IMG/VR virus record: IMGVR_UViG_3300032782_000018
Location: 1-41,479 of that record
From: a virus
Length of the DNA: 41,479 bases
Reading direction: 5' to 3' (one strand)
Shown here: positions 1 to 41,479 of the stretch, in pieces
Position numbering within the stretch: the stretch's first letter is position 1
Layout: the number at the start of each line of letters is the position of its first letter
Notes under the pieces: generated by a model
Database searches by the model: none
Seen by the model: the letters and a program-made list of their open reading frames with translations, nothing else
What the model was told of the DNA's origin: nothing
Position numbers and translations under genes: made by a program

Positions 1-127
1 ATGGTCGTAGCGACCAGATATTGGGCTTCCGACTGCGCGACATATTGCCTTTCCAGCCTCGGGGCGGCGGCGGCTAGCTCCTGCGTAGCCGGTCGTTTGA
101 ACCAACGGGTCAACCTGTTCATTTATA
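1..127. repeat. Exact terminal direct repeat, left copy
   Basis: The first 127 bases are identical to the last 127 bases (41353-41479). The repeat lies inside a coding region: the coiled-coil gene at 40860-41474 begins in it. A 127-bp overlap matches a common assembler k-mer size, so the contig is best read as a closed circle of about 41,352 bp. A genuine short terminal repeat cannot be excluded from sequence alone. Confidence 0.95.
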
Positions 128-305
128 GCCATCTCCAGAAGATGAGCTCTACTCGGCAGATTGCGTAGCCGATGAGCGCAAAGAGTTGAAATCCCAACAC
201 CACCGCGACGATGAGCACGAGGCGGTCCAGCTGAACGCGCTGTGTGCTGCGTAGCGGGGTAGCAAAGAGGATGCGCGGAACGCGCGGGGGCAGCTGATCG
301 GACAT
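123..305 (-). CDS. Small single-pass membrane protein
   Basis: A 60-residue protein not recognised as a known family. Residues about 28-50 (VLIVAVVLGFQLFALIGYAI) form one clear hydrophobic segment, with a basic N-terminal part that would stay cytoplasmic. Its ATG (303-305) directly follows the TAA of the upstream nuclease gene. Its TAA directly abuts the ATG of the coiled-coil gene, which begins in the repeated end (base 122 equals 41474). This shows it belongs to a translationally coupled leftward operon that runs through the circular join. A role in the host envelope, such as exclusion or lysis timing, is possible but not shown. Confidence 0.7.
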   Translation of the reverse strand: MSDQLPPRVPRILFATPLRSTQRVQLDRLVLIVAVVLGFQLFALIGYAICRVELIFWRWL

Positions 306-701
306 TTAGCGACTCCGCAGGCAGGCCTCGATGAAGGCGAGCGCCTGGCCATTCTCGATCTCATCGGGGGTAAAACACACGACGCGCCAGCCGAGCCGCG
401 CGCCCCAGTTGCGCTTCTCCATATTGCGCAGGATCGTCGTCGGGTGTCCGTGGGCGCCCTTCACCCAGATCCCGCCGTCGACCTCCACGGCAAGCCGGGG
501 CTCCAGGAAGGCGATGTCCCAGCGCCACTGCCGGCCGTTCGCCTCCTGCGCGAAGCGATACTCGGTCTCAAAGGCAGACAGGCCGCAGTGTCGCAGCTGA
601 AAAAGCAGGAGGTCGTGAGCCGCAGTGCTCTGATCCAGGCGCCTCCTCGCTGTCAGCCTCAATCCTCGGCGGCCCCCGCCCCGGGCGAAGCCGCGCCTCA
701 A
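306..701 (-). CDS. PD-(D/E)XK-type endonuclease, possible Holliday-junction resolvase
   Basis: A 131-residue protein resembling small Vsr/DUF559-like phage nucleases. The core is seen at residues 59-76: a strand with Asp62 (QWRWD) followed by Glu73-Val-Asp75 (AVEVDGG). This is the acidic pair of the PD-(D/E)XK metal site. Such enzymes cut branched or mismatched DNA, and in phages often act as recombination endonucleases. The N-terminus is arginine-rich. The start used is TTG at 699-701, six bases after the TGA of the upstream gene; a later start near residue 30 is possible. It is coupled downstream to the small membrane protein. Confidence 0.7.
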   Translation of the reverse strand: MRRGFARGGGRRGLRLTARRRLDQSTAAHDLLLFQLRHCGLSAFETEYRFAQEANGRQWRWDIAFLEPRLAVEVDGGIWVKGAHGHPTTILRNMEKRNWGARLGWRVVCFTPDEIENGQALAFIEACLRSR

Positions 702-707
702 GTTCGC

Positions 708-1355
708 TCAGCCATCGACATCGGCGCGCTTGCGCTTCCTGCGCAGGTCCGCGGCGATCCGTTTGCCCGTGTTCGACAACTCAGAATCCTCGTCCTCCCC
801 GGCGGCGGAGGTCGCGGGGGTCTCCTCATCGGCATCGGGGTCCACGTCCTCCTTCTCCTCGAGCTCCAGTTCGGCCTGCTCCCCATAGCCATCGCACGAA
901 AGCTCGAGGTCGATCTCCTCATTCACGCGGCTCACGAGACTGGTGATGATCGGGTGATCCTCATCGAGATCGGGTACGCACTGCAGCTGCCCATGCAACC
1001 AGGTGTTACCGCCGCTCTGCCATTGCAGCTGTAGATTCTTGATGGTGCAGTCGATCACCTTCAGTTGGCGCCGCCCGAGATACAGCACGGCACTGACTCC
1101 GGTCATCTTCTGTGGCAGGTAGAAGATCGGAGAAAGCTTTCCCCAGATCGCCTCATCCGGGCGGCCTTTGTACTTGCGATACAGCAACTTGTACGCTTTA
1201 TCCTCGAGGCAGAAGTTTGGAAGCTCCTCGGGCGTGAGCGTCAGGCGTCGGAACGGAATGTACAAAGCGGCGACATTGCTGTCCCCCTTGTGCTGGGTGT
1301 TCACCATGATCTGGTTACCCAGCAGAACGGGACGTCGAGGCAGGCTCAGACCCAT
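708..1355 (-). CDS. Conserved phage protein with acidic C-terminal third
   Basis: A 215-residue protein with no firm family assignment. The reading frame is open upstream to 1493, but the ATG at 1353-1355 is preceded by AGGAGA at good spacing, and from there the protein looks globular (MGLSLPRRPVLLGN...). The middle reads like a beta-rich domain. Residues about 150-200 are very acidic (ELELEEKEDVDPDADEE) and the last residues are basic (RRKRKRADVDG). An acidic tail beside a nuclease gene would suit a DNA-metabolism protein or DNA mimic, but that is inference only. It precedes the nuclease gene by six bases. Confidence 0.65.
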   Translation of the reverse strand: MGLSLPRRPVLLGNQIMVNTQHKGDSNVAALYIPFRRLTLTPEELPNFCLEDKAYKLLYRKYKGRPDEAIWGKLSPIFYLPQKMTGVSAVLYLGRRQLKVIDCTIKNLQLQWQSGGNTWLHGQLQCVPDLDEDHPIITSLVSRVNEEIDLELSCDGYGEQAELELEEKEDVDPDADEETPATSAAGEDEDSELSNTGKRIAADLRRKRKRADVDG

Positions 1356-1638
1356 AGACCATCTCCTGTTGTTGAGGCTCTTGGTTGCCGGCGCTTCTCC
1401 CGGCCCTGCGGGCCGTGAGACTGCGCTGCGTTTTCCCGGATTTATCCGGGGATGAAGAGGAAGATTGAGCGGCTTTCTCGGCGGCGAGCGCAAGCTTCAG
1501 ACGACAGCGTTTCCAGTGAGGCTGTCGGTCATCCAGGTTGCAAGGGAAGTACTTCGGTTGCCCATGGGGGACGAACCCCGAACGGTGCTGGAAGAAGATA
1601 GGCTCATTGCAACGGCGGCAGCGCTTCACGCTGCGCAT
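1315..1638 (-). CDS. Small zinc-finger-like protein
   Basis: Begins MRSVKRCRRCNEP. A Cys-x2-Cys knuckle (residues about 7-10) is followed by aromatic residues and a second cluster (YFPCNLDDRQPHWKRC) that could complete a zinc site with Cys/His. The C-terminal half is low-complexity Ser/Lys/Arg. The start is uncertain: ATG at 1636-1638 is used, and an ATG at 1654-1656 adds six residues. It overlaps the next gene's start by 41 bp in another frame. Function unknown; small zinc-ribbon proteins of this type are common in phage early operons. Confidence 0.55.
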   Translation of the reverse strand: MRSVKRCRRCNEPIFFQHRSGFVPHGQPKYFPCNLDDRQPHWKRCRLKLALAAEKAAQSSSSSPDKSGKTQRSLTARRAGRSAGNQEPQQQEMVYGSEPASTSRSAG

Positions 1639-1732
1639 CCCGCTCACGTAGCCCATAAAGCCCCAACCGAAGGCCCCCCCTCCCCCCACAAACGGACAGG
1701 GGCGAGGAGGGGATGGCCTGTGAGCATTGTTT

Positions 1733-2041
1733 TCACGTTCGCGCCCACACTTGCGCACCCCAGCGACGTGCACGGCTATTCCGGGGCCGCGCAAGGCCCT
1801 TGGGCAGACCGATCACGTTGGTGCCCTCCCACGCGACACGGCGGAAGAGCCAGAAAACTGACGAGGCCACGACGAAGGTATTGATTCTGCTTGAATCAGG
1901 AGAATCCCTGTGGATAATTCTCCCCAGCACGTTGGCTGACTTCCTCCGCTCATGGGTCATCGTGCAGTCGGACTGGTATCCGCATGCCGAACCCTCGATC
2001 AGGCCGGGTAGATCACCGAGTCCTGGCCGGGGGTTCGTCAT
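1733..2041 (-). CDS. Hypothetical protein, doubtful gene
   Basis: A 102-residue reading frame starting at ATG 2039-2041, two bases after the TAA of the coiled-coil gene, with GGAGG upstream at rather long spacing. It has a short hydrophobic stretch (INTFVVASSVFWLF) and a basic C-terminus. The frame covers the paired inverted repeats and DnaA box at 1882-1923. The stretch may therefore be a noncoding control or origin region in which the frame happens to be open. The open frame continues upstream over cro, but that part is arginine-rich shadow sequence. Confidence 0.35.
   Translation of the reverse strand: MTNPRPGLGDLPGLIEGSACGYQSDCTMTHERRKSANVLGRIIHRDSPDSSRINTFVVASSVFWLFRRVAWEGTNVIGLPKGLARPRNSRARRWGAQVWART
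1882..1923. other. Paired inverted repeats with a perfect DnaA box, candidate replication origin
   Basis: Two hairpins abut. The first has TGATTC (1882-1887) and GAATCA (1893-1898) with a 5-base loop. The second has GGAGAAT (1899-1905) and ATTCTCC (1917-1923) with an 11-base spacer. Inside the second is TGTGGATAA (1909-1917), the exact complement of the consensus DnaA box TTATCCACA. The segment is AT-richer than its surroundings. With no phage replication initiator recognised, a host-DnaA-dependent origin is a reasonable hypothesis; a protein-binding control element is the alternative. Confidence 0.45.
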
Positions 2042-2043
2042 TT

Positions 2044-2226
2044 TTACGCGTCCTCCCCCAAGCTTGGCAAGTCCCTCACGCGCAGACGTAAGTTCTGCCG
2101 GGCGAGCGCCACACGCATTTTCTGGTAGACAAGCTCCTGAGAGAGCCGGGCGTACTCCTCCTGCAGGCCCTGGATCCTGGCTTTCAAATTGGCCGCCCGC
2201 GCGCGCAGACGCCCCAGGCCCGCCAC
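2044..2226 (-). CDS. Small coiled-coil protein downstream of cro
   Basis: About 60 residues, almost entirely a predicted amphipathic helix (LKARIQGLQEEYARLSQEL). GTG at 2224-2226, 20 bases after the cro stop, is chosen as start. An upstream ATG at 2341-2343 in the same frame would add 39 residues, but they lie wholly over cro and have poor composition. Family not recognised. Its position as second gene of the leftward operon fits a small regulator or accessory factor. Confidence 0.5.
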   Translation of the reverse strand: MAGLGRLRARAANLKARIQGLQEEYARLSQELVYQKMRVALARQNLRLRVRDLPSLGEDA

Positions 2227-2246
2227 CGCGGCATCCAGCTGCGCAT

Positions 2247-2429
2247 CTAGGCATAGTCCTTCTGCCCGATCGGCAGCTTCCCGTTGCTGCTCGCGTGCAG
2301 CCGATACGCGCTCTTCTCCGGTACCACTCCCATCTTGATCCATCGCGCCACCGCCTGTTTGCTGACACCGGCCGCTTTCGCAAGCGCCCGCCGGGACTTG
2401 TAGTAATTCAGAGCCGCTAGTGTTTTCAC
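2247..2429 (-). CDS. cro: Cro-like helix-turn-helix repressor
   Basis: A 60-residue protein with the plan of P22-Cro-type regulators. An HTH (residues about 13-30: RRALAKAAGVSKQAVARW) is followed by the family-typical VVPEKSAYRLHASSNGKL segment. Length matches Cro proteins of 60-65 residues. The start is GTG at 2427-2429, preceded by AAGGGGAAG. It is the first gene leftward from a divergent intergenic region containing a perfect inverted repeat, the probable operator. It likely represses one or both divergent promoters. No CI-type partner was found, so it may act in a lytic early-to-late switch rather than a lysogeny switch. Confidence 0.85.
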   Translation of the reverse strand: MKTLAALNYYKSRRALAKAAGVSKQAVARWIKMGVVPEKSAYRLHASSNGKLPIGQKDYA

Positions 2430-2453
2430 TCGTGTACTTCCCCTTAAGCATCA

Positions 2454-2467
2454 ATCACCGATGTGAT
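2454..2467. promoter_or_regulatory. Inverted repeat near cro start, possible second operator
   Basis: ATCAC and GTGAT arms (2454-2458, 2463-2467) flank a 4-base centre, giving the same 4-base spacing as the stronger repeat at 2501-2520. The site lies in the cro leader. The arm sequences differ from the other repeat, so binding by the same protein is uncertain. Confidence 0.3.
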
Positions 2468-2500
2468 GAAGCTATCAGTTTGAGCTTCGAGAGTAAACAG

Positions 2501-2520
2501 AGGTTGACGACGGTCAACCT
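2501..2520. promoter_or_regulatory. Perfect inverted repeat, probable Cro operator
   Basis: Arms AGGTTGAC (2501-2508) and GTCAACCT (2513-2520) are exact reverse complements around a GACG centre. It is the only such long perfect repeat in the divergent region between cro and the rightward operon, and it overlaps the -35 element of the rightward promoter. This is the expected layout of a Cro-family operator. The same repeat supplies a TTGACC hexamer on the other strand, so leftward transcription could be controlled too. Confidence 0.65.
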
Positions 2521-2532
2521 AGGGTGTCTACT
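2504..2532 (+). promoter_or_regulatory. Rightward early promoter, sigma70-like
   Basis: TTGACG (2504-2509), a 17-base spacer and TCTACT (2527-2532, 4 of 6 to consensus) precede the first rightward gene at 2563 by about 25 bases of leader. The -35 lies inside the inverted repeat, so a repressor bound there would block polymerase. Confidence 0.55.
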
Positions 2533-2562
2533 GTCCCACATCGAGTCTCACGGAGAGCACCC

Positions 2563-2937
2563 ATGCCAGGAACCCACTCAGAGCAAGCGGTCGCCCGCGC
2601 CATCAACAGCAGCATCGATGAGAACAGGACGTTCGAGATCCACGACACACTCGACAACCCGCTGTGCGCAGACATCTGCACGGACCTGCGGGCACGGTGT
2701 GAGGATTTCGAGAAGCTGGAGCCCGAATACCCGACCGATGAGCGCACCGTCTACCAGTTCTACGGCTTCGAGTTTGGCGAGGCCTGGACCGTGCGCATCA
2801 TCATCCACCCGGCCGAGACCGATCTCGCCGAGATCGATGCGCAGACCGCAAGCTACGACGCGCAGATGGAGGAGGCCGAGCGCGAGCTCGCGCGGCGTCT
2901 GGATGCGCAAGAGGACGAGCGGGATGAGTACTTCTGA
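2563..2937 (+). CDS. First rightward early gene, acidic helical protein
   Basis: A 124-residue protein, not recognised. ATG 2563 is preceded by GGAG at 2552-2555, so it is preferred over the upstream frame extension. The protein is acidic. The C-terminal third (EEAERELARRLDAQEDERDEYF) is strongly helical and charged. It lies directly behind the operator-promoter, so it would be among the first proteins made. Small acidic first genes in phage operons are often host-takeover or anti-defence proteins, but nothing specific supports that here. Confidence 0.75.
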   Translation: MPGTHSEQAVARAINSSIDENRTFEIHDTLDNPLCADICTDLRARCEDFEKLEPEYPTDERTVYQFYGFEFGEAWTVRIIIHPAETDLAEIDAQTASYDAQMEEAERELARRLDAQEDERDEYF

Positions 2938-2953
2938 AGGCAAGGAAGGCGAG

Positions 2954-3124
2954 ATGAAATATCTACTGACGGAGTTTGCCGACGACGGCTCCTTCATGAC
3001 CACGATCACGATCGAGGCCCCGAACGCGGAAAGCGCGCTGCGTCACTATCACACCTGGTGCGTGGAGACCGGCATCAAGCCTGCGCCGAGCCTGGAAGTG
3101 ACACTTGCGAAGAAGTCCGCATGA
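2954..3124 (+). CDS. Small early hypothetical protein
   Basis: A 56-residue protein (MKYLLTEFADDG...) with AAGGAAGGCGAG before the ATG. Pattern suggests a compact beta-alpha fold, with strands at residues 2-8 and 15-22, then a helix (AESALRHYHTWC). It ends in ATGA, coupling it to the next gene by a 4-base overlap. Function unknown. Confidence 0.7.
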   Translation: MKYLLTEFADDGSFMTTITIEAPNAESALRHYHTWCVETGIKPAPSLEVTLAKKSA

Positions 3125-3282
3125 ATCGCTCCCCGCCCCCGGTGCACGCGAGCAAAGAGGACTACAACCGCTGGCTCTACGAGTGGTGGTGCGCGGTGTT
3201 GTTTGACCGGCAGCGCCGGCCTGCCGAGAGGATCGAGAATCCCATGCAACCGGGCTTTCTCTTCAGGAGGCAGGCCGAATGA
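3121..3282 (+). CDS. Small early hypothetical protein, Trp/Arg-rich
   Basis: A 53-residue protein starting at ATG 3121, which overlaps the previous stop (ATGA), and ending in another ATGA overlap. Rich in Trp, Tyr and Arg (YNRWLYEWWCAVLFDRQRR). The amphipathic Trp-rich helix may bind a partner protein or membrane surface. No family recognised. Confidence 0.65.
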   Translation: MNRSPPPVHASKEDYNRWLYEWWCAVLFDRQRRPAERIENPMQPGFLFRRQAE

Positions 3283-3431
3283 GCGATCCGCGCATCTATC
3301 AGCGCGCCGCTGTCTACCACTCCTGGGAGGCTATGGACCGTTTTGATGAGGAGGCTGCTCTCTTCGAGTTTGGAGAATCTACCTACGACAAGGAGAACGA
3401 TGATGCTGATTCTGACTCGCAAGCCGACTGA
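3279..3431 (+). CDS. Small acidic protein upstream of and overlapping csrA
   Basis: A 50-residue reading frame, [19 protein letters not shown]..., starting in an ATGA overlap with the previous gene. Its last nine codons overlap the csrA start in another frame. Strongly acidic C-terminus ([14 protein letters not shown]). Its translation would carry ribosomes over the csrA ribosome-binding site, so csrA expression is probably coupled to it. Function unknown. Confidence 0.65.
3388..3394 (+). promoter_or_regulatory. Candidate CsrA site overlapping the csrA ribosome-binding site
   Basis: ACAAGGA fits the core of the known CsrA RNA consensus (ACARGGA). It contains the AGGAG Shine-Dalgarno sequence that serves the csrA ATG at 3403. 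Binding of CsrA here would block ribosome entry, as in known autoregulated csrA genes. Inferred from motif match only. Confidence 0.4.
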
Positions 3432-3606
3432 GGAGGTGATCATCGATGATGATGTCACCATCGCGGTCTTAGGGGTCCGCGGTAACCAGGTGCGTCTGGG
3501 GATCACGGCGCCCAGGAACCGCACCGTGCATCGGAAGGAGGTGTACCTGCGCATCCAGGAAGAGCACGAGCAGGAAGCGAGAGCCAAGAAGGCGGCCGGT
3601 CTGTGA
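3403..3606 (+). CDS. csrA: CsrA/RsmA-family RNA-binding regulator
   Basis: A 67-residue protein clearly of the CsrA family. [20 protein letters not shown] is followed by [18 protein letters not shown] and [13 protein letters not shown], matching the five-strand core, including Leu4, Arg6 and the RNA-contact VHR (Arg about 45). Length equals bacterial CsrA (about 61-67). CsrA dimers bind GGA motifs in mRNA leaders and block translation or change stability. ATG 3403 is chosen over ATG 3400 by spacing to AGGAG. A phage copy could redirect host metabolism or motility, titrate host CsrB-type RNAs, or time phage translation. It sits mid-operon with coupled neighbours and ends in a GTGA overlap. Confidence 0.95.
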
Positions 3607-3980
3607 GCCTGCGTCCACCACTCGCCCCGCCCTGGAAGATTGACCAGTCTCTGTCTGATCGGCCCGTGGTGTACGCGGCTTGCATGACCGGTGTCGCCGC
3701 GTTCGGCCCGGATCCGCGGGAAGGGGAGCCACACTTCGGTGCGCGCTTTGCGCCTTCCCCGGATCCGGTGATCCGTCAGGCGCTTGCGGACCTGACGGTG
3801 CGCATCCCCGACTTCCTGAACCAGCTGAAGCGCTCGACACGCTTGCTGGAAGCGATCTACCTCGAGATGGCACAAGGGGGAGATGAGAAGTCCCCGGTGA
3901 TGTTCCGTCTCTATGCCCTCATCGAGGAGAACAACAAAGTGCTGGACCGCAAGGGGCTCATTCCAAAGGTGCCTTTATGA
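3603..3980 (+). CDS. Early hypothetical protein downstream of csrA
   Basis: A 125-residue protein with a GTG start overlapping the csrA stop (GTGA). The N-terminal half is proline-rich and loop-like. The C-terminal half is helical ([33 protein letters not shown]). Ends in an ATGA overlap. No family recognised. The tight coupling suggests it is made in proportion to CsrA. Confidence 0.7.
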
Positions 3981-4291
3981 GCGCCGAGATCTACGCCCAC
4001 CCGCGCCTCTCCGCGCTCCAGATCTCGCTTTTGTGCCAGGTGCGCGCGCTCAGTGTGGAGTACGAGTTTTTCCGCGGGCGGCGCTTGCCGCTGGTAAAGC
4101 TTCAACCGCTTATCCCGGCGCCAAGCCCTGCCTACCAGTGCGTCAGTTGCGGCTGGCAGGGATTGAGGCCTGCGCTCATCGACACGCAGGATTTCTTTCA
4201 ACCGCCCCGTGGGGAAGTGCCCGGATGCCCGCGTTGCGACTCTCTCAACCTCCGCTACCCACAGGTCCGATCATGTCAGACACCCCCGTAA
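3977..4291 (+). CDS. Zinc-ribbon early protein
   Basis: A 104-residue protein, coupled by ATGA to the gene before. Two Cys-x2-Cys knuckles, CVSCGW (residues about 55-60) and CPRC (about 83-86), are about 25 residues apart, the spacing of a zinc ribbon. The N-terminal half is helical. Zinc ribbons of this size bind nucleic acid or proteins. Function otherwise unknown. Overlaps the next start by 19 bases. Confidence 0.75.
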   Translation: MSAEIYAHPRLSALQISLLCQVRALSVEYEFFRGRRLPLVKLQPLIPAPSPAYQCVSCGWQGLRPALIDTQDFFQPPRGEVPGCPRCDSLNLRYPQVRSCQTPP

Positions 4292-4500
4292 TCCGTGTTC
4301 AGGCGAGCCAGGAGCTGTTGAATCAACTGCTCGATGCGCGCACGGCCCTCATGCGCAGTCAGCGGCGCCGGCCCCGCCCGGGCGATACGGTCAGTGCGGA
4401 GCTTGACCGCCTCATCATCTCGGTCCAGGCCGCGCGCATCAAAGCGCATAAGGAAGAAGGCCTGCCGCTGCAGGTGCCGCGCGATGACCCTCCAGCCTGA
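4273..4500 (+). CDS. Small helical early protein
   Basis: A 75-residue protein (MSDTPVIRVQASQELLNQLL...), mostly helix and rich in Arg and Lys. ATG 4273 is inside the end of the previous gene, and its own end overlaps the next start (4484) by 17 bases. No family recognised. Its position directly before the SSB-tail protein suggests a DNA-metabolism role, as inference only. Confidence 0.65.
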   Translation: MSDTPVIRVQASQELLNQLLDARTALMRSQRRRPRPGDTVSAELDRLIISVQAARIKAHKEEGLPLQVPRDDPPA

Positions 4501-5125
4501 GGAGACGCTTGAGGAATACAACCGCCGCAAGCTCGAGGAAGCGCATGCGGCCTGGCAGCGCGCCAACCCTTTCGCAGGTAAATCCATGCCTCAAGTCTCA
4601 CAGATGATCTTCTCGAAATACATCAGCCAGGCGGATGTGCCCGCCCCGCGCGTGGTGACGATCCGCGCCGTGTCGCTGGAGAACATGAGCCGCCGGCCGG
4701 ACAACCCCGAGCAGCGCTGGGTGATGTGGTTCCACGAGATGCCCAAGTGCCTGAAGCTCAACAACACAACGTTGCGCTTCCTCGAGAAGATGCTCGGGAA
4801 CAACTCGGACGCCTGGATCGGCCGGCGCGTGCAACTCTACGTCGACCCTTCCGTGACCTTTGGCGGACAGATGGTCGGAGGGGTGCGCATGCGCGTGGGC
4901 AAGGCGGCCGGCGCACCACAGATTCCCGGCCAGGCGACCGCGCCCGCCCGTTTCGATCCCTATACTGGTCAGCCCATCACCACCCCCCAGGCGCCACCGC
5001 CGCGCTTTGATCCCTACACCGGAAAGCCGATTGGCACCGTCAACCCGCACACTGGTGAGATCACGCCCGAGACGCCCTCGTCTAACGGGGCGGATCCTGA
5101 GTTTGACGATGACATTCCGTTCTAA
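4484..5125 (+). CDS. SSB-like protein with canonical SSB C-terminal tail
   Basis: A 213-residue protein. Residues about 35-140 form a beta-rich domain (MPQVSQMIFSKYISQADVPA... IGRRVQLYVDP... GGVRMRVG) like a phage family often found beside recombination genes. A flexible linker follows with two RFDPYTG repeats (residues 156-162 and 174-180). The chain ends DPEFDDDIPF, essentially the acidic tip of bacterial SSB, which recruits host replication and repair proteins. The tail is the strongest evidence for a ssDNA-binding or SSB-mimic role. ATG 4484 overlaps the previous gene; an internal ATG at 4586 starts the conserved part. With no replication genes recognised, recruiting host enzymes is plausible. 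Confidence 0.75.
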   Translation: MTLQPEETLEEYNRRKLEEAHAAWQRANPFAGKSMPQVSQMIFSKYISQADVPAPRVVTIRAVSLENMSRRPDNPEQRWVMWFHEMPKCLKLNNTTLRFLEKMLGNNSDAWIGRRVQLYVDPSVTFGGQMVGGVRMRVGKAAGAPQIPGQATAPARFDPYTGQPITTPQAPPPRFDPYTGKPIGTVNPHTGEITPETPSSNGADPEFDDDIPF

Positions 5126-5141
5126 CCTCGAAAGGGCTGAC

Positions 5142-5408
5142 ATGACTGACACCCCGGCCGCCGCGCCGAACGATCCCGAATGCCTGCATTGCAGACTGTT
5201 GGAGAGCATCGATCACTACCAGGCCTCCCATCCGGGCCGCAGCCGGACCGCGGTCATTGGCGAGCTTGTCCAGGTGATCGCGGACCTCGTGGTCGCAAAT
5301 CCCGAGCATACGGTGGCCGAGCAGACCTCGATGATCGTGGACACACTGACTGACAAACTGATGCCGCGGGAGGAGATCTCCTTGCCGCTGTCTGCCACTC
5401 AACACTAG
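5142..5408 (+). CDS. Early hypothetical helical protein
   Basis: An 88-residue protein. ATG 5142 is preceded by AAAGGG. One Cys-x2-Cys (CLHC, residues about 14-17) lies near the N-terminus. The rest is helical with a regular hydrophobic pattern (AVIGELVQVIADLVV). It resembles small conserved phage proteins of unknown function. It follows the SSB-like gene by 16 bases, in the same transcript. Confidence 0.7.
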   Translation: MTDTPAAAPNDPECLHCRLLESIDHYQASHPGRSRTAVIGELVQVIADLVVANPEHTVAEQTSMIVDTLTDKLMPREEISLPLSATQH

Positions 5409-5422
5409 AGGACTTAGGTTCC

Positions 5423-5743
5423 ATGAGTACCTACACGCACAGTCGGTACCGCACCGCGCGCAAAGGCCACGAATGCGCCTCCTGCAAGGCACCCATCCAG
5501 CCGGGTGAGCGGTATCTTGACTTCAAGCCAGGGCTGCACTCCTCCGTCAAAGTCTGCTCAGCCTGCAGCGTGAAGGTGCGCCGCGGGGATGGCAGTATCA
5601 TTTTCTGGTGTCGCGCGGTGGAGGAGGAGCTCGCGCACCGCAAGGCCCAGGCGAGCGCGCAGGGGCCGCACGATGATGAGCGGAGCGTGTCGGTGTCGGA
5701 TGAGATCGGTTTGGTCCGCGGTACCCAGGAGTCACAGCGATGA
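5423..5743 (+). CDS. Zinc-binding early protein
   Basis: A 106-residue protein. CASCKAPIQPGERYLDFK (residues 18-35) and KVCSAC (about 43-48) make a treble-clef or LIM-like zinc site. The C-terminal half is helical then acidic and loop-like. Zinc fingers of the form CxxCxxxIxxGExY occur in many phage proteins of unknown function. Ends in an ATGA overlap with the next gene. Confidence 0.75.
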   Translation: MSTYTHSRYRTARKGHECASCKAPIQPGERYLDFKPGLHSSVKVCSACSVKVRRGDGSIIFWCRAVEEELAHRKAQASAQGPHDDERSVSVSDEIGLVRGTQESQR

Positions 5744-6066
5744 GTCCATCCGGATCTGATGCGCAATCCGCCGTGGCGCGCAAGTATCGCGTCCACACCC
5801 GGCTTTACCCGGAGCCCCTCGAGGTTTGGGCGTATACGGCCGCAGATGCTGAAACCCAAGTGCAGATGATGTTCAGGACCCACACCACAGCGCCGGCCTA
5901 TGTCACGAGAGTCGAGCCTGCAAATATACCGACTGCCAGAGTGCCTCCGGGGGCTCAACGATCGACCTGCATCGAATGCGGCGAGAGTTACGGTACGCAC
6001 CAGCCGGGTTGCTCGGATGCGCCCCGTGAGAAGCCAGTCGCGCCGTCTCCTGGAGATGCTTCATGA
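5740..6066 (+). CDS. Early hypothetical protein with C-terminal zinc knuckle
   Basis: A 108-residue protein starting in an ATGA overlap. The N-terminal part (YRVHTRLYPEPLEVWAYTAADAETQ) looks like a small beta-alpha domain. The C-terminal part has a single CIECGESYGTHQPGC motif (residues about 77-91) that could bind zinc through three Cys and one His. Function unknown. Confidence 0.7.
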   Translation: MSPSGSDAQSAVARKYRVHTRLYPEPLEVWAYTAADAETQVQMMFRTHTTAPAYVTRVEPANIPTARVPPGAQRSTCIECGESYGTHQPGCSDAPREKPVAPSPGDAS

Positions 6067-6308
6067 CAGGCGAAGGATTTGCTTTCCTCCTGTGGGCGAG
6101 GACGTTGTGGCCTCGGAGCAGCTGTCGGCCGGTGCAGCACTGGCAACGCGCAGTGCTGGCAGAATGGTACACAAGGGTTCGGCTCCCGGCGCGGTGTAGG
6201 GTGGTTGAAATACGACCTGTGCAACAGCCGATGGGTGACACGTTCACACATCTGTCGCCGGAAATTGCACGTCTACGTGTGACGCGCCGGGAGTCCGACA
6301 ATGGCTAA
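6063..6308 (+). CDS. Doubtful small early protein
   Basis: An 81-residue frame linked by an ATGA overlap to the previous gene and overlapping the next by eight bases. That spacing pattern supports it. Composition (many Trp and Arg, no clear fold) is weak. It covers an imperfect stem-loop at 6135-6158. If it is not a gene, this 234-base stretch is a noncoding gap. Confidence 0.4.
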   Translation: MTGEGFAFLLWARTLWPRSSCRPVQHWQRAVLAEWYTRVRLPARCRVVEIRPVQQPMGDTFTHLSPEIARLRVTRRESDNG

Positions 6309-6765
6309 GTTATATATCCGCAGATACGAGGCAACGATAGCCGACGAGACACAGGAGAAAGCTCTCATAGCGGATGCTTGGCGATCCTTCGCCAACAGCG
6401 AGCCCGCACCCACACACCAGGACTGCTTTCAGGCCGGCTGGATCGAGGGAAAGAGCTACGCGCGCGATGCTGCCGAGATCTCCAGCGAGTTTGAAAAGCT
6501 CATTGCAAGGACAGCCGCCCATTGGCTGCAGCTGCAGCAAACACATCCGATCCAGTGGGACGGTGCGATCGATGCGGCCATGGAAGCGGCGTGCAAGGAA
6601 ATTCTCAGGCTTCGCTCGCTGCTCCTCGAAGCCCGTCAATGGGTTGAAGTGCTTCGCGGTGTGTATCTTTATCGTGACAACACCAACATGGCGGATAAGG
6701 CCAGCGCATATCTCAAGAAACTGGAAGTGTTGTTTCCCGTAGATCCAAACATGCCTCGATCCTAG
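6301..6765 (+). CDS. Early hypothetical helical protein
   Basis: A 154-residue protein, largely helical. A segment at residues 85-125 (WDGAIDAAMEAACKEILRLRSLLLEARQWVEVL) could form a coiled coil. No family recognised. Codon use looks slightly AT-richer than in the virion genes, as is common for early phage genes. It precedes a good ribosome-binding site for the next gene. Confidence 0.7.
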   Translation: MAKLYIRRYEATIADETQEKALIADAWRSFANSEPAPTHQDCFQAGWIEGKSYARDAAEISSEFEKLIARTAAHWLQLQQTHPIQWDGAIDAAMEAACKEILRLRSLLLEARQWVEVLRGVYLYRDNTNMADKASAYLKKLEVLFPVDPNMPRS

Positions 6766-6776
6766 GAGGTGCCGCA

Positions 6777-6980
6777 GTGAACGACCGGATCGAGGAGATG
6801 GTTGACTTCCACTGCGGCATGTGCGGCTCCGAGACAACAATCGCTCCTGAGCCGCCTGCCAAGGCTGTGTGCGAGAACTGCTGCGAAGATCACGACTATC
6901 GTTACGAGAGAGGAGAACGGGCGCACCTCTGCGTCTATTGCGGCAAGCCAGCACCGGGGGATTGGTACGAGCATGACTGA
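6777..6980 (+). CDS. Small multi-zinc-knuckle protein
   Basis: A 67-residue protein with GTG start 6777 and a strong TAGGAGGTG site. Three Cys-x2-Cys knuckles: CGMC (13-16), CENCC (about 32-36) and CVYC (about 52-55), plus nearby His. One or two zinc sites are expected. Overlaps the next gene by eight bases. Function unknown; small size and zinc content suggest a protein- or RNA-binding adaptor. Confidence 0.75.
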   Translation: MNDRIEEMVDFHCGMCGSETTIAPEPPAKAVCENCCEDHDYRYERGERAHLCVYCGKPAPGDWYEHD

Positions 6981-7290
6981 CTCGCGTTCCAAGGACCAGA
7001 TGAGCAAACTTATCGATAAAATCGTCGCCGAATGGGCGGACAGGGGAAAGATCATCGAGGGCGGTTGGGCGGCCTACGTCGCCACCAGCGGCTTGGAGAC
7101 TGCGCCGGAGCTTCAGCGCAAAGAGATGCGCAAGGCATACATGCTCGGTGCTCAGCACTTGTTCGCCAGCATCATGGGGATCATGGACTCTGGCTCAGAG
7201 CCCACTGCCAAGGATCTAAAACGCATGGATTTGATCCATCAAGAGCTCGACGCATTCCGCCGCTCGCTCACTAACTGGAGGTTGCCATGA
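6973..7290 (+). CDS. Conserved phage hypothetical protein
   Basis: A 105-residue helical protein starting at ATG 6973 inside the previous gene. The C-terminal half (ASIMGIMDSGSEPTAKDLKRMDLIHQELDAF) matches a pattern repeatedly seen in small phage early proteins of unknown role. ATGA overlap couples it to the next gene. Confidence 0.75.
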   Translation: MTDSRSKDQMSKLIDKIVAEWADRGKIIEGGWAAYVATSGLETAPELQRKEMRKAYMLGAQHLFASIMGIMDSGSEPTAKDLKRMDLIHQELDAFRRSLTNWRLP

Positions 7291-7580
7291 CCGACCGTTG
7301 CTACGCCGCTATCGATGCTCCTACGCTCCTAGAACGACTGTGGCGCCGACTGTTCCCGGCCCGCTATCGAGAGATCCCCGAGGATCTGGAAGGCTTTGCG
7401 CCCAGCTACATGATCACCGAGGTGAGGATTCACCTCGGCTGGGTCGATCGCCTGCGCATATTGGTCAGCGGCAATCTACGCGTTGAGACGACCACTAAAA
7501 CAGACGTGATCATTACCAAGATGGCGTCGCAAAGCACGGTGACTGTGTTGGCGCCGGGAAGTCTCCATGAGCGACACTAA
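7287..7580 (+). CDS. Conserved phage hypothetical protein, beta-rich
   Basis: A 97-residue protein. LWRRLFPARYREIPEDLEGFAPSYMITEVRIHLGWVDRLRILVSGNLRVETTT is typical of a podophage early family with no known function. The alternating pattern suggests a small beta-sandwich. Coupled by ATGA upstream and overlaps the next gene by 14 bases. Confidence 0.75.
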   Translation: MTDRCYAAIDAPTLLERLWRRLFPARYREIPEDLEGFAPSYMITEVRIHLGWVDRLRILVSGNLRVETTTKTDVIITKMASQSTVTVLAPGSLHERH

Positions 7581-8457
7581 CCAGACCTCAAAGCAGGTAA
7601 CGATCGACGGCGTGATCTACGATGTGGAAGGAATACTCTCAGGTCTCGTCTATGTTAGGGATGGGGCGGAGCGTCGTTACCACCGTGATCTTGACTACGC
7701 CGCCACTCTGATCCGGGCGCTTGTGAAGGAAAGAAGCGCTGCCGAGACGACAGATGAGCTTATGCGCCTGCGTGAATTGCAGGAGAAAGCTCTTGCACTG
7801 GATGACGCGGTTGCGGAGTTTGGCATCGACAAGCCACAGTACATCGCGCAGGTGTATCAGGCGTTTCACGATGTCCTTCATGATGGGCACGGCGCAATGC
7901 ACGCTGTGGAACCGACCGCGAAGCCCCCCCTTAGCGCTCAACAGTTAGCTGTTCAGTTTCACGAGACGTACGAACGGCTCGCGCCGAAGTTTGGCTACGA
8001 GACTCGTCGCGAAACACAGCATTTCAATGCTGAGTCGCCCAACGGGCAATTGATGATCGCAGTGTGCTCAGAGTTGCTCGCCCGCCAATCAGTTCTCATC
8101 GAGACGATCGCGCCTCGGATGTTGCGCCTGGATCGCGCAGAGGCTGAGTTTTTAGTGGACGCAGCGGAACAAACCCGCATCCCGCAATGGATGGAGCTGG
8201 CAGCAGAGGTGCGTCGTCTGTTCGGCATGGGTGCCTTTCCAGCGGGTGCTGTGCCACCGGCGGAACGTCGCTGTAACTGTATCCCGATGGCAGCGCGGCC
8301 ACACAAGTACTGCTATGACTGCGGCGGACGGATCGAAAAACCCTGGACACCTGTAGCAGGTGATTTCTGTCCTGTATGCTCAACCGGTCAGATAGGACAA
8401 TCCGGAGTTTTTCTGAGCTGTCCCAACTGTGGCTGGTTGCGGGATCTGCGGACCTGA
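7567..8457 (+). CDS. Large early protein with C-terminal zinc ribbons
   Basis: A 296-residue protein, the largest of the rightward operon. The first 200 residues are mainly helical, with no recognised domain. The C-terminus has paired Cys knuckles: CNC and CYDCGG (residues about 240-260), then CPVC and CPNCGW (about 275-291), likely one or two zinc ribbons. Such tails can bind DNA or RNA polymerase, so a regulator of late transcription is one possibility. It begins inside the preceding gene and ends directly before the last small gene. Confidence 0.7.
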   Translation: MSDTNQTSKQVTIDGVIYDVEGILSGLVYVRDGAERRYHRDLDYAATLIRALVKERSAAETTDELMRLRELQEKALALDDAVAEFGIDKPQYIAQVYQAFHDVLHDGHGAMHAVEPTAKPPLSAQQLAVQFHETYERLAPKFGYETRRETQHFNAESPNGQLMIAVCSELLARQSVLIETIAPRMLRLDRAEAEFLVDAAEQTRIPQWMELAAEVRRLFGMGAFPAGAVPPAERRCNCIPMAARPHKYCYDCGGRIEKPWTPVAGDFCPVCSTGQIGQSGVFLSCPNCGWLRDLRT

Positions 8458-8619
8458 ATGCCACTCAGCAAGAAACAACGCCTCGAGCACGCGAAGGAAT
8501 GGCGTTGGTGGCGCTCAAAGAGCCGGGCCGGCGCCCGGCGGGCCTTTATCGCGTTGCGTGAGTTTCAGGCACAGCTTCGGGCGCAATTTGAGGACGAAGC
8601 TCCTCGATCAAGGCGTTGA
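8458..8619 (+). CDS. Small basic protein at end of the rightward operon
   Basis: A 53-residue frame, MPLSKKQRLEHAKEWRWW..., starting at the base after the previous TGA. Very basic and helical, so possibly nucleic-acid binding. Its last 74 bases run against the 3' end of the leftward i-spanin gene, and the terminator hairpin lies inside it. The convergent overlap is unusual, and the gene call rests on the tight start position and an uninterrupted frame. Confidence 0.5.
   Translation: MPLSKKQRLEHAKEWRWWRSKSRAGARRAFIALREFQAQLRAQFEDEAPRSRR
8517..8547. terminator. Bidirectional hairpin terminator between convergent operons
   Basis: GCCGGGC (8522-8528) and GCCCGGC (8533-8539) form a perfect 7-bp stem with a CGGC loop. 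They are flanked by AAAG (8517-8520) and CTTT (8544-8547), which extend the stem. T-runs follow on both strands (CCTTTAT rightward, CTCTTTG leftward). It sits where the rightward early and leftward late operons meet, and inside coding sequence of both end genes. Confidence 0.7.
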
Positions 8620-9097
8620 GGCGCCGGGCGTTGCTGCGGCACTCCCCGACGGCCCTTGCAGCAAGTTCCACAACTGATCCATCGCCTGCGTCTGCGCCGG
8701 CTCGAGCAATTCCGGACTGATCCGGGGCGGCGGGCACGGCAGGACCACCGGGGCAGGTGCCGGGGGCTGCACGGGCTGCACTGAGCAGCCGGCGAGCAAA
8801 AGCAGCATCGAGAGCGGCAGAGTCCGCCTGAGACTTGAGTCCATGAATCACCTCCTGATTCTGAGCATCAATCGCCGCCGCCTGATTCAACTGCGCCTGC
8901 AGCACCGTCCGGGCCGCCTCTTCCGCCTGCGCCTTCTCCTGGGTGACCTGAAGACGGTAAGCCGTGAAGTCGCGCTGAAGCGCCGTATAGGCTCGCTGGT
9001 CGGTGCTGTGGACGACCCGCCCGGTGAGTACCCCCCCTACGGCGAGCGCGGCCAGGTAAGGCCAGGCTTTACCCAGCAGCTGGATCAGGAGTGCCAT
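8546..9097 (-). CDS. Rz-like inner-membrane spanin subunit
   Basis: A 183-residue protein. Residues about 7-28 form an N-terminal signal-anchor (PYLAALAVGGVLTGRVV), followed by a long helical periplasmic part (RAYTALQRDFTAYRLQVTQEKAQAEEAARTVLQAQL). This is the Rz design. With the o-spanin nested in its other frame, it would bridge the periplasm and fuse inner and outer membranes in the last step of lysis. Last gene of the leftward late operon; overlaps the holin candidate by 29 bases. Confidence 0.85.
   Translation of the reverse strand: MALLIQLLGKAWPYLAALAVGGVLTGRVVHSTDQRAYTALQRDFTAYRLQVTQEKAQAEEAARTVLQAQLNQAAAIDAQNQEVIHGLKSQADSAALDAAFARRLLSAARAAPGTCPGGPAVPAAPDQSGIARAGADAGDGSVVELAARAVGECRSNARRLNALIEELRPQIAPEAVPETHATR
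8608..8844 (-). CDS. Rz1-like outer-membrane spanin lipoprotein, nested
   Basis: A 78-residue protein wholly inside the i-spanin gene in another frame, the classic embedded Rz1 arrangement. An N-terminal signal with lipobox LLAGC places the lipidated Cys at residue 20. The mature part is proline-rich (PVQPPAPAPVVLPCPPP), as in Rz1. It would be anchored in the outer membrane and pair with the i-spanin. Confidence 0.85.
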   Translation of the reverse strand: MDSSLRRTLPLSMLLLLAGCSVQPVQPPAPAPVVLPCPPPRISPELLEPAQTQAMDQLWNLLQGPSGSAAATPGASTP

Positions 9098-9326
9098 GGA
9101 GCTTGCGTCTCACCCGGGTGTAGATGACCAGGAGGCCGAGCGCGCTCAGGACATAGTGCGCCGCGGTGTCGAGGCTCTTGGTCGCCGGCAGGTACGCCTT
9201 CAGGGCAGGCGCCTCGTTCACGATCTCCTCGGCGTGCTCGGCGAGCTGTGCGATCCCGGCGATGGCGAGCGCCACCCAGGTCGTCACTTTGGTCTTCGCT
9301 TCCGTCCATAAGAGCTTGATGTTCAT
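9069..9326 (-). CDS. Putative holin
   Basis: An 85-residue protein with two hydrophobic segments (residues about 16-30, TWVALAIAGIAQLAE, and 57-70, HYVLSALGLLVIYT), a charged middle and a basic C-terminus, as in class II holins. It lies between endolysin and spanin genes. Holins form inner-membrane lesions that release the endolysin at a set time. The TM-bearing neighbour at 9781-10125 may be the holin's antagonist or the actual holin. Confidence 0.7.
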   Translation of the reverse strand: MNIKLLWTEAKTKVTTWVALAIAGIAQLAEHAEEIVNEAPALKAYLPATKSLDTAAHYVLSALGLLVIYTRVRRKLHGTPDPAAG

Positions 9327-9784
9327 GGTCCCCCCGTCTTGAGGATCCGGGCCAGATTATCGTATCGGCTATCCAGGCGCGGATCGGCCGCATGGCACTC
9401 GAGCGCCGCCCGGTCCCAGTCCTGTGCCTCGATGGCATCGATCATGCGCCTGAAGCCTAAGAGTCCGCCGACGCCTGCGTTAAAGGCGATGTCGATCAGG
9501 ACGCTGCGCCGCTGCGGGCTCTGGATCGCGCCAAACCAGGGATAGGCGGACAGACGCGTCCGGATCTTCTCCAGGCGTCGGCCGGTGAGGAATTTGATCT
9601 CCTCCTCGTCGAGCCCGTTCTCCAGGTTGATGCCGATGCCGATACTCAAGTTGCCCCGATCGACCGGATTGTTGCAGGTGACGCGCGCGCCGGTGCGATC
9701 GTTATACGCATAGTTGCGCACGCCCTCCTCGCCCGTGAGCCGGCGATAGGTGATCTCGAGATCCTCCTCGAGCACGGCACTCAT
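9323..9784 (-). CDS. Endolysin, T4-type lysozyme (GH24-like)
   Basis: A 153-residue muramidase. Residues Glu20 and Asp29 in EEGVRNYAYND align with Glu11 and Asp20 of T4 lysozyme at the same spacing. NLSIGIGINL (45-54) matches the T4 Thr26 strand, with Ser at the Thr position. The C-terminal half has the lysozyme helix pattern (RRSVLIDIAFNAGVGGLLGFRRMIDAI). An insertion with one Cys (VTCNNPVDRG) lies between motifs. No signal sequence is evident, so it depends on a holin. Coupled by ATGA to both neighbours. Confidence 0.9.
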   Translation of the reverse strand: MSAVLEEDLEITYRRLTGEEGVRNYAYNDRTGARVTCNNPVDRGNLSIGIGINLENGLDEEEIKFLTGRRLEKIRTRLSAYPWFGAIQSPQRRSVLIDIAFNAGVGGLLGFRRMIDAIEAQDWDRAALECHAADPRLDSRYDNLARILKTGGP

Positions 9785-10125
9785 GGGCGCGTCCCCCGCT
9801 CAAACTCATCGATCCCGAGCCGGCCCTCGATCCGGCCCACCTTCTCCATGAGACTCGTGACCTGGTTGCGGACATCGTGGCGACCTTGGCTCGAGTCCAC
9901 ATGGTTGCGCTCGATGAGGGACTCGATCCGGCGCAACCGGTCGGTGTTCTCGGTGTGTCGCTGATCGAGCTCCCGACGCAGCTGGTCAAGCTCAACGGTT
10001 CTCACGGCACTTTCCTCCAGGCGTTCCAGACGACGGATCAGACTGCGTACCACCCAGGACCCGAGGCCCACTACTCCGCCCAGGAGTGTGAGCGCCGCAT
10101 CCTTCCAGTCATCGGTGAGCGCCAT
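9781..10125 (-). CDS. Membrane-anchored coiled-coil protein, possible holin or lysis accessory
   Basis: A 114-residue protein. One N-terminal hydrophobic segment (residues about 9-30, DAALTLLGGVVGLGSWVVRSLI) is followed by a charged coiled coil to about residue 95. Its place just upstream of the endolysin gene suggests a lysis role (holin, antiholin or anchor). ATGA overlaps link it to the tailspike and endolysin genes. Confidence 0.65.
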   Translation of the reverse strand: MALTDDWKDAALTLLGGVVGLGSWVVRSLIRRLERLEESAVRTVELDQLRRELDQRHTENTDRLRRIESLIERNHVDSSQGRHDVRNQVTSLMEKVGRIEGRLGIDEFERGTRP

Positions 10126-12416
10126 CAGCTTTCAATGAACTTCCACATGGGGAACGAGATGCCATCCAAGCTCAGGTCCGTTCCAGGCACGGCCGCCTGG
10201 ATGATGATCTGTCCTGTCGTGTGACTGATGAGGAGTGTCACGCTGCTCGAGGCGGCTCCCGTGCTGACATTCTGGCGCGCCATGACATACCGATCCTGAG
10301 TGTCGGGAATGAACCCGGCGGGCAATGTACCGATCGTCGCCGAACCCGATCCGTTGGGGATAATGACGCCGCTCAAGAGGATATTGCCATCGACCAGGTG
10401 GGCTCTCGCGGCAAAGCCTGCGAGCCCCCCGAAGGGTCCCCAGGTCGAATTCATGGTGATGACCGCATCGAGGCGGATGTTGCACAGGTACTGCTCCTGG
10501 CCCATCTCGACGGTCTTCCAGCAGGTGTCGTACTTGATGCGCAGGGCATCGAGGGTTGCGGCGGCGAACATCCGATGACCCATGTCATTCGGATGCAGGC
10601 CATCGGCGTAGTAGCTGCCGGTGGAGAGCGCGGACAGGTCGTGCCGGATGAGCGTGAAGTTGTTGGCGCGCGCGTAACTTAAGATCGCCCGCTTGTAGTC
10701 CTCGTATTTGTACTGCGAGAGGATCACCGGGAAGATCGCCTCGTTCGCCTTGGGTGGAATCGAGATCACGAAGTTCAGGTTGTTGCAGACCGCGGAGATC
10801 TCGCTGAAGAGCAATGCGATCTGCGCCACGGTGGCGGCCGGGGACAGGGCCTTGCTCACGTTGTAGATATTGTTGGTGGCTAGGTTGCAGACGAGCGTTT
10901 TGTTCTGGTTGCCGCCGAAGACCGCCGTCGCATTCAAATAAAAGGCAAGCTCGGTGATGTTGGCCGCGCTCGTGTAGTCCTGGTACGCGAAGCCTGCCGC
11001 CCCGCCGATGTGCAGCACGCACGGATTTTTGGGCGAATTCTTGACCGCGATCACCGCGCAGAGGTCGAGACTGCCTGAGACAATGGCGACGGTGACGACA
11101 TCCGCCAGGCGCGTGTTCAAGTGGTACGTGGGCTTGAGATACGTCGGGAACACCGTGCTCTTGAAGCCGCTACCGCTCACCGCCACCGTGCTCACGACCG
11201 TGCCATTCAACGCGATGGTGAAGGATCCGGAGGAATTGGAGGCGTCGTAGACGATGTCGAGGGAGATCACCTCGAGCAGCGTCAGGGTAAGGGTCTGTGC
11301 GCCCGACAGATTCAGCCGGTTGCCCCAGATCCCGCGGCCGACGGAGGCGCCCGTCGTGGTCACCCCCGGCGTGCCTGCGCCGCCGGTGTTGAGCACGTTG
11401 TGACGCGCAAAGCCGGTGTCGATGTACAGCCCCTCATTGGCTGCATTCATCACCGAGCGGCCGACAATCCAGGCGTAGGAGGACGTGTAGGCGGAAGCCC
11501 CCGTCCCGCCAGTGATCGAATCGCCGATGATCACCATGCTGGAGGCATTCTGGAAGCCGCCGGTCGCGCCCTCGTTGTTGGCATCATTCGTGACGCCGGC
11601 CTCCGAGACGAGTCCGATCTTGCCGGCGCCGGTGAACCGTGGAACGCCCAGAGCCTCGAAGAGGCCGGTGACGTTGGAGTTGAGGAGGTACGCGGTCGCA
11701 GGCTCCGGCACGAAGATCGTAAGTCCGATGGAGCCGGCCGTGTTGAACGCGCCCGCGTCATCCGTCACGCCATCCCCGACCGCGCCATACCGGGCGACGT
11801 AGTAGGGCTGGATGCCAAGATTGGTCGGGGTGACCCCGGCTGCGGCCTCCGCGGGGGTCTGCGCATAGAAGGGCTGGAACTGCGAGCCGACCAGCTGCCA
11901 CTGCGTGCCGTCCCACTCCATACGCGTGATGCCGTTCGCCTGGATCATGCCGGCGATGAGGGCCGAGCCGCCGGGCTGGTGAATCGGCTGCGGCGCGCCT
12001 GCGTTCAGGATGAGGGTAGAGGCGCCGGTGTTGGTGTGCGCGGCGATGAATTCGAGTTTCAGGCCCACGTAGAGGGAGGCCGGAAAGATCTGCGAGGTGA
12101 CGATGTACTGATTCGGCGCCCCGCCGCTGTCGGTCCCGGCGACAAAGCCCATTGGGTCCAGCATCTGCACCGGCGTGCGTGTCTTGTACGGAGTGCCCTG
12201 GTAGGAGTAGACGAGCGTGTACGCCCCGTCCGGGATGAAGAAGGACACCTGGCCTGTGATGTCCGCCGTCACGGTGGAATTGGCGATCGGCTGCGCGGTG
12301 CCGTTCGTCAGATAGATGTTCGCGTTGCTGCCGGAGGGGTAGTTCAGGACCTGCAGCGTCGCTCCCAGGAGTGAGTTGCCCGAGTCATCGGTGAGGGTGT
12401 CGAAGTACTGCAGCAT
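10125..12416 (-). CDS. Tailspike with head-binding-like N-terminus and SGNH hydrolase domain
   Basis: A 763-residue receptor-binding protein. Residues 1-90 are a beta-rich virion-attachment-like domain. Residues about 205-250 (YYVARYGAVGDGVTDDAGAFNTA) are the pectate-lyase-fold head motif of tailspikes. An SGNH/GDSL esterase domain follows, with block I GDSITGG (nucleophile Ser300) and block V DGLHPND (Asp605, His608). The end (residues about 650-763) is a beta-rich trimer-like C-terminal domain. The esterase probably deacetylates a host surface polysaccharide during adsorption. It is last of the tail genes, before lysis. Confidence 0.85.
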   Translation of the reverse strand: MLQYFDTLTDDSGNSLLGATLQVLNYPSGSNANIYLTNGTAQPIANSTVTADITGQVSFFIPDGAYTLVYSYQGTPYKTRTPVQMLDPMGFVAGTDSGGAPNQYIVTSQIFPASLYVGLKLEFIAAHTNTGASTLILNAGAPQPIHQPGGSALIAGMIQANGITRMEWDGTQWQLVGSQFQPFYAQTPAEAAAGVTPTNLGIQPYYVARYGAVGDGVTDDAGAFNTAGSIGLTIFVPEPATAYLLNSNVTGLFEALGVPRFTGAGKIGLVSEAGVTNDANNEGATGGFQNASSMVIIGDSITGGTGASAYTSSYAWIVGRSVMNAANEGLYIDTGFARHNVLNTGGAGTPGVTTTGASVGRGIWGNRLNLSGAQTLTLTLLEVISLDIVYDASNSSGSFTIALNGTVVSTVAVSGSGFKSTVFPTYLKPTYHLNTRLADVVTVAIVSGSLDLCAVIAVKNSPKNPCVLHIGGAAGFAYQDYTSAANITELAFYLNATAVFGGNQNKTLVCNLATNNIYNVSKALSPAATVAQIALLFSEISAVCNNLNFVISIPPKANEAIFPVILSQYKYEDYKRAILSYARANNFTLIRHDLSALSTGSYYADGLHPNDMGHRMFAAATLDALRIKYDTCWKTVEMGQEQYLCNIRLDAVITMNSTWGPFGGLAGFAARAHLVDGNILLSGVIIPNGSGSATIGTLPAGFIPDTQDRYVMARQNVSTGAASSSVTLLISHTTGQIIIQAAVPGTDLSLDGISFPMWKFIES

Positions 12417-12417
12417 G

Positions 12418-13527
12418 TCAGGCTACCCGGGTGATGGAGAGAGTGCTGCCCGCCTTCATGGCGGTGGCATTGGAGCTTGAGGAATTCTGCGCGAACTGGA
12501 CGTTGAGGGAGCCGCCGGTGGCGGTCTGGATGATGATGTCGCAATTGGCGAAGTCCCCCGTGGTGGAGGAGATCGCCGCCTGCCCGAATGCGTTATTGAG
12601 CGTGGCATAGAGGGCCGAGACACTCGCGTTGCCGTTGCCGCTCATCGTGCCCCCGCCACCGGTCGTGGCGTTGCCGTTCAGCGTGCCGCCGTAGGCAATC
12701 GCGATCTTCCAGCCCTGGCCCGTGCCACCGGTGCCCAGCAGCAGGGCGCGCAGCGAGAGGAGATAGGTCGCATTCGGCAGCAGGGTTGCCTGCAGCTGCG
12801 TGTCGTTCACGAGCACCGTGCTCGAGGCCACCAGCTGATCGGTCGTCTTGTTGATGACCTGCGGCACCCCGAGCGGGTACCAGCGCAGCCAGCGCCCGGG
12901 CTGCGCGCTCGGCACCACGGAAGGTTTCAGAACCGTGCGCCCGTCATCGGTGGCGGTGGAGGTCGTCGACCAGTAGAAGAAGCCCCCCAGGCCGTCGTTG
13001 ATGGCCGTCCCGCCCTGCACCTCGATGTTGATCGTCTGTCCGACCGCAGGGGTGGGCTCATTCGCGCTGCGCACATCGGCGAACACGTCATAGGACTTGA
13101 CCGCGTTCGCGACAAAGTCGACGCCACCGGCCGGTCCCACCCCCGCCGTGTTGGAATTCGCAGGACTCAACAGGGTATTGGCCAGCGTGATGGAAACGTT
13201 CGTGGGATCGTTGATCGCGGAGATCTGGTCCAGCTGGATCAGGGTATTGCCCTGCGCATCGAGCACGACGAGCTTGAGCACAATGCCGGGTGCGTTCCAG
13301 AAGGCAACGGGCGCACCGGTCCCGGGCGCGGTCGGGCGGCCGGCCGCGTTCAGCGTGAGCGGGTTTGGATTCTGGACCGTGCCGGTACTGTCTGAGTAGG
13401 TCGCGGCGAGGGTGTTCACCGTGCCGGCCGCGTAGGTGTAGACGGAGGCACCCGCAGCAATGAGCCCCAGGTTTGTGAAGTACTGGATGATCAGGGAGAT
13501 GGGGGACATGTAGACGGTGTTGGCCAT
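12418..13527 (-). CDS. Tail fibre or tail-tip protein
   Basis: A 369-residue protein rich in Gly, Ala, Thr, Ser and Asn. The N-terminal ISLIIQYFTNLGLIAAGASVYTYAAGT...PNPLTLNAAGRP pattern is shared by many podophage tail fibre adaptors. The middle (GGFFYWSTTSTATDDGRTVLKPSVV) and a beta-rich C-terminus follow. It lies immediately upstream of the tailspike, with one base between stop and start. It is likely either the tailspike's adaptor or a second fibre. Confidence 0.75.
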   Translation of the reverse strand: MANTVYMSPISLIIQYFTNLGLIAAGASVYTYAAGTVNTLAATYSDSTGTVQNPNPLTLNAAGRPTAPGTGAPVAFWNAPGIVLKLVVLDAQGNTLIQLDQISAINDPTNVSITLANTLLSPANSNTAGVGPAGGVDFVANAVKSYDVFADVRSANEPTPAVGQTINIEVQGGTAINDGLGGFFYWSTTSTATDDGRTVLKPSVVPSAQPGRWLRWYPLGVPQVINKTTDQLVASSTVLVNDTQLQATLLPNATYLLSLRALLLGTGGTGQGWKIAIAYGGTLNGNATTGGGGTMSGNGNASVSALYATLNNAFGQAAISSTTGDFANCDIIIQTATGGSLNVQFAQNSSSSNATAMKAGSTLSITRVA

Positions 13528-13533
13528 ACGGGC

Positions 13534-14856
13534 TTACTCGTAGTGGAACTCGGTGGCATAGCCGTGCGCCTTAAGACGCGGGATCTCCTCCTCCAGCTTC
13601 TCGCCGATGTCATCCCGGTAGATCATGTCGGCGACCTGGATCTGATCGAGCGTGTCGTACGCGCGCATGCACGCCTGTCGCACCGTGCGGCCCATCCCGG
13701 TGACCACCATGAGATAGTCCCCGGCGCTCGCCCAGATCTCCTGCTCGATGACCTTCTCACCCTTCATATCCGGCAGGCGCATCCGCTGCACGCTTTGCGG
13801 CCAGAGGTAGGGTTGATTGTCAGGCGTGACGCCGTAGATGGGGATGCCGCCGACTTCGGACTTCGTCGCTTTCGAGTAGGGGTAGTCCGGCTGCGCAAGC
13901 ACAACACCGCAGGCCACTTTGAGACTCGTTTTCAGGGTGTTCTGCCCCCTGCAGGCGTCCAACATCCACTTGACCGGATCGCCCTGGTGGGAGGCGATCT
14001 GGATATTGAAGGCGGGCCAGCCTAAGCGACAGGTGAATTCGAGCGGCCAGGCCTTGCCCGACTCATCGACGATACAGTTGACGTCGATGTCCCCCAGGTG
14101 ACCCATTTTCACCAAGGACTCCTCCAGGGGACCCAAGACCTGCTCGCCGAGCTTGGAGGTCTCGACATACTTCTGCACCGTGCCCGCCTCCCCGCAGTTA
14201 GGTCCACAGTTGCCCGAGAGGAGTTTCTTGTGTTCAAAGTTCTCGTTATAGAGCCCCACCCAGCCCTCTTTGCCCATCCAGCGGCTGACCCCGATCTCCT
14301 GACCCTCGATGAGCGCCTGCAGCATGACCGGACCGCGCGGATTCAGGCCGAGTTTCTGCCAGCGCTGCAGACGGGCGATGAGATCGGCTGGGGTCTTACC
14401 GACGTAGGAGAGGCTCTTGTCCTCCTCATCCCCGAGCGTCTTGAAAACATACCGGCGCTCGGTCTTGCGTACGTGCGCTTCGGCGTCCGACAGCGTTTTG
14501 AACTGCTGCCACTCCGGCACTTCAATCCCGTGGGCCTCAAAAAACTCCATCCCGAAGGCACGCTTGATTTCCAGCCGGGCGGATTTTTCCGATGGCCCAA
14601 AGACCGCGATACCGGCGGCGCGTAGCTGCTCGAGCTTCGGCAGGTAGAGGTGATTGCCGGTGGGCAGGATGAGATCGGCCCACCGGGCGGAAGGTAGCCA
14701 CTGCTCAATGCGCTCGATCCCGGGAAAGCCACGACCGACGTCCGGGTGATTGCTCTTGTGCAGCCACAGACGCACGGTGTGCCCGGCCTTCACGCAGCGC
14801 AGGGCAAAGGCAAGTCCCTCACCCACCCCGTCCAGATTGAGGATCAGGACTTTCAT
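13534..14856 (-). CDS. PurD-like ATP-grasp ligase
   Basis: A 440-residue protein with the ATP-grasp plan of phosphoribosylamine-glycine ligase. Seen in order: an N-terminal Rossmann-like part (MKVLILNLDGVGEGLAFALRC), FGPSEKSARLEIKRAF (86-101), VFKTLGDEEDK (137-147), an adenine-binding LQALIEGQEIGVSRW (179-193), FEHKKLLSGNCGPN (207-220) and the metal-binding PLEFTCRLGWPAF (271-283). In PurD the last motif reads EFNxRFGDPE; here Asn is Thr and the GDPE end is lost. The substrate may therefore differ from phosphoribosylamine plus glycine. It lies between tail fibre and ejection-protein genes, coupled by ATGA, far from any nucleotide-synthesis genes. Confidence 0.8.
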   Translation of the reverse strand: MKVLILNLDGVGEGLAFALRCVKAGHTVRLWLHKSNHPDVGRGFPGIERIEQWLPSARWADLILPTGNHLYLPKLEQLRAAGIAVFGPSEKSARLEIKRAFGMEFFEAHGIEVPEWQQFKTLSDAEAHVRKTERRYVFKTLGDEEDKSLSYVGKTPADLIARLQRWQKLGLNPRGPVMLQALIEGQEIGVSRWMGKEGWVGLYNENFEHKKLLSGNCGPNCGEAGTVQKYVETSKLGEQVLGPLEESLVKMGHLGDIDVNCIVDESGKAWPLEFTCRLGWPAFNIQIASHQGDPVKWMLDACRGQNTLKTSLKVACGVVLAQPDYPYSKATKSEVGGIPIYGVTPDNQPYLWPQSVQRMRLPDMKGEKVIEQEIWASAGDYLMVVTGMGRTVRQACMRAYDTLDQIQVADMIYRDDIGEKLEEEIPRLKAHGYATEFHYE

Positions 14857-17324
14857 CGCTCGCGCGGCTTCTCGCGCTGCTTCAACGCCTCACCGATCGG
14901 TAGCGGTTGGGGTGCAGCACCGCCCGGTAGCGTCTGACCACCCGATTCCAGAGTCTCGACAGCCGCGCGGCGAGCACGCGCCGCCTGGAGGCGTTCGACC
15001 TCACGCGCTGTCTCCTCGAGTGGGGATGTGGTCGCCCGCTCGACGGTTTTTCCCAGCTGGCCGAGCTCTCCCACCTGCTTGAGCAGTTTCTTGCCCCCGA
15101 CCGCATATTTACCCCCGGGTATGTGCTTCAACACCCGCTCAAAGAGACTGAGCGCATTCGGTACCGTCCCGGACTGCGTGGTGCGTCCGCCCACCGGGGA
15201 GCGCGTCGTGATGCGGCGGGCCCGCAGAATCGCATCCAGCTCCCGCACGTTGGAGCGGCCCAGGATCTCGATGAGGTTCTCGCGCGGGATGCGCTTGATC
15301 GAGCGGCGCAGGGCCGCCTCCGTCAGGATCGCCCGCTCGGTCTCATCCGCCGCCGTGACGTTACGCGCATCCTCCAGGATGCGGTTCACCGTCTCCGCCC
15401 GGATGTCGCGCCAGGCCGCGCGTCCCGCCGTGCGGGTCGCCGCGGTCCCGCCGGTCAGGAGCGTGCGCTTCACCTGACGCAGCTGCTCGAGACTGCCGGT
15501 CGCCACCTTGTTCCAGGTCTTCTCCAGCGCCAATTGACGGTCCGAGGCGCCCTTCTTGGTACCGACCAGGTTGCGCACCGCGGTCTGGTCTTTGAATTCC
15601 TCCTGATGCTTGCGAAAGGCATCGGTGGCCTTCTTCCAGGCCGCAGCGCCCTCCGGCACGTCTTGCATCGCGGTGTCGATCGCCTCTTTCAGCTGCGAGG
15701 CGTAGTGACCGGCCGTCCCGCCGGCTTTGATGTTCTTGTTCGCAAGCTTGCGCAGGTCATCGAGCTCGTTCAGCGTGACCTCTTTCAGCTCCGGGAGATT
15801 CCCCGCCTCGTCCCGTGGCAGGACGCTGCGCGCCTTGTTCAACCAGCTCTGCACCCAGCCCAGATGCTGGATGTCGGGATTCTCGGTCAACAGGTCGGTG
15901 ATGGGCTTGAGCCCCGCTTTGGCATCCGGCTCGGTCTCGCGTGCCTTGCGGTAGAGGCCCTCGACGACCTTGCGGCTCCACTTCGCCTTCCCCCGGGCCG
16001 CCTCCTGAGCGGCCTGGCCGACCTGCGTCGGCGTCTTAGTCTCCCGCCGGATCGAGGGGGTGGCGGCGGGCTCGCCTTCCTCGGTCAGCGGGTCGTGCAG
16101 TCCTCCGCGCAAGCCCCCGGCGCGTCCCCGCAATACTTCCAGGTTCGCCTGCAGGTCACGGTTTGCTGCAATGTCCACGTCCCGGATGGGCTGACCCTCA
16201 GTCGTGTTCGATGCGATTGCCTCTCGTCGTAGCTGTACGGGGTCGCGCTCGAGTTGCCCCCGGGTGGCCTGGACGGGGACCCGCAGTCCTCCGAGGGCGG
16301 CCTGACGCTTGACGGCAGCAGGGTTGAGACGCTCGAGGGCGGTAGCGTCCTGGGCAATTGTCGTGAGCGCTTTGCGTGTCCCAGCGCCCAGAGCAGCCCA
16401 ATCAAGGCCAATACGGTCAGCATAGGCGCGAGCCCTTCCTTCAGGGGTGGGGGGAGGCGTGGAACGTGTCTCGGGCGCAGGTCCCTCGCCCACCTGGGAG
16501 GGCGCCTGACGGGGCGCCCCGGTGGTCGTCAAATCCGGCGCAGGGGCCGCTTGGGGGGCTGTAACGGGCTCCCCGACCTGGGAGGGCGGCTGTCGAGCCG
16601 CCCCCGTAGCGCTCATTTCAGGCGGCAAATTCGGAGGTGATGTTCCACGGGAGGATGTTCCACGGGGTGCGGTCTCGCCTACCTCGGCCGGCGCTTGACG
16701 CGGCGCACCACTGGCCGACATCTCCGCCGCCGCAGCGCTCCCCTGGGTCGCGCGCTTCAACGCCCGGCCCCCGGCGCGCAGAGCCGGCGGGAGCGCCGCC
16801 CCGGCCGCCGCCTGGATGCCGGTATCGACCAATGTCGCCAGCTCCGCAGAGCCGGTCACATCCTGGGTCTTCTCCCCCAGGTACCGCGACCCCTTCTGCA
16901 GCAGCGTGAAGGGCACGGCAATCGCCCCTGAGACCGCCTTGCCAATCTTCGTGCGCGGCTGCAGGGTGAGCGCCTGCTGAACGTTCTCGACCGTCTGCCC
17001 ACCCTCCTGGACAAAGGCATCGCGGGCTCCCCGCAGGCCCTCACCTTGTGAGAGCGCCCCGGCCGCCGCCCCAGCGCCCCGGGCGAGGCCTGCGATGCCC
17101 CCGACGGCCGAGCCGACCATGCCGCTTGCGATATGAAGGGCAGGCTCCCCGACGGCCTCCTCGATGATGTCCCCGACGCCGCGGATCCGGCCGGTGGTCG
17201 GGTCGAGCTTGCCGAACTGCGGGCCCTTGTTGAGGTCGGTGACCGCCGCATCCAGTTGCTCGGGTGTGTCGAAGGACACCCGCGCCTTGCGACCGTCCGG
17301 GAGGGTGACGATGGCTTGAGGCAT
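14853..17324 (-). CDS. Large internal virion (DNA ejection) protein, P22 gp16-like position
   Basis: An 823-residue protein, third in a set of three ejection-protein candidates. Residues about 65-95 are a glycine-rich hydrophobic stretch (ASGMVGSAVGGIAGLARGAGAAAGAL) able to enter membranes. A proline-rich linker holds three copies of a 17-residue repeat (201-280). Long charged helical regions follow. In P22, gp7, gp20 and gp16 are ejected to make a channel for DNA; sizes and order here (216, 498, 823 residues) parallel them. No transglycosylase motif was seen. Confidence 0.75.
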   Translation of the reverse strand: MPQAIVTLPDGRKARVSFDTPEQLDAAVTDLNKGPQFGKLDPTTGRIRGVGDIIEEAVGEPALHIASGMVGSAVGGIAGLARGAGAAAGALSQGEGLRGARDAFVQEGGQTVENVQQALTLQPRTKIGKAVSGAIAVPFTLLQKGSRYLGEKTQDVTGSAELATLVDTGIQAAAGAALPPALRAGGRALKRATQGSAAAAEMSASGAPRQAPAEVGETAPRGTSSRGTSPPNLPPEMSATGAARQPPSQVGEPVTAPQAAPAPDLTTTGAPRQAPSQVGEGPAPETRSTPPPTPEGRARAYADRIGLDWAALGAGTRKALTTIAQDATALERLNPAAVKRQAALGGLRVPVQATRGQLERDPVQLRREAIASNTTEGQPIRDVDIAANRDLQANLEVLRGRAGGLRGGLHDPLTEEGEPAATPSIRRETKTPTQVGQAAQEAARGKAKWSRKVVEGLYRKARETEPDAKAGLKPITDLLTENPDIQHLGWVQSWLNKARSVLPRDEAGNLPELKEVTLNELDDLRKLANKNIKAGGTAGHYASQLKEAIDTAMQDVPEGAAAWKKATDAFRKHQEEFKDQTAVRNLVGTKKGASDRQLALEKTWNKVATGSLEQLRQVKRTLLTGGTAATRTAGRAAWRDIRAETVNRILEDARNVTAADETERAILTEAALRRSIKRIPRENLIEILGRSNVRELDAILRARRITTRSPVGGRTTQSGTVPNALSLFERVLKHIPGGKYAVGGKKLLKQVGELGQLGKTVERATTSPLEETAREVERLQAARARRAAVETLESGGQTLPGGAAPQPLPIGEALKQREKPRER
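16485..16724 (-). repeat. Three imperfect coding repeats in the ejection protein
   Basis: Residues 201-217, 236-252 and 264-280 of the encoded protein share the pattern xM/LS/TA/TxGAxRQxPxxVGE. The start-to-start distances are 35 and 28 residues. At DNA level each copy also carries a GC-rich inverted repeat, for example GGGCGGC/GCCGCCC. Differences between copies indicate an old duplication under protein-level selection. Confidence 0.7.
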
Positions 17325-17327
17325 CGC

Positions 17328-18824
17328 TTACTCCGGCAGGATCTCAATGGTGGCACCGGATGAGTGCCGGTAGGTGGCCCCAGGTTGCAGAGCGGCGGGG
17401 AACTTCGGGGCAGGAGGCGTTTCAGGTTTTCCTGTTTTCGTATCCCCACCGCCCTTGTCCGTCTCACCGCCACTCTTGAGCGCCTCATCCATGCTCTTGC
17501 CATGGACGAGCGCGTCCAGGACCGAGGAGTTGCCGGCCTGGATCGCCCGGGCGATCTTTTTCGAGCGCTCCACCGCGCGCTCGAGCTCCGGCAAGGACAT
17601 CTTGTCCGGGAAGGCGTGCTCTGCGGCGATACGCACCGAGTCGGTCACCTGGCCGCCGCGGGAGAGGACGGAGGCGAATTCCGCCCGGGTGTCCGCCAGT
17701 GCATTCACATACTCGGAGATGTTGGGGTCTGCGATGACATCCCCGGCCTTCCAGAGCTTGAGCGCATTCACAAATTTCGCGCTGCCGAAGTCCACCTTCT
17801 TGGCGGTCTCCTGCAGCTGATCGTAGAGACCGCCCTCGCGGTTCAGCGCATTGATGGCCGCTGCCGCCGAGCCCTCACGCCGCGCCACCACATTGGCCTC
17901 GGTCTTCGCCGCCCCCGTCTCGATCTGGCCCGCGCGCACGCGCTTGGCGATCTGGTCCGCCCCTTCATCCGGGTGCCGCTCAATGAGCGCCTGGATGGTG
18001 CCCAGCATCTGTTGCTTGGCGCGCAGCCCCGTCGGGAGCGCCACCCCGATGTCCGCCATCGCCGCCAGCACCTGACCGACCGAGCCGCCGAAGTCCCCGG
18101 CCCCTGAGGCATTGCCGATGCGCTTGTTGCCCTGGCCCTCCATCTCCCGGTTGTGACGCTCCGACTCCTCCTCGCGTCGTGCCTGGGTGTCGGCTTTGAA
18201 CTGGTTCAAACGTTGGGCGATGGCCTCCTTCCCCGCTTTCGATTTCGCCTCCCATCCCTCCAGGGTCGCGAGCGTGTAGCCGCCGGGGATATTGGTGGCC
18301 ATCTTGAGCACATCATCGGGAAGCGCGGGCTTGCCGTCCCCCAGTGTCTGACCGCGCAGGTTCTGCAGCGCCTGCGGCATCTGCGCGGTGATGAAGGCCT
18401 TCACATCAAAATCCGAGGCACCGTTGTTCTTCATCTGCCGGGCCTGCGCTACGATCGGATCGATCGCCCCCACGATCAGATCCTGCCGCTGGCCGGCGAG
18501 GGTCAGCTGATCCAGCTGCTGTTGGATCTGCCCACTCTGGTACTGCTGCCCCCACTTCAAGATGTCCCGGGAGGCGCGCGGGGAGACGCGGTTCACATCC
18601 GCCGCGGCTTTCGCCAACCCTTCCGGGGTGGAGACGTCCGACTTCTTGAGGATGTCATCGACCTGGGACTGCTCGCGCGCCTCCTTCTGCGCCGCCCCCA
18701 GCTGCAGCTGATTCAGCTGGTTGCGGTTCATCATGTCTTTGATGGTGAGGGCTTTCTCCTGCGCCTGCACCGGGTTGCCCGCATAGTCGGGGATCGCCGA
18801 GATGATGGAAGGATCAAACGCCAT
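17328..18824 (-). CDS. Internal virion (DNA ejection) protein, P22 gp20-like position
   Basis: A 498-residue, mostly alpha-helical protein rich in Gln and Ala. The N-terminal segment (NPVQAQEKALTIKDMMNRNQLNQLQLGAAQKEAREQ) is typical of podophage ejection proteins. The C-terminus has a low-complexity linker (GGETDKGGGDTKTGK) and a short terminal beta motif. Middle member of the three-gene set and nearly the length of P22 gp20 (471). Confidence 0.75.
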   Translation of the reverse strand: MAFDPSIISAIPDYAGNPVQAQEKALTIKDMMNRNQLNQLQLGAAQKEAREQSQVDDILKKSDVSTPEGLAKAAADVNRVSPRASRDILKWGQQYQSGQIQQQLDQLTLAGQRQDLIVGAIDPIVAQARQMKNNGASDFDVKAFITAQMPQALQNLRGQTLGDGKPALPDDVLKMATNIPGGYTLATLEGWEAKSKAGKEAIAQRLNQFKADTQARREEESERHNREMEGQGNKRIGNASGAGDFGGSVGQVLAAMADIGVALPTGLRAKQQMLGTIQALIERHPDEGADQIAKRVRAGQIETGAAKTEANVVARREGSAAAAINALNREGGLYDQLQETAKKVDFGSAKFVNALKLWKAGDVIADPNISEYVNALADTRAEFASVLSRGGQVTDSVRIAAEHAFPDKMSLPELERAVERSKKIARAIQAGNSSVLDALVHGKSMDEALKSGGETDKGGGDTKTGKPETPPAPKFPAALQPGATYRHSSGATIEILPE

Positions 18825-18836
18825 GAGCGCAACTCC

Positions 18837-19487
18837 TCAAACCGGGTTGTTGGCCTGCAGGCCGGATTGCGTGTTGAGGGCCTGCAACGCCGAGAGCGTC
18901 GCGTAGTTATCACTCGCGTTGCCGATCGACTTGGTGATGCCGGCGATCGTGTTGGCATCGATCCCCGCGGTCGTGTTGCCCTGGTTGATGAGCGTGGAGG
19001 AGATGTTGCCGGCCGCGGTGCCGACGTTCTGCGCTTGTCCGGCCGCCGCCGCCTGCCCGGTCGCCACCGCCGAGCCGATGTCGGCGACGTTCTGCTGATA
19101 GGTCTGGGAGGCCAAGCCGGTGTTGTACTGATCGAGCGCGGCGAGCGTATTGCCGGTCACCCCGCCGGTGGCCGAGGCCGCATTCAGGATACCGGTCTCA
19201 CCCTGCTTCTGTGCGAACTGATAGCCAGGGGTTGCCGCCAGGGCCGCCTGGATACTGTCGGGACTTGCGTTCGCATCAAGACCGAGCAGCCGCTCATACT
19301 GGGGGATCGCGGCAGACCCGAGATCGCGGTACGGCTGCGAGAGCGCGGCTTGCTGATTGAGCGCGGCCTGCTGCTCACTGATGGCGGCATTGGAGGCGCT
19401 CTTCGTAGCGCTTGCGGCTTCCGACCCTGCAACGGCGGATCCGGCGGCGCCCACGACGGCGGCCCCGACAACGGCGGCTGCGACCAT
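18837..19487 (-). CDS. Internal virion (DNA ejection) protein, P22 gp7-like position
   Basis: A 216-residue Ala/Gly/Gln-rich protein. ATG 19485-19487 has GGGAGGG upstream and starts MVAAAVVGAAVVGAAGSAVAG, a glycine-zipper-like hydrophobic stretch. ISEQQAALNQQAALSQPYRDLGSAA follows, a pattern common in small podophage ejection proteins. The frame is open further upstream but overlaps the acetyltransferase gene. Length is close to P22 gp7 (229). Confidence 0.75.
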   Translation of the reverse strand: MVAAAVVGAAVVGAAGSAVAGSEAASATKSASNAAISEQQAALNQQAALSQPYRDLGSAAIPQYERLLGLDANASPDSIQAALAATPGYQFAQKQGETGILNAASATGGVTGNTLAALDQYNTGLASQTYQQNVADIGSAVATGQAAAAGQAQNVGTAAGNISSTLINQGNTTAGIDANTIAGITKSIGNASDNYATLSALQALNTQSGLQANNPV

Positions 19488-19491
19488 ATCC

Positions 19492-19974
19492 CTACCCTCC
19501 CCACCAGAAACTAAAGTACAGATCCGCCTCGACCCCGCCCATCTGCCGGAACATCTCCTGCGCAGAGCGGTGCACCTTCGAGCCAAGATAGGCGCGCTTC
19601 ACGCCCCGGGTGACCGCCTCGAGCTTCACCCGCTCGAAGAGGGCCTGTGCCAGCATGTCACCCTCCAGCATCGTCAGCGAGTCTTTGTCCCGGAAGTCCG
19701 GGTGCAGCCAGAAGATGTCCTCGGTCAGATGCAACGTCGAGCGGTAGTGATGGTGCGTGTCGATGAAGCCGATGAAGTAGCCGACGATGTGACCGCGCTC
19801 GCGCGCCACCACGCAGAGCACCCTGCCGGTGAGGTCCATCTGCAGGTACCACTCGTACTTGGGATCCAGCGGCACCTGCTCCTGGTTGAGCGCAAGCTCC
19901 CGCCAGTGCGGCTGGAAGAGCGGCTTCAGCTCCTCGAGGCAGTCGACCAGCTTCTCGACTTGAACGGTGATCAT
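19492..19974 (-). CDS. GNAT-family acetyltransferase
   Basis: A 160-residue protein starting MITVQVEKLVDCL. It matches a phage-specific GNAT family: HWRELALN (24-31), VPLDPKYEWYLQMD (34-47), the central strands LCVVARERGHIVGYFIGFI (53-71), HYRSTLHLTEDIFWLHPDFR (76-95), then the acetyl-CoA-binding helix region and YLGSKVHRSAQEMFRQMGGV. Its substrate is unknown; the family is widespread next to podophage head-tail genes. ATG 19974 overlaps the small upstream gene by ATGA. Confidence 0.85.
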   Translation of the reverse strand: MITVQVEKLVDCLEELKPLFQPHWRELALNQEQVPLDPKYEWYLQMDLTGRVLCVVARERGHIVGYFIGFIDTHHHYRSTLHLTEDIFWLHPDFRDKDSLTMLEGDMLAQALFERVKLEAVTRGVKRAYLGSKVHRSAQEMFRQMGGVEADLYFSFWWGG

Positions 19975-20171
19975 GGCTTTGCGATCCCGGAACATGCCGG
20001 ACTGTGGGCGTGGTGATCCTCCCACATTGCCTGAAGGATCGAGCGCGACCAGTCGAGGACATCCTCCCCGGCCAACCGGTCCCGCATCGGGATCTGCCGC
20101 CGGCCGAGCGCACAGCCGGAGCAGGTGTACTCGAGAAAGAGCTCCCGGGCAGGGGAGGCGACTGCGCTCAT
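19971..20171 (-). CDS. Small Cys-containing protein between oxygenase and acetyltransferase
   Basis: A 66-residue protein, MSAVASPARELFLEYTCSGCALGRRQIP..., coupled by ATGA overlaps at both ends. That supports it being real. CSGC (residues 17-20) and Cys/His in the end (HHAHSPAC) could bind a metal. No family recognised. Its coupling to two enzymes suggests it belongs to the same function. Confidence 0.65.
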   Translation of the reverse strand: MSAVASPARELFLEYTCSGCALGRRQIPMRDRLAGEDVLDWSRSILQAMWEDHHAHSPACSGIAKP

Positions 20172-20764
20172 GAGGCTTCCGGGACCTGGGTGGGTGTCAG
20201 GCCTTTGAACGCCAGGTGCTGCGTGCGGATGTCGATGATCAGGTGCATACGGTCCTGACCGGAATTGTTGATGACCTCATGCTCCAGGGCATTCTGGAAC
20301 CACCAGACATCGCCGGTCTGCATTTGCACGTCCTCCTCCCCGCAGCGGAATACGACGCCTGGACTGCTCGCCACCACGTAGTGGAATCGATCCCAGTACT
20401 GCGCGTGCTCCGGGGTGTCGGCGTGGGGGTAGATGCGCCCGCCGGGACGGATGCGATTGATCATCACGCGCCCTAAGCGCTCGCCCTCTACCTGCGACAT
20501 CAGGGCAAAGATGAGCGGGCGGACGGCCGGCAGGTGCAGCATGCCGTCCATCCAGATGCACTCATGCGGGTCTCTCTGCGAGCGCTGCAATTCCGTCACC
20601 GAGGCCGGCGGGAAGCGCAGGAAGATCGTCTCGACATCCTGGAAGGGACCTTGCGGGTAGTCCCGCAGATAGGTGTCCTCGCGCCACAGATGCGGTTGCC
20701 GCTGGATCTGCACCGCCAGCGGAATCACGTTGACGTTGCGGCCGAGGAGTTGAAAGTTCCTCAT
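20168..20764 (-). CDS. Aspartyl/asparaginyl beta-hydroxylase-like 2-oxoglutarate/Fe(II) oxygenase
   Basis: A 198-residue protein. The double-stranded beta-helix signature is visible: His114-x-Asp116 (IYPHADTP), FHYVVASSPGVVFRCGEE (127-144), GDVWWFQNALEHEVINNSG with His162, and Arg172 in RMHLIID for 2-oxoglutarate. The HxD...H triad is complete, whereas mammalian AspH lacks the acidic ligand. Such enzymes hydroxylate Asp/Asn side chains or small molecules. Coupled by ATGA to the genes on both sides, within the tail module. Confidence 0.85.
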   Translation of the reverse strand: MRNFQLLGRNVNVIPLAVQIQRQPHLWREDTYLRDYPQGPFQDVETIFLRFPPASVTELQRSQRDPHECIWMDGMLHLPAVRPLIFALMSQVEGERLGRVMINRIRPGGRIYPHADTPEHAQYWDRFHYVVASSPGVVFRCGEEDVQMQTGDVWWFQNALEHEVINNSGQDRMHLIIDIRTQHLAFKGLTPTQVPEAS

Positions 20765-21024
20765 ACCGCCGCCCCCGTGGCATCACACCACACGGTGGGG
20801 CTTAAGGACTGCACCCAGATCGGTTTGCCGAGCGTCGTGTCGAAGTAGCGCCGTCCGACCCACAGACCCGCCGTCGGCCGCTGCGCGGTGGTGCCGCTCG
20901 TGGAAAGCGCCGAGAGGATGTTGTGCGCGACCGTGAACCAGCCGCCCCATTGCAGCGTGAAATTGTACGCATCCCCGGCAGGGGTCAGGGGAGGCTTCGG
21001 CAGGCCGCTTAAGGGGGAGCTCAT
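20761..21024 (-). CDS. Small tail-module protein
   Basis: An 87-residue protein. The C-terminal part (GTTAQRPTAGLWVGRRYFDTTLGKPIWVQSLSPTVWCDATG) is a widely seen phage motif, often at the ends of fibres or in small structural proteins. Coupled by ATGA on both sides between the gp10-like protein and the oxygenase. Probably a minor virion component. Confidence 0.65.
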   Translation of the reverse strand: MSSPLSGLPKPPLTPAGDAYNFTLQWGGWFTVAHNILSALSTSGTTAQRPTAGLWVGRRYFDTTLGKPIWVQSLSPTVWCDATGAAV

Positions 21025-22526
21025 GCCGAGGCCTTTGAGGAGGGTGCCTGTCGGCCCCCGCGCACCTTCGTGCGCACCGCTCCGCCTGCGATCACGAACT
21101 TGATAGGGTCGGTGCAGCGGATGCGCAGGTTCGCGGTGCGGGCCCGGCCCCAGCGGCGCGAATTCACCCGCACCGTGTCCTGGCCCATCCGGCCGAGGGA
21201 GATCATGCGCTCCATGCCGAAGTGCCGGCCATCCCGGGCGATCGAGAGTCCGATGCGCGGCTCATAGCCCTGAAGGCTTGGGTTACTGAGGCCGACGCCG
21301 GTCTCCATGTCCAGGTAGATCTGCGGGATGGAGAAGGTATTGAATTCCTCGAGCGCCACGCGCGTCACCAGCTCGCGCACGATCACGTTGCCGTTGTCGG
21401 TGTAGGTGTTCGCATCGGGGGTGTAGAGGTTGCCGTTCGCATAGTCCGCGATCATCTGCTGTCCGTAAGCGCTGCAGGCGAGGTTGCCCAGGTGCCGTGC
21501 GGCGTAGCCGGAGGTGATGCCGGACTGCACCTCGCCCCAGAAACCGGTGGTCGTGTCGAGCAGGAGTGAGCGGTTGGCGGTAGGAAAGTTGAATTGCGCA
21601 AAGAGGTGGTTGTCCCACAGGAACGAGTAGCCGGTGCAGTCGGTGATGGTGGAGGTGCTCGCCATCGTCTGCAGGATGTTATCGATGTCGGAAGTTGAGA
21701 CGATGTCGACCGCGTATCCCCGGATCCGCGCGATCTGAAAGCTGCCGGCCGAATTCTGGAACGACCCGCCGTTGGTCTTGGCGAGGAAGAGCAGCGACTC
21801 ACCCGCATGCACCCGGCTCCCGATCGCGGCCAGTCCCGTCATGGAGGCACTGTTGGTGATGTACTGGAAAGGCTCGGGGTTGCCGCCCACGTTCTGCCAG
21901 AACTCGGTGTGACCGGCGGAGAACACCACGAGGATCCCATTCAGGGTATCGCAGGCTTTGATGCCATCAATGGCCTGCACCGCAGAGCCGAACGACAGGC
22001 CGTTCCACACCGTCCCGTCGTTGAAGGCCGAGACGAAAAACTGATTCGTGCCGGGCAGCTCGCAGATGAAAAAGCCGTTGCAGTAGGTGACGGTGCGCGC
22101 ACCGTTCGGAAACGCCGCAGGCGCGATCGTGATCGCCCCGGTGGCCGGATTGAACACGTAGCCGGCCGAGCCATCGACGATCATCAGCTGCGTTGGATTG
22201 AGCGCCATGCCCACAAGTCCCGTTGAGGTGCCGATGGACCCCTGCGTAAGAGTGCCCCCGGTGGCGCTCAACGACTTCACCTGGTTGCCGCCCACGGTGT
22301 AGAGCGCGGTATCGGTGCCGATCGTGCCGCGCAGCGGCTGGTTCTGCGGCGTCATGACGTTGAAGAGCAGTTTGAGCCCGGGCGTGCCATAGAGCACGAT
22401 CGAGCTTTTGTCCTTGTCCGGACGCACCTCGAGGTAGCAGTTCAAGCGCCGCTGCCGGGTGACGATGGCGGACTTTGAGTACACCCCTTCGCCGAACAGG
22501 GCGATCTTCTTAAGGCGCGCGGTCAT
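21021..22526 (-). CDS. P22 gp10-like tail accessory (packaged DNA stabilisation) protein
   Basis: A 501-residue beta-rich protein with repeated propeller-like strands (GTPGLKLLFNV, ALYTVGGNQVKSL, GFFICELPGTNQFFVSAF, ILVVFSAGHTEFWQN, YSFLWDNHLFAQFNF). Length and pattern fit P22 gp10 (472), the hub connecting the gp4 ring to tail needle and spikes. It follows the gp4-like gene with an ATGA overlap, as expected. Confidence 0.8.
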   Translation of the reverse strand: MTARLKKIALFGEGVYSKSAIVTRQRRLNCYLEVRPDKDKSSIVLYGTPGLKLLFNVMTPQNQPLRGTIGTDTALYTVGGNQVKSLSATGGTLTQGSIGTSTGLVGMALNPTQLMIVDGSAGYVFNPATGAITIAPAAFPNGARTVTYCNGFFICELPGTNQFFVSAFNDGTVWNGLSFGSAVQAIDGIKACDTLNGILVVFSAGHTEFWQNVGGNPEPFQYITNSASMTGLAAIGSRVHAGESLLFLAKTNGGSFQNSAGSFQIARIRGYAVDIVSTSDIDNILQTMASTSTITDCTGYSFLWDNHLFAQFNFPTANRSLLLDTTTGFWGEVQSGITSGYAARHLGNLACSAYGQQMIADYANGNLYTPDANTYTDNGNVIVRELVTRVALEEFNTFSIPQIYLDMETGVGLSNPSLQGYEPRIGLSIARDGRHFGMERMISLGRMGQDTVRVNSRRWGRARTANLRIRCTDPIKFVIAGGAVRTKVRGGRQAPSSKASA

Positions 22527-23572
22527 GGGCCGTACGGATCATCGGAGTTGACTTCGAAATAGACACTCGAATTCTCAGGGTTGCCTTGCTTCGCAATCGC
22601 CAGCGACTCCACGAGATTCTCCTGCAGGTCACTCGTCCAGGCGCAATCGAACATCGGGGCGATGTCCTTCGCATGCCCGAGCACGAGCGGCCGGAACCAC
22701 TCCTGGGGGTAGTCCGGGGCATCCCCCGGGTTCACCAGATCCTGCACCGGTGAGAGGTACACGCAGTGCAGGTACTTGGTCACGTCCTGCGCGCCCCCGA
22801 CATCCAGGTACAACTGCCCGTTGGGTGCCTGCGACTTGAATTGCGACTCGTACAGGACGGCGGTGGGATCGGCAATGTTGGTGGGCGCGGTCTTGGTCGG
22901 GAGCGCCTCGTACTCCTCCACCGTACGAAAGAGGCGCAGCGGGGTGTCGTTCGCGTAGATGTCGCGCAGCGTGACTGCCAGCATGACGAGCGGCCGGATG
23001 CCTTTGGTCGTGTAGTTCCACACGTTGGCATTCGCAAGCGCAGCCCCCGACAGACCCGGCGCCGAGATGGTCACGGTTCCCACCCCGATGTTGGCAACCC
23101 GTGTCCAGTAGATGTTGCTGCCCACCTGGATACCGATGTAGTCCTGCACGTTCAACTGACTGGTCGAGGCCACATTCAACACGGTCGCGCCCTGCGCCGC
23201 ATTCCCCGACAGCGTGGTCTGGCCGAAGGTTTTGGGATAGGCAAGACCGGTGGTGGAATCCACCCAGTTGTCCCCGCTTGCCCCTAAGTTGTAAAGATAG
23301 CGGGTATTGTCGAGGAAGAGATCCGCGCGCTTGCGTGTCCACACCTTCAAGCCCGGGGCAAAGTCCGTGTTGCCCATCCACTGCTTGACCATCATGTTGA
23401 GCTTCAACGCGCAGTCGCGGATCTCATCCGGCGTGGGGTACTCCTCCGGCTGCAGGGCGCCGATGTCCAGCATCGCCTGCCGGATGATCTGATCCCGGGT
23501 AACCGAGAAGGAGTAGGACCCGGAAGTGGCGGGCGTGAAGGCGCTCGAGAGATTGATATTGAGAGCGGTCAC
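22523..23572 (-). CDS. P22 gp4-like head-tail connector protein
   Basis: A 349-residue protein. Residues about 20-75 (SFSVTRDQIIRQAMLDIGALQPEEYPTPDEIRDCALKLNMMVKQWM) are the helical ring-forming domain of gp4/tail-tube-A-like connectors. The middle part is a beta-rich insertion. The C-terminal part resumes the connector fold. It is about twice the length of P22 gp4 (166). GTG 23570-23572, one base past the upstream stop, is chosen; the open frame beyond it is shadow. Confidence 0.8.
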   Translation of the reverse strand: MTALNINLSSAFTPATSGSYSFSVTRDQIIRQAMLDIGALQPEEYPTPDEIRDCALKLNMMVKQWMGNTDFAPGLKVWTRKRADLFLDNTRYLYNLGASGDNWVDSTTGLAYPKTFGQTTLSGNAAQGATVLNVASTSQLNVQDYIGIQVGSNIYWTRVANIGVGTVTISAPGLSGAALANANVWNYTTKGIRPLVMLAVTLRDIYANDTPLRLFRTVEEYEALPTKTAPTNIADPTAVLYESQFKSQAPNGQLYLDVGGAQDVTKYLHCVYLSPVQDLVNPGDAPDYPQEWFRPLVLGHAKDIAPMFDCAWTSDLQENLVESLAIAKQGNPENSSVYFEVNSDDPYGP

Positions 23573-23573
23573 A

Positions 23574-25256
23574 TCAGGCGACCTGGATGAGCGGGGAGAC
23601 GGTGCGGATCGCCGCGCGGATGAGCCCCCAGGCCGCCGCCCCGTCAATGTCGGCCTGGCACTGTGCGGTGCCATCCTGCGGATCCCCCTCCGCCCGGTAC
23701 TGCTTACAGAATTCCCAGCCGTAATGCATCTGGTGACAGGCCGGCGCCTCATTGTTGCCCCGGCCCGGGCAGACCGTGTGCGGGCTGAAGATCGCGAACG
23801 TGTTGATCCAGTCGCGCGTCAAGTTCTCGTGCGTACTGTGCGAGAGGAAGATGATCTTCGGCATGGGCAGGCACGAGGCCGCGTTCATGACGCCGGTCTC
23901 AGGCCCGATGAGGAGGTCCACGCGCTCCACGAGCGCCATGGTCTCGCGGATGGTGTACTTGCCCGCCCGGCAGTGCACACGCGGCTCCTTCTCCCAGCCG
24001 CCCTCCAGGATCGCCGAGTCCGCCCCACCCACCAGGACGATATGGGCTTTCTGGAATTCGACGAGGATGCTCGCGATCGTCTGATCGAGCCCGCCCCAGG
24101 TCTTATGCACCGAGGAGCCGTTGAGTGACCAGAGGATGAGCGGCTCGCCTCCCAGTCGCTGCCGCTCTTGCGTCGCCCAGCGCTGCTCGGCGTCGGTGGC
24201 AAAGAAGCGTACCCGCGGCACGTGTGGGACGCCCGCGATGGCATGTTGCATCTCCACATAGTTGTGGTTCATGTAGCGATGCCGCGCGGGGGCAGACCAC
24301 AGATGGGGGGTACGCCCGGGCACGGAGAGTAGCGTGCATTCCACACTCTCCGACAGATTCACCCATTTGTTGTACTTGCGACTCTCGTGCCTCCAGAAGT
24401 CGGCGAGCAGATGGTTCGGGACCTGATCCTTGTCCTGCAGGTAGATCACATCGACGTGCGGGTCGTTCAGGATCACCTCGTGGCCCGGCGCGGAGGTGTA
24501 GAGCGTGGTGTGATAGCCCTGCTCAGACAGGCCTGCCAGGACCGAGGACACCTGGAGCAGATCCCCGTAAGCGCCATAGCGGACCAGGCCGCAGGTCTTG
24601 CGGGCGAGCCGGGCGCGCTGCTTCTCCGCGTAGCTGAAGCGCCGGCCACTGCCTGATCGCTCGAACACAAAGAACAGCGAGTATTCGTTGTCGTGGTTGC
24701 GCTTCTGGAAGTCGACCAGGTCCCAGCTGTGGCCGGTCTTCGTCATCAGCTGCACGATGGTGTCGTAGTTGCAGTTGAAGCAGTGATCCGGGTTCGCGCC
24801 CTCCTCGCCCACCTTCGGGTACTCCTCCTCATCCGGGACGTACAGGATCAGGTAACCGCCCTTCTTCAACACCCGCATCCACTCGCGCAGCGCCTCCTCC
24901 GCCGTGTGCCTCTCCATCATCATCTTCTCCGCCATCGCCCGCGCGATCGGGTTCGGCCACTTGCGCGGGTCATCGAAAGTCAGCGGGAAGTGCTCGAGCA
25001 GATGGGAGGCAAACACGAAGTCCATGCTGCCGGAGGCAAACATGGGGAGCTCGGCTGCGGTCTGGACACGCACATCCGGATTGATCGGGTGACCAAAGAG
25101 CACGCCATCCTTGCCGTTGTCGACGCCGATGAAGTGCGGGAAGGTCTTGGCGAGGCCGCACCCGAGATCCAAGCCCTGCCCGCGCGTCCACCGCACGATC
25201 TCCCACTTGATCTTCCCCGACTCATTGCCTTGCGGCGCGTTGATGTCCCAGACCAT
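23574..25256 (-). CDS. SAM methyltransferase fused to GT9-like glycosyltransferase
   Basis: A 560-residue two-domain enzyme. Residues about 15-200 are a class I methyltransferase: GLDLGCG (28-34), acidic GVD (44-46), MDFVFASHLLEHF (78-90) and KKGGYLILYVPD (131-142). Residues about 221-500 resemble glycosyltransferase family 9 (heptosyltransferase/ADP-heptose type): VRYGAYGDLLQVSSVLAGL (225-243), LILWSLNGSSVHKTW (373-387), and the donor-site loop LLIGPETGVMNAASCLPMPKIIFLS (448-472). A Cys-rich end follows. Both activities on one chain suggest a methylated sugar or glycan product. It sits between virion genes, one base from the gp4-like gene. Confidence 0.85.
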   Translation of the reverse strand: MVWDINAPQGNESGKIKWEIVRWTRGQGLDLGCGLAKTFPHFIGVDNGKDGVLFGHPINPDVRVQTAAELPMFASGSMDFVFASHLLEHFPLTFDDPRKWPNPIARAMAEKMMMERHTAEEALREWMRVLKKGGYLILYVPDEEEYPKVGEEGANPDHCFNCNYDTIVQLMTKTGHSWDLVDFQKRNHDNEYSLFFVFERSGSGRRFSYAEKQRARLARKTCGLVRYGAYGDLLQVSSVLAGLSEQGYHTTLYTSAPGHEVILNDPHVDVIYLQDKDQVPNHLLADFWRHESRKYNKWVNLSESVECTLLSVPGRTPHLWSAPARHRYMNHNYVEMQHAIAGVPHVPRVRFFATDAEQRWATQERQRLGGEPLILWSLNGSSVHKTWGGLDQTIASILVEFQKAHIVLVGGADSAILEGGWEKEPRVHCRAGKYTIRETMALVERVDLLIGPETGVMNAASCLPMPKIIFLSHSTHENLTRDWINTFAIFSPHTVCPGRGNNEAPACHQMHYGWEFCKQYRAEGDPQDGTAQCQADIDGAAAWGLIRAAIRTVSPLIQVA

Positions 25257-25274
25257 GGCTACCTCCTCACACGT

Positions 25275-25802
25275 TCAGAACCGTAGATAGGTTTTCTCCG
25301 CGTGGAAGGCATATGCCCGGTCAGACGCGGTCAGGAACTCTCGCACGGCTTCAGCCGCGCCGGGAAGACAGTCCGCATCGTCACACCAGATGATGCCGCC
25401 AGGCACCATGCGCGGGGCGAGATAGGCGAGTGACTCGCGATAGCTCTGGTACTGATCACAGTCGAGGTGCGCAAAGGCGATCGGCTCCATGGGGATCGCG
25501 GATTGCGGGAAGATACCGGGGATGACCCGTGCGCCAGGGCACAACGACCGCACGCGCTCAAGGCTCGTATCGGCAAAGTCACCCACCTGGTGGGAGTCGA
25601 GCTTGCCGCGGTAGGGAATGCCCTGGAAGGTGTCGTACAGGTAGACCGGGCGCAGCTGCGCCAACCCTGCCTGGGTGAGAAGGACGGCCGAGCCGCCCTG
25701 GTACACCCCCACCTCGAGGAAACAACCGGCCGGAGTCGCTTTCGCCTTGGCGATCATGGCCTCGAGGTGATGAGGCGCGATCAGGCTAAGCGGCCCGGCC
25801 AC
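25275..25802 (-). CDS. TylF/MycF-like SAM-dependent methyltransferase
   Basis: A 175-residue protein with the sugar O-methyltransferase plan: SAM motif FLEVGVYQGGSAVLL (28-42), YDTFQGIP (56-63), metal-binding acidic motif HLDCDQYQSYRES (112-124) and GGIIWCDDAD (135-144). Shorter than TylF (about 250), lacking N-terminal parts. GTG 25802 has GAGGAG upstream. TylF-type enzymes methylate sugar hydroxyls. Next to the MT-GT9 fusion, a sugar substrate made or transferred by that enzyme is likely. Confidence 0.85.
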   Translation of the reverse strand: MAGPLSLIAPHHLEAMIAKAKATPAGCFLEVGVYQGGSAVLLTQAGLAQLRPVYLYDTFQGIPYRGKLDSHQVGDFADTSLERVRSLCPGARVIPGIFPQSAIPMEPIAFAHLDCDQYQSYRESLAYLAPRMVPGGIIWCDDADCLPGAAEAVREFLTASDRAYAFHAEKTYLRF

Positions 25803-25814
25803 GAAGACGCTCCT

Positions 25815-26342
25815 CTAGCGTTTGGGAATAGGATCCCTGAAGCCATCGAGAGCGTCCAGCGCCGACTGATTCGGGCGCGGTCGCACATAGCCAATCAGTC
25901 TCGGATTGAACGCCCGAGGCGAGCCGCGATGCTTCTCGGTGGCGAGGTAACGCCGGTCGTGCCCGAACTGGTGACCGTCCTGGACATAGCCGACCTTGCT
26001 GTCACCGGTCACCAGGCCATGCGGCAGATCCGGATCAAAGACCGGAACGTCGGGGTCGACTGCGGCGCGGGGCGCTTCCTCCTCAGACGGCGGCGGTGGC
26101 AGATCCCGCGGGACCGCATTGGCGCGCATCAGGGCGGCTACCTGAACCGTCAGCTGTCGCAGTTCCTCTTGCAGATCGAGCACCCGGCGCTCAGCCGCCT
26201 CGGCGCGTCCTTCCGCCTCGACCGCTCGTTCCTCCAGCTCGCCCGTCGTATCGGTCGTGCTCGGTGCTCTGCTCGCCTCGAGCGCCTCCAGCTGCTCGCT
26301 ATTGGTGGGCTCTGAGGGACTAGTACTTTTTGCGCGCGCCAT
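25815..26342 (-). CDS. Putative minor virion protein with coiled coil
   Basis: A 175-residue protein from ATG 26342 (GGAG upstream). Ser/Thr-rich start, an acidic coiled coil at residues about 35-75 (ERAVEAEGRAEAAERRVLDLQEELRQLTVQVAAL), then a Pro/Asp-rich part and a C-terminal region (GHQFGHDRRYLATEKHRGSPRAFNPRLIGYV). No recognised family. Location between decoration-like and modification genes suggests a structural role. Confidence 0.65.
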   Translation of the reverse strand: MARAKSTSPSEPTNSEQLEALEASRAPSTTDTTGELEERAVEAEGRAEAAERRVLDLQEELRQLTVQVAALMRANAVPRDLPPPPSEEEAPRAAVDPDVPVFDPDLPHGLVTGDSKVGYVQDGHQFGHDRRYLATEKHRGSPRAFNPRLIGYVRPRPNQSALDALDGFRDPIPKR

Positions 26343-26382
26343 CGTCTGATCTCCGGGAGGGGATGAAAGTGAGTCGGTCGAC

Positions 26383-26739
26383 TCAGTCCCAGAGCGCATT
26401 GCCCACCCCGGTCCCGGTCACGACCACGAGACTACCGCGATAGCGTACCCCTAAGGCCGCAGGGCCGGGCGTGAAGACACCTCCGACCGCGGTCGCCGTA
26501 CCCGACACCAGCGTATTGGTCGTCGTCACCGTTCCGGTACCTGTCACCTGGGTGATGATGTCGTATACGTTGACGGTGTAGGACGTGCCGGTGCCCAGAC
26601 TCAAAACACTGAAACCGTAGAAAGCCCCCGGTGCCTGAGCCGGCGGATTGCCATCGGCCCTGCCCGGGCTCACCGTCGTCGTGCCGGCGGTGGAGATCGA
26701 GGTGTACTGACAGTTGCCCTGGGAGATCTGGATCGGCAC
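26383..26739 (-). CDS. Small beta-rich virion protein candidate
   Basis: A 118-residue protein, very rich in Gly, Thr and Val (TSYTVNVYDIITQVTGTGTVTTTNTLVSGTATAVGG), with composition like the two decoration candidates at 27427-28539. GTG start 26739 overlaps the previous TAG by one base. Likely a minor capsid or tail component. No catalytic motif seen. Confidence 0.65.
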   Translation of the reverse strand: MPIQISQGNCQYTSISTAGTTTVSPGRADGNPPAQAPGAFYGFSVLSLGTGTSYTVNVYDIITQVTGTGTVTTTNTLVSGTATAVGGVFTPGPAALGVRYRGSLVVVTGTGVGNALWD

Positions 26740-27161
26740 TAGAGTCGGTCCAGATAGTTGTTGCGCTCGACGAAGCCTTCCACGCCCTCCACCTCCACGG
26801 TGTCATAGAAGGCATCGTTGTGCTCGCGCGTGTACATGTCCTCGGTCGGGCTCATCGGCTTGTGACTGTAGCCCTGACGGATGGAGGTGGCATCGACATC
26901 GTGGGTGGCCTGACTACCGGTCCCCATCTCGCCCGCCTCCCCCGGGGTGCGGGTGTCGGCCACCTCCTGGTCGGAGATGTTCGTACCCGGGGGCAGACAG
27001 GTGTAGCCCTCCCGACCCTGGTAGCGCCCCGATCCCGTGTTGCGCGTGGTCAGTCCATGCTTGGTGCGCGCGGACGCATCCGAGGCCCAGCCACTGTCCT
27101 CAACCCCTTCAGGTTGCTTGCCGGCCCGGACCTCGAATTTCTCCTGGACGATGCGGCTCAT
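26739..27161 (-). CDS. Hypothetical structural-module protein, paralogue motif LPPGTNIxDQ
   Basis: A 140-residue hydrophilic protein with low predicted order. Residues about 56-70 (LPPGTNISDQEVADTRTPGE) are nearly repeated in the neighbouring gene at 27168-27416, showing the two share an ancestral segment. The C-terminus is acidic. Role unknown; probably a head- or tail-associated small protein. Confidence 0.65.
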   Translation of the reverse strand: MSRIVQEKFEVRAGKQPEGVEDSGWASDASARTKHGLTTRNTGSGRYQGREGYTCLPPGTNISDQEVADTRTPGEAGEMGTGSQATHDVDATSIRQGYSHKPMSPTEDMYTREHNDAFYDTVEVEGVEGFVERNNYLDRL

Positions 27162-27167
27162 GAGGCA

Positions 27168-27416
27168 TCAGAACCCGCCGTCGCCGGGGTAGGACTGACC
27201 GCCCGTCCAGGACTTCATGGGCTGCTCGCGGATGTCGGCGACTGCCTGATCCTCGATGTTCGTGCCGGGCGGCAGCGCGTTGAACATCGCGCGCTCCCCG
27301 GACGGAGTGCCCTTCTTGTCCAAGTACCCGCTGTCTTTGATGCCATCCCGGTCGAGCGTCTCGCCTCCGGAAGAGGGCAGGGTACCGACATCAGGCAGAG
27401 AAGATTCACGTGCCAT
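27168..27416 (-). CDS. Small hypothetical protein, paralogue of the next gene's segment
   Basis: An 82-residue hydrophilic protein. LPPGTNIEDQAVADIRE (residues 48-64) matches the motif of the 26739-27161 protein, and both begin with short charged, Gly-rich regions (DSGYLDKKG versus DSGWASDAS). Partial tandem duplication followed by divergence is the simplest reading. Function unknown. Confidence 0.65.
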   Translation of the reverse strand: MARESSLPDVGTLPSSGGETLDRDGIKDSGYLDKKGTPSGERAMFNALPPGTNIEDQAVADIREQPMKSWTGGQSYPGDGGF

Positions 27417-27426
27417 CGAAACGCTC

Positions 27427-27921
27427 CTATTGAGTAAGGCCTGCGCCGACCTGGATCTGATAGTCGATCGTGCAGGCCGTCACCGCCGTCGCATCCGTCC
27501 CGGACACACAATACACGAGCGCGCCTTGCGGTACGGGGATGCCCCCGTAGCCTGAGGTGCCGCTATTGGTGTTGAGCACGAACTGATTCGCCCCGCCGAT
27601 CGCCGCCGTGGCCAGCCCCTGCCCGCCGGCCAGGTAGGGCCCATAGGTGGTCGTCGCGAGAGAAACCGCCGTGCCCGTCGTGTTCGTATTCACGATCGTG
27701 ATCACGGAGATCTGCTGACCGCTCGCCGTCGCCGTGCCCCCGGTGGTGTAGGTCGAGGTGCCGAGCGTCTGCAGATAGGTCGTGAGGGAGAACAGCTGCA
27801 GGGCTGCGAAGGCGACGAACTTGGAGGTCTGGCCGCCGCTGCCGGCGGTGACAGACCCGAGGTTCGCGTCCTGCCGGCTCAGGTAGGACGGATCCGTCTG
27901 GTTTTTGACTGCCTGCGACAT
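27427..27921 (-). CDS. Candidate head decoration protein, paralogue A
   Basis: A 164-residue Gly/Thr/Ser/Ala-rich beta protein. The core (TSKFVAFAALQLF... GTSTYTTGGTATASGQQISVITIVNTNTTGTAVSLATTTYGPY) is shared with the next protein, at 27928-28539. Position just after the capsid gene fits a decoration or capsid-stabilising protein. No enzymatic motif seen. Confidence 0.65.
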   Translation of the reverse strand: MSQAVKNQTDPSYLSRQDANLGSVTAGSGGQTSKFVAFAALQLFSLTTYLQTLGTSTYTTGGTATASGQQISVITIVNTNTTGTAVSLATTTYGPYLAGGQGLATAAIGGANQFVLNTNSGTSGYGGIPVPQGALVYCVSGTDATAVTACTIDYQIQVGAGLTQ

Positions 27922-27927
27922 GCGCGC

Positions 27928-28539
27928 TTACCTGAGGATATTGCCGTTCACAGGCTGGATGGAGACCTGCAGGATCGGGATGATCACCGCGGTCGCATCC
28001 GTCCCCATGACGAACGTGATCGAGTCGCCCTCGTTCATCGGCAGGCCACCGAAGCCGATGCCTGGAGCGCCCGGCGGGCCCTGGTTGCTGGCCGTGAAGG
28101 TCTGCGTCCCCCAGGCCTGGGTGGTGTTCGTGCCGCCCAGGGTATTGAGCGCATACGGTCCCTGGTAGCCGCCTGCGATGCCGCCTGAGGTGCCGCCCAC
28201 CGAGACGTTCGAGCCGGCAGTCGAGGTACCCCCGATGGTGAAGGGTCCGACCGTGTTCGTGGCCAGGGAGACCGCGGTGCCGGTCGTATTGGTGTTCGAC
28301 ACGTAGAGTGCCGACATCTGGGTGGCCGGGTTGGTAGCGGTGCCGGCGACCGTGTAGGTCGAGGTGCCCGCTGTGACCGTGGCGAACGTCACGCCCCATA
28401 CGACCATCTTGGTCCAGGCGACGAACTTGCCGCTCGTGGAGCCTGAGCCGGCCGAATTCTGCGCCAGCTGCACGCCGATGCGCGCGAGCACCGCAGGCGC
28501 ATCGTATCCCACCTGACCGACAGCATTGTTCTGAGACAC
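27928..28539 (-). CDS. Candidate head decoration protein, paralogue B
   Basis: A 203-residue protein homologous to the gene that follows it. Shared features are SGKFVAWTKMVVW, GTSTYTVAGTATNPATQMSALYVSNTNTTGTAVSLATNTVGPF and a terminal VMGTDATAV segment. It is longer by a Gly-rich insertion with a collagen-like GPPGAPG. First gene after the capsid gene and its downstream hairpins; GTG start at 28537-28539. Confidence 0.65.
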   Translation of the reverse strand: MSQNNAVGQVGYDAPAVLARIGVQLAQNSAGSGSTSGKFVAWTKMVVWGVTFATVTAGTSTYTVAGTATNPATQMSALYVSNTNTTGTAVSLATNTVGPFTIGGTSTAGSNVSVGGTSGGIAGGYQGPYALNTLGGTNTTQAWGTQTFTASNQGPPGAPGIGFGGLPMNEGDSITFVMGTDATAVIIPILQVSIQPVNGNILR

Positions 28540-28577
28540 GTTCTACTCCGACGCGGGCCCTCGCAGACGATTTAAGA

Positions 28578-28611
28578 ATCCGGGGGAGAGCGGCCCTCGA
28601 GGAACCCGGAT
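28578..28611 (-). terminator. Hairpin after the capsid gene, possible attenuating terminator
   Basis: ATCCGGG (28578-28584) pairs with CCCGGAT (28605-28611). On the coding strand the stem is followed by TTCTTAAATC, a weak T-rich tail. It could lower transcription after the highly expressed capsid gene, or stabilise the capsid mRNA 3' end. Confidence 0.4.
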
Positions 28612-28624
28612 GTTCACTGTCATG

Positions 28625-28658
28625 GCGTAAGTACGCCGTACTTACCCCGTACTTACGC
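28625..28658 (-). repeat. Three-copy GTAAGTAC repeat overlapping the capsid stop codon
   Basis: GCGTAAGTAC (28625-28634) and GTACTTACGC (28649-28658) are exact 10-base inverted arms. Between them lies another GTACTTAC (28638-28645). On the capsid coding strand this gives two direct copies of GTAAGTAC and one inverted copy, so two alternative hairpins are possible. The capsid TAA is inside the first copy. Confidence 0.75.
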
Positions 28659-29642
28659 TGCGCTGTCCCACTTCACGATGCGGGCATTGATGGCGAGGGT
28701 GTGCACGATGCCGAACCCACCGACGTAGTACCAGGCGATGCCCTTGCTGCGACCGTAGTCGCCCGGGATCTTGCCGCGCATCTCCTCAGGACACGTGATC
28801 GCCTCGGCGACGGTGTCATTTCCGAAAAAGAACATCCAATCGCTCTGTCCGTTGGTCCACTGCACCATGTCACCGCCGGTCGCGGTGGCGATGCCGGTCG
28901 AGCCGTTGCCCTTGGCCAGATTCGTCTGTTCTACGTACCTGCAATTCTCGTAGCGGCCGATTTCTGCGTTCATAATCAAGCCCATACCCGTATCGGAATA
29001 CTGGTGTATCCCTTCCAGGTTGTTCTTGAAGCCGCGCAGCGTGGACGGCCAGGAGAGGTTGTAGTAGTCGTCGGCGATGTACGCGGGGATGTTCCGCTCC
29101 TTCATCGCATCGACGATGGCTTTCGCGTGCGCGTTCGAGTACGCGACGTTGTTCGTGCCGGTCACCGTGCCGTTGGTGTAGAGGGTGATGGCCACCGCGG
29201 AGGAGCCGCCGGTCGGGATCACCCGCAGCAGAGTCTGGTTGAACTGGCCCCAGGTCAGACGGTCGAGCGTCTTGACGGTGTCGTTCTTCAGGCCCTTCTT
29301 GATGATGTCCTCAACCGGGTACTTGGACAGATTGTCCAGGAAGCCCGAATACGGGATTGAGTTGCCGGCCTCCGTGATCGTGAGGGTCCCTTGGGTGATC
29401 GTTAAATTGGTCTCAGGCATCGTGTTGGTCTCGATGAGTACCTGACCCACCTGAGCCACATCTGAGACCACGTCCCACGTGAACGTGTTGCCCTTGCGCT
29501 TGCCCTGCTGCGCCGAGTCGTGAACGTCGGCGAACTGCCTGAACTTGGTCAGCGGCTGCACCGTCATGCGCAGCACGTTGGACAACTGCCGGGAGTAGAG
29601 AAAGCCGCCCAGTGTATTGACGGCCCAGACTTGACCTGCCAC
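28653..29642 (-). CDS. Major capsid protein
   Basis: A 329-residue HK97-fold candidate directly after the scaffold gene. It starts AGQVWAVNTLGGFLYSRQLS, then has an N-arm, P-domain-like and A-domain-like segments, and a conserved C-terminal MRGKIPGDYGRSKGIAWYYVGGFG. Length fits podovirus coat proteins of the BPP-1 type (about 330). GTG 29640-29642 is chosen, with a GGGGG site upstream; TTG at 29654 adds four residues. Flanked on both sides by inverted repeats, suggesting special mRNA control of a highly expressed gene. Confidence 0.85.
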   Translation of the reverse strand: MAGQVWAVNTLGGFLYSRQLSNVLRMTVQPLTKFRQFADVHDSAQQGKRKGNTFTWDVVSDVAQVGQVLIETNTMPETNLTITQGTLTITEAGNSIPYSGFLDNLSKYPVEDIIKKGLKNDTVKTLDRLTWGQFNQTLLRVIPTGGSSAVAITLYTNGTVTGTNNVAYSNAHAKAIVDAMKERNIPAYIADDYYNLSWPSTLRGFKNNLEGIHQYSDTGMGLIMNAEIGRYENCRYVEQTNLAKGNGSTGIATATGGDMVQWTNGQSDWMFFFGNDTVAEAITCPEEMRGKIPGDYGRSKGIAWYYVGGFGIVHTLAINARIVKWDSAA

Positions 29643-29656
29643 GCAAACCCCCAAGG

Positions 29657-29700
29657 TCGGGAGCGTGCGCGGCTTGAAAGGTGCGCTAAAGAGCTCCCGA
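29657..29700 (-). promoter_or_regulatory. Large hairpin in the capsid gene leader
   Basis: TCGGGAGC (29657-29664) and GCTCCCGA (29693-29700) pair perfectly, and internal GCGC blocks can extend the stem. It fills the 60-base gap between scaffold stop and capsid start, so it is in the scaffold-capsid mRNA. It may act as an RNase processing site, an mRNA stabiliser or a translation control for the capsid gene. Confidence 0.5.
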
Positions 29701-29702
29701 GA

Positions 29703-30869
29703 TCATGACCTGCGGATCCGGTGGGCTCGCTGCTGCCCGCGCGCTCGCGCGATGGCATCGATCTGCTCACTCACCGGGACCTCACGATCCTCATCCTGTC
29801 TCGCGGGCTGTCGGCCGGCCGACTGAGGCGGATTCACGATCGTGCGTTTGCGATCGGCCTTGGATCCAGGAGGGTTCTGTCGCGGTACGCCAGGCCTTGC
29901 AGAGACCCGTTGACCGGAATTCGCGAGCATCGGCGCAAAGTCTTTGCGCATCTGATCCCCGACCGCCTTGTACGCATCCTCGATGCGTGTAGTCGGCTTC
30001 GCGTCGGCGAACGTTCGCAGTCGCTGACGGAATATGGGGGCCAGCAGCTCGTTACTGAGCAGATCCTCTTGGGTCGCTTCGGCGCGATCCACGACTCGCT
30101 GGGTCGCGATCTGCTGGGTGACCAGTCGGCTCACGTCTGCTTGGGGAATCCCAGCAGGACGCTTGATGACCGATACCAGCTTCTTTACCGCTTCCTCATC
30201 ACCCATGCTTGCGGAGAGGATGATGTTCTCCAGGTCGCTGTCATCGACCTCGACCGGCGCTTCCTTGGGGGTAAGCTCGGCCTGCGAGGCGGACCGTAGC
30301 GCCTCCTGCGCACGCTGTAAAGTCTCCTCCGCCTGGTTGGTGGCGGCGGCCGACTCGCGCAGCTGCTTGAGTGTGAGCCAGCGCTCCTGGCCTGCGACGA
30401 TGCACCGGTAGTAGCGGACCCCGTCGACGACCTTCTCATCCGCCTCATCCTGAGTCTCGCCGCCTGCGCTCTCCGGGGGATCCTCGGCCGCTCCCTCGCC
30501 CTGGAGACGCCGGGCTTCCGCGCGCTCGGCCTCCTCCTCCTCGAGGCGCTCCGCCTCCTCATCCCGGGCCGCCTGCTCAAGCTCCGCCTGTCGCGCCAGT
30601 GCCTCGGGGCTGTCATCGAATTCGCCGTTCTGAAAGCGGCCGGTGACCCGCTCTCCATCGACGTCCATCATCTCCGGTGCCCGGCGGGCATCCTCGCTGC
30701 GGGCGATCTCCTCCATCCGCGACAGGCGATGGTTGTTGCGCGCCTGCCGGACGGCTTCCGGATCCGGTCGGGCCGCATCCTCCCCTCCGCCTCCGCCGCC
30801 CTCCTGGTCATTGCTGACGTACAAGAACTTCACCGGCGGGATAGGGTGGGGTCTGAGTATTTTCTTCAT
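29703..30869 (-). CDS. Scaffolding protein
   Basis: A 388-residue acidic, helical protein between portal and capsid genes. It has a long Glu/Ala/Arg coiled coil (EALARQAELEQAARDEEAERLEEEEAERAEARRL), a middle domain, and a basic C-terminus (SEQIDAIARARGQQRAHRIRRS), as in P22 gp8, whose basic end binds coat protein. It would guide procapsid assembly and leave before DNA packaging ends. It starts in an ATGA overlap with the gene before. Confidence 0.8.
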   Translation of the reverse strand: MKKILRPHPIPPVKFLYVSNDQEGGGGGGEDAARPDPEAVRQARNNHRLSRMEEIARSEDARRAPEMMDVDGERVTGRFQNGEFDDSPEALARQAELEQAARDEEAERLEEEEAERAEARRLQGEGAAEDPPESAGGETQDEADEKVVDGVRYYRCIVAGQERWLTLKQLRESAAATNQAEETLQRAQEALRSASQAELTPKEAPVEVDDSDLENIILSASMGDEEAVKKLVSVIKRPAGIPQADVSRLVTQQIATQRVVDRAEATQEDLLSNELLAPIFRQRLRTFADAKPTTRIEDAYKAVGDQMRKDFAPMLANSGQRVSARPGVPRQNPPGSKADRKRTIVNPPQSAGRQPARQDEDREVPVSEQIDAIARARGQQRAHRIRRS

Positions 30870-31144
30870 TCGCCGTGCTCCTGTCGGATAAGTGCCTCCG
30901 CGTTGCGGCCGGCTTCGATCGCCTCGCGCAGCCAGGTGCGCACCTTCTGCGCAACCCGGGCGTTCAGCTGCAGGGCCGCAATCTCCTGGGTGGCATAGGG
31001 GTCGATGGTGACCAGGGCTTCTTGGGCTTTCGCCAGATCCTCTCTCGCCCGGTTGATCAGATACTGACCAATCGGATCAGTGTCGCAGAACTGCTCGACC
31101 TCGCGCCCAAAGACTGCGGTCTCGAAGTCCGCATCGCCTCGCAT
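30866..31144 (-). CDS. Small conserved protein between portal and scaffold
   Basis: A 92-residue helical protein (VFGREVEQFCDTDPIGQYLINRAREDLAKAQEALVTIDPYATQEIAALQLNARV). This pattern is common beside podophage portals; its role is unknown. ATG 31144 with GTGAGG upstream is preferred over TTG 31177, which adds 11 residues without a ribosome-binding site. Confidence 0.75.
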   Translation of the reverse strand: MRGDADFETAVFGREVEQFCDTDPIGQYLINRAREDLAKAQEALVTIDPYATQEIAALQLNARVAQKVRTWLREAIEAGRNAEALIRQEHGE

Positions 31145-31189
31145 GCCCGCCTCACCATTGCCGGAAGGATTATTCAAATTTTAGTCACT

Positions 31190-33484
31190 TCACGCCGCGC
31201 GCGGACCGGGCGCGCCGGCTGCTTGCTGCTTCTGGAGTTGCTGTTGCTGCAGAGCGCCCTGCGCCTGCGCCGCCTGATTCTGGACCGCCCCTTCCGCCTG
31301 CAGGGTGCGTGACACTTCCGCCTGCCGATCGATCTTCTCGAGCTCCATCAGATGACCGATGAGGAGATGCCGGCTCTGGTGATCATCCTCCTTGTGCGCC
31401 GTCAGCAGCTTGACCATGTTGCCCTCGCGGGCCGTGACGAGCTTCACCACATTCGACTCATGCTTATTGCGCTTCTCGATCTCGGAGGTCTGCAGTTTCT
31501 TCACGAGCGCCTGAATCGTCTGCTGCAGGCGGACCTTCTCTGGATCCTGGCCGTTGTGCAGGAAGCGCACCGCGTCCCGGTAGCCGGCGAGCGCAAACAG
31601 CTCTTTGAAGACCTCCTGCAGGTCAAGACCCGGCACCGGCTTCACCGACAGCTGTGAGCACATCGAAAGCGCGCCGGTGAAACGCTGCTGCTTGGTGGTG
31701 GGGTCGGTCGCGCCCATCCCCAAGTTGACGTTGACCGCCAAGCGCTTCTCCAGCACCGCATCCGTCACCTCGTTCACGCCGAAGCGTTGCATGACCTTCG
31801 CCTTTTTGCCGGCGATGGCCAGGAGCACCTGGTCGGTCTCATAGAACTGCTCGAGCAGAACCAGCTGACGCAGGCACGGCAAGAGGAAGGTCTGAACCAG
31901 CGTCATGAGGATGTACTCGGTCATCATCATCGCCGGGGACTGCACCGCATTCACGGTACGGAAGCTCTCGCGCGGGTTGCGGGTCTGCGCAAGCGTCATG
32001 GGGTTGAAGCTGCCGCCCAGGGAGTCAAAGTCCGCATCGTTGCGGTTGCGCTCCTCGTACACGGATCGCGGCAGGTCCGGCCAGGTCATCTCCTTAACGT
32101 CCTTCTCCGTGTCGTTCACCATGGTGATGCGGCCGGGGACGTTGCGCACGAGACCGGTGGTGTCGACGTTCGCGCTGCGCTTGACCAGGTAGGCTTTGTT
32201 CAGGATGAACTTGAGATTATCGCTCGCCTGGTTTTGCAGGTCGTTGGCCTCATCAGCCAGAGGACGCAACAACGTCGCGAGTGAGTTGGGGACCGCCTTG
32301 TGCGTCTCGAGCACGCAGGTGCCGATGACATACGGACGCTCGCCGAACCAGACATTCTCCTCGAGCGGCTCAGGCTCGGTGAGCATGTACTTGGATCCGA
32401 GCATGTAAAACTCGTAATCCTCCCCGCGCCACCGGTGGATGTGACGGTGCACCCACACGATGTCGTAGTCCGTCACCTCACGAGGCTGCTGGGTGGCATC
32501 CTGCTGCAGGCCGGTGCGGGCTGCGCGCGTGGTCTCATCCTGTCCGCCATCGACGCAGGCGGCGATCACATCCTCCGGTAAGGACCGCCACTTGCGGCCC
32601 TTGGGATCCGGCAGGCGCATCCGCTCCTTCACCGCCTCCACATACATCGGCATCAACTCAATCAGGTAGGGACTGGTGTTGACGACGTCGTACCACTTCG
32701 CGGACGGGTCGAAGCGGAAGTTCTCCATCGCGATGAGCTCCTGGACCGGGCGATCCTCCTTCACCCGGTAGTCGCCCTTGCGCGTCTGGATCGCGCTGTA
32801 TTTCCAATAGCTGTGCGCGATCACGATGCCCTGGCTCATCGCATCCTGTAGCGACCCTAAGGCGAACTGGAACCAGGGCATGGTGACGGTCAGACGCTCC
32901 TGCAACACCTGTTGCATCACCTCGGCGGAGACGACCTCCTCGATCTCCGCCGGGTTCGCGGCCGAGACCTCGATCAGGTCCAGGTTGCTGAAGAGCGCGG
33001 CGCACAAGGCCGCCTCGTTCTTGCGCATCACGGTGCGGATCTTGGGCCGGTAGAGGTTGCTGCGCTTCCTGAAGGTCTCCGAGTTGTACTTGCTGTCGGA
33101 GGGGTGTTGATTGTTGAAGGCCCGGAGCGCGTCCTCGAGCGGCTTGCGGAAGTTCGTGTCCATGAAGTCGGTGCTGGTACGGAAGGCGTTCCTGGCCCGG
33201 CTCTCCCAGTCCGGTAGCGCGTCCTCGTCCTCCTCACCCTCCTCGAAGTCCTCATCGACTTCCGGGTCATCGTCGGCGCCCGCGCGGCCGAGGCGATAAT
33301 CGCGCGTGTCCGGATCATCGATGCCCGGCGGCGGCTCGGGCACCTGCATAGGTCCCCCCACCTCGTCCTGCTCATCCGCCATGCGTCGCAGCGGCGCGTT
33401 GCCCTCGGGCGGGTCCTTCAGGTGTGGCTGCTTCTGCGGTCCCCGGGAGGACACGTAAGGCCGATACCGCTGGTTGCTCGCCAT
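31190..33484 (-). CDS. Portal protein, P22 gp1-like
   Basis: A 764-residue protein, close to P22 gp1 (725). An acidic N-terminal region (DEDFEEGEEDEDALPDW) is followed by the portal body: NLDLIEVSAANPAEIEEV, RPVQELIAMENFRFDPSAKWYDVVNTSPYLIELM, GERPYVIGTCVLETHK and SLATLLRPLADEANDLQNQASDNLKFILNKAYLVK. The C-terminal coiled coil is Gln-rich (QAQGALQQQQLQKQQAAG), as in portal barrel ends. It forms the dodecameric DNA channel and lies between terminase and scaffold in the expected order. Confidence 0.9.
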   Translation of the reverse strand: MASNQRYRPYVSSRGPQKQPHLKDPPEGNAPLRRMADEQDEVGGPMQVPEPPPGIDDPDTRDYRLGRAGADDDPEVDEDFEEGEEDEDALPDWESRARNAFRTSTDFMDTNFRKPLEDALRAFNNQHPSDSKYNSETFRKRSNLYRPKIRTVMRKNEAALCAALFSNLDLIEVSAANPAEIEEVVSAEVMQQVLQERLTVTMPWFQFALGSLQDAMSQGIVIAHSYWKYSAIQTRKGDYRVKEDRPVQELIAMENFRFDPSAKWYDVVNTSPYLIELMPMYVEAVKERMRLPDPKGRKWRSLPEDVIAACVDGGQDETTRAARTGLQQDATQQPREVTDYDIVWVHRHIHRWRGEDYEFYMLGSKYMLTEPEPLEENVWFGERPYVIGTCVLETHKAVPNSLATLLRPLADEANDLQNQASDNLKFILNKAYLVKRSANVDTTGLVRNVPGRITMVNDTEKDVKEMTWPDLPRSVYEERNRNDADFDSLGGSFNPMTLAQTRNPRESFRTVNAVQSPAMMMTEYILMTLVQTFLLPCLRQLVLLEQFYETDQVLLAIAGKKAKVMQRFGVNEVTDAVLEKRLAVNVNLGMGATDPTTKQQRFTGALSMCSQLSVKPVPGLDLQEVFKELFALAGYRDAVRFLHNGQDPEKVRLQQTIQALVKKLQTSEIEKRNKHESNVVKLVTAREGNMVKLLTAHKEDDHQSRHLLIGHLMELEKIDRQAEVSRTLQAEGAVQNQAAQAQGALQQQQLQKQQAAGAPGPRAA

Positions 33485-33489
33485 GCTCG

Positions 33490-33816
33490 TCAGTCCTCAA
33501 TGCACGGGAATACGGCGACTCGCGCCTGTCCGGCTCGCACCTGTTTCATCAACATCTGCTGCAGCGCCAAGTCCTGGTACACAGCCCGATCGACCGCCTT
33601 TGAGATCTCCTGTGTCCACAGATGCTTCGCAAGATCCCGCGAATACAAATATCCGCCGAGCACATTTACTTTCCACGGCTCAGCCAAGGAGGGCCAACCA
33701 CCTTGCGGCGGCAGCAGGATCGTTTTCCGCGGTGCCAACAGTTCGAGCAGCTGCTCGGAGGCAAGCACGACGGGTGTGCCCAGGAGCAGCGTGGTCAGGA
33801 ATTTCCGCCTGTTCAT
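33490..33816 (-). CDS. Tat-signal-like small protein with capsid N-terminal motif
   Basis: A 108-residue protein. The start MNRRKFLTTLLLGTPVVLA has the twin-arginine signal pattern (RRKFL plus hydrophobic core). Residues about 47-65 (WKVNVLGGYLYSRDLAKHL) align with the start of the major capsid protein (WAVNTLGGFLYSRQLSNVL), 12 of 19 identical by eye. It may be an assembly or membrane-associated paralogue of the capsid N-arm. It ends just before the portal gene. ATG 33816 is preferred over the open frame beyond it. Confidence 0.75.
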   Translation of the reverse strand: MNRRKFLTTLLLGTPVVLASEQLLELLAPRKTILLPPQGGWPSLAEPWKVNVLGGYLYSRDLAKHLWTQEISKAVDRAVYQDLALQQMLMKQVRAGQARVAVFPCIED

Positions 33817-33820
33817 AGGC

Positions 33821-33985
33821 TCACCAGTTGATGGCACGGCGGAACTGAAAGGTCCACGCCAACCAGTCGATGCACAGGCCCTCACATCGAGATCGACCAT
33901 CCATTGACTGGTCCCACCTGGAATAGAACCGAGGACGCCAGAGCCAGGGCCCGGACCAGCGGCCCACATAGATACGATCGGTCAT
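33821..33985 (-). CDS. Small Trp-rich protein
   Basis: A 54-residue frame, MTDRIYVGRWSGPWLWRPRF..., starting in an ATGA overlap with the gene before and ending four bases before the Tat-like gene. Seven Trp and nine Arg residues, and two Cys (CEGLC). Conserved coupling on both sides supports it. Function unknown; the Trp/Arg pattern could bind membrane or another protein. Confidence 0.65.
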   Translation of the reverse strand: MTDRIYVGRWSGPWLWRPRFYSRWDQSMDGRSRCEGLCIDWLAWTFQFRRAINW

Positions 33986-34191
33986 CCGGTTTCGCACAAG
34001 GGCATCCTCAGAAGCTCGTGCAGGCGCGGAAAGCGCGTGCGGTTGCGCATCGCATCGGCCAGGTGCAGCGAGTCGAGGGTCTCGATCGGCACATGGAGGC
34101 CATCCGCATTGCGGGCGTAGCTGTGCGGCCTGCCCGCATCATCCCGCTGGGTGATGAGGTCCACAAACTCGATCCTGCTAGCTGAAGACAT
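33982..34191 (-). CDS. Small hypothetical protein
   Basis: A 69-residue protein starting MSSASRIEFVDLITQRDDAGRPHSY. ATG 34191 shares one base with the upstream TGA (TGATG) and has a G-rich site before it. The C-terminal part is helical and His/Arg-rich. Coupled by ATGA to the Trp-rich protein. No family recognised. Confidence 0.65.
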   Translation of the reverse strand: MSSASRIEFVDLITQRDDAGRPHSYARNADGLHVPIETLDSLHLADAMRNRTRFPRLHELLRMPLCETG

Positions 34192-34583
34192 CAGCGCCAC
34201 CCCCTTAACTGTCGACCCGCCATCACTTCTCGTTTCAGGTCCGCCGGGATCACCGGCATCGTCTCCCCGTCCCAGAGGCCCCGCGGCAGTCTGAACGCCT
34301 CGAGCATGGCGCCTGCGAACTTGACGGCCACGGCACAGGCCTCGTGGACGGTGCCGATCTTGTTCCGGGGCAGGAGGCTTGAGAAGCCCTCCCGCCCGGT
34401 CTCAAGTGTCACGATGCTTGCGATCAAAGGGTGACGCAGGATGAGATTGTGTCCGGCGAAGGACACGAGCCAGTAGTGGTTGGGATACACCCGCGCCAGC
34501 TCGACACTGATCGCGTGCGCAAGCTCCAGGTCCCGGAGCTCGTCCGGGTTTCCAGGCTCGATATGGACGATGTGATCATTCAT
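34191..34583 (-). CDS. Hypothetical accessory protein
   Basis: A 130-residue globular protein. The first half has alternating strand and helix (HAISVELARVYPNHYWLVSFAGHNLILRHPLIASIVTLE). The second is helical (GTVHEACAVAVKFAGAMLEAF). Not recognised. Coupled by overlaps to both neighbours in the accessory cluster between terminase and portal. Confidence 0.7.
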   Translation of the reverse strand: MNDHIVHIEPGNPDELRDLELAHAISVELARVYPNHYWLVSFAGHNLILRHPLIASIVTLETGREGFSSLLPRNKIGTVHEACAVAVKFAGAMLEAFRLPRGLWDGETMPVIPADLKREVMAGRQLRGWR

Positions 34584-34915
34584 GGCGTGCGGAAAGTACC
34601 CAGACGCATGTACCCGCCCAGAGGGGTTTTTTCACCCGGCCAGGGGATGGGTCCTGTCACTTCCCAATCCGCCATTTCGGGCTCGTGATACCAGGCAACC
34701 CCCTGCGTCCGGCCATAGTCGCCGGGGATCCTGCCCCGAATCTCGTACACAGTGCCCGGGGGCAACGCTTCTCTCGCCCAGATATGCAGCTGCTCAAGAT
34801 GCTTGGGCATATCCCGTAGCCACGCCGCTGTAGTCTGCTCTCGCGGAAAAAAATCGACGACGGTCACAAGCCGACCGTTGATCTCAATCGCGCGTCCCTG
34901 TTCTTGTCCTGTCAT
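34580..34915 (-). CDS. Small protein carrying a capsid C-terminal motif
   Basis: A 111-residue protein. Residues about 58-74 (IRGRIPGDYGRTQGVAWYHEP) closely match the capsid C-terminal region MRGKIPGDYGRSKGIAWYYVG, 13 of 17 core positions identical. The underlying DNA is also similar. The rest (residues 1-57) looks like a separate small domain. It may be a capsid-derived accessory or assembly factor. Coupled by ATGA on both sides. Confidence 0.75.
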   Translation of the reverse strand: MTGQEQGRAIEINGRLVTVVDFFPREQTTAAWLRDMPKHLEQLHIWAREALPPGTVYEIRGRIPGDYGRTQGVAWYHEPEMADWEVTGPIPWPGEKTPLGGYMRLGTFRTP

Positions 34916-35247
34916 GACGCGGGGCCAGGATCAGGGAATTGCGTACGCAGCTGCTCATTGTCGTGAAGCGCCTGGCGCAACAGGTAGCCCTCGAGCGCCC
35001 AGATCTTCTGCACGGCGGACTCCCGCGCGACCCGCCGGCCGAGGCCCTCATCGAAATTCGATTCCGACGCGCAGGCGCTCTCGCCGATCACCGTGAAGCC
35101 GTTGAGCAGTGACAGGCAACACACGGTCGTCGTCGTGCCGGGAAAGCGATAGTACTGCTCGCGTGTGATGACATCCTGCACCCGCTGCGGTGTGACCCGC
35201 GGCGCTACCAGTCCCTTGGCTTTGATCTCTTCCTCGACTGTTGACAT
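34912..35247 (-). CDS. Phage Gp49-like family protein
   Basis: A 111-residue protein. RVTPQRVQDVITREQYYRF, LSLLNGFTVIGESACASESNFDEGLGRRVARESAVQKIWALEGYLLRQAL is the signature of the Gp49-like family (Pfam Phage_gp49_66), common in tailed phages and of unknown function. ATG 35247 has GAGGT upstream and is preferred over the longer open frame to 35328. ATGA couples it to the next gene. Confidence 0.85.
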   Translation of the reverse strand: MSTVEEEIKAKGLVAPRVTPQRVQDVITREQYYRFPGTTTTVCCLSLLNGFTVIGESACASESNFDEGLGRRVARESAVQKIWALEGYLLRQALHDNEQLRTQFPDPGPAS

Positions 35248-35334
35248 GTCAGTTACCTCAGTCGCTTTAGATGGAGTGTTTGGTAATCCCCGCATCGCTG
35301 CGGAGCACAGGGGACCGAACATACACACGGGCGC

Positions 35335-36135
35335 TCATCCTGAGACATCGACCGCCGGGGCGCTCGAGCCGGGCGAATCCGCCAGAGACTTGTCGGGATC
35401 CTCTTGCGCTTGCGCCGCCTGCGCTTTTCGCATGGCTTCCTCGTGAGCGGCATAGGGATTCAGCGGGTAAGTTCTTCCACCGACGCCAGCCGCGGCCATC
35501 TTCTGCTCGATCATCTGGTCAACATAGTGCAGTAAGCCGGGCGGTGTCGGCGTGCCGGGTACTCTGACCCAGATCTGCTGCGGCTGAGTGTTGTGCGGAT
35601 TGTCGTACCGTTGCACGAGCATTCCGCTGTAATACTGGAGTACGGGCGTGATGTTGAATCCGTCGAGCGGCTGCTCGTACACAACGAGCGACAGAGGACC
35701 GCTGTACGGGAGATCGGGGCCTCCTGCGTCTTCAGCAGTCTGCACGGCCTGAGCAGGGGTGTCGTTGACAGGGATTGGCATGGTGGACTCCGGTCGGTAG
35801 TTGAGATGGCCGCTGTCGCAATAGAACTCGATGTTCCCGCACACGAGGTTGAAGTGTGAGCGGCACCCGGACAACACGCGGATCGAGCGGCTACCCTCCG
35901 CGGTGTCATAAAACGTCAGATCATCGAAGCTGCTCCCCATTACCGCCCACTTTGGCCCACCGCCCGTGTAACGCCCCTGGAAGGGCGCAAAGATGCGATG
36001 GCTGTGCGGGGTGTCGCAGCATCCTGGACAGTTAAACTCGATGGCGAATGCATCGCCGATCAGATCGGGTTCGTGGTGGTGCTCCTGATCGCCGAGCCGG
36101 TAAAACTCCGGGAACAGCGCCCGCAACCGGATCAT
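35335..36135 (-). CDS. DUF6527-like zinc protein with disordered tail
   Basis: A 266-residue protein. Residues about 18-110 resemble DUF6527: FAIEFNCPGCCDTPHSHRIFAPF, WAVMGSSFDDLTFYDTAEG, and CRSHFNLVCGNIEFYCDSGH, with Cys/His placed for one zinc. A second part (residues 125-215) carries beta strands and YVDQMIEQKMAAAGVG. The end is Ala/Gln/Pro-rich and probably disordered. Function unknown. The gap of 87 bases before the Gp49-like gene holds a small CCGCA/TGCGG hairpin. Confidence 0.7.
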   Translation of the reverse strand: MIRLRALFPEFYRLGDQEHHHEPDLIGDAFAIEFNCPGCCDTPHSHRIFAPFQGRYTGGGPKWAVMGSSFDDLTFYDTAEGSRSIRVLSGCRSHFNLVCGNIEFYCDSGHLNYRPESTMPIPVNDTPAQAVQTAEDAGGPDLPYSGPLSLVVYEQPLDGFNITPVLQYYSGMLVQRYDNPHNTQPQQIWVRVPGTPTPPGLLHYVDQMIEQKMAAAGVGGRTYPLNPYAAHEEAMRKAQAAQAQEDPDKSLADSPGSSAPAVDVSG

Positions 36136-36356
36136 GACCCGGGATACCCTTCCGGTGGGACAAAGCGCGGGGGCCGGTAGATACCGGTCGTGCCCATGTC
36201 GGTCGAGTCGAAGCGCCGCCCGTTCGAGAACTGATAGATGCCGTGGTCCGGGGCGCGAAACTCCGAGCCCCAGGCGCGCTCGACCATCTCCAAGAGACTG
36301 AAATCACGGCTCGTGACCTGACGACCCAGGGCCGGATTGAGAGGAGGTAAAGGCAT
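36132..36356 (-). CDS. Small hypothetical protein
   Basis: A 74-residue protein (MPLPPLNPALGRQVTSRDFSLLEMVERAWGSEFR...), with GAGGA at good spacing before the ATG and an ATGA overlap with the next gene. Contains an aromatic-rich motif, APDHGIYQFSNGRRFDSTD. No family recognised; virion-associated role possible from position. Confidence 0.7.
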   Translation of the reverse strand: MPLPPLNPALGRQVTSRDFSLLEMVERAWGSEFRAPDHGIYQFSNGRRFDSTDMGTTGIYRPPRFVPPEGYPGS

Positions 36357-36365
36357 ACGGATTCC

Positions 36366-36524
36366 TCACCAGGCGACTTCATCGTTGGCCATCCGCTCGC
36401 GCTCGCTCGCCTGGTCGCGCAGCGTACGCAGTTCGTTCAAAAGTCGCACCATGCGGGCCCGGTTGACCCGGTCCTGCGCCTCGAGCAGCTGCTCGAGCTC
36501 CCAGTCGTTCAACCACTCACTCAT
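36366..36524 (-). CDS. Small helical protein after the terminase gene
   Basis: A 52-residue frame, MSEWLNDWELEQLLEAQDRV..., entirely charged helix. Its ATG overlaps the terminase stop (ATGA), and its TGA lies nine bases before the next ATG. A terminase- or portal-associated helper is one possibility; nothing specific is seen. Confidence 0.7.
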   Translation of the reverse strand: MSEWLNDWELEQLLEAQDRVNRARMVRLLNELRTLRDQASERERMANDEVAW

Positions 36525-38170
36525 ACGACATCCGGCTCCAGCGTGCGCTGACTCGGATCATCCGGCGGCTGCGGCTCCGCATCGTAAAGGCGCGCTGTCG
36601 CGTCCAGCAAGTCAACCTTGCCGCCAAAGGGGAAATAGTCGAACTGCCACCGCAGCCGCTCGCTGACGTCATAGATGTGCTTCTCCTCGTCCATGCGCAT
36701 GATCGGCCGGGCGATCCGGTACTCGTATCCGGCCTTCACCATGGAGCGTTGTAGCCGGGTGAGACGCTCGTCCTCCGTGGGGTAGGGCAGGTAGAAGCGA
36801 TGCGCCTTCAGGTCCGGCACGAGCCGCTGGATGCGATCGAGCTTGCTGTCCTCGCCATCCCGAGGCCAGGATAACTCGATGATCTCAAAGTAGTTCCCTT
36901 CCGCTTTCTGCCGTTCCTCGAAGTAGTCGAGATCGGCCTGCGCGCCAAAACTCTCGTACCCGCAGATCAAGCCCACCATCCCCGGCGAATCGACCCACTT
37001 GTTGCGCAGGTCCCGGAACCAGCGCCACCGTTCCGAGAGATTCATTTTGTGGTCTACGCCGTCCAGGAGGTATTTGTTGCTGGCCGCATCGATGCCGATC
37101 ACGACCATCGCCGTATTGGCCGAGGTCTTCTTCCGAGACCGCGCCGGGTCGACCAGGAGATAGCCCATCAACGTGCGCGGTCGGACCTCGTAGACCTGCA
37201 GGTCGCGCACATCGAACATGCGCTGACTGCCGGCAAGCGGTGAGCAGAGCATCTGGCAGGCGAGGGTCGAATCGAGCGATTTCTTTTTGCGCCTGCTCCA
37301 CTCGCGCCTGGAGAAGAGCACCGGGTCGCCGTGCTTCTGCCCGTTGTGGGTGGCCGGGTAGATCCGCGGGATCGCAGCGCCCCGTTCCATGATCGTCTGG
37401 TAGGTATCGGCGAAGTGGTAGCGGGTGCCGATGATCCAGGTCCGGCCGCCTTCCGTAGACAGGTTGCCGGCGAGCGACCAGGCCTCCGTGGTCTTCATGA
37501 TCTGGTCGGGGGTACCCACTGAGCTTGGGACGACCACGTCATCAAGCACCATCAAGCGAAAGTGGACGCTGACAGGGGAGCCATCGACCAGACCCCAGGC
37601 CTCGAGGGTCCCTTCCTTGGGATTGCCGTCCCTGCGCACGATCAGGCCTTTCTGGACGCTCCACCGCGGGCTCTCGACCTGCGGGTTCTCATAGAGGACA
37701 TCGGGGAAGGCCCACTTCAGGACTTCGTTGCTCTCCAATTCCTGCTTGATCTGCTCGACGAACTTCTCGGCGATGCCTTTGGTGTGGGAGAACAGGCCAC
37801 AGGTGATCTCCCGGTCGCAGACAATCTCCTGAATGATCCCGCCGAAGGTAATGACGGTGGACTTGTAGTGCTCGCGCGCCCAGATGTCGATGTAGCCATC
37901 GGGGTTCGCCTCCACCTCCCGACAGCGCCGGTAGATCCAGTCGTGAAGGCAGTCGACCCTTCGCAGGATGCGAACGATCAGGTAGTAGCGGTCAGCCTTT
38001 ACGAGGCGGCGGATCGCCTCTTTGTCCGTGAGTCCTTTGTCCTCCCTCACCCACTCCCGGATCAGATCCGGGATCGGCACCAGCGGGGCTGTCGTCTTCT
38101 GAGGAGGCCGCCGCGATACGGGCGAGCCGGGCGTAATAAGCGCCGATGAGCTCGGGCTCCCCGGGGGCAT
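36521..38170 (-). CDS. Terminase large subunit
   Basis: A 549-residue packaging motor. Walker A-type motif WAREHYKST (97-105), Walker B LMVLDDV (206-212) with coupling motif nearby (IIGTRYHF, 246-253), and an RNase-H-like nuclease domain with Asp341 (LLVDPARS), ESFG (about 413) and KVDLLDAT (about 525). It pumps DNA into the prohead and cuts the concatemer. The frame start at 38170 overlaps the small-subunit gene by 179 bases; a GTG at 38078-38080 is a shorter alternative. The first 30 residues are low complexity, so the real start may be internal. Confidence 0.9.
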   Translation of the reverse strand: MPPGSPSSSALITPGSPVSRRPPQKTTAPLVPIPDLIREWVREDKGLTDKEAIRRLVKADRYYLIVRILRRVDCLHDWIYRRCREVEANPDGYIDIWAREHYKSTVITFGGIIQEIVCDREITCGLFSHTKGIAEKFVEQIKQELESNEVLKWAFPDVLYENPQVESPRWSVQKGLIVRRDGNPKEGTLEAWGLVDGSPVSVHFRLMVLDDVVVPSSVGTPDQIMKTTEAWSLAGNLSTEGGRTWIIGTRYHFADTYQTIMERGAAIPRIYPATHNGQKHGDPVLFSRREWSRRKKKSLDSTLACQMLCSPLAGSQRMFDVRDLQVYEVRPRTLMGYLLVDPARSRKKTSANTAMVVIGIDAASNKYLLDGVDHKMNLSERWRWFRDLRNKWVDSPGMVGLICGYESFGAQADLDYFEERQKAEGNYFEIIELSWPRDGEDSKLDRIQRLVPDLKAHRFYLPYPTEDERLTRLQRSMVKAGYEYRIARPIMRMDEEKHIYDVSERLRWQFDYFPFGGKVDLLDATARLYDAEPQPPDDPSQRTLEPDVV

Positions 38171-38675
38171 TGTTTTTCACCTCAAAGGGCTTGCCGGGCG
38201 GCGTGGAGATCTCTGCGGCGACGTAGTTGCGCCAGGCGAGCTTGCGTCGATTCTTCAGCCAGAAAATGATCGCTGTCGAGTCTGGCGGCACGTGCTTGAC
38301 CACCGGCACCCGCAGGACGCGCTTCTCCTGGATGAGACGGACTTCCCCCTTCGTCCCCTCGACTTTCTTGGTCTCGACATAGTCGTAAGTGAAGATCTCT
38401 TCCGAGTCAAAGCTGTAGCCGGTCGCGCGCTGGTAGAGGGAGCGCTCGACCCGGTCATCCGCGGCTTGCTTGCCTGGCTTTAGGGCTGCGCGGAACTTCG
38501 GCCGCTCATGTACCCAGCGCTGCAGTGTTGCGACCGAGACATCGAGCGCCTGCGCGATCTCCCGCTCGGTCGCCCCGAGCTTCGCCATCGCTTTGGCGAT
38601 CCGGCAGAAGGAAGGTTGGTACTTGGCGGGCGCGCCACCGCCGACGCCGCGGCCGACGCCGGTCGATTTCGTCAT
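37992..38675 (-). CDS. Terminase small subunit
   Basis: A 227-residue protein. N-terminal HTH (residues about 33-62: KLGATEREIAQALDVSVATLQRWVHERPKF) for DNA recognition, a middle oligomerisation part (PVVKHVPPDSTAIIFWLKNRRKLAWRN) typical of phage TerS, and a Gly/Ser/Asp-rich C-terminal tail. It recognises phage DNA and loads the large subunit. Its tail overlaps the large-subunit start in another frame. Confidence 0.85.
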   Translation of the reverse strand: MTKSTGVGRGVGGGAPAKYQPSFCRIAKAMAKLGATEREIAQALDVSVATLQRWVHERPKFRAALKPGKQAADDRVERSLYQRATGYSFDSEEIFTYDYVETKKVEGTKGEVRLIQEKRVLRVPVVKHVPPDSTAIIFWLKNRRKLAWRNYVAAEISTPPGKPFEVKNNAPGEPELIGAYYARLARIAAASSEDDSPAGADPGSDPGVGEGGQRTHGQRGDPPPRKG

Positions 38676-38684
38676 GGGACGCGG

Positions 38685-38852
38685 TCAGCGCTTGCGGTTG
38701 CGCCTCACGGCGGCATTGGCGGTGCGGATGGCCCGGCCCTCATCGCCGGTCTCCTCGAGCACTTTGTTCGCAACAGTGGCGAACTGCCGTTTCTTCTTGG
38801 GGGTGGTCGCCTTGTGCGTGTGTCGCTTCGCATCACGAGGTGTCCAGGGCAT
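38685..38852 (-). CDS. Small basic conserved phage protein before terminase
   Basis: A 55-residue frame, MPWTPRDAKRHTHKATTPKK... then FATVANKVLEETGDEGRAIRTANAAV. This form (MPWTxxDAxxHT...TGDEGxAIRxANAAV) is a widespread small phage protein near head genes, of unknown function. Its end is nine bases from the TerS start. Confidence 0.8.
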   Translation of the reverse strand: MPWTPRDAKRHTHKATTPKKKRQFATVANKVLEETGDEGRAIRTANAAVRRNRKR

Positions 38853-38853
38853 C

Positions 38854-39228
38854 TCACTCTCCTGCCTGTTGGGTCATCAACGCGTATTCCCGCCAGCTGA
38901 GGTCCAGTTGACTGGCGATGAAATGCTCCATTGCCACCGCCACCTGGTGCTGCCGGTAATAGGGCGCCCGCGGATCATCGCCAGGCTCCTCACCGTTGAG
39001 GTTCAGAAACTCCTGGTCGAATTCGTCAATGTCGACATCCCGGATACCGGCTTTGACACAGAGGGCTTTCTCGATGAGCTCGTGCAGCGCGATGCACATC
39101 TCCGCGCGCCAGTCCGGGAGCGCCGAGATGCGCACCTGCCAGGTGCCATCCGGATCCACCCAGTAATCCCCGACCGTGTCGTAACGCTGGGATGCGTGGG
39201 GAATGGTCTCGATGATGATCCGCAGCAC
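38854..39228 (-). CDS. Phage protein with HELIE motif
   Basis: A 124-residue protein with GTG start 39226-39228. WRAEMCIALHELIEKALCVKAGI (residues about 40-62) contains HELIE, which looks like a zincin-type helix, but the usual second His ligand is not evident. A beta hairpin (YWVDPDGTWQVRISAL) precedes it. Related proteins lie near terminase genes in many phages; function unknown. Coupled closely to the 55-residue protein. Confidence 0.7.
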   Translation of the reverse strand: MLRIIIETIPHASQRYDTVGDYWVDPDGTWQVRISALPDWRAEMCIALHELIEKALCVKAGIRDVDIDEFDQEFLNLNGEEPGDDPRAPYYRQHQVAVAMEHFIASQLDLSWREYALMTQQAGE

Positions 39229-39235
39229 GGGACAG

Positions 39236-39532
39236 TCAGCTGCCGGTGACGCTTTTCAGCGCGGCTTCGGCTTGTTCCGCCTTGGCGGCCTGGCCCTTCT
39301 GGTAGGGCATCCACTCGCAGTAGGGCGTGCCGTCGGTCGGGGCGACGTCCTCATCCTGGAGCAGTTGGACGTGCTGTAAATGGAACACGTGACCGCTCTG
39401 CAGGAACGCGCCGATGTTGATCTCGCGGTCGTTGTGCACGTAGGTGACGAGCGCGGCTTCCGGCTGTGACGGATCGATGGCATCGTGCGGACGCCGCAGC
39501 AGCACAACACGACCGACAGTGGGCTTGATCAT
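39236..39532 (-). CDS. Conserved phage protein
   Basis: A 98-residue protein. MIKPTVGRVVLLRRPH, AALVTYVHNDREINIGAFLQSGHVF and YCEWMPYQKGQAAK is a recurring phage pattern, probably a small beta-barrel with a helical tail. ATG overlaps the upstream TGA by one base (TGATG). Function unknown. Confidence 0.75.
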   Translation of the reverse strand: MIKPTVGRVVLLRRPHDAIDPSQPEAALVTYVHNDREINIGAFLQSGHVFHLQHVQLLQDEDVAPTDGTPYCEWMPYQKGQAAKAEQAEAALKSVTGS

Positions 39533-39765
39533 CAGCTGTCTCCCTCATAGTTGGAGTAGCCGTTATAGCCCGTCACCGGTCGATACGCACGGCCGCCCTT
39601 CACGTAGAGCTCCAGGCGCGCCGGCAGATTCGCATTCTCCCGATGCAGGATCGTCGCATCGAGATCGTAGTCGCCCACGAGATTCGGCACATCCCGCCAG
39701 GCGTGCGGGCAGCAATCATGGGTCTCACGGCGACCCTGGAGACGTTGCATCTGGCCTTTCTTCAT
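39532..39765 (-). CDS. First gene of the leftward late operon, small hypothetical protein
   Basis: A 77-residue protein, MKKGQMQRLQGRRETHDCCPHAWRDVPNLVGDYDLDATILHRENANLPARL. Basic start, a Cys-Cys-x-His (CCPH) that might bind metal, and a Tyr/Gly-rich end. No family recognised. It is the first gene after the 328-base control region, so it marks the start of the late transcript. Confidence 0.7.
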   Translation of the reverse strand: MKKGQMQRLQGRRETHDCCPHAWRDVPNLVGDYDLDATILHRENANLPARLELYVKGGRAYRPVTGYNGYSNYEGDS

Positions 39766-39778
39766 GATCGGTCCTCAT

Positions 39779-39794
39779 CCCCCCGCACGGGGGG
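39779..39794 (-). promoter_or_regulatory. GC hairpin in the late operon leader
   Basis: CCCCCC (39779-39784) and GGGGGG (39789-39794) flank GCAC. It lies 14 bases upstream of the first late gene, in its leader RNA. No T-run follows on the leftward strand, so it is more likely an mRNA 5' structure than a terminator. Confidence 0.45.
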
Positions 39795-39946
39795 AGACAT
39801 GACTAGCCGGGTGCCGATAAGCAAGCGGGGGTACTCCCCTCGAGGGTCGGGTTGATCAGGTCTGCACCGGTCTACAATCGGCGATCCTTACGGCACTACC
39901 CCGTCCGGTTTCTCCCTAGTGACGGGTCGCATCACCCTCCCGACTA

Positions 39947-39960
39947 GATCCTCGAGGATC
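39947..39960. repeat. Perfect 14-bp palindrome
   Basis: GATCCTCGAGGATC reads the same on both strands. A related shorter palindrome, CCCTCGAGGG, lies at 39837-39846. Both are centred on CTCGAG, 112 bases apart. They may be binding sites for a dimeric phage protein such as TerS or a late regulator. Confidence 0.55.
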
Positions 39961-40025
39961 CTCGGGCCGAAGGCTTCTCCACCGCGGTCCCCTTTGCACC
40001 GGCAGTCAGGGGCGATAATCCTTAC

Positions 40026-40053
40026 AGAACACTGATCTTCCCCACCCCGTCAA
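40026..40053 (-). promoter_or_regulatory. Weak leftward promoter candidate for late genes
   Basis: On the minus strand TTGACG (40053-40048) is followed after 16 bases by TGTTCT (40031-40026). The -35 is good but the -10 is poor, so activation by a phage factor may be needed. It is the best -35 hexamer noticed in the 328-base region. Confidence 0.25.
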
Positions 40054-40093
40054 CAGGTTTCCCCCCTCGGGTGTGGAATGGAGTGAGGCGATG

Positions 40094-40879
40094 CTAAGGC
40101 AGAAAACCAAAGTTGTCGACGTACCAGAGGTTGCCCTGCAGGCCGGTCTGGTCCTGGATCGCGACCTTGTAGAGGCTCGTGCCGCCGGTGGCTTTCGGTC
40201 CCAGACACAGCGCGGAAAAATCAATCGTGTAGGTGCCCCAGACGCCGACCGCCGGCACAGGTCCGTAGTTGAGCAATTCCGCCGCTGTCACCGTACAGCT
40301 GTCTGGGAGCTTCTTGTCACCCACCATGATCACATACACCTGCCATTTCTGGCCGGCGTGAGTGGGCTTCAGCGCGAAGGTGAGCTTGCTGTAGGGACTC
40401 GCATCGAAGTTCCACAGCGGCACGGTACCGCCTGCAAAGGGCAGGAAGCCGCCGTACGCGTTCGTGGTGATGGAGATGTCGTACGCGCCGGAGAGCGGCT
40501 TGCCGGAGGTGTCCTGGTAGTTCGGGCTGCTGCCTTGCGGGAGTCCGAAGCTATAGTCACCCCCCCAGCTGAACACGCCGTTGTAGTAGACCCAGAACGG
40601 CGGGACGCTCGAGGTACTGCCTGCCGTACCGACGATGGTGGCCACCCCCGAATAGGTGCAGTGATAGGTCGCAGGCGTGAGCGCCTCGGCCGCCTGAGTA
40701 CAGGCGCTCTCGGTCGGGTAGCTCGAGCCATTCGCATCCAGCTTCCATTGTGGCTCAGTCACCGACCAGGTCGGGGTGGCGCCGTGGGCTGCGAAGGTCG
40801 CCATCACGAGGATCCCGATCAGGGTCCCGATCGTGAAGGCATGACGATGGAGGAAGGAATCAGCAGGGTTTCTCGACAC
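40094..40879 (-). CDS. Exported carbohydrate-binding-like protein
   Basis: A 261-residue protein. The N-terminus (HAFTIGTLIGILVMATFAAHGA, residues 13-34) is a signal peptide or signal anchor with a likely cleavage site after AHG. The mature part is beta-sandwich-like: FWVYYNGVFSWGGDYSFGLP, YDISITTNAYGGFLPF, LWNFDASPYSKLTFALKPT and YKVAIQDQTGLQGNLWYVDNFGFLP resemble carbohydrate-binding modules of bacterial secreted proteins. No catalytic site seen. GTG start with AAGGAG upstream, overlapping the previous gene by 20 bases. It is not obviously a virion part; surface alteration of the infected cell is possible. Confidence 0.75.
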   Translation of the reverse strand: MSRNPADSFLHRHAFTIGTLIGILVMATFAAHGATPTWSVTEPQWKLDANGSSYPTESACTQAAEALTPATYHCTYSGVATIVGTAGSTSSVPPFWVYYNGVFSWGGDYSFGLPQGSSPNYQDTSGKPLSGAYDISITTNAYGGFLPFAGGTVPLWNFDASPYSKLTFALKPTHAGQKWQVYVIMVGDKKLPDSCTVTAAELLNYGPVPAVGVWGTYTIDFSALCLGPKATGGTSLYKVAIQDQTGLQGNLWYVDNFGFLP

Positions 40880-41474
40880 AATGGTCTCCTTGCGGTGTAG
40901 GGACAGCGCCTGCGCCGTTCAATCGCTCGATCTCCGCGGCGAGCCGCTGGTTCTGCTCGATCAGAAGCGCGTTCTGCGCGAGTAGCTTCTCATACTCCTC
41001 CCGCAGGCCCGCAATGCGCTCGGCGTACGCGGCAAACTCCGCCGCGCGCGGCGCACTGATGCTGTCGAGGCCGTACTGTGTCTTGTACGCGCTGATCTGC
41101 TCATCACTCCAGCCCTGTGCTTTGAAGATCGCCGTGAGCGCCTTGTCCAGGTGGTTGACGATGCCGGCCAGCTCGGTCGTCGTCTGCTCGACCTTGGCTC
41201 CCATGCCATAGCGCAGATGCTTCAACTCCTCGGCGAGTGGGATCACCAGTTTCTCGCGGAAGTCCCCGAGCGCACGGTTCAGCTTGTCCTGGTTGCCGAC
41301 GTGCTCCTCGAAGCGACGCACGAGGGCACCCACGTTGGCTTCCATGCGCGAGATGGTCGTAGCGACCAGATATTGGGCTTCCGACTGCGCGACATATTGC
41401 CTTTCCAGCCTCGGGGCGGCGGCGGCTAGCTCCTGCGTAGCCGGTCGTTTGAACCAACGGGTCAACCTGTTCAT
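40860..41474 (-). CDS. Coiled-coil protein spanning the circular join
   Basis: A 204-residue, mostly helical protein. Coiled coils lie at residues about 40-75 and 155-190 (GLREEYEKLLAQNALLIEQNQRLAAEIERLNG). The middle (IFKAQGWSDEQISAYKTQYGLDS) looks like a short helical hairpin. ATG at 41472-41474 equals 120-122 in the repeated end and directly follows the TAA of the small membrane protein (123-305) on the circle. Function unknown; next to membrane and exported proteins it may act at the envelope. Confidence 0.75.
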   Translation of the reverse strand: MNRLTRWFKRPATQELAAAAPRLERQYVAQSEAQYLVATTISRMEANVGALVRRFEEHVGNQDKLNRALGDFREKLVIPLAEELKHLRYGMGAKVEQTTTELAGIVNHLDKALTAIFKAQGWSDEQISAYKTQYGLDSISAPRAAEFAAYAERIAGLREEYEKLLAQNALLIEQNQRLAAEIERLNGAGAVPTPQGDHCVEKPC

Positions 41475-41479
41475 TTATA
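41353..41479. repeat. Exact terminal direct repeat, right copy
   Basis: Identical over 127 bases to positions 1-127. When joined, the operon genes on both sides become continuous (membrane protein TAA next to the coiled-coil protein ATG), which supports circular closure. Confidence 0.95.

Follow-up and report, generated by a model that had tools for sequence, protein, structure and literature searches.

To our knowledge, virion glycosylation has so far been shown mainly in mycobacteriophages, and Freeman et al. reportedly described it in 2023 for Che8, Corndog, and Myrna. In Che8, the glycosylation genes are found at the right end of the genome, apart from the capsid gene. PMC12363180, and also PMC12619734, name Che8 gp110 as essential to capsid glycosylation. 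Among the bacterial autotransporter heptosyltransferases (BAHTs), of which TibC and Aah are compared here, TibC is a protein heptosyltransferase (PMC4358343). The window analyzed in this work, the whole of a 41,479-bp IMG/VR virus record from a podovirus-like phage, resembles the mycobacteriophage systems in carrying a phage-encoded glycosyltransferase, predicted here from genes alone. Unlike in Che8, this glycosyltransferase is GT9-type, is fused to an N-terminal methyltransferase, and is encoded in the head operon, and unlike the mycobacteriophages, the phages described here have Gram-negative hosts.

The first-pass annotation had placed five modification enzymes among the virion genes, and the list of open reading frames confirms all five, with the coordinates then given, on the minus strand. 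Pfam and NCBIfam matches bear out the families then named: a methyltransferase–GT9 fusion (MT-GT9), a TylF-like methyltransferase, an AspH-type oxygenase, a GNAT enzyme, and a PurD-like ligase. The virion neighbors are likewise recovered as portal, major capsid protein (MCP), Hc3, DNA-ejection, and tail genes, and the proposed translational coupling within an operon holds, with most junctions overlapping by 4–8 nt or leaving gaps of 1–18 nt. The MCP (28653..29654, minus strand; phrog_1357), the proposed substrate-side partner of MT-GT9, is 48–51% identical to the MCPs of PTXU04/Bas95/Vibrio 219E41-type phages. A nucleotide search of the phage collection with the window gave no match. Elsewhere in the window (306–701, minus strand), a weak match to DUF559, a Vsr-like nuclease (E = 0.004), falls below the curated cut-off. 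On balance, we favor a reading in which the five enzymes constitute three independently inherited modules within one late virion operon, for which we infer the substrates, the sugar donor, and the order of steps.

The MT-GT9 fusion (23574..25256, minus strand) comprises a SAM methyltransferase (approximately residues 1–205; Methyltransf_11 PF08241, E = 7e-9), a GT-B family-9 glycosyltransferase (approximately residues 215–560; Glyco_transf_9 PF01075, E = 4e-4), and a C-terminal four-Cys/two-His finger. The similarity to GT9 is remote, with a PF01075 score just under the cut-off (20.3 vs 22 bits). The AF2 model (pLDDT 82) matches GT9 enzymes in a Foldseek search of the PDB, with 3tov and WaaF (1psw) at the top (E = 1e-12 to 1e-13) and TibC among the closest solved folds. 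Sequence and predicted fold together place the protein in the GT9 family, with transferase activity as a prediction. The fold, an N-terminal R-x-G-A-x-G-D motif, and a C-terminal G-x-E-T-G motif are shared with the LPS heptosyltransferases WaaC/WaaF/WaaQ, and the NCBIfam glycosyltransferase models that come nearest describe LPS heptosyltransferases III and I. Unlike WaaC/WaaF/WaaQ, MT-GT9 is fused to a methyltransferase and encoded in a virion operon, and identity is approximately 13%. The methyltransferase and GT9 motifs are kept across an alignment of 17 relatives, and the two domains are fused in 104 of 107 cases.

The finger pattern, C-x(2-22)-C-H-x2-H-x5-C-xn-C, is strictly present in 130/135 GT9 domains, and variants occur in four more. 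MT-GT9 is similar to the TibC/Aah BAHTs in its GT9-type GT-B fold. The BAHTs have a four-Cys iron finger near the C-terminus and MT-GT9 a four-Cys/two-His finger on that side, but the Cys spacing differs, with C-x2-C-x15-C-x11-C in TibC (PMC4358343) and C-x2-C-HxxH-x5-C-x10-C in the short phage form. Unlike the BAHTs, the 17 MT-GT9 members did not have the protein-heptosyltransferase model TIGR04414 among their hits (E 0.01), and hhalign found no similarity between the phage GT9 and one BAHT; we therefore claim no homology to BAHTs. Searching the PDB with only the GT9 part returned nothing. In tblastn searches of cultured phages (E 1e-5), the window MT-GT9 gave no match, and the sole match to a siphoviral MT-GT9 was weak, covered the methyltransferase part, and belonged to an uncultured phage record.

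The genomic position of MT-GT9 was examined in a viral scan independent of the Hc3-based survey described below, which yielded at least 536 relatives. Among the best 80 of these 536, 78 contigs are informative, and in 76 of them MT-GT9 directly follows the MCP: 73 loci are behind an HK97-type siphoviral MCP, three are behind a window-type MCP, two are elsewhere, and two contigs are too short. These two MCPs are unrelated capsid types. The median gap to the siphoviral MCP is approximately 120 nt (73 contigs, some of them near-duplicates). In unrelated siphoviral prophages recovered by a genome scan (L198–L202), MT-GT9 directly follows an HK97-type MCP (phrog_617) and precedes genes for head completion or the tail terminator. 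A predicted glycosyltransferase linked to capsid genes in this way is what would be expected of phage virion glycosylation. In the MT-GT9 tree, the capsid types separate cleanly and one change suffices, which indicates that the gene has long been inherited together with each capsid. The only two loci in this set that are not behind a capsid gene (L345 and L348) have MT-GT9 before the portal gene and form their own branch of the tree.

In the stretches read, related MCPs of E. coli and Vibrio phages are not accompanied by MT-GT9, so the enzyme is not needed for the capsid fold as such. Comparing MCPs with and without MT-GT9 to find a candidate glycosylation site proved uninformative, with many columns differing by lineage. 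Prophages that carry the window-type module also emerged from the genome scan, in Paraburkholderia rhynchosiae WSM 3937, Paraburkholderia sp. C35, Polaromonas, Nevskia, and Aromatoleum, and both Paraburkholderia prophages carry AspH, GNAT, and PurD besides MT-GT9.

Directly upstream of MT-GT9, the TylF-like protein (25275..25802, minus strand) contains a TylF/MycF O-methyltransferase domain (PF05711, E = 2e-16), and its activity is predicted accordingly from the domain. The two genes are separated by 0–21 nt in all 21 window-type relatives listed, and TylF is also near MT-GT9 in eight siphoviral loci (best 80 of 536), so that both capsid lineages are covered. The best cultured match of the window TylF is the C-terminal part of Che8 gp108 (35% identity over 137 residues), a member of the gp108–110 glycosyltransferase cluster and a neighbor of gp110. 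Most likely, MT-GT9, sometimes with TylF, modifies the phage head. The GT9 domain would move a sugar, probably from a host sugar nucleotide, onto a small head protein or the capsid, and O-methylation of the transferred sugar would fall to the methyltransferase domain and TylF. ADP-heptose is a possible donor, a guess taken by analogy from the GT9 family. We put forward only tentatively, and with some doubt, the more specific proposal that MT-GT9 is a widespread, previously unrecognized capsid-decoration enzyme that uses a host LPS precursor such as ADP-heptose to place methylated heptose on the head and that was inherited with two unrelated capsids. Two related Thr/Ser-rich small proteins, p164 and p203, are encoded between the MCP and TylF/MT-GT9 (27427–28539, minus strand) and occur in three other contigs (L029, L189, and L195); they are possible alternative substrates of head modification.

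The second module pairs the AspH-type Fe(II)/2OG oxygenase (20168..20764, minus strand) with the GNAT-fold protein (19492..19974, minus strand; Acetyltransf_1 PF00583, E = 6e-4; phrog_1249). AspH has the domain (Asp_Arg_Hydrox PF05118, E = 2e-15) and the 2OG-oxygenase motif of aspartyl/asparaginyl beta-hydroxylases, and the 2-His/1-Asp residues and 2OG-binding Arg (H114, D116, H162, and R172) do not vary across 36 sequences, from which oxygenase activity is predicted. Animal AspH is without the Asp of the HxD...H triad; the window protein retains the triad, and the alignment pairs its HAD with HTG. Its setting, a phage cassette with a GNAT protein, is a further difference from that family. Several GNAT relatives have the acetyl-CoA loop (R/Q)xxGxG/A (HPDHRGAGAG in L102), which is disrupted in the window, L117, and L077, and the window copy of GNAT is possibly inactive. 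A 66-aa Cys-containing ORF (19971..20171, minus strand) is inserted between the two genes in the window and is absent from all relatives surveyed.

Across 40 loci, the AspH–GNAT gap is mostly 0 or −3 nt, and the pair immediately precedes the ejection gene, which in the window encodes a DNA-ejection/internal virion protein (18837..19499, minus strand; phrog_598, E = 2e-21). The cultured Pseudomonas phage PfAn1 has the same order of AspH, GNAT, and internal virion protein; AspH and GNAT are also adjacent in Limnohabitans phage DC33, and GNAT alone occupies the equivalent site in MW202796 and in a Vibrio Zobellviridae phage. From its gene position, we consider this most likely a coupled hydroxylase–acyltransferase cassette that acts on the ejection proteins encoded just after it. 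The DC33 record (PQ492659.1) is filed under Inoviridae, a taxonomy line that looks wrong for a 39-kb genome with AspH–GNAT genes like those of tailed phages. In one contig (listed as both L042 and L172), AspH and PurD are each divided into three successive ORF pieces, as if by frameshifts or assembly errors.

The PurD-like ATP-grasp ligase (13534..14856, minus strand) matches GARS_C (PF02843, E = 8e-10), GARS_A (PF01071), and NCBIfam purD (TIGR00877, E = 9e-26). It shares full-length homology and fold with GAR synthetase PurD: its AF2 model (pLDDT 90) aligns with GAR synthetase 2yw2 in a Foldseek search of the PDB (TM 0.76), and much of the ATP-grasp core is retained. The structure prediction called for in the first-pass annotation thus supports a GAR-synthetase fold here and a GT9 fold in MT-GT9. 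We rejected an identity as GAR synthetase: the score lies far below the TIGR00877 equivalog cut-off (90.6 vs 288 bits) and the signature EFNxRFGDPExQ is lost, reading EFTCRLGWPAFN in the window and similarly across aligned relatives, so GAR synthetase function is not expected.

Unlike GAR synthetase, the PurD-like protein is encoded in an ejection/tail module rather than a purine operon. Its gene is placed after the ejection genes, and the next gene, tail369 (12418..13527, minus strand), encodes a protein predicted from its sequence to be tail-spike-like. In 84 of 98 loci, this gene is found downstream of PurD at a distance of at most 1.5 kb, nearly always within 26 nt. Most likely, the third module works as an ATP-grasp amide ligase whose specificity has changed and which targets tail-spike or ejection proteins, ATP-dependent amide formation on these proteins being our best guess. 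A search of the literature on PurD-like enzymes in phage tails found nothing relevant. In MW202796.1, an unannotated PurD-like gene of the same family (42146–43444) accompanies a different head. In L154 (9500–15300), PurD and tail369 sit between p140 and p355, the usual MT-GT9 site, and MT-GT9 is absent from the stretch read.

Whether these modules belong to one pathway was assessed in relatives gathered through the neutral anchor Hc3 (head-closure protein; 21021..22526, minus strand; phrog_578, E = 5e-72), which avoids selection on the enzymes, and scored with profiles built here; the surveys comprise the 80 best hits each, and contigs are incomplete. Among the Hc3 relatives listed, MT-GT9 is present in 54/54 and PurD-like in 28/29, with TylF in 11/54, AspH in 15/46, and GNAT in 19/46. 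AspH and GNAT covary (both in 14, AspH only in 1, GNAT only in 5, neither in 26; Fisher p = 6e-7). On the Hc3 tree, AspH changes 9 times and GNAT 10 times, and independent pairs change the same way approximately five times and in opposite ways never (median p = 0.06); after this tree correction, the link is consistent, not significant, and only suggestive. TylF shows no association with AspH or GNAT among the Hc3 relatives listed (p = 0.23 and 0.47, respectively).

The first-pass annotation had suggested that the five enzymes build and attach a single compound group, and all five do co-occur in the nearest clade of the window (L040–L043) and in L102. Against this stand their joint presence in only 4 of 24 fully covered contigs among the Hc3 relatives listed, the lack of linkage between TylF and the AspH–GNAT pair, and the dissociation of PurD and MT-GT9, with PurD present without MT-GT9 in the stretches read of L154 and MW202796 and MT-GT9 without PurD in those of L189, L195, and L029. 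Furthermore, AspH–GNAT occurs in phages, PfAn1 among them, that yielded no match to MT-GT9 or PurD when searched. These co-occurrence data largely refute a single five-gene pathway, which we regard as the least probable of the readings considered. Independent occurrence in related phages, named in advance as evidence against the proposal, is thus seen for the five-gene set and is not seen for the pairs MT-GT9/TylF and AspH/GNAT; similarly, the suggestion of virion-protein modification survives as the best reading for MT-GT9 and TylF, and fails as a joint pathway of five enzymes.

A different target for MT-GT9, with TylF, would be the LPS core or O-antigen of the host, for example to block superinfection, its proximity to the capsid gene then being incidental. 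GT9 is the LPS heptosyltransferase family, as the nearest NCBIfam models reflect, and most of the relatives have LPS-bearing Pseudomonadota as hosts. However, seroconversion genes of temperate phages are typically found outside the virion operon, and a constant site just after the MCP in both of the unrelated capsid lineages, together with presence in all close relatives, would be unusual for such a gene. No flippase-like partner was recognized among the window genes scanned, and we consider modification of LPS unlikely. Glycosylated and aminoacylated bases are also known in phages, and the pathways that make them include glycosyltransferases and ATP-grasp enzymes, which lends some plausibility to hypermodification of phage DNA by the five enzymes. 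Virus-encoded DNA glycosyltransferases are cited in PMC12619734. Among the Pfam-scanned ORFs of a window in which many early ORFs are unscanned or unmatched, no base-modifying gene such as a thymidylate synthase or hydroxymethylase was recognized, and MT-GT9 is tied to capsid genes; DNA modification therefore appears very improbable. Adjacency is itself no proof of a substrate, and the enzymes of the three modules may be expressed late for other reasons.

The place of MT-GT9 right after the capsid gene in two unrelated phage groups suggests that many uncultivated phages attach a methylated sugar to their own heads, the reading we prefer for the first module. The module ideas can be tested directly in the prophages of the Paraburkholderia isolates and in the cultured phage PfAn1. 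If MT-GT9 does glycosylate heads, virion glycosylation would be a common feature of phages infecting Gram-negative bacteria, and the conservation of the enzyme would raise the question of what a capsid sugar coat protects against. The AspH–GNAT and PurD-like modules hint at additional, as yet undescribed modifications of proteins on the ejection and tail side of the virion.
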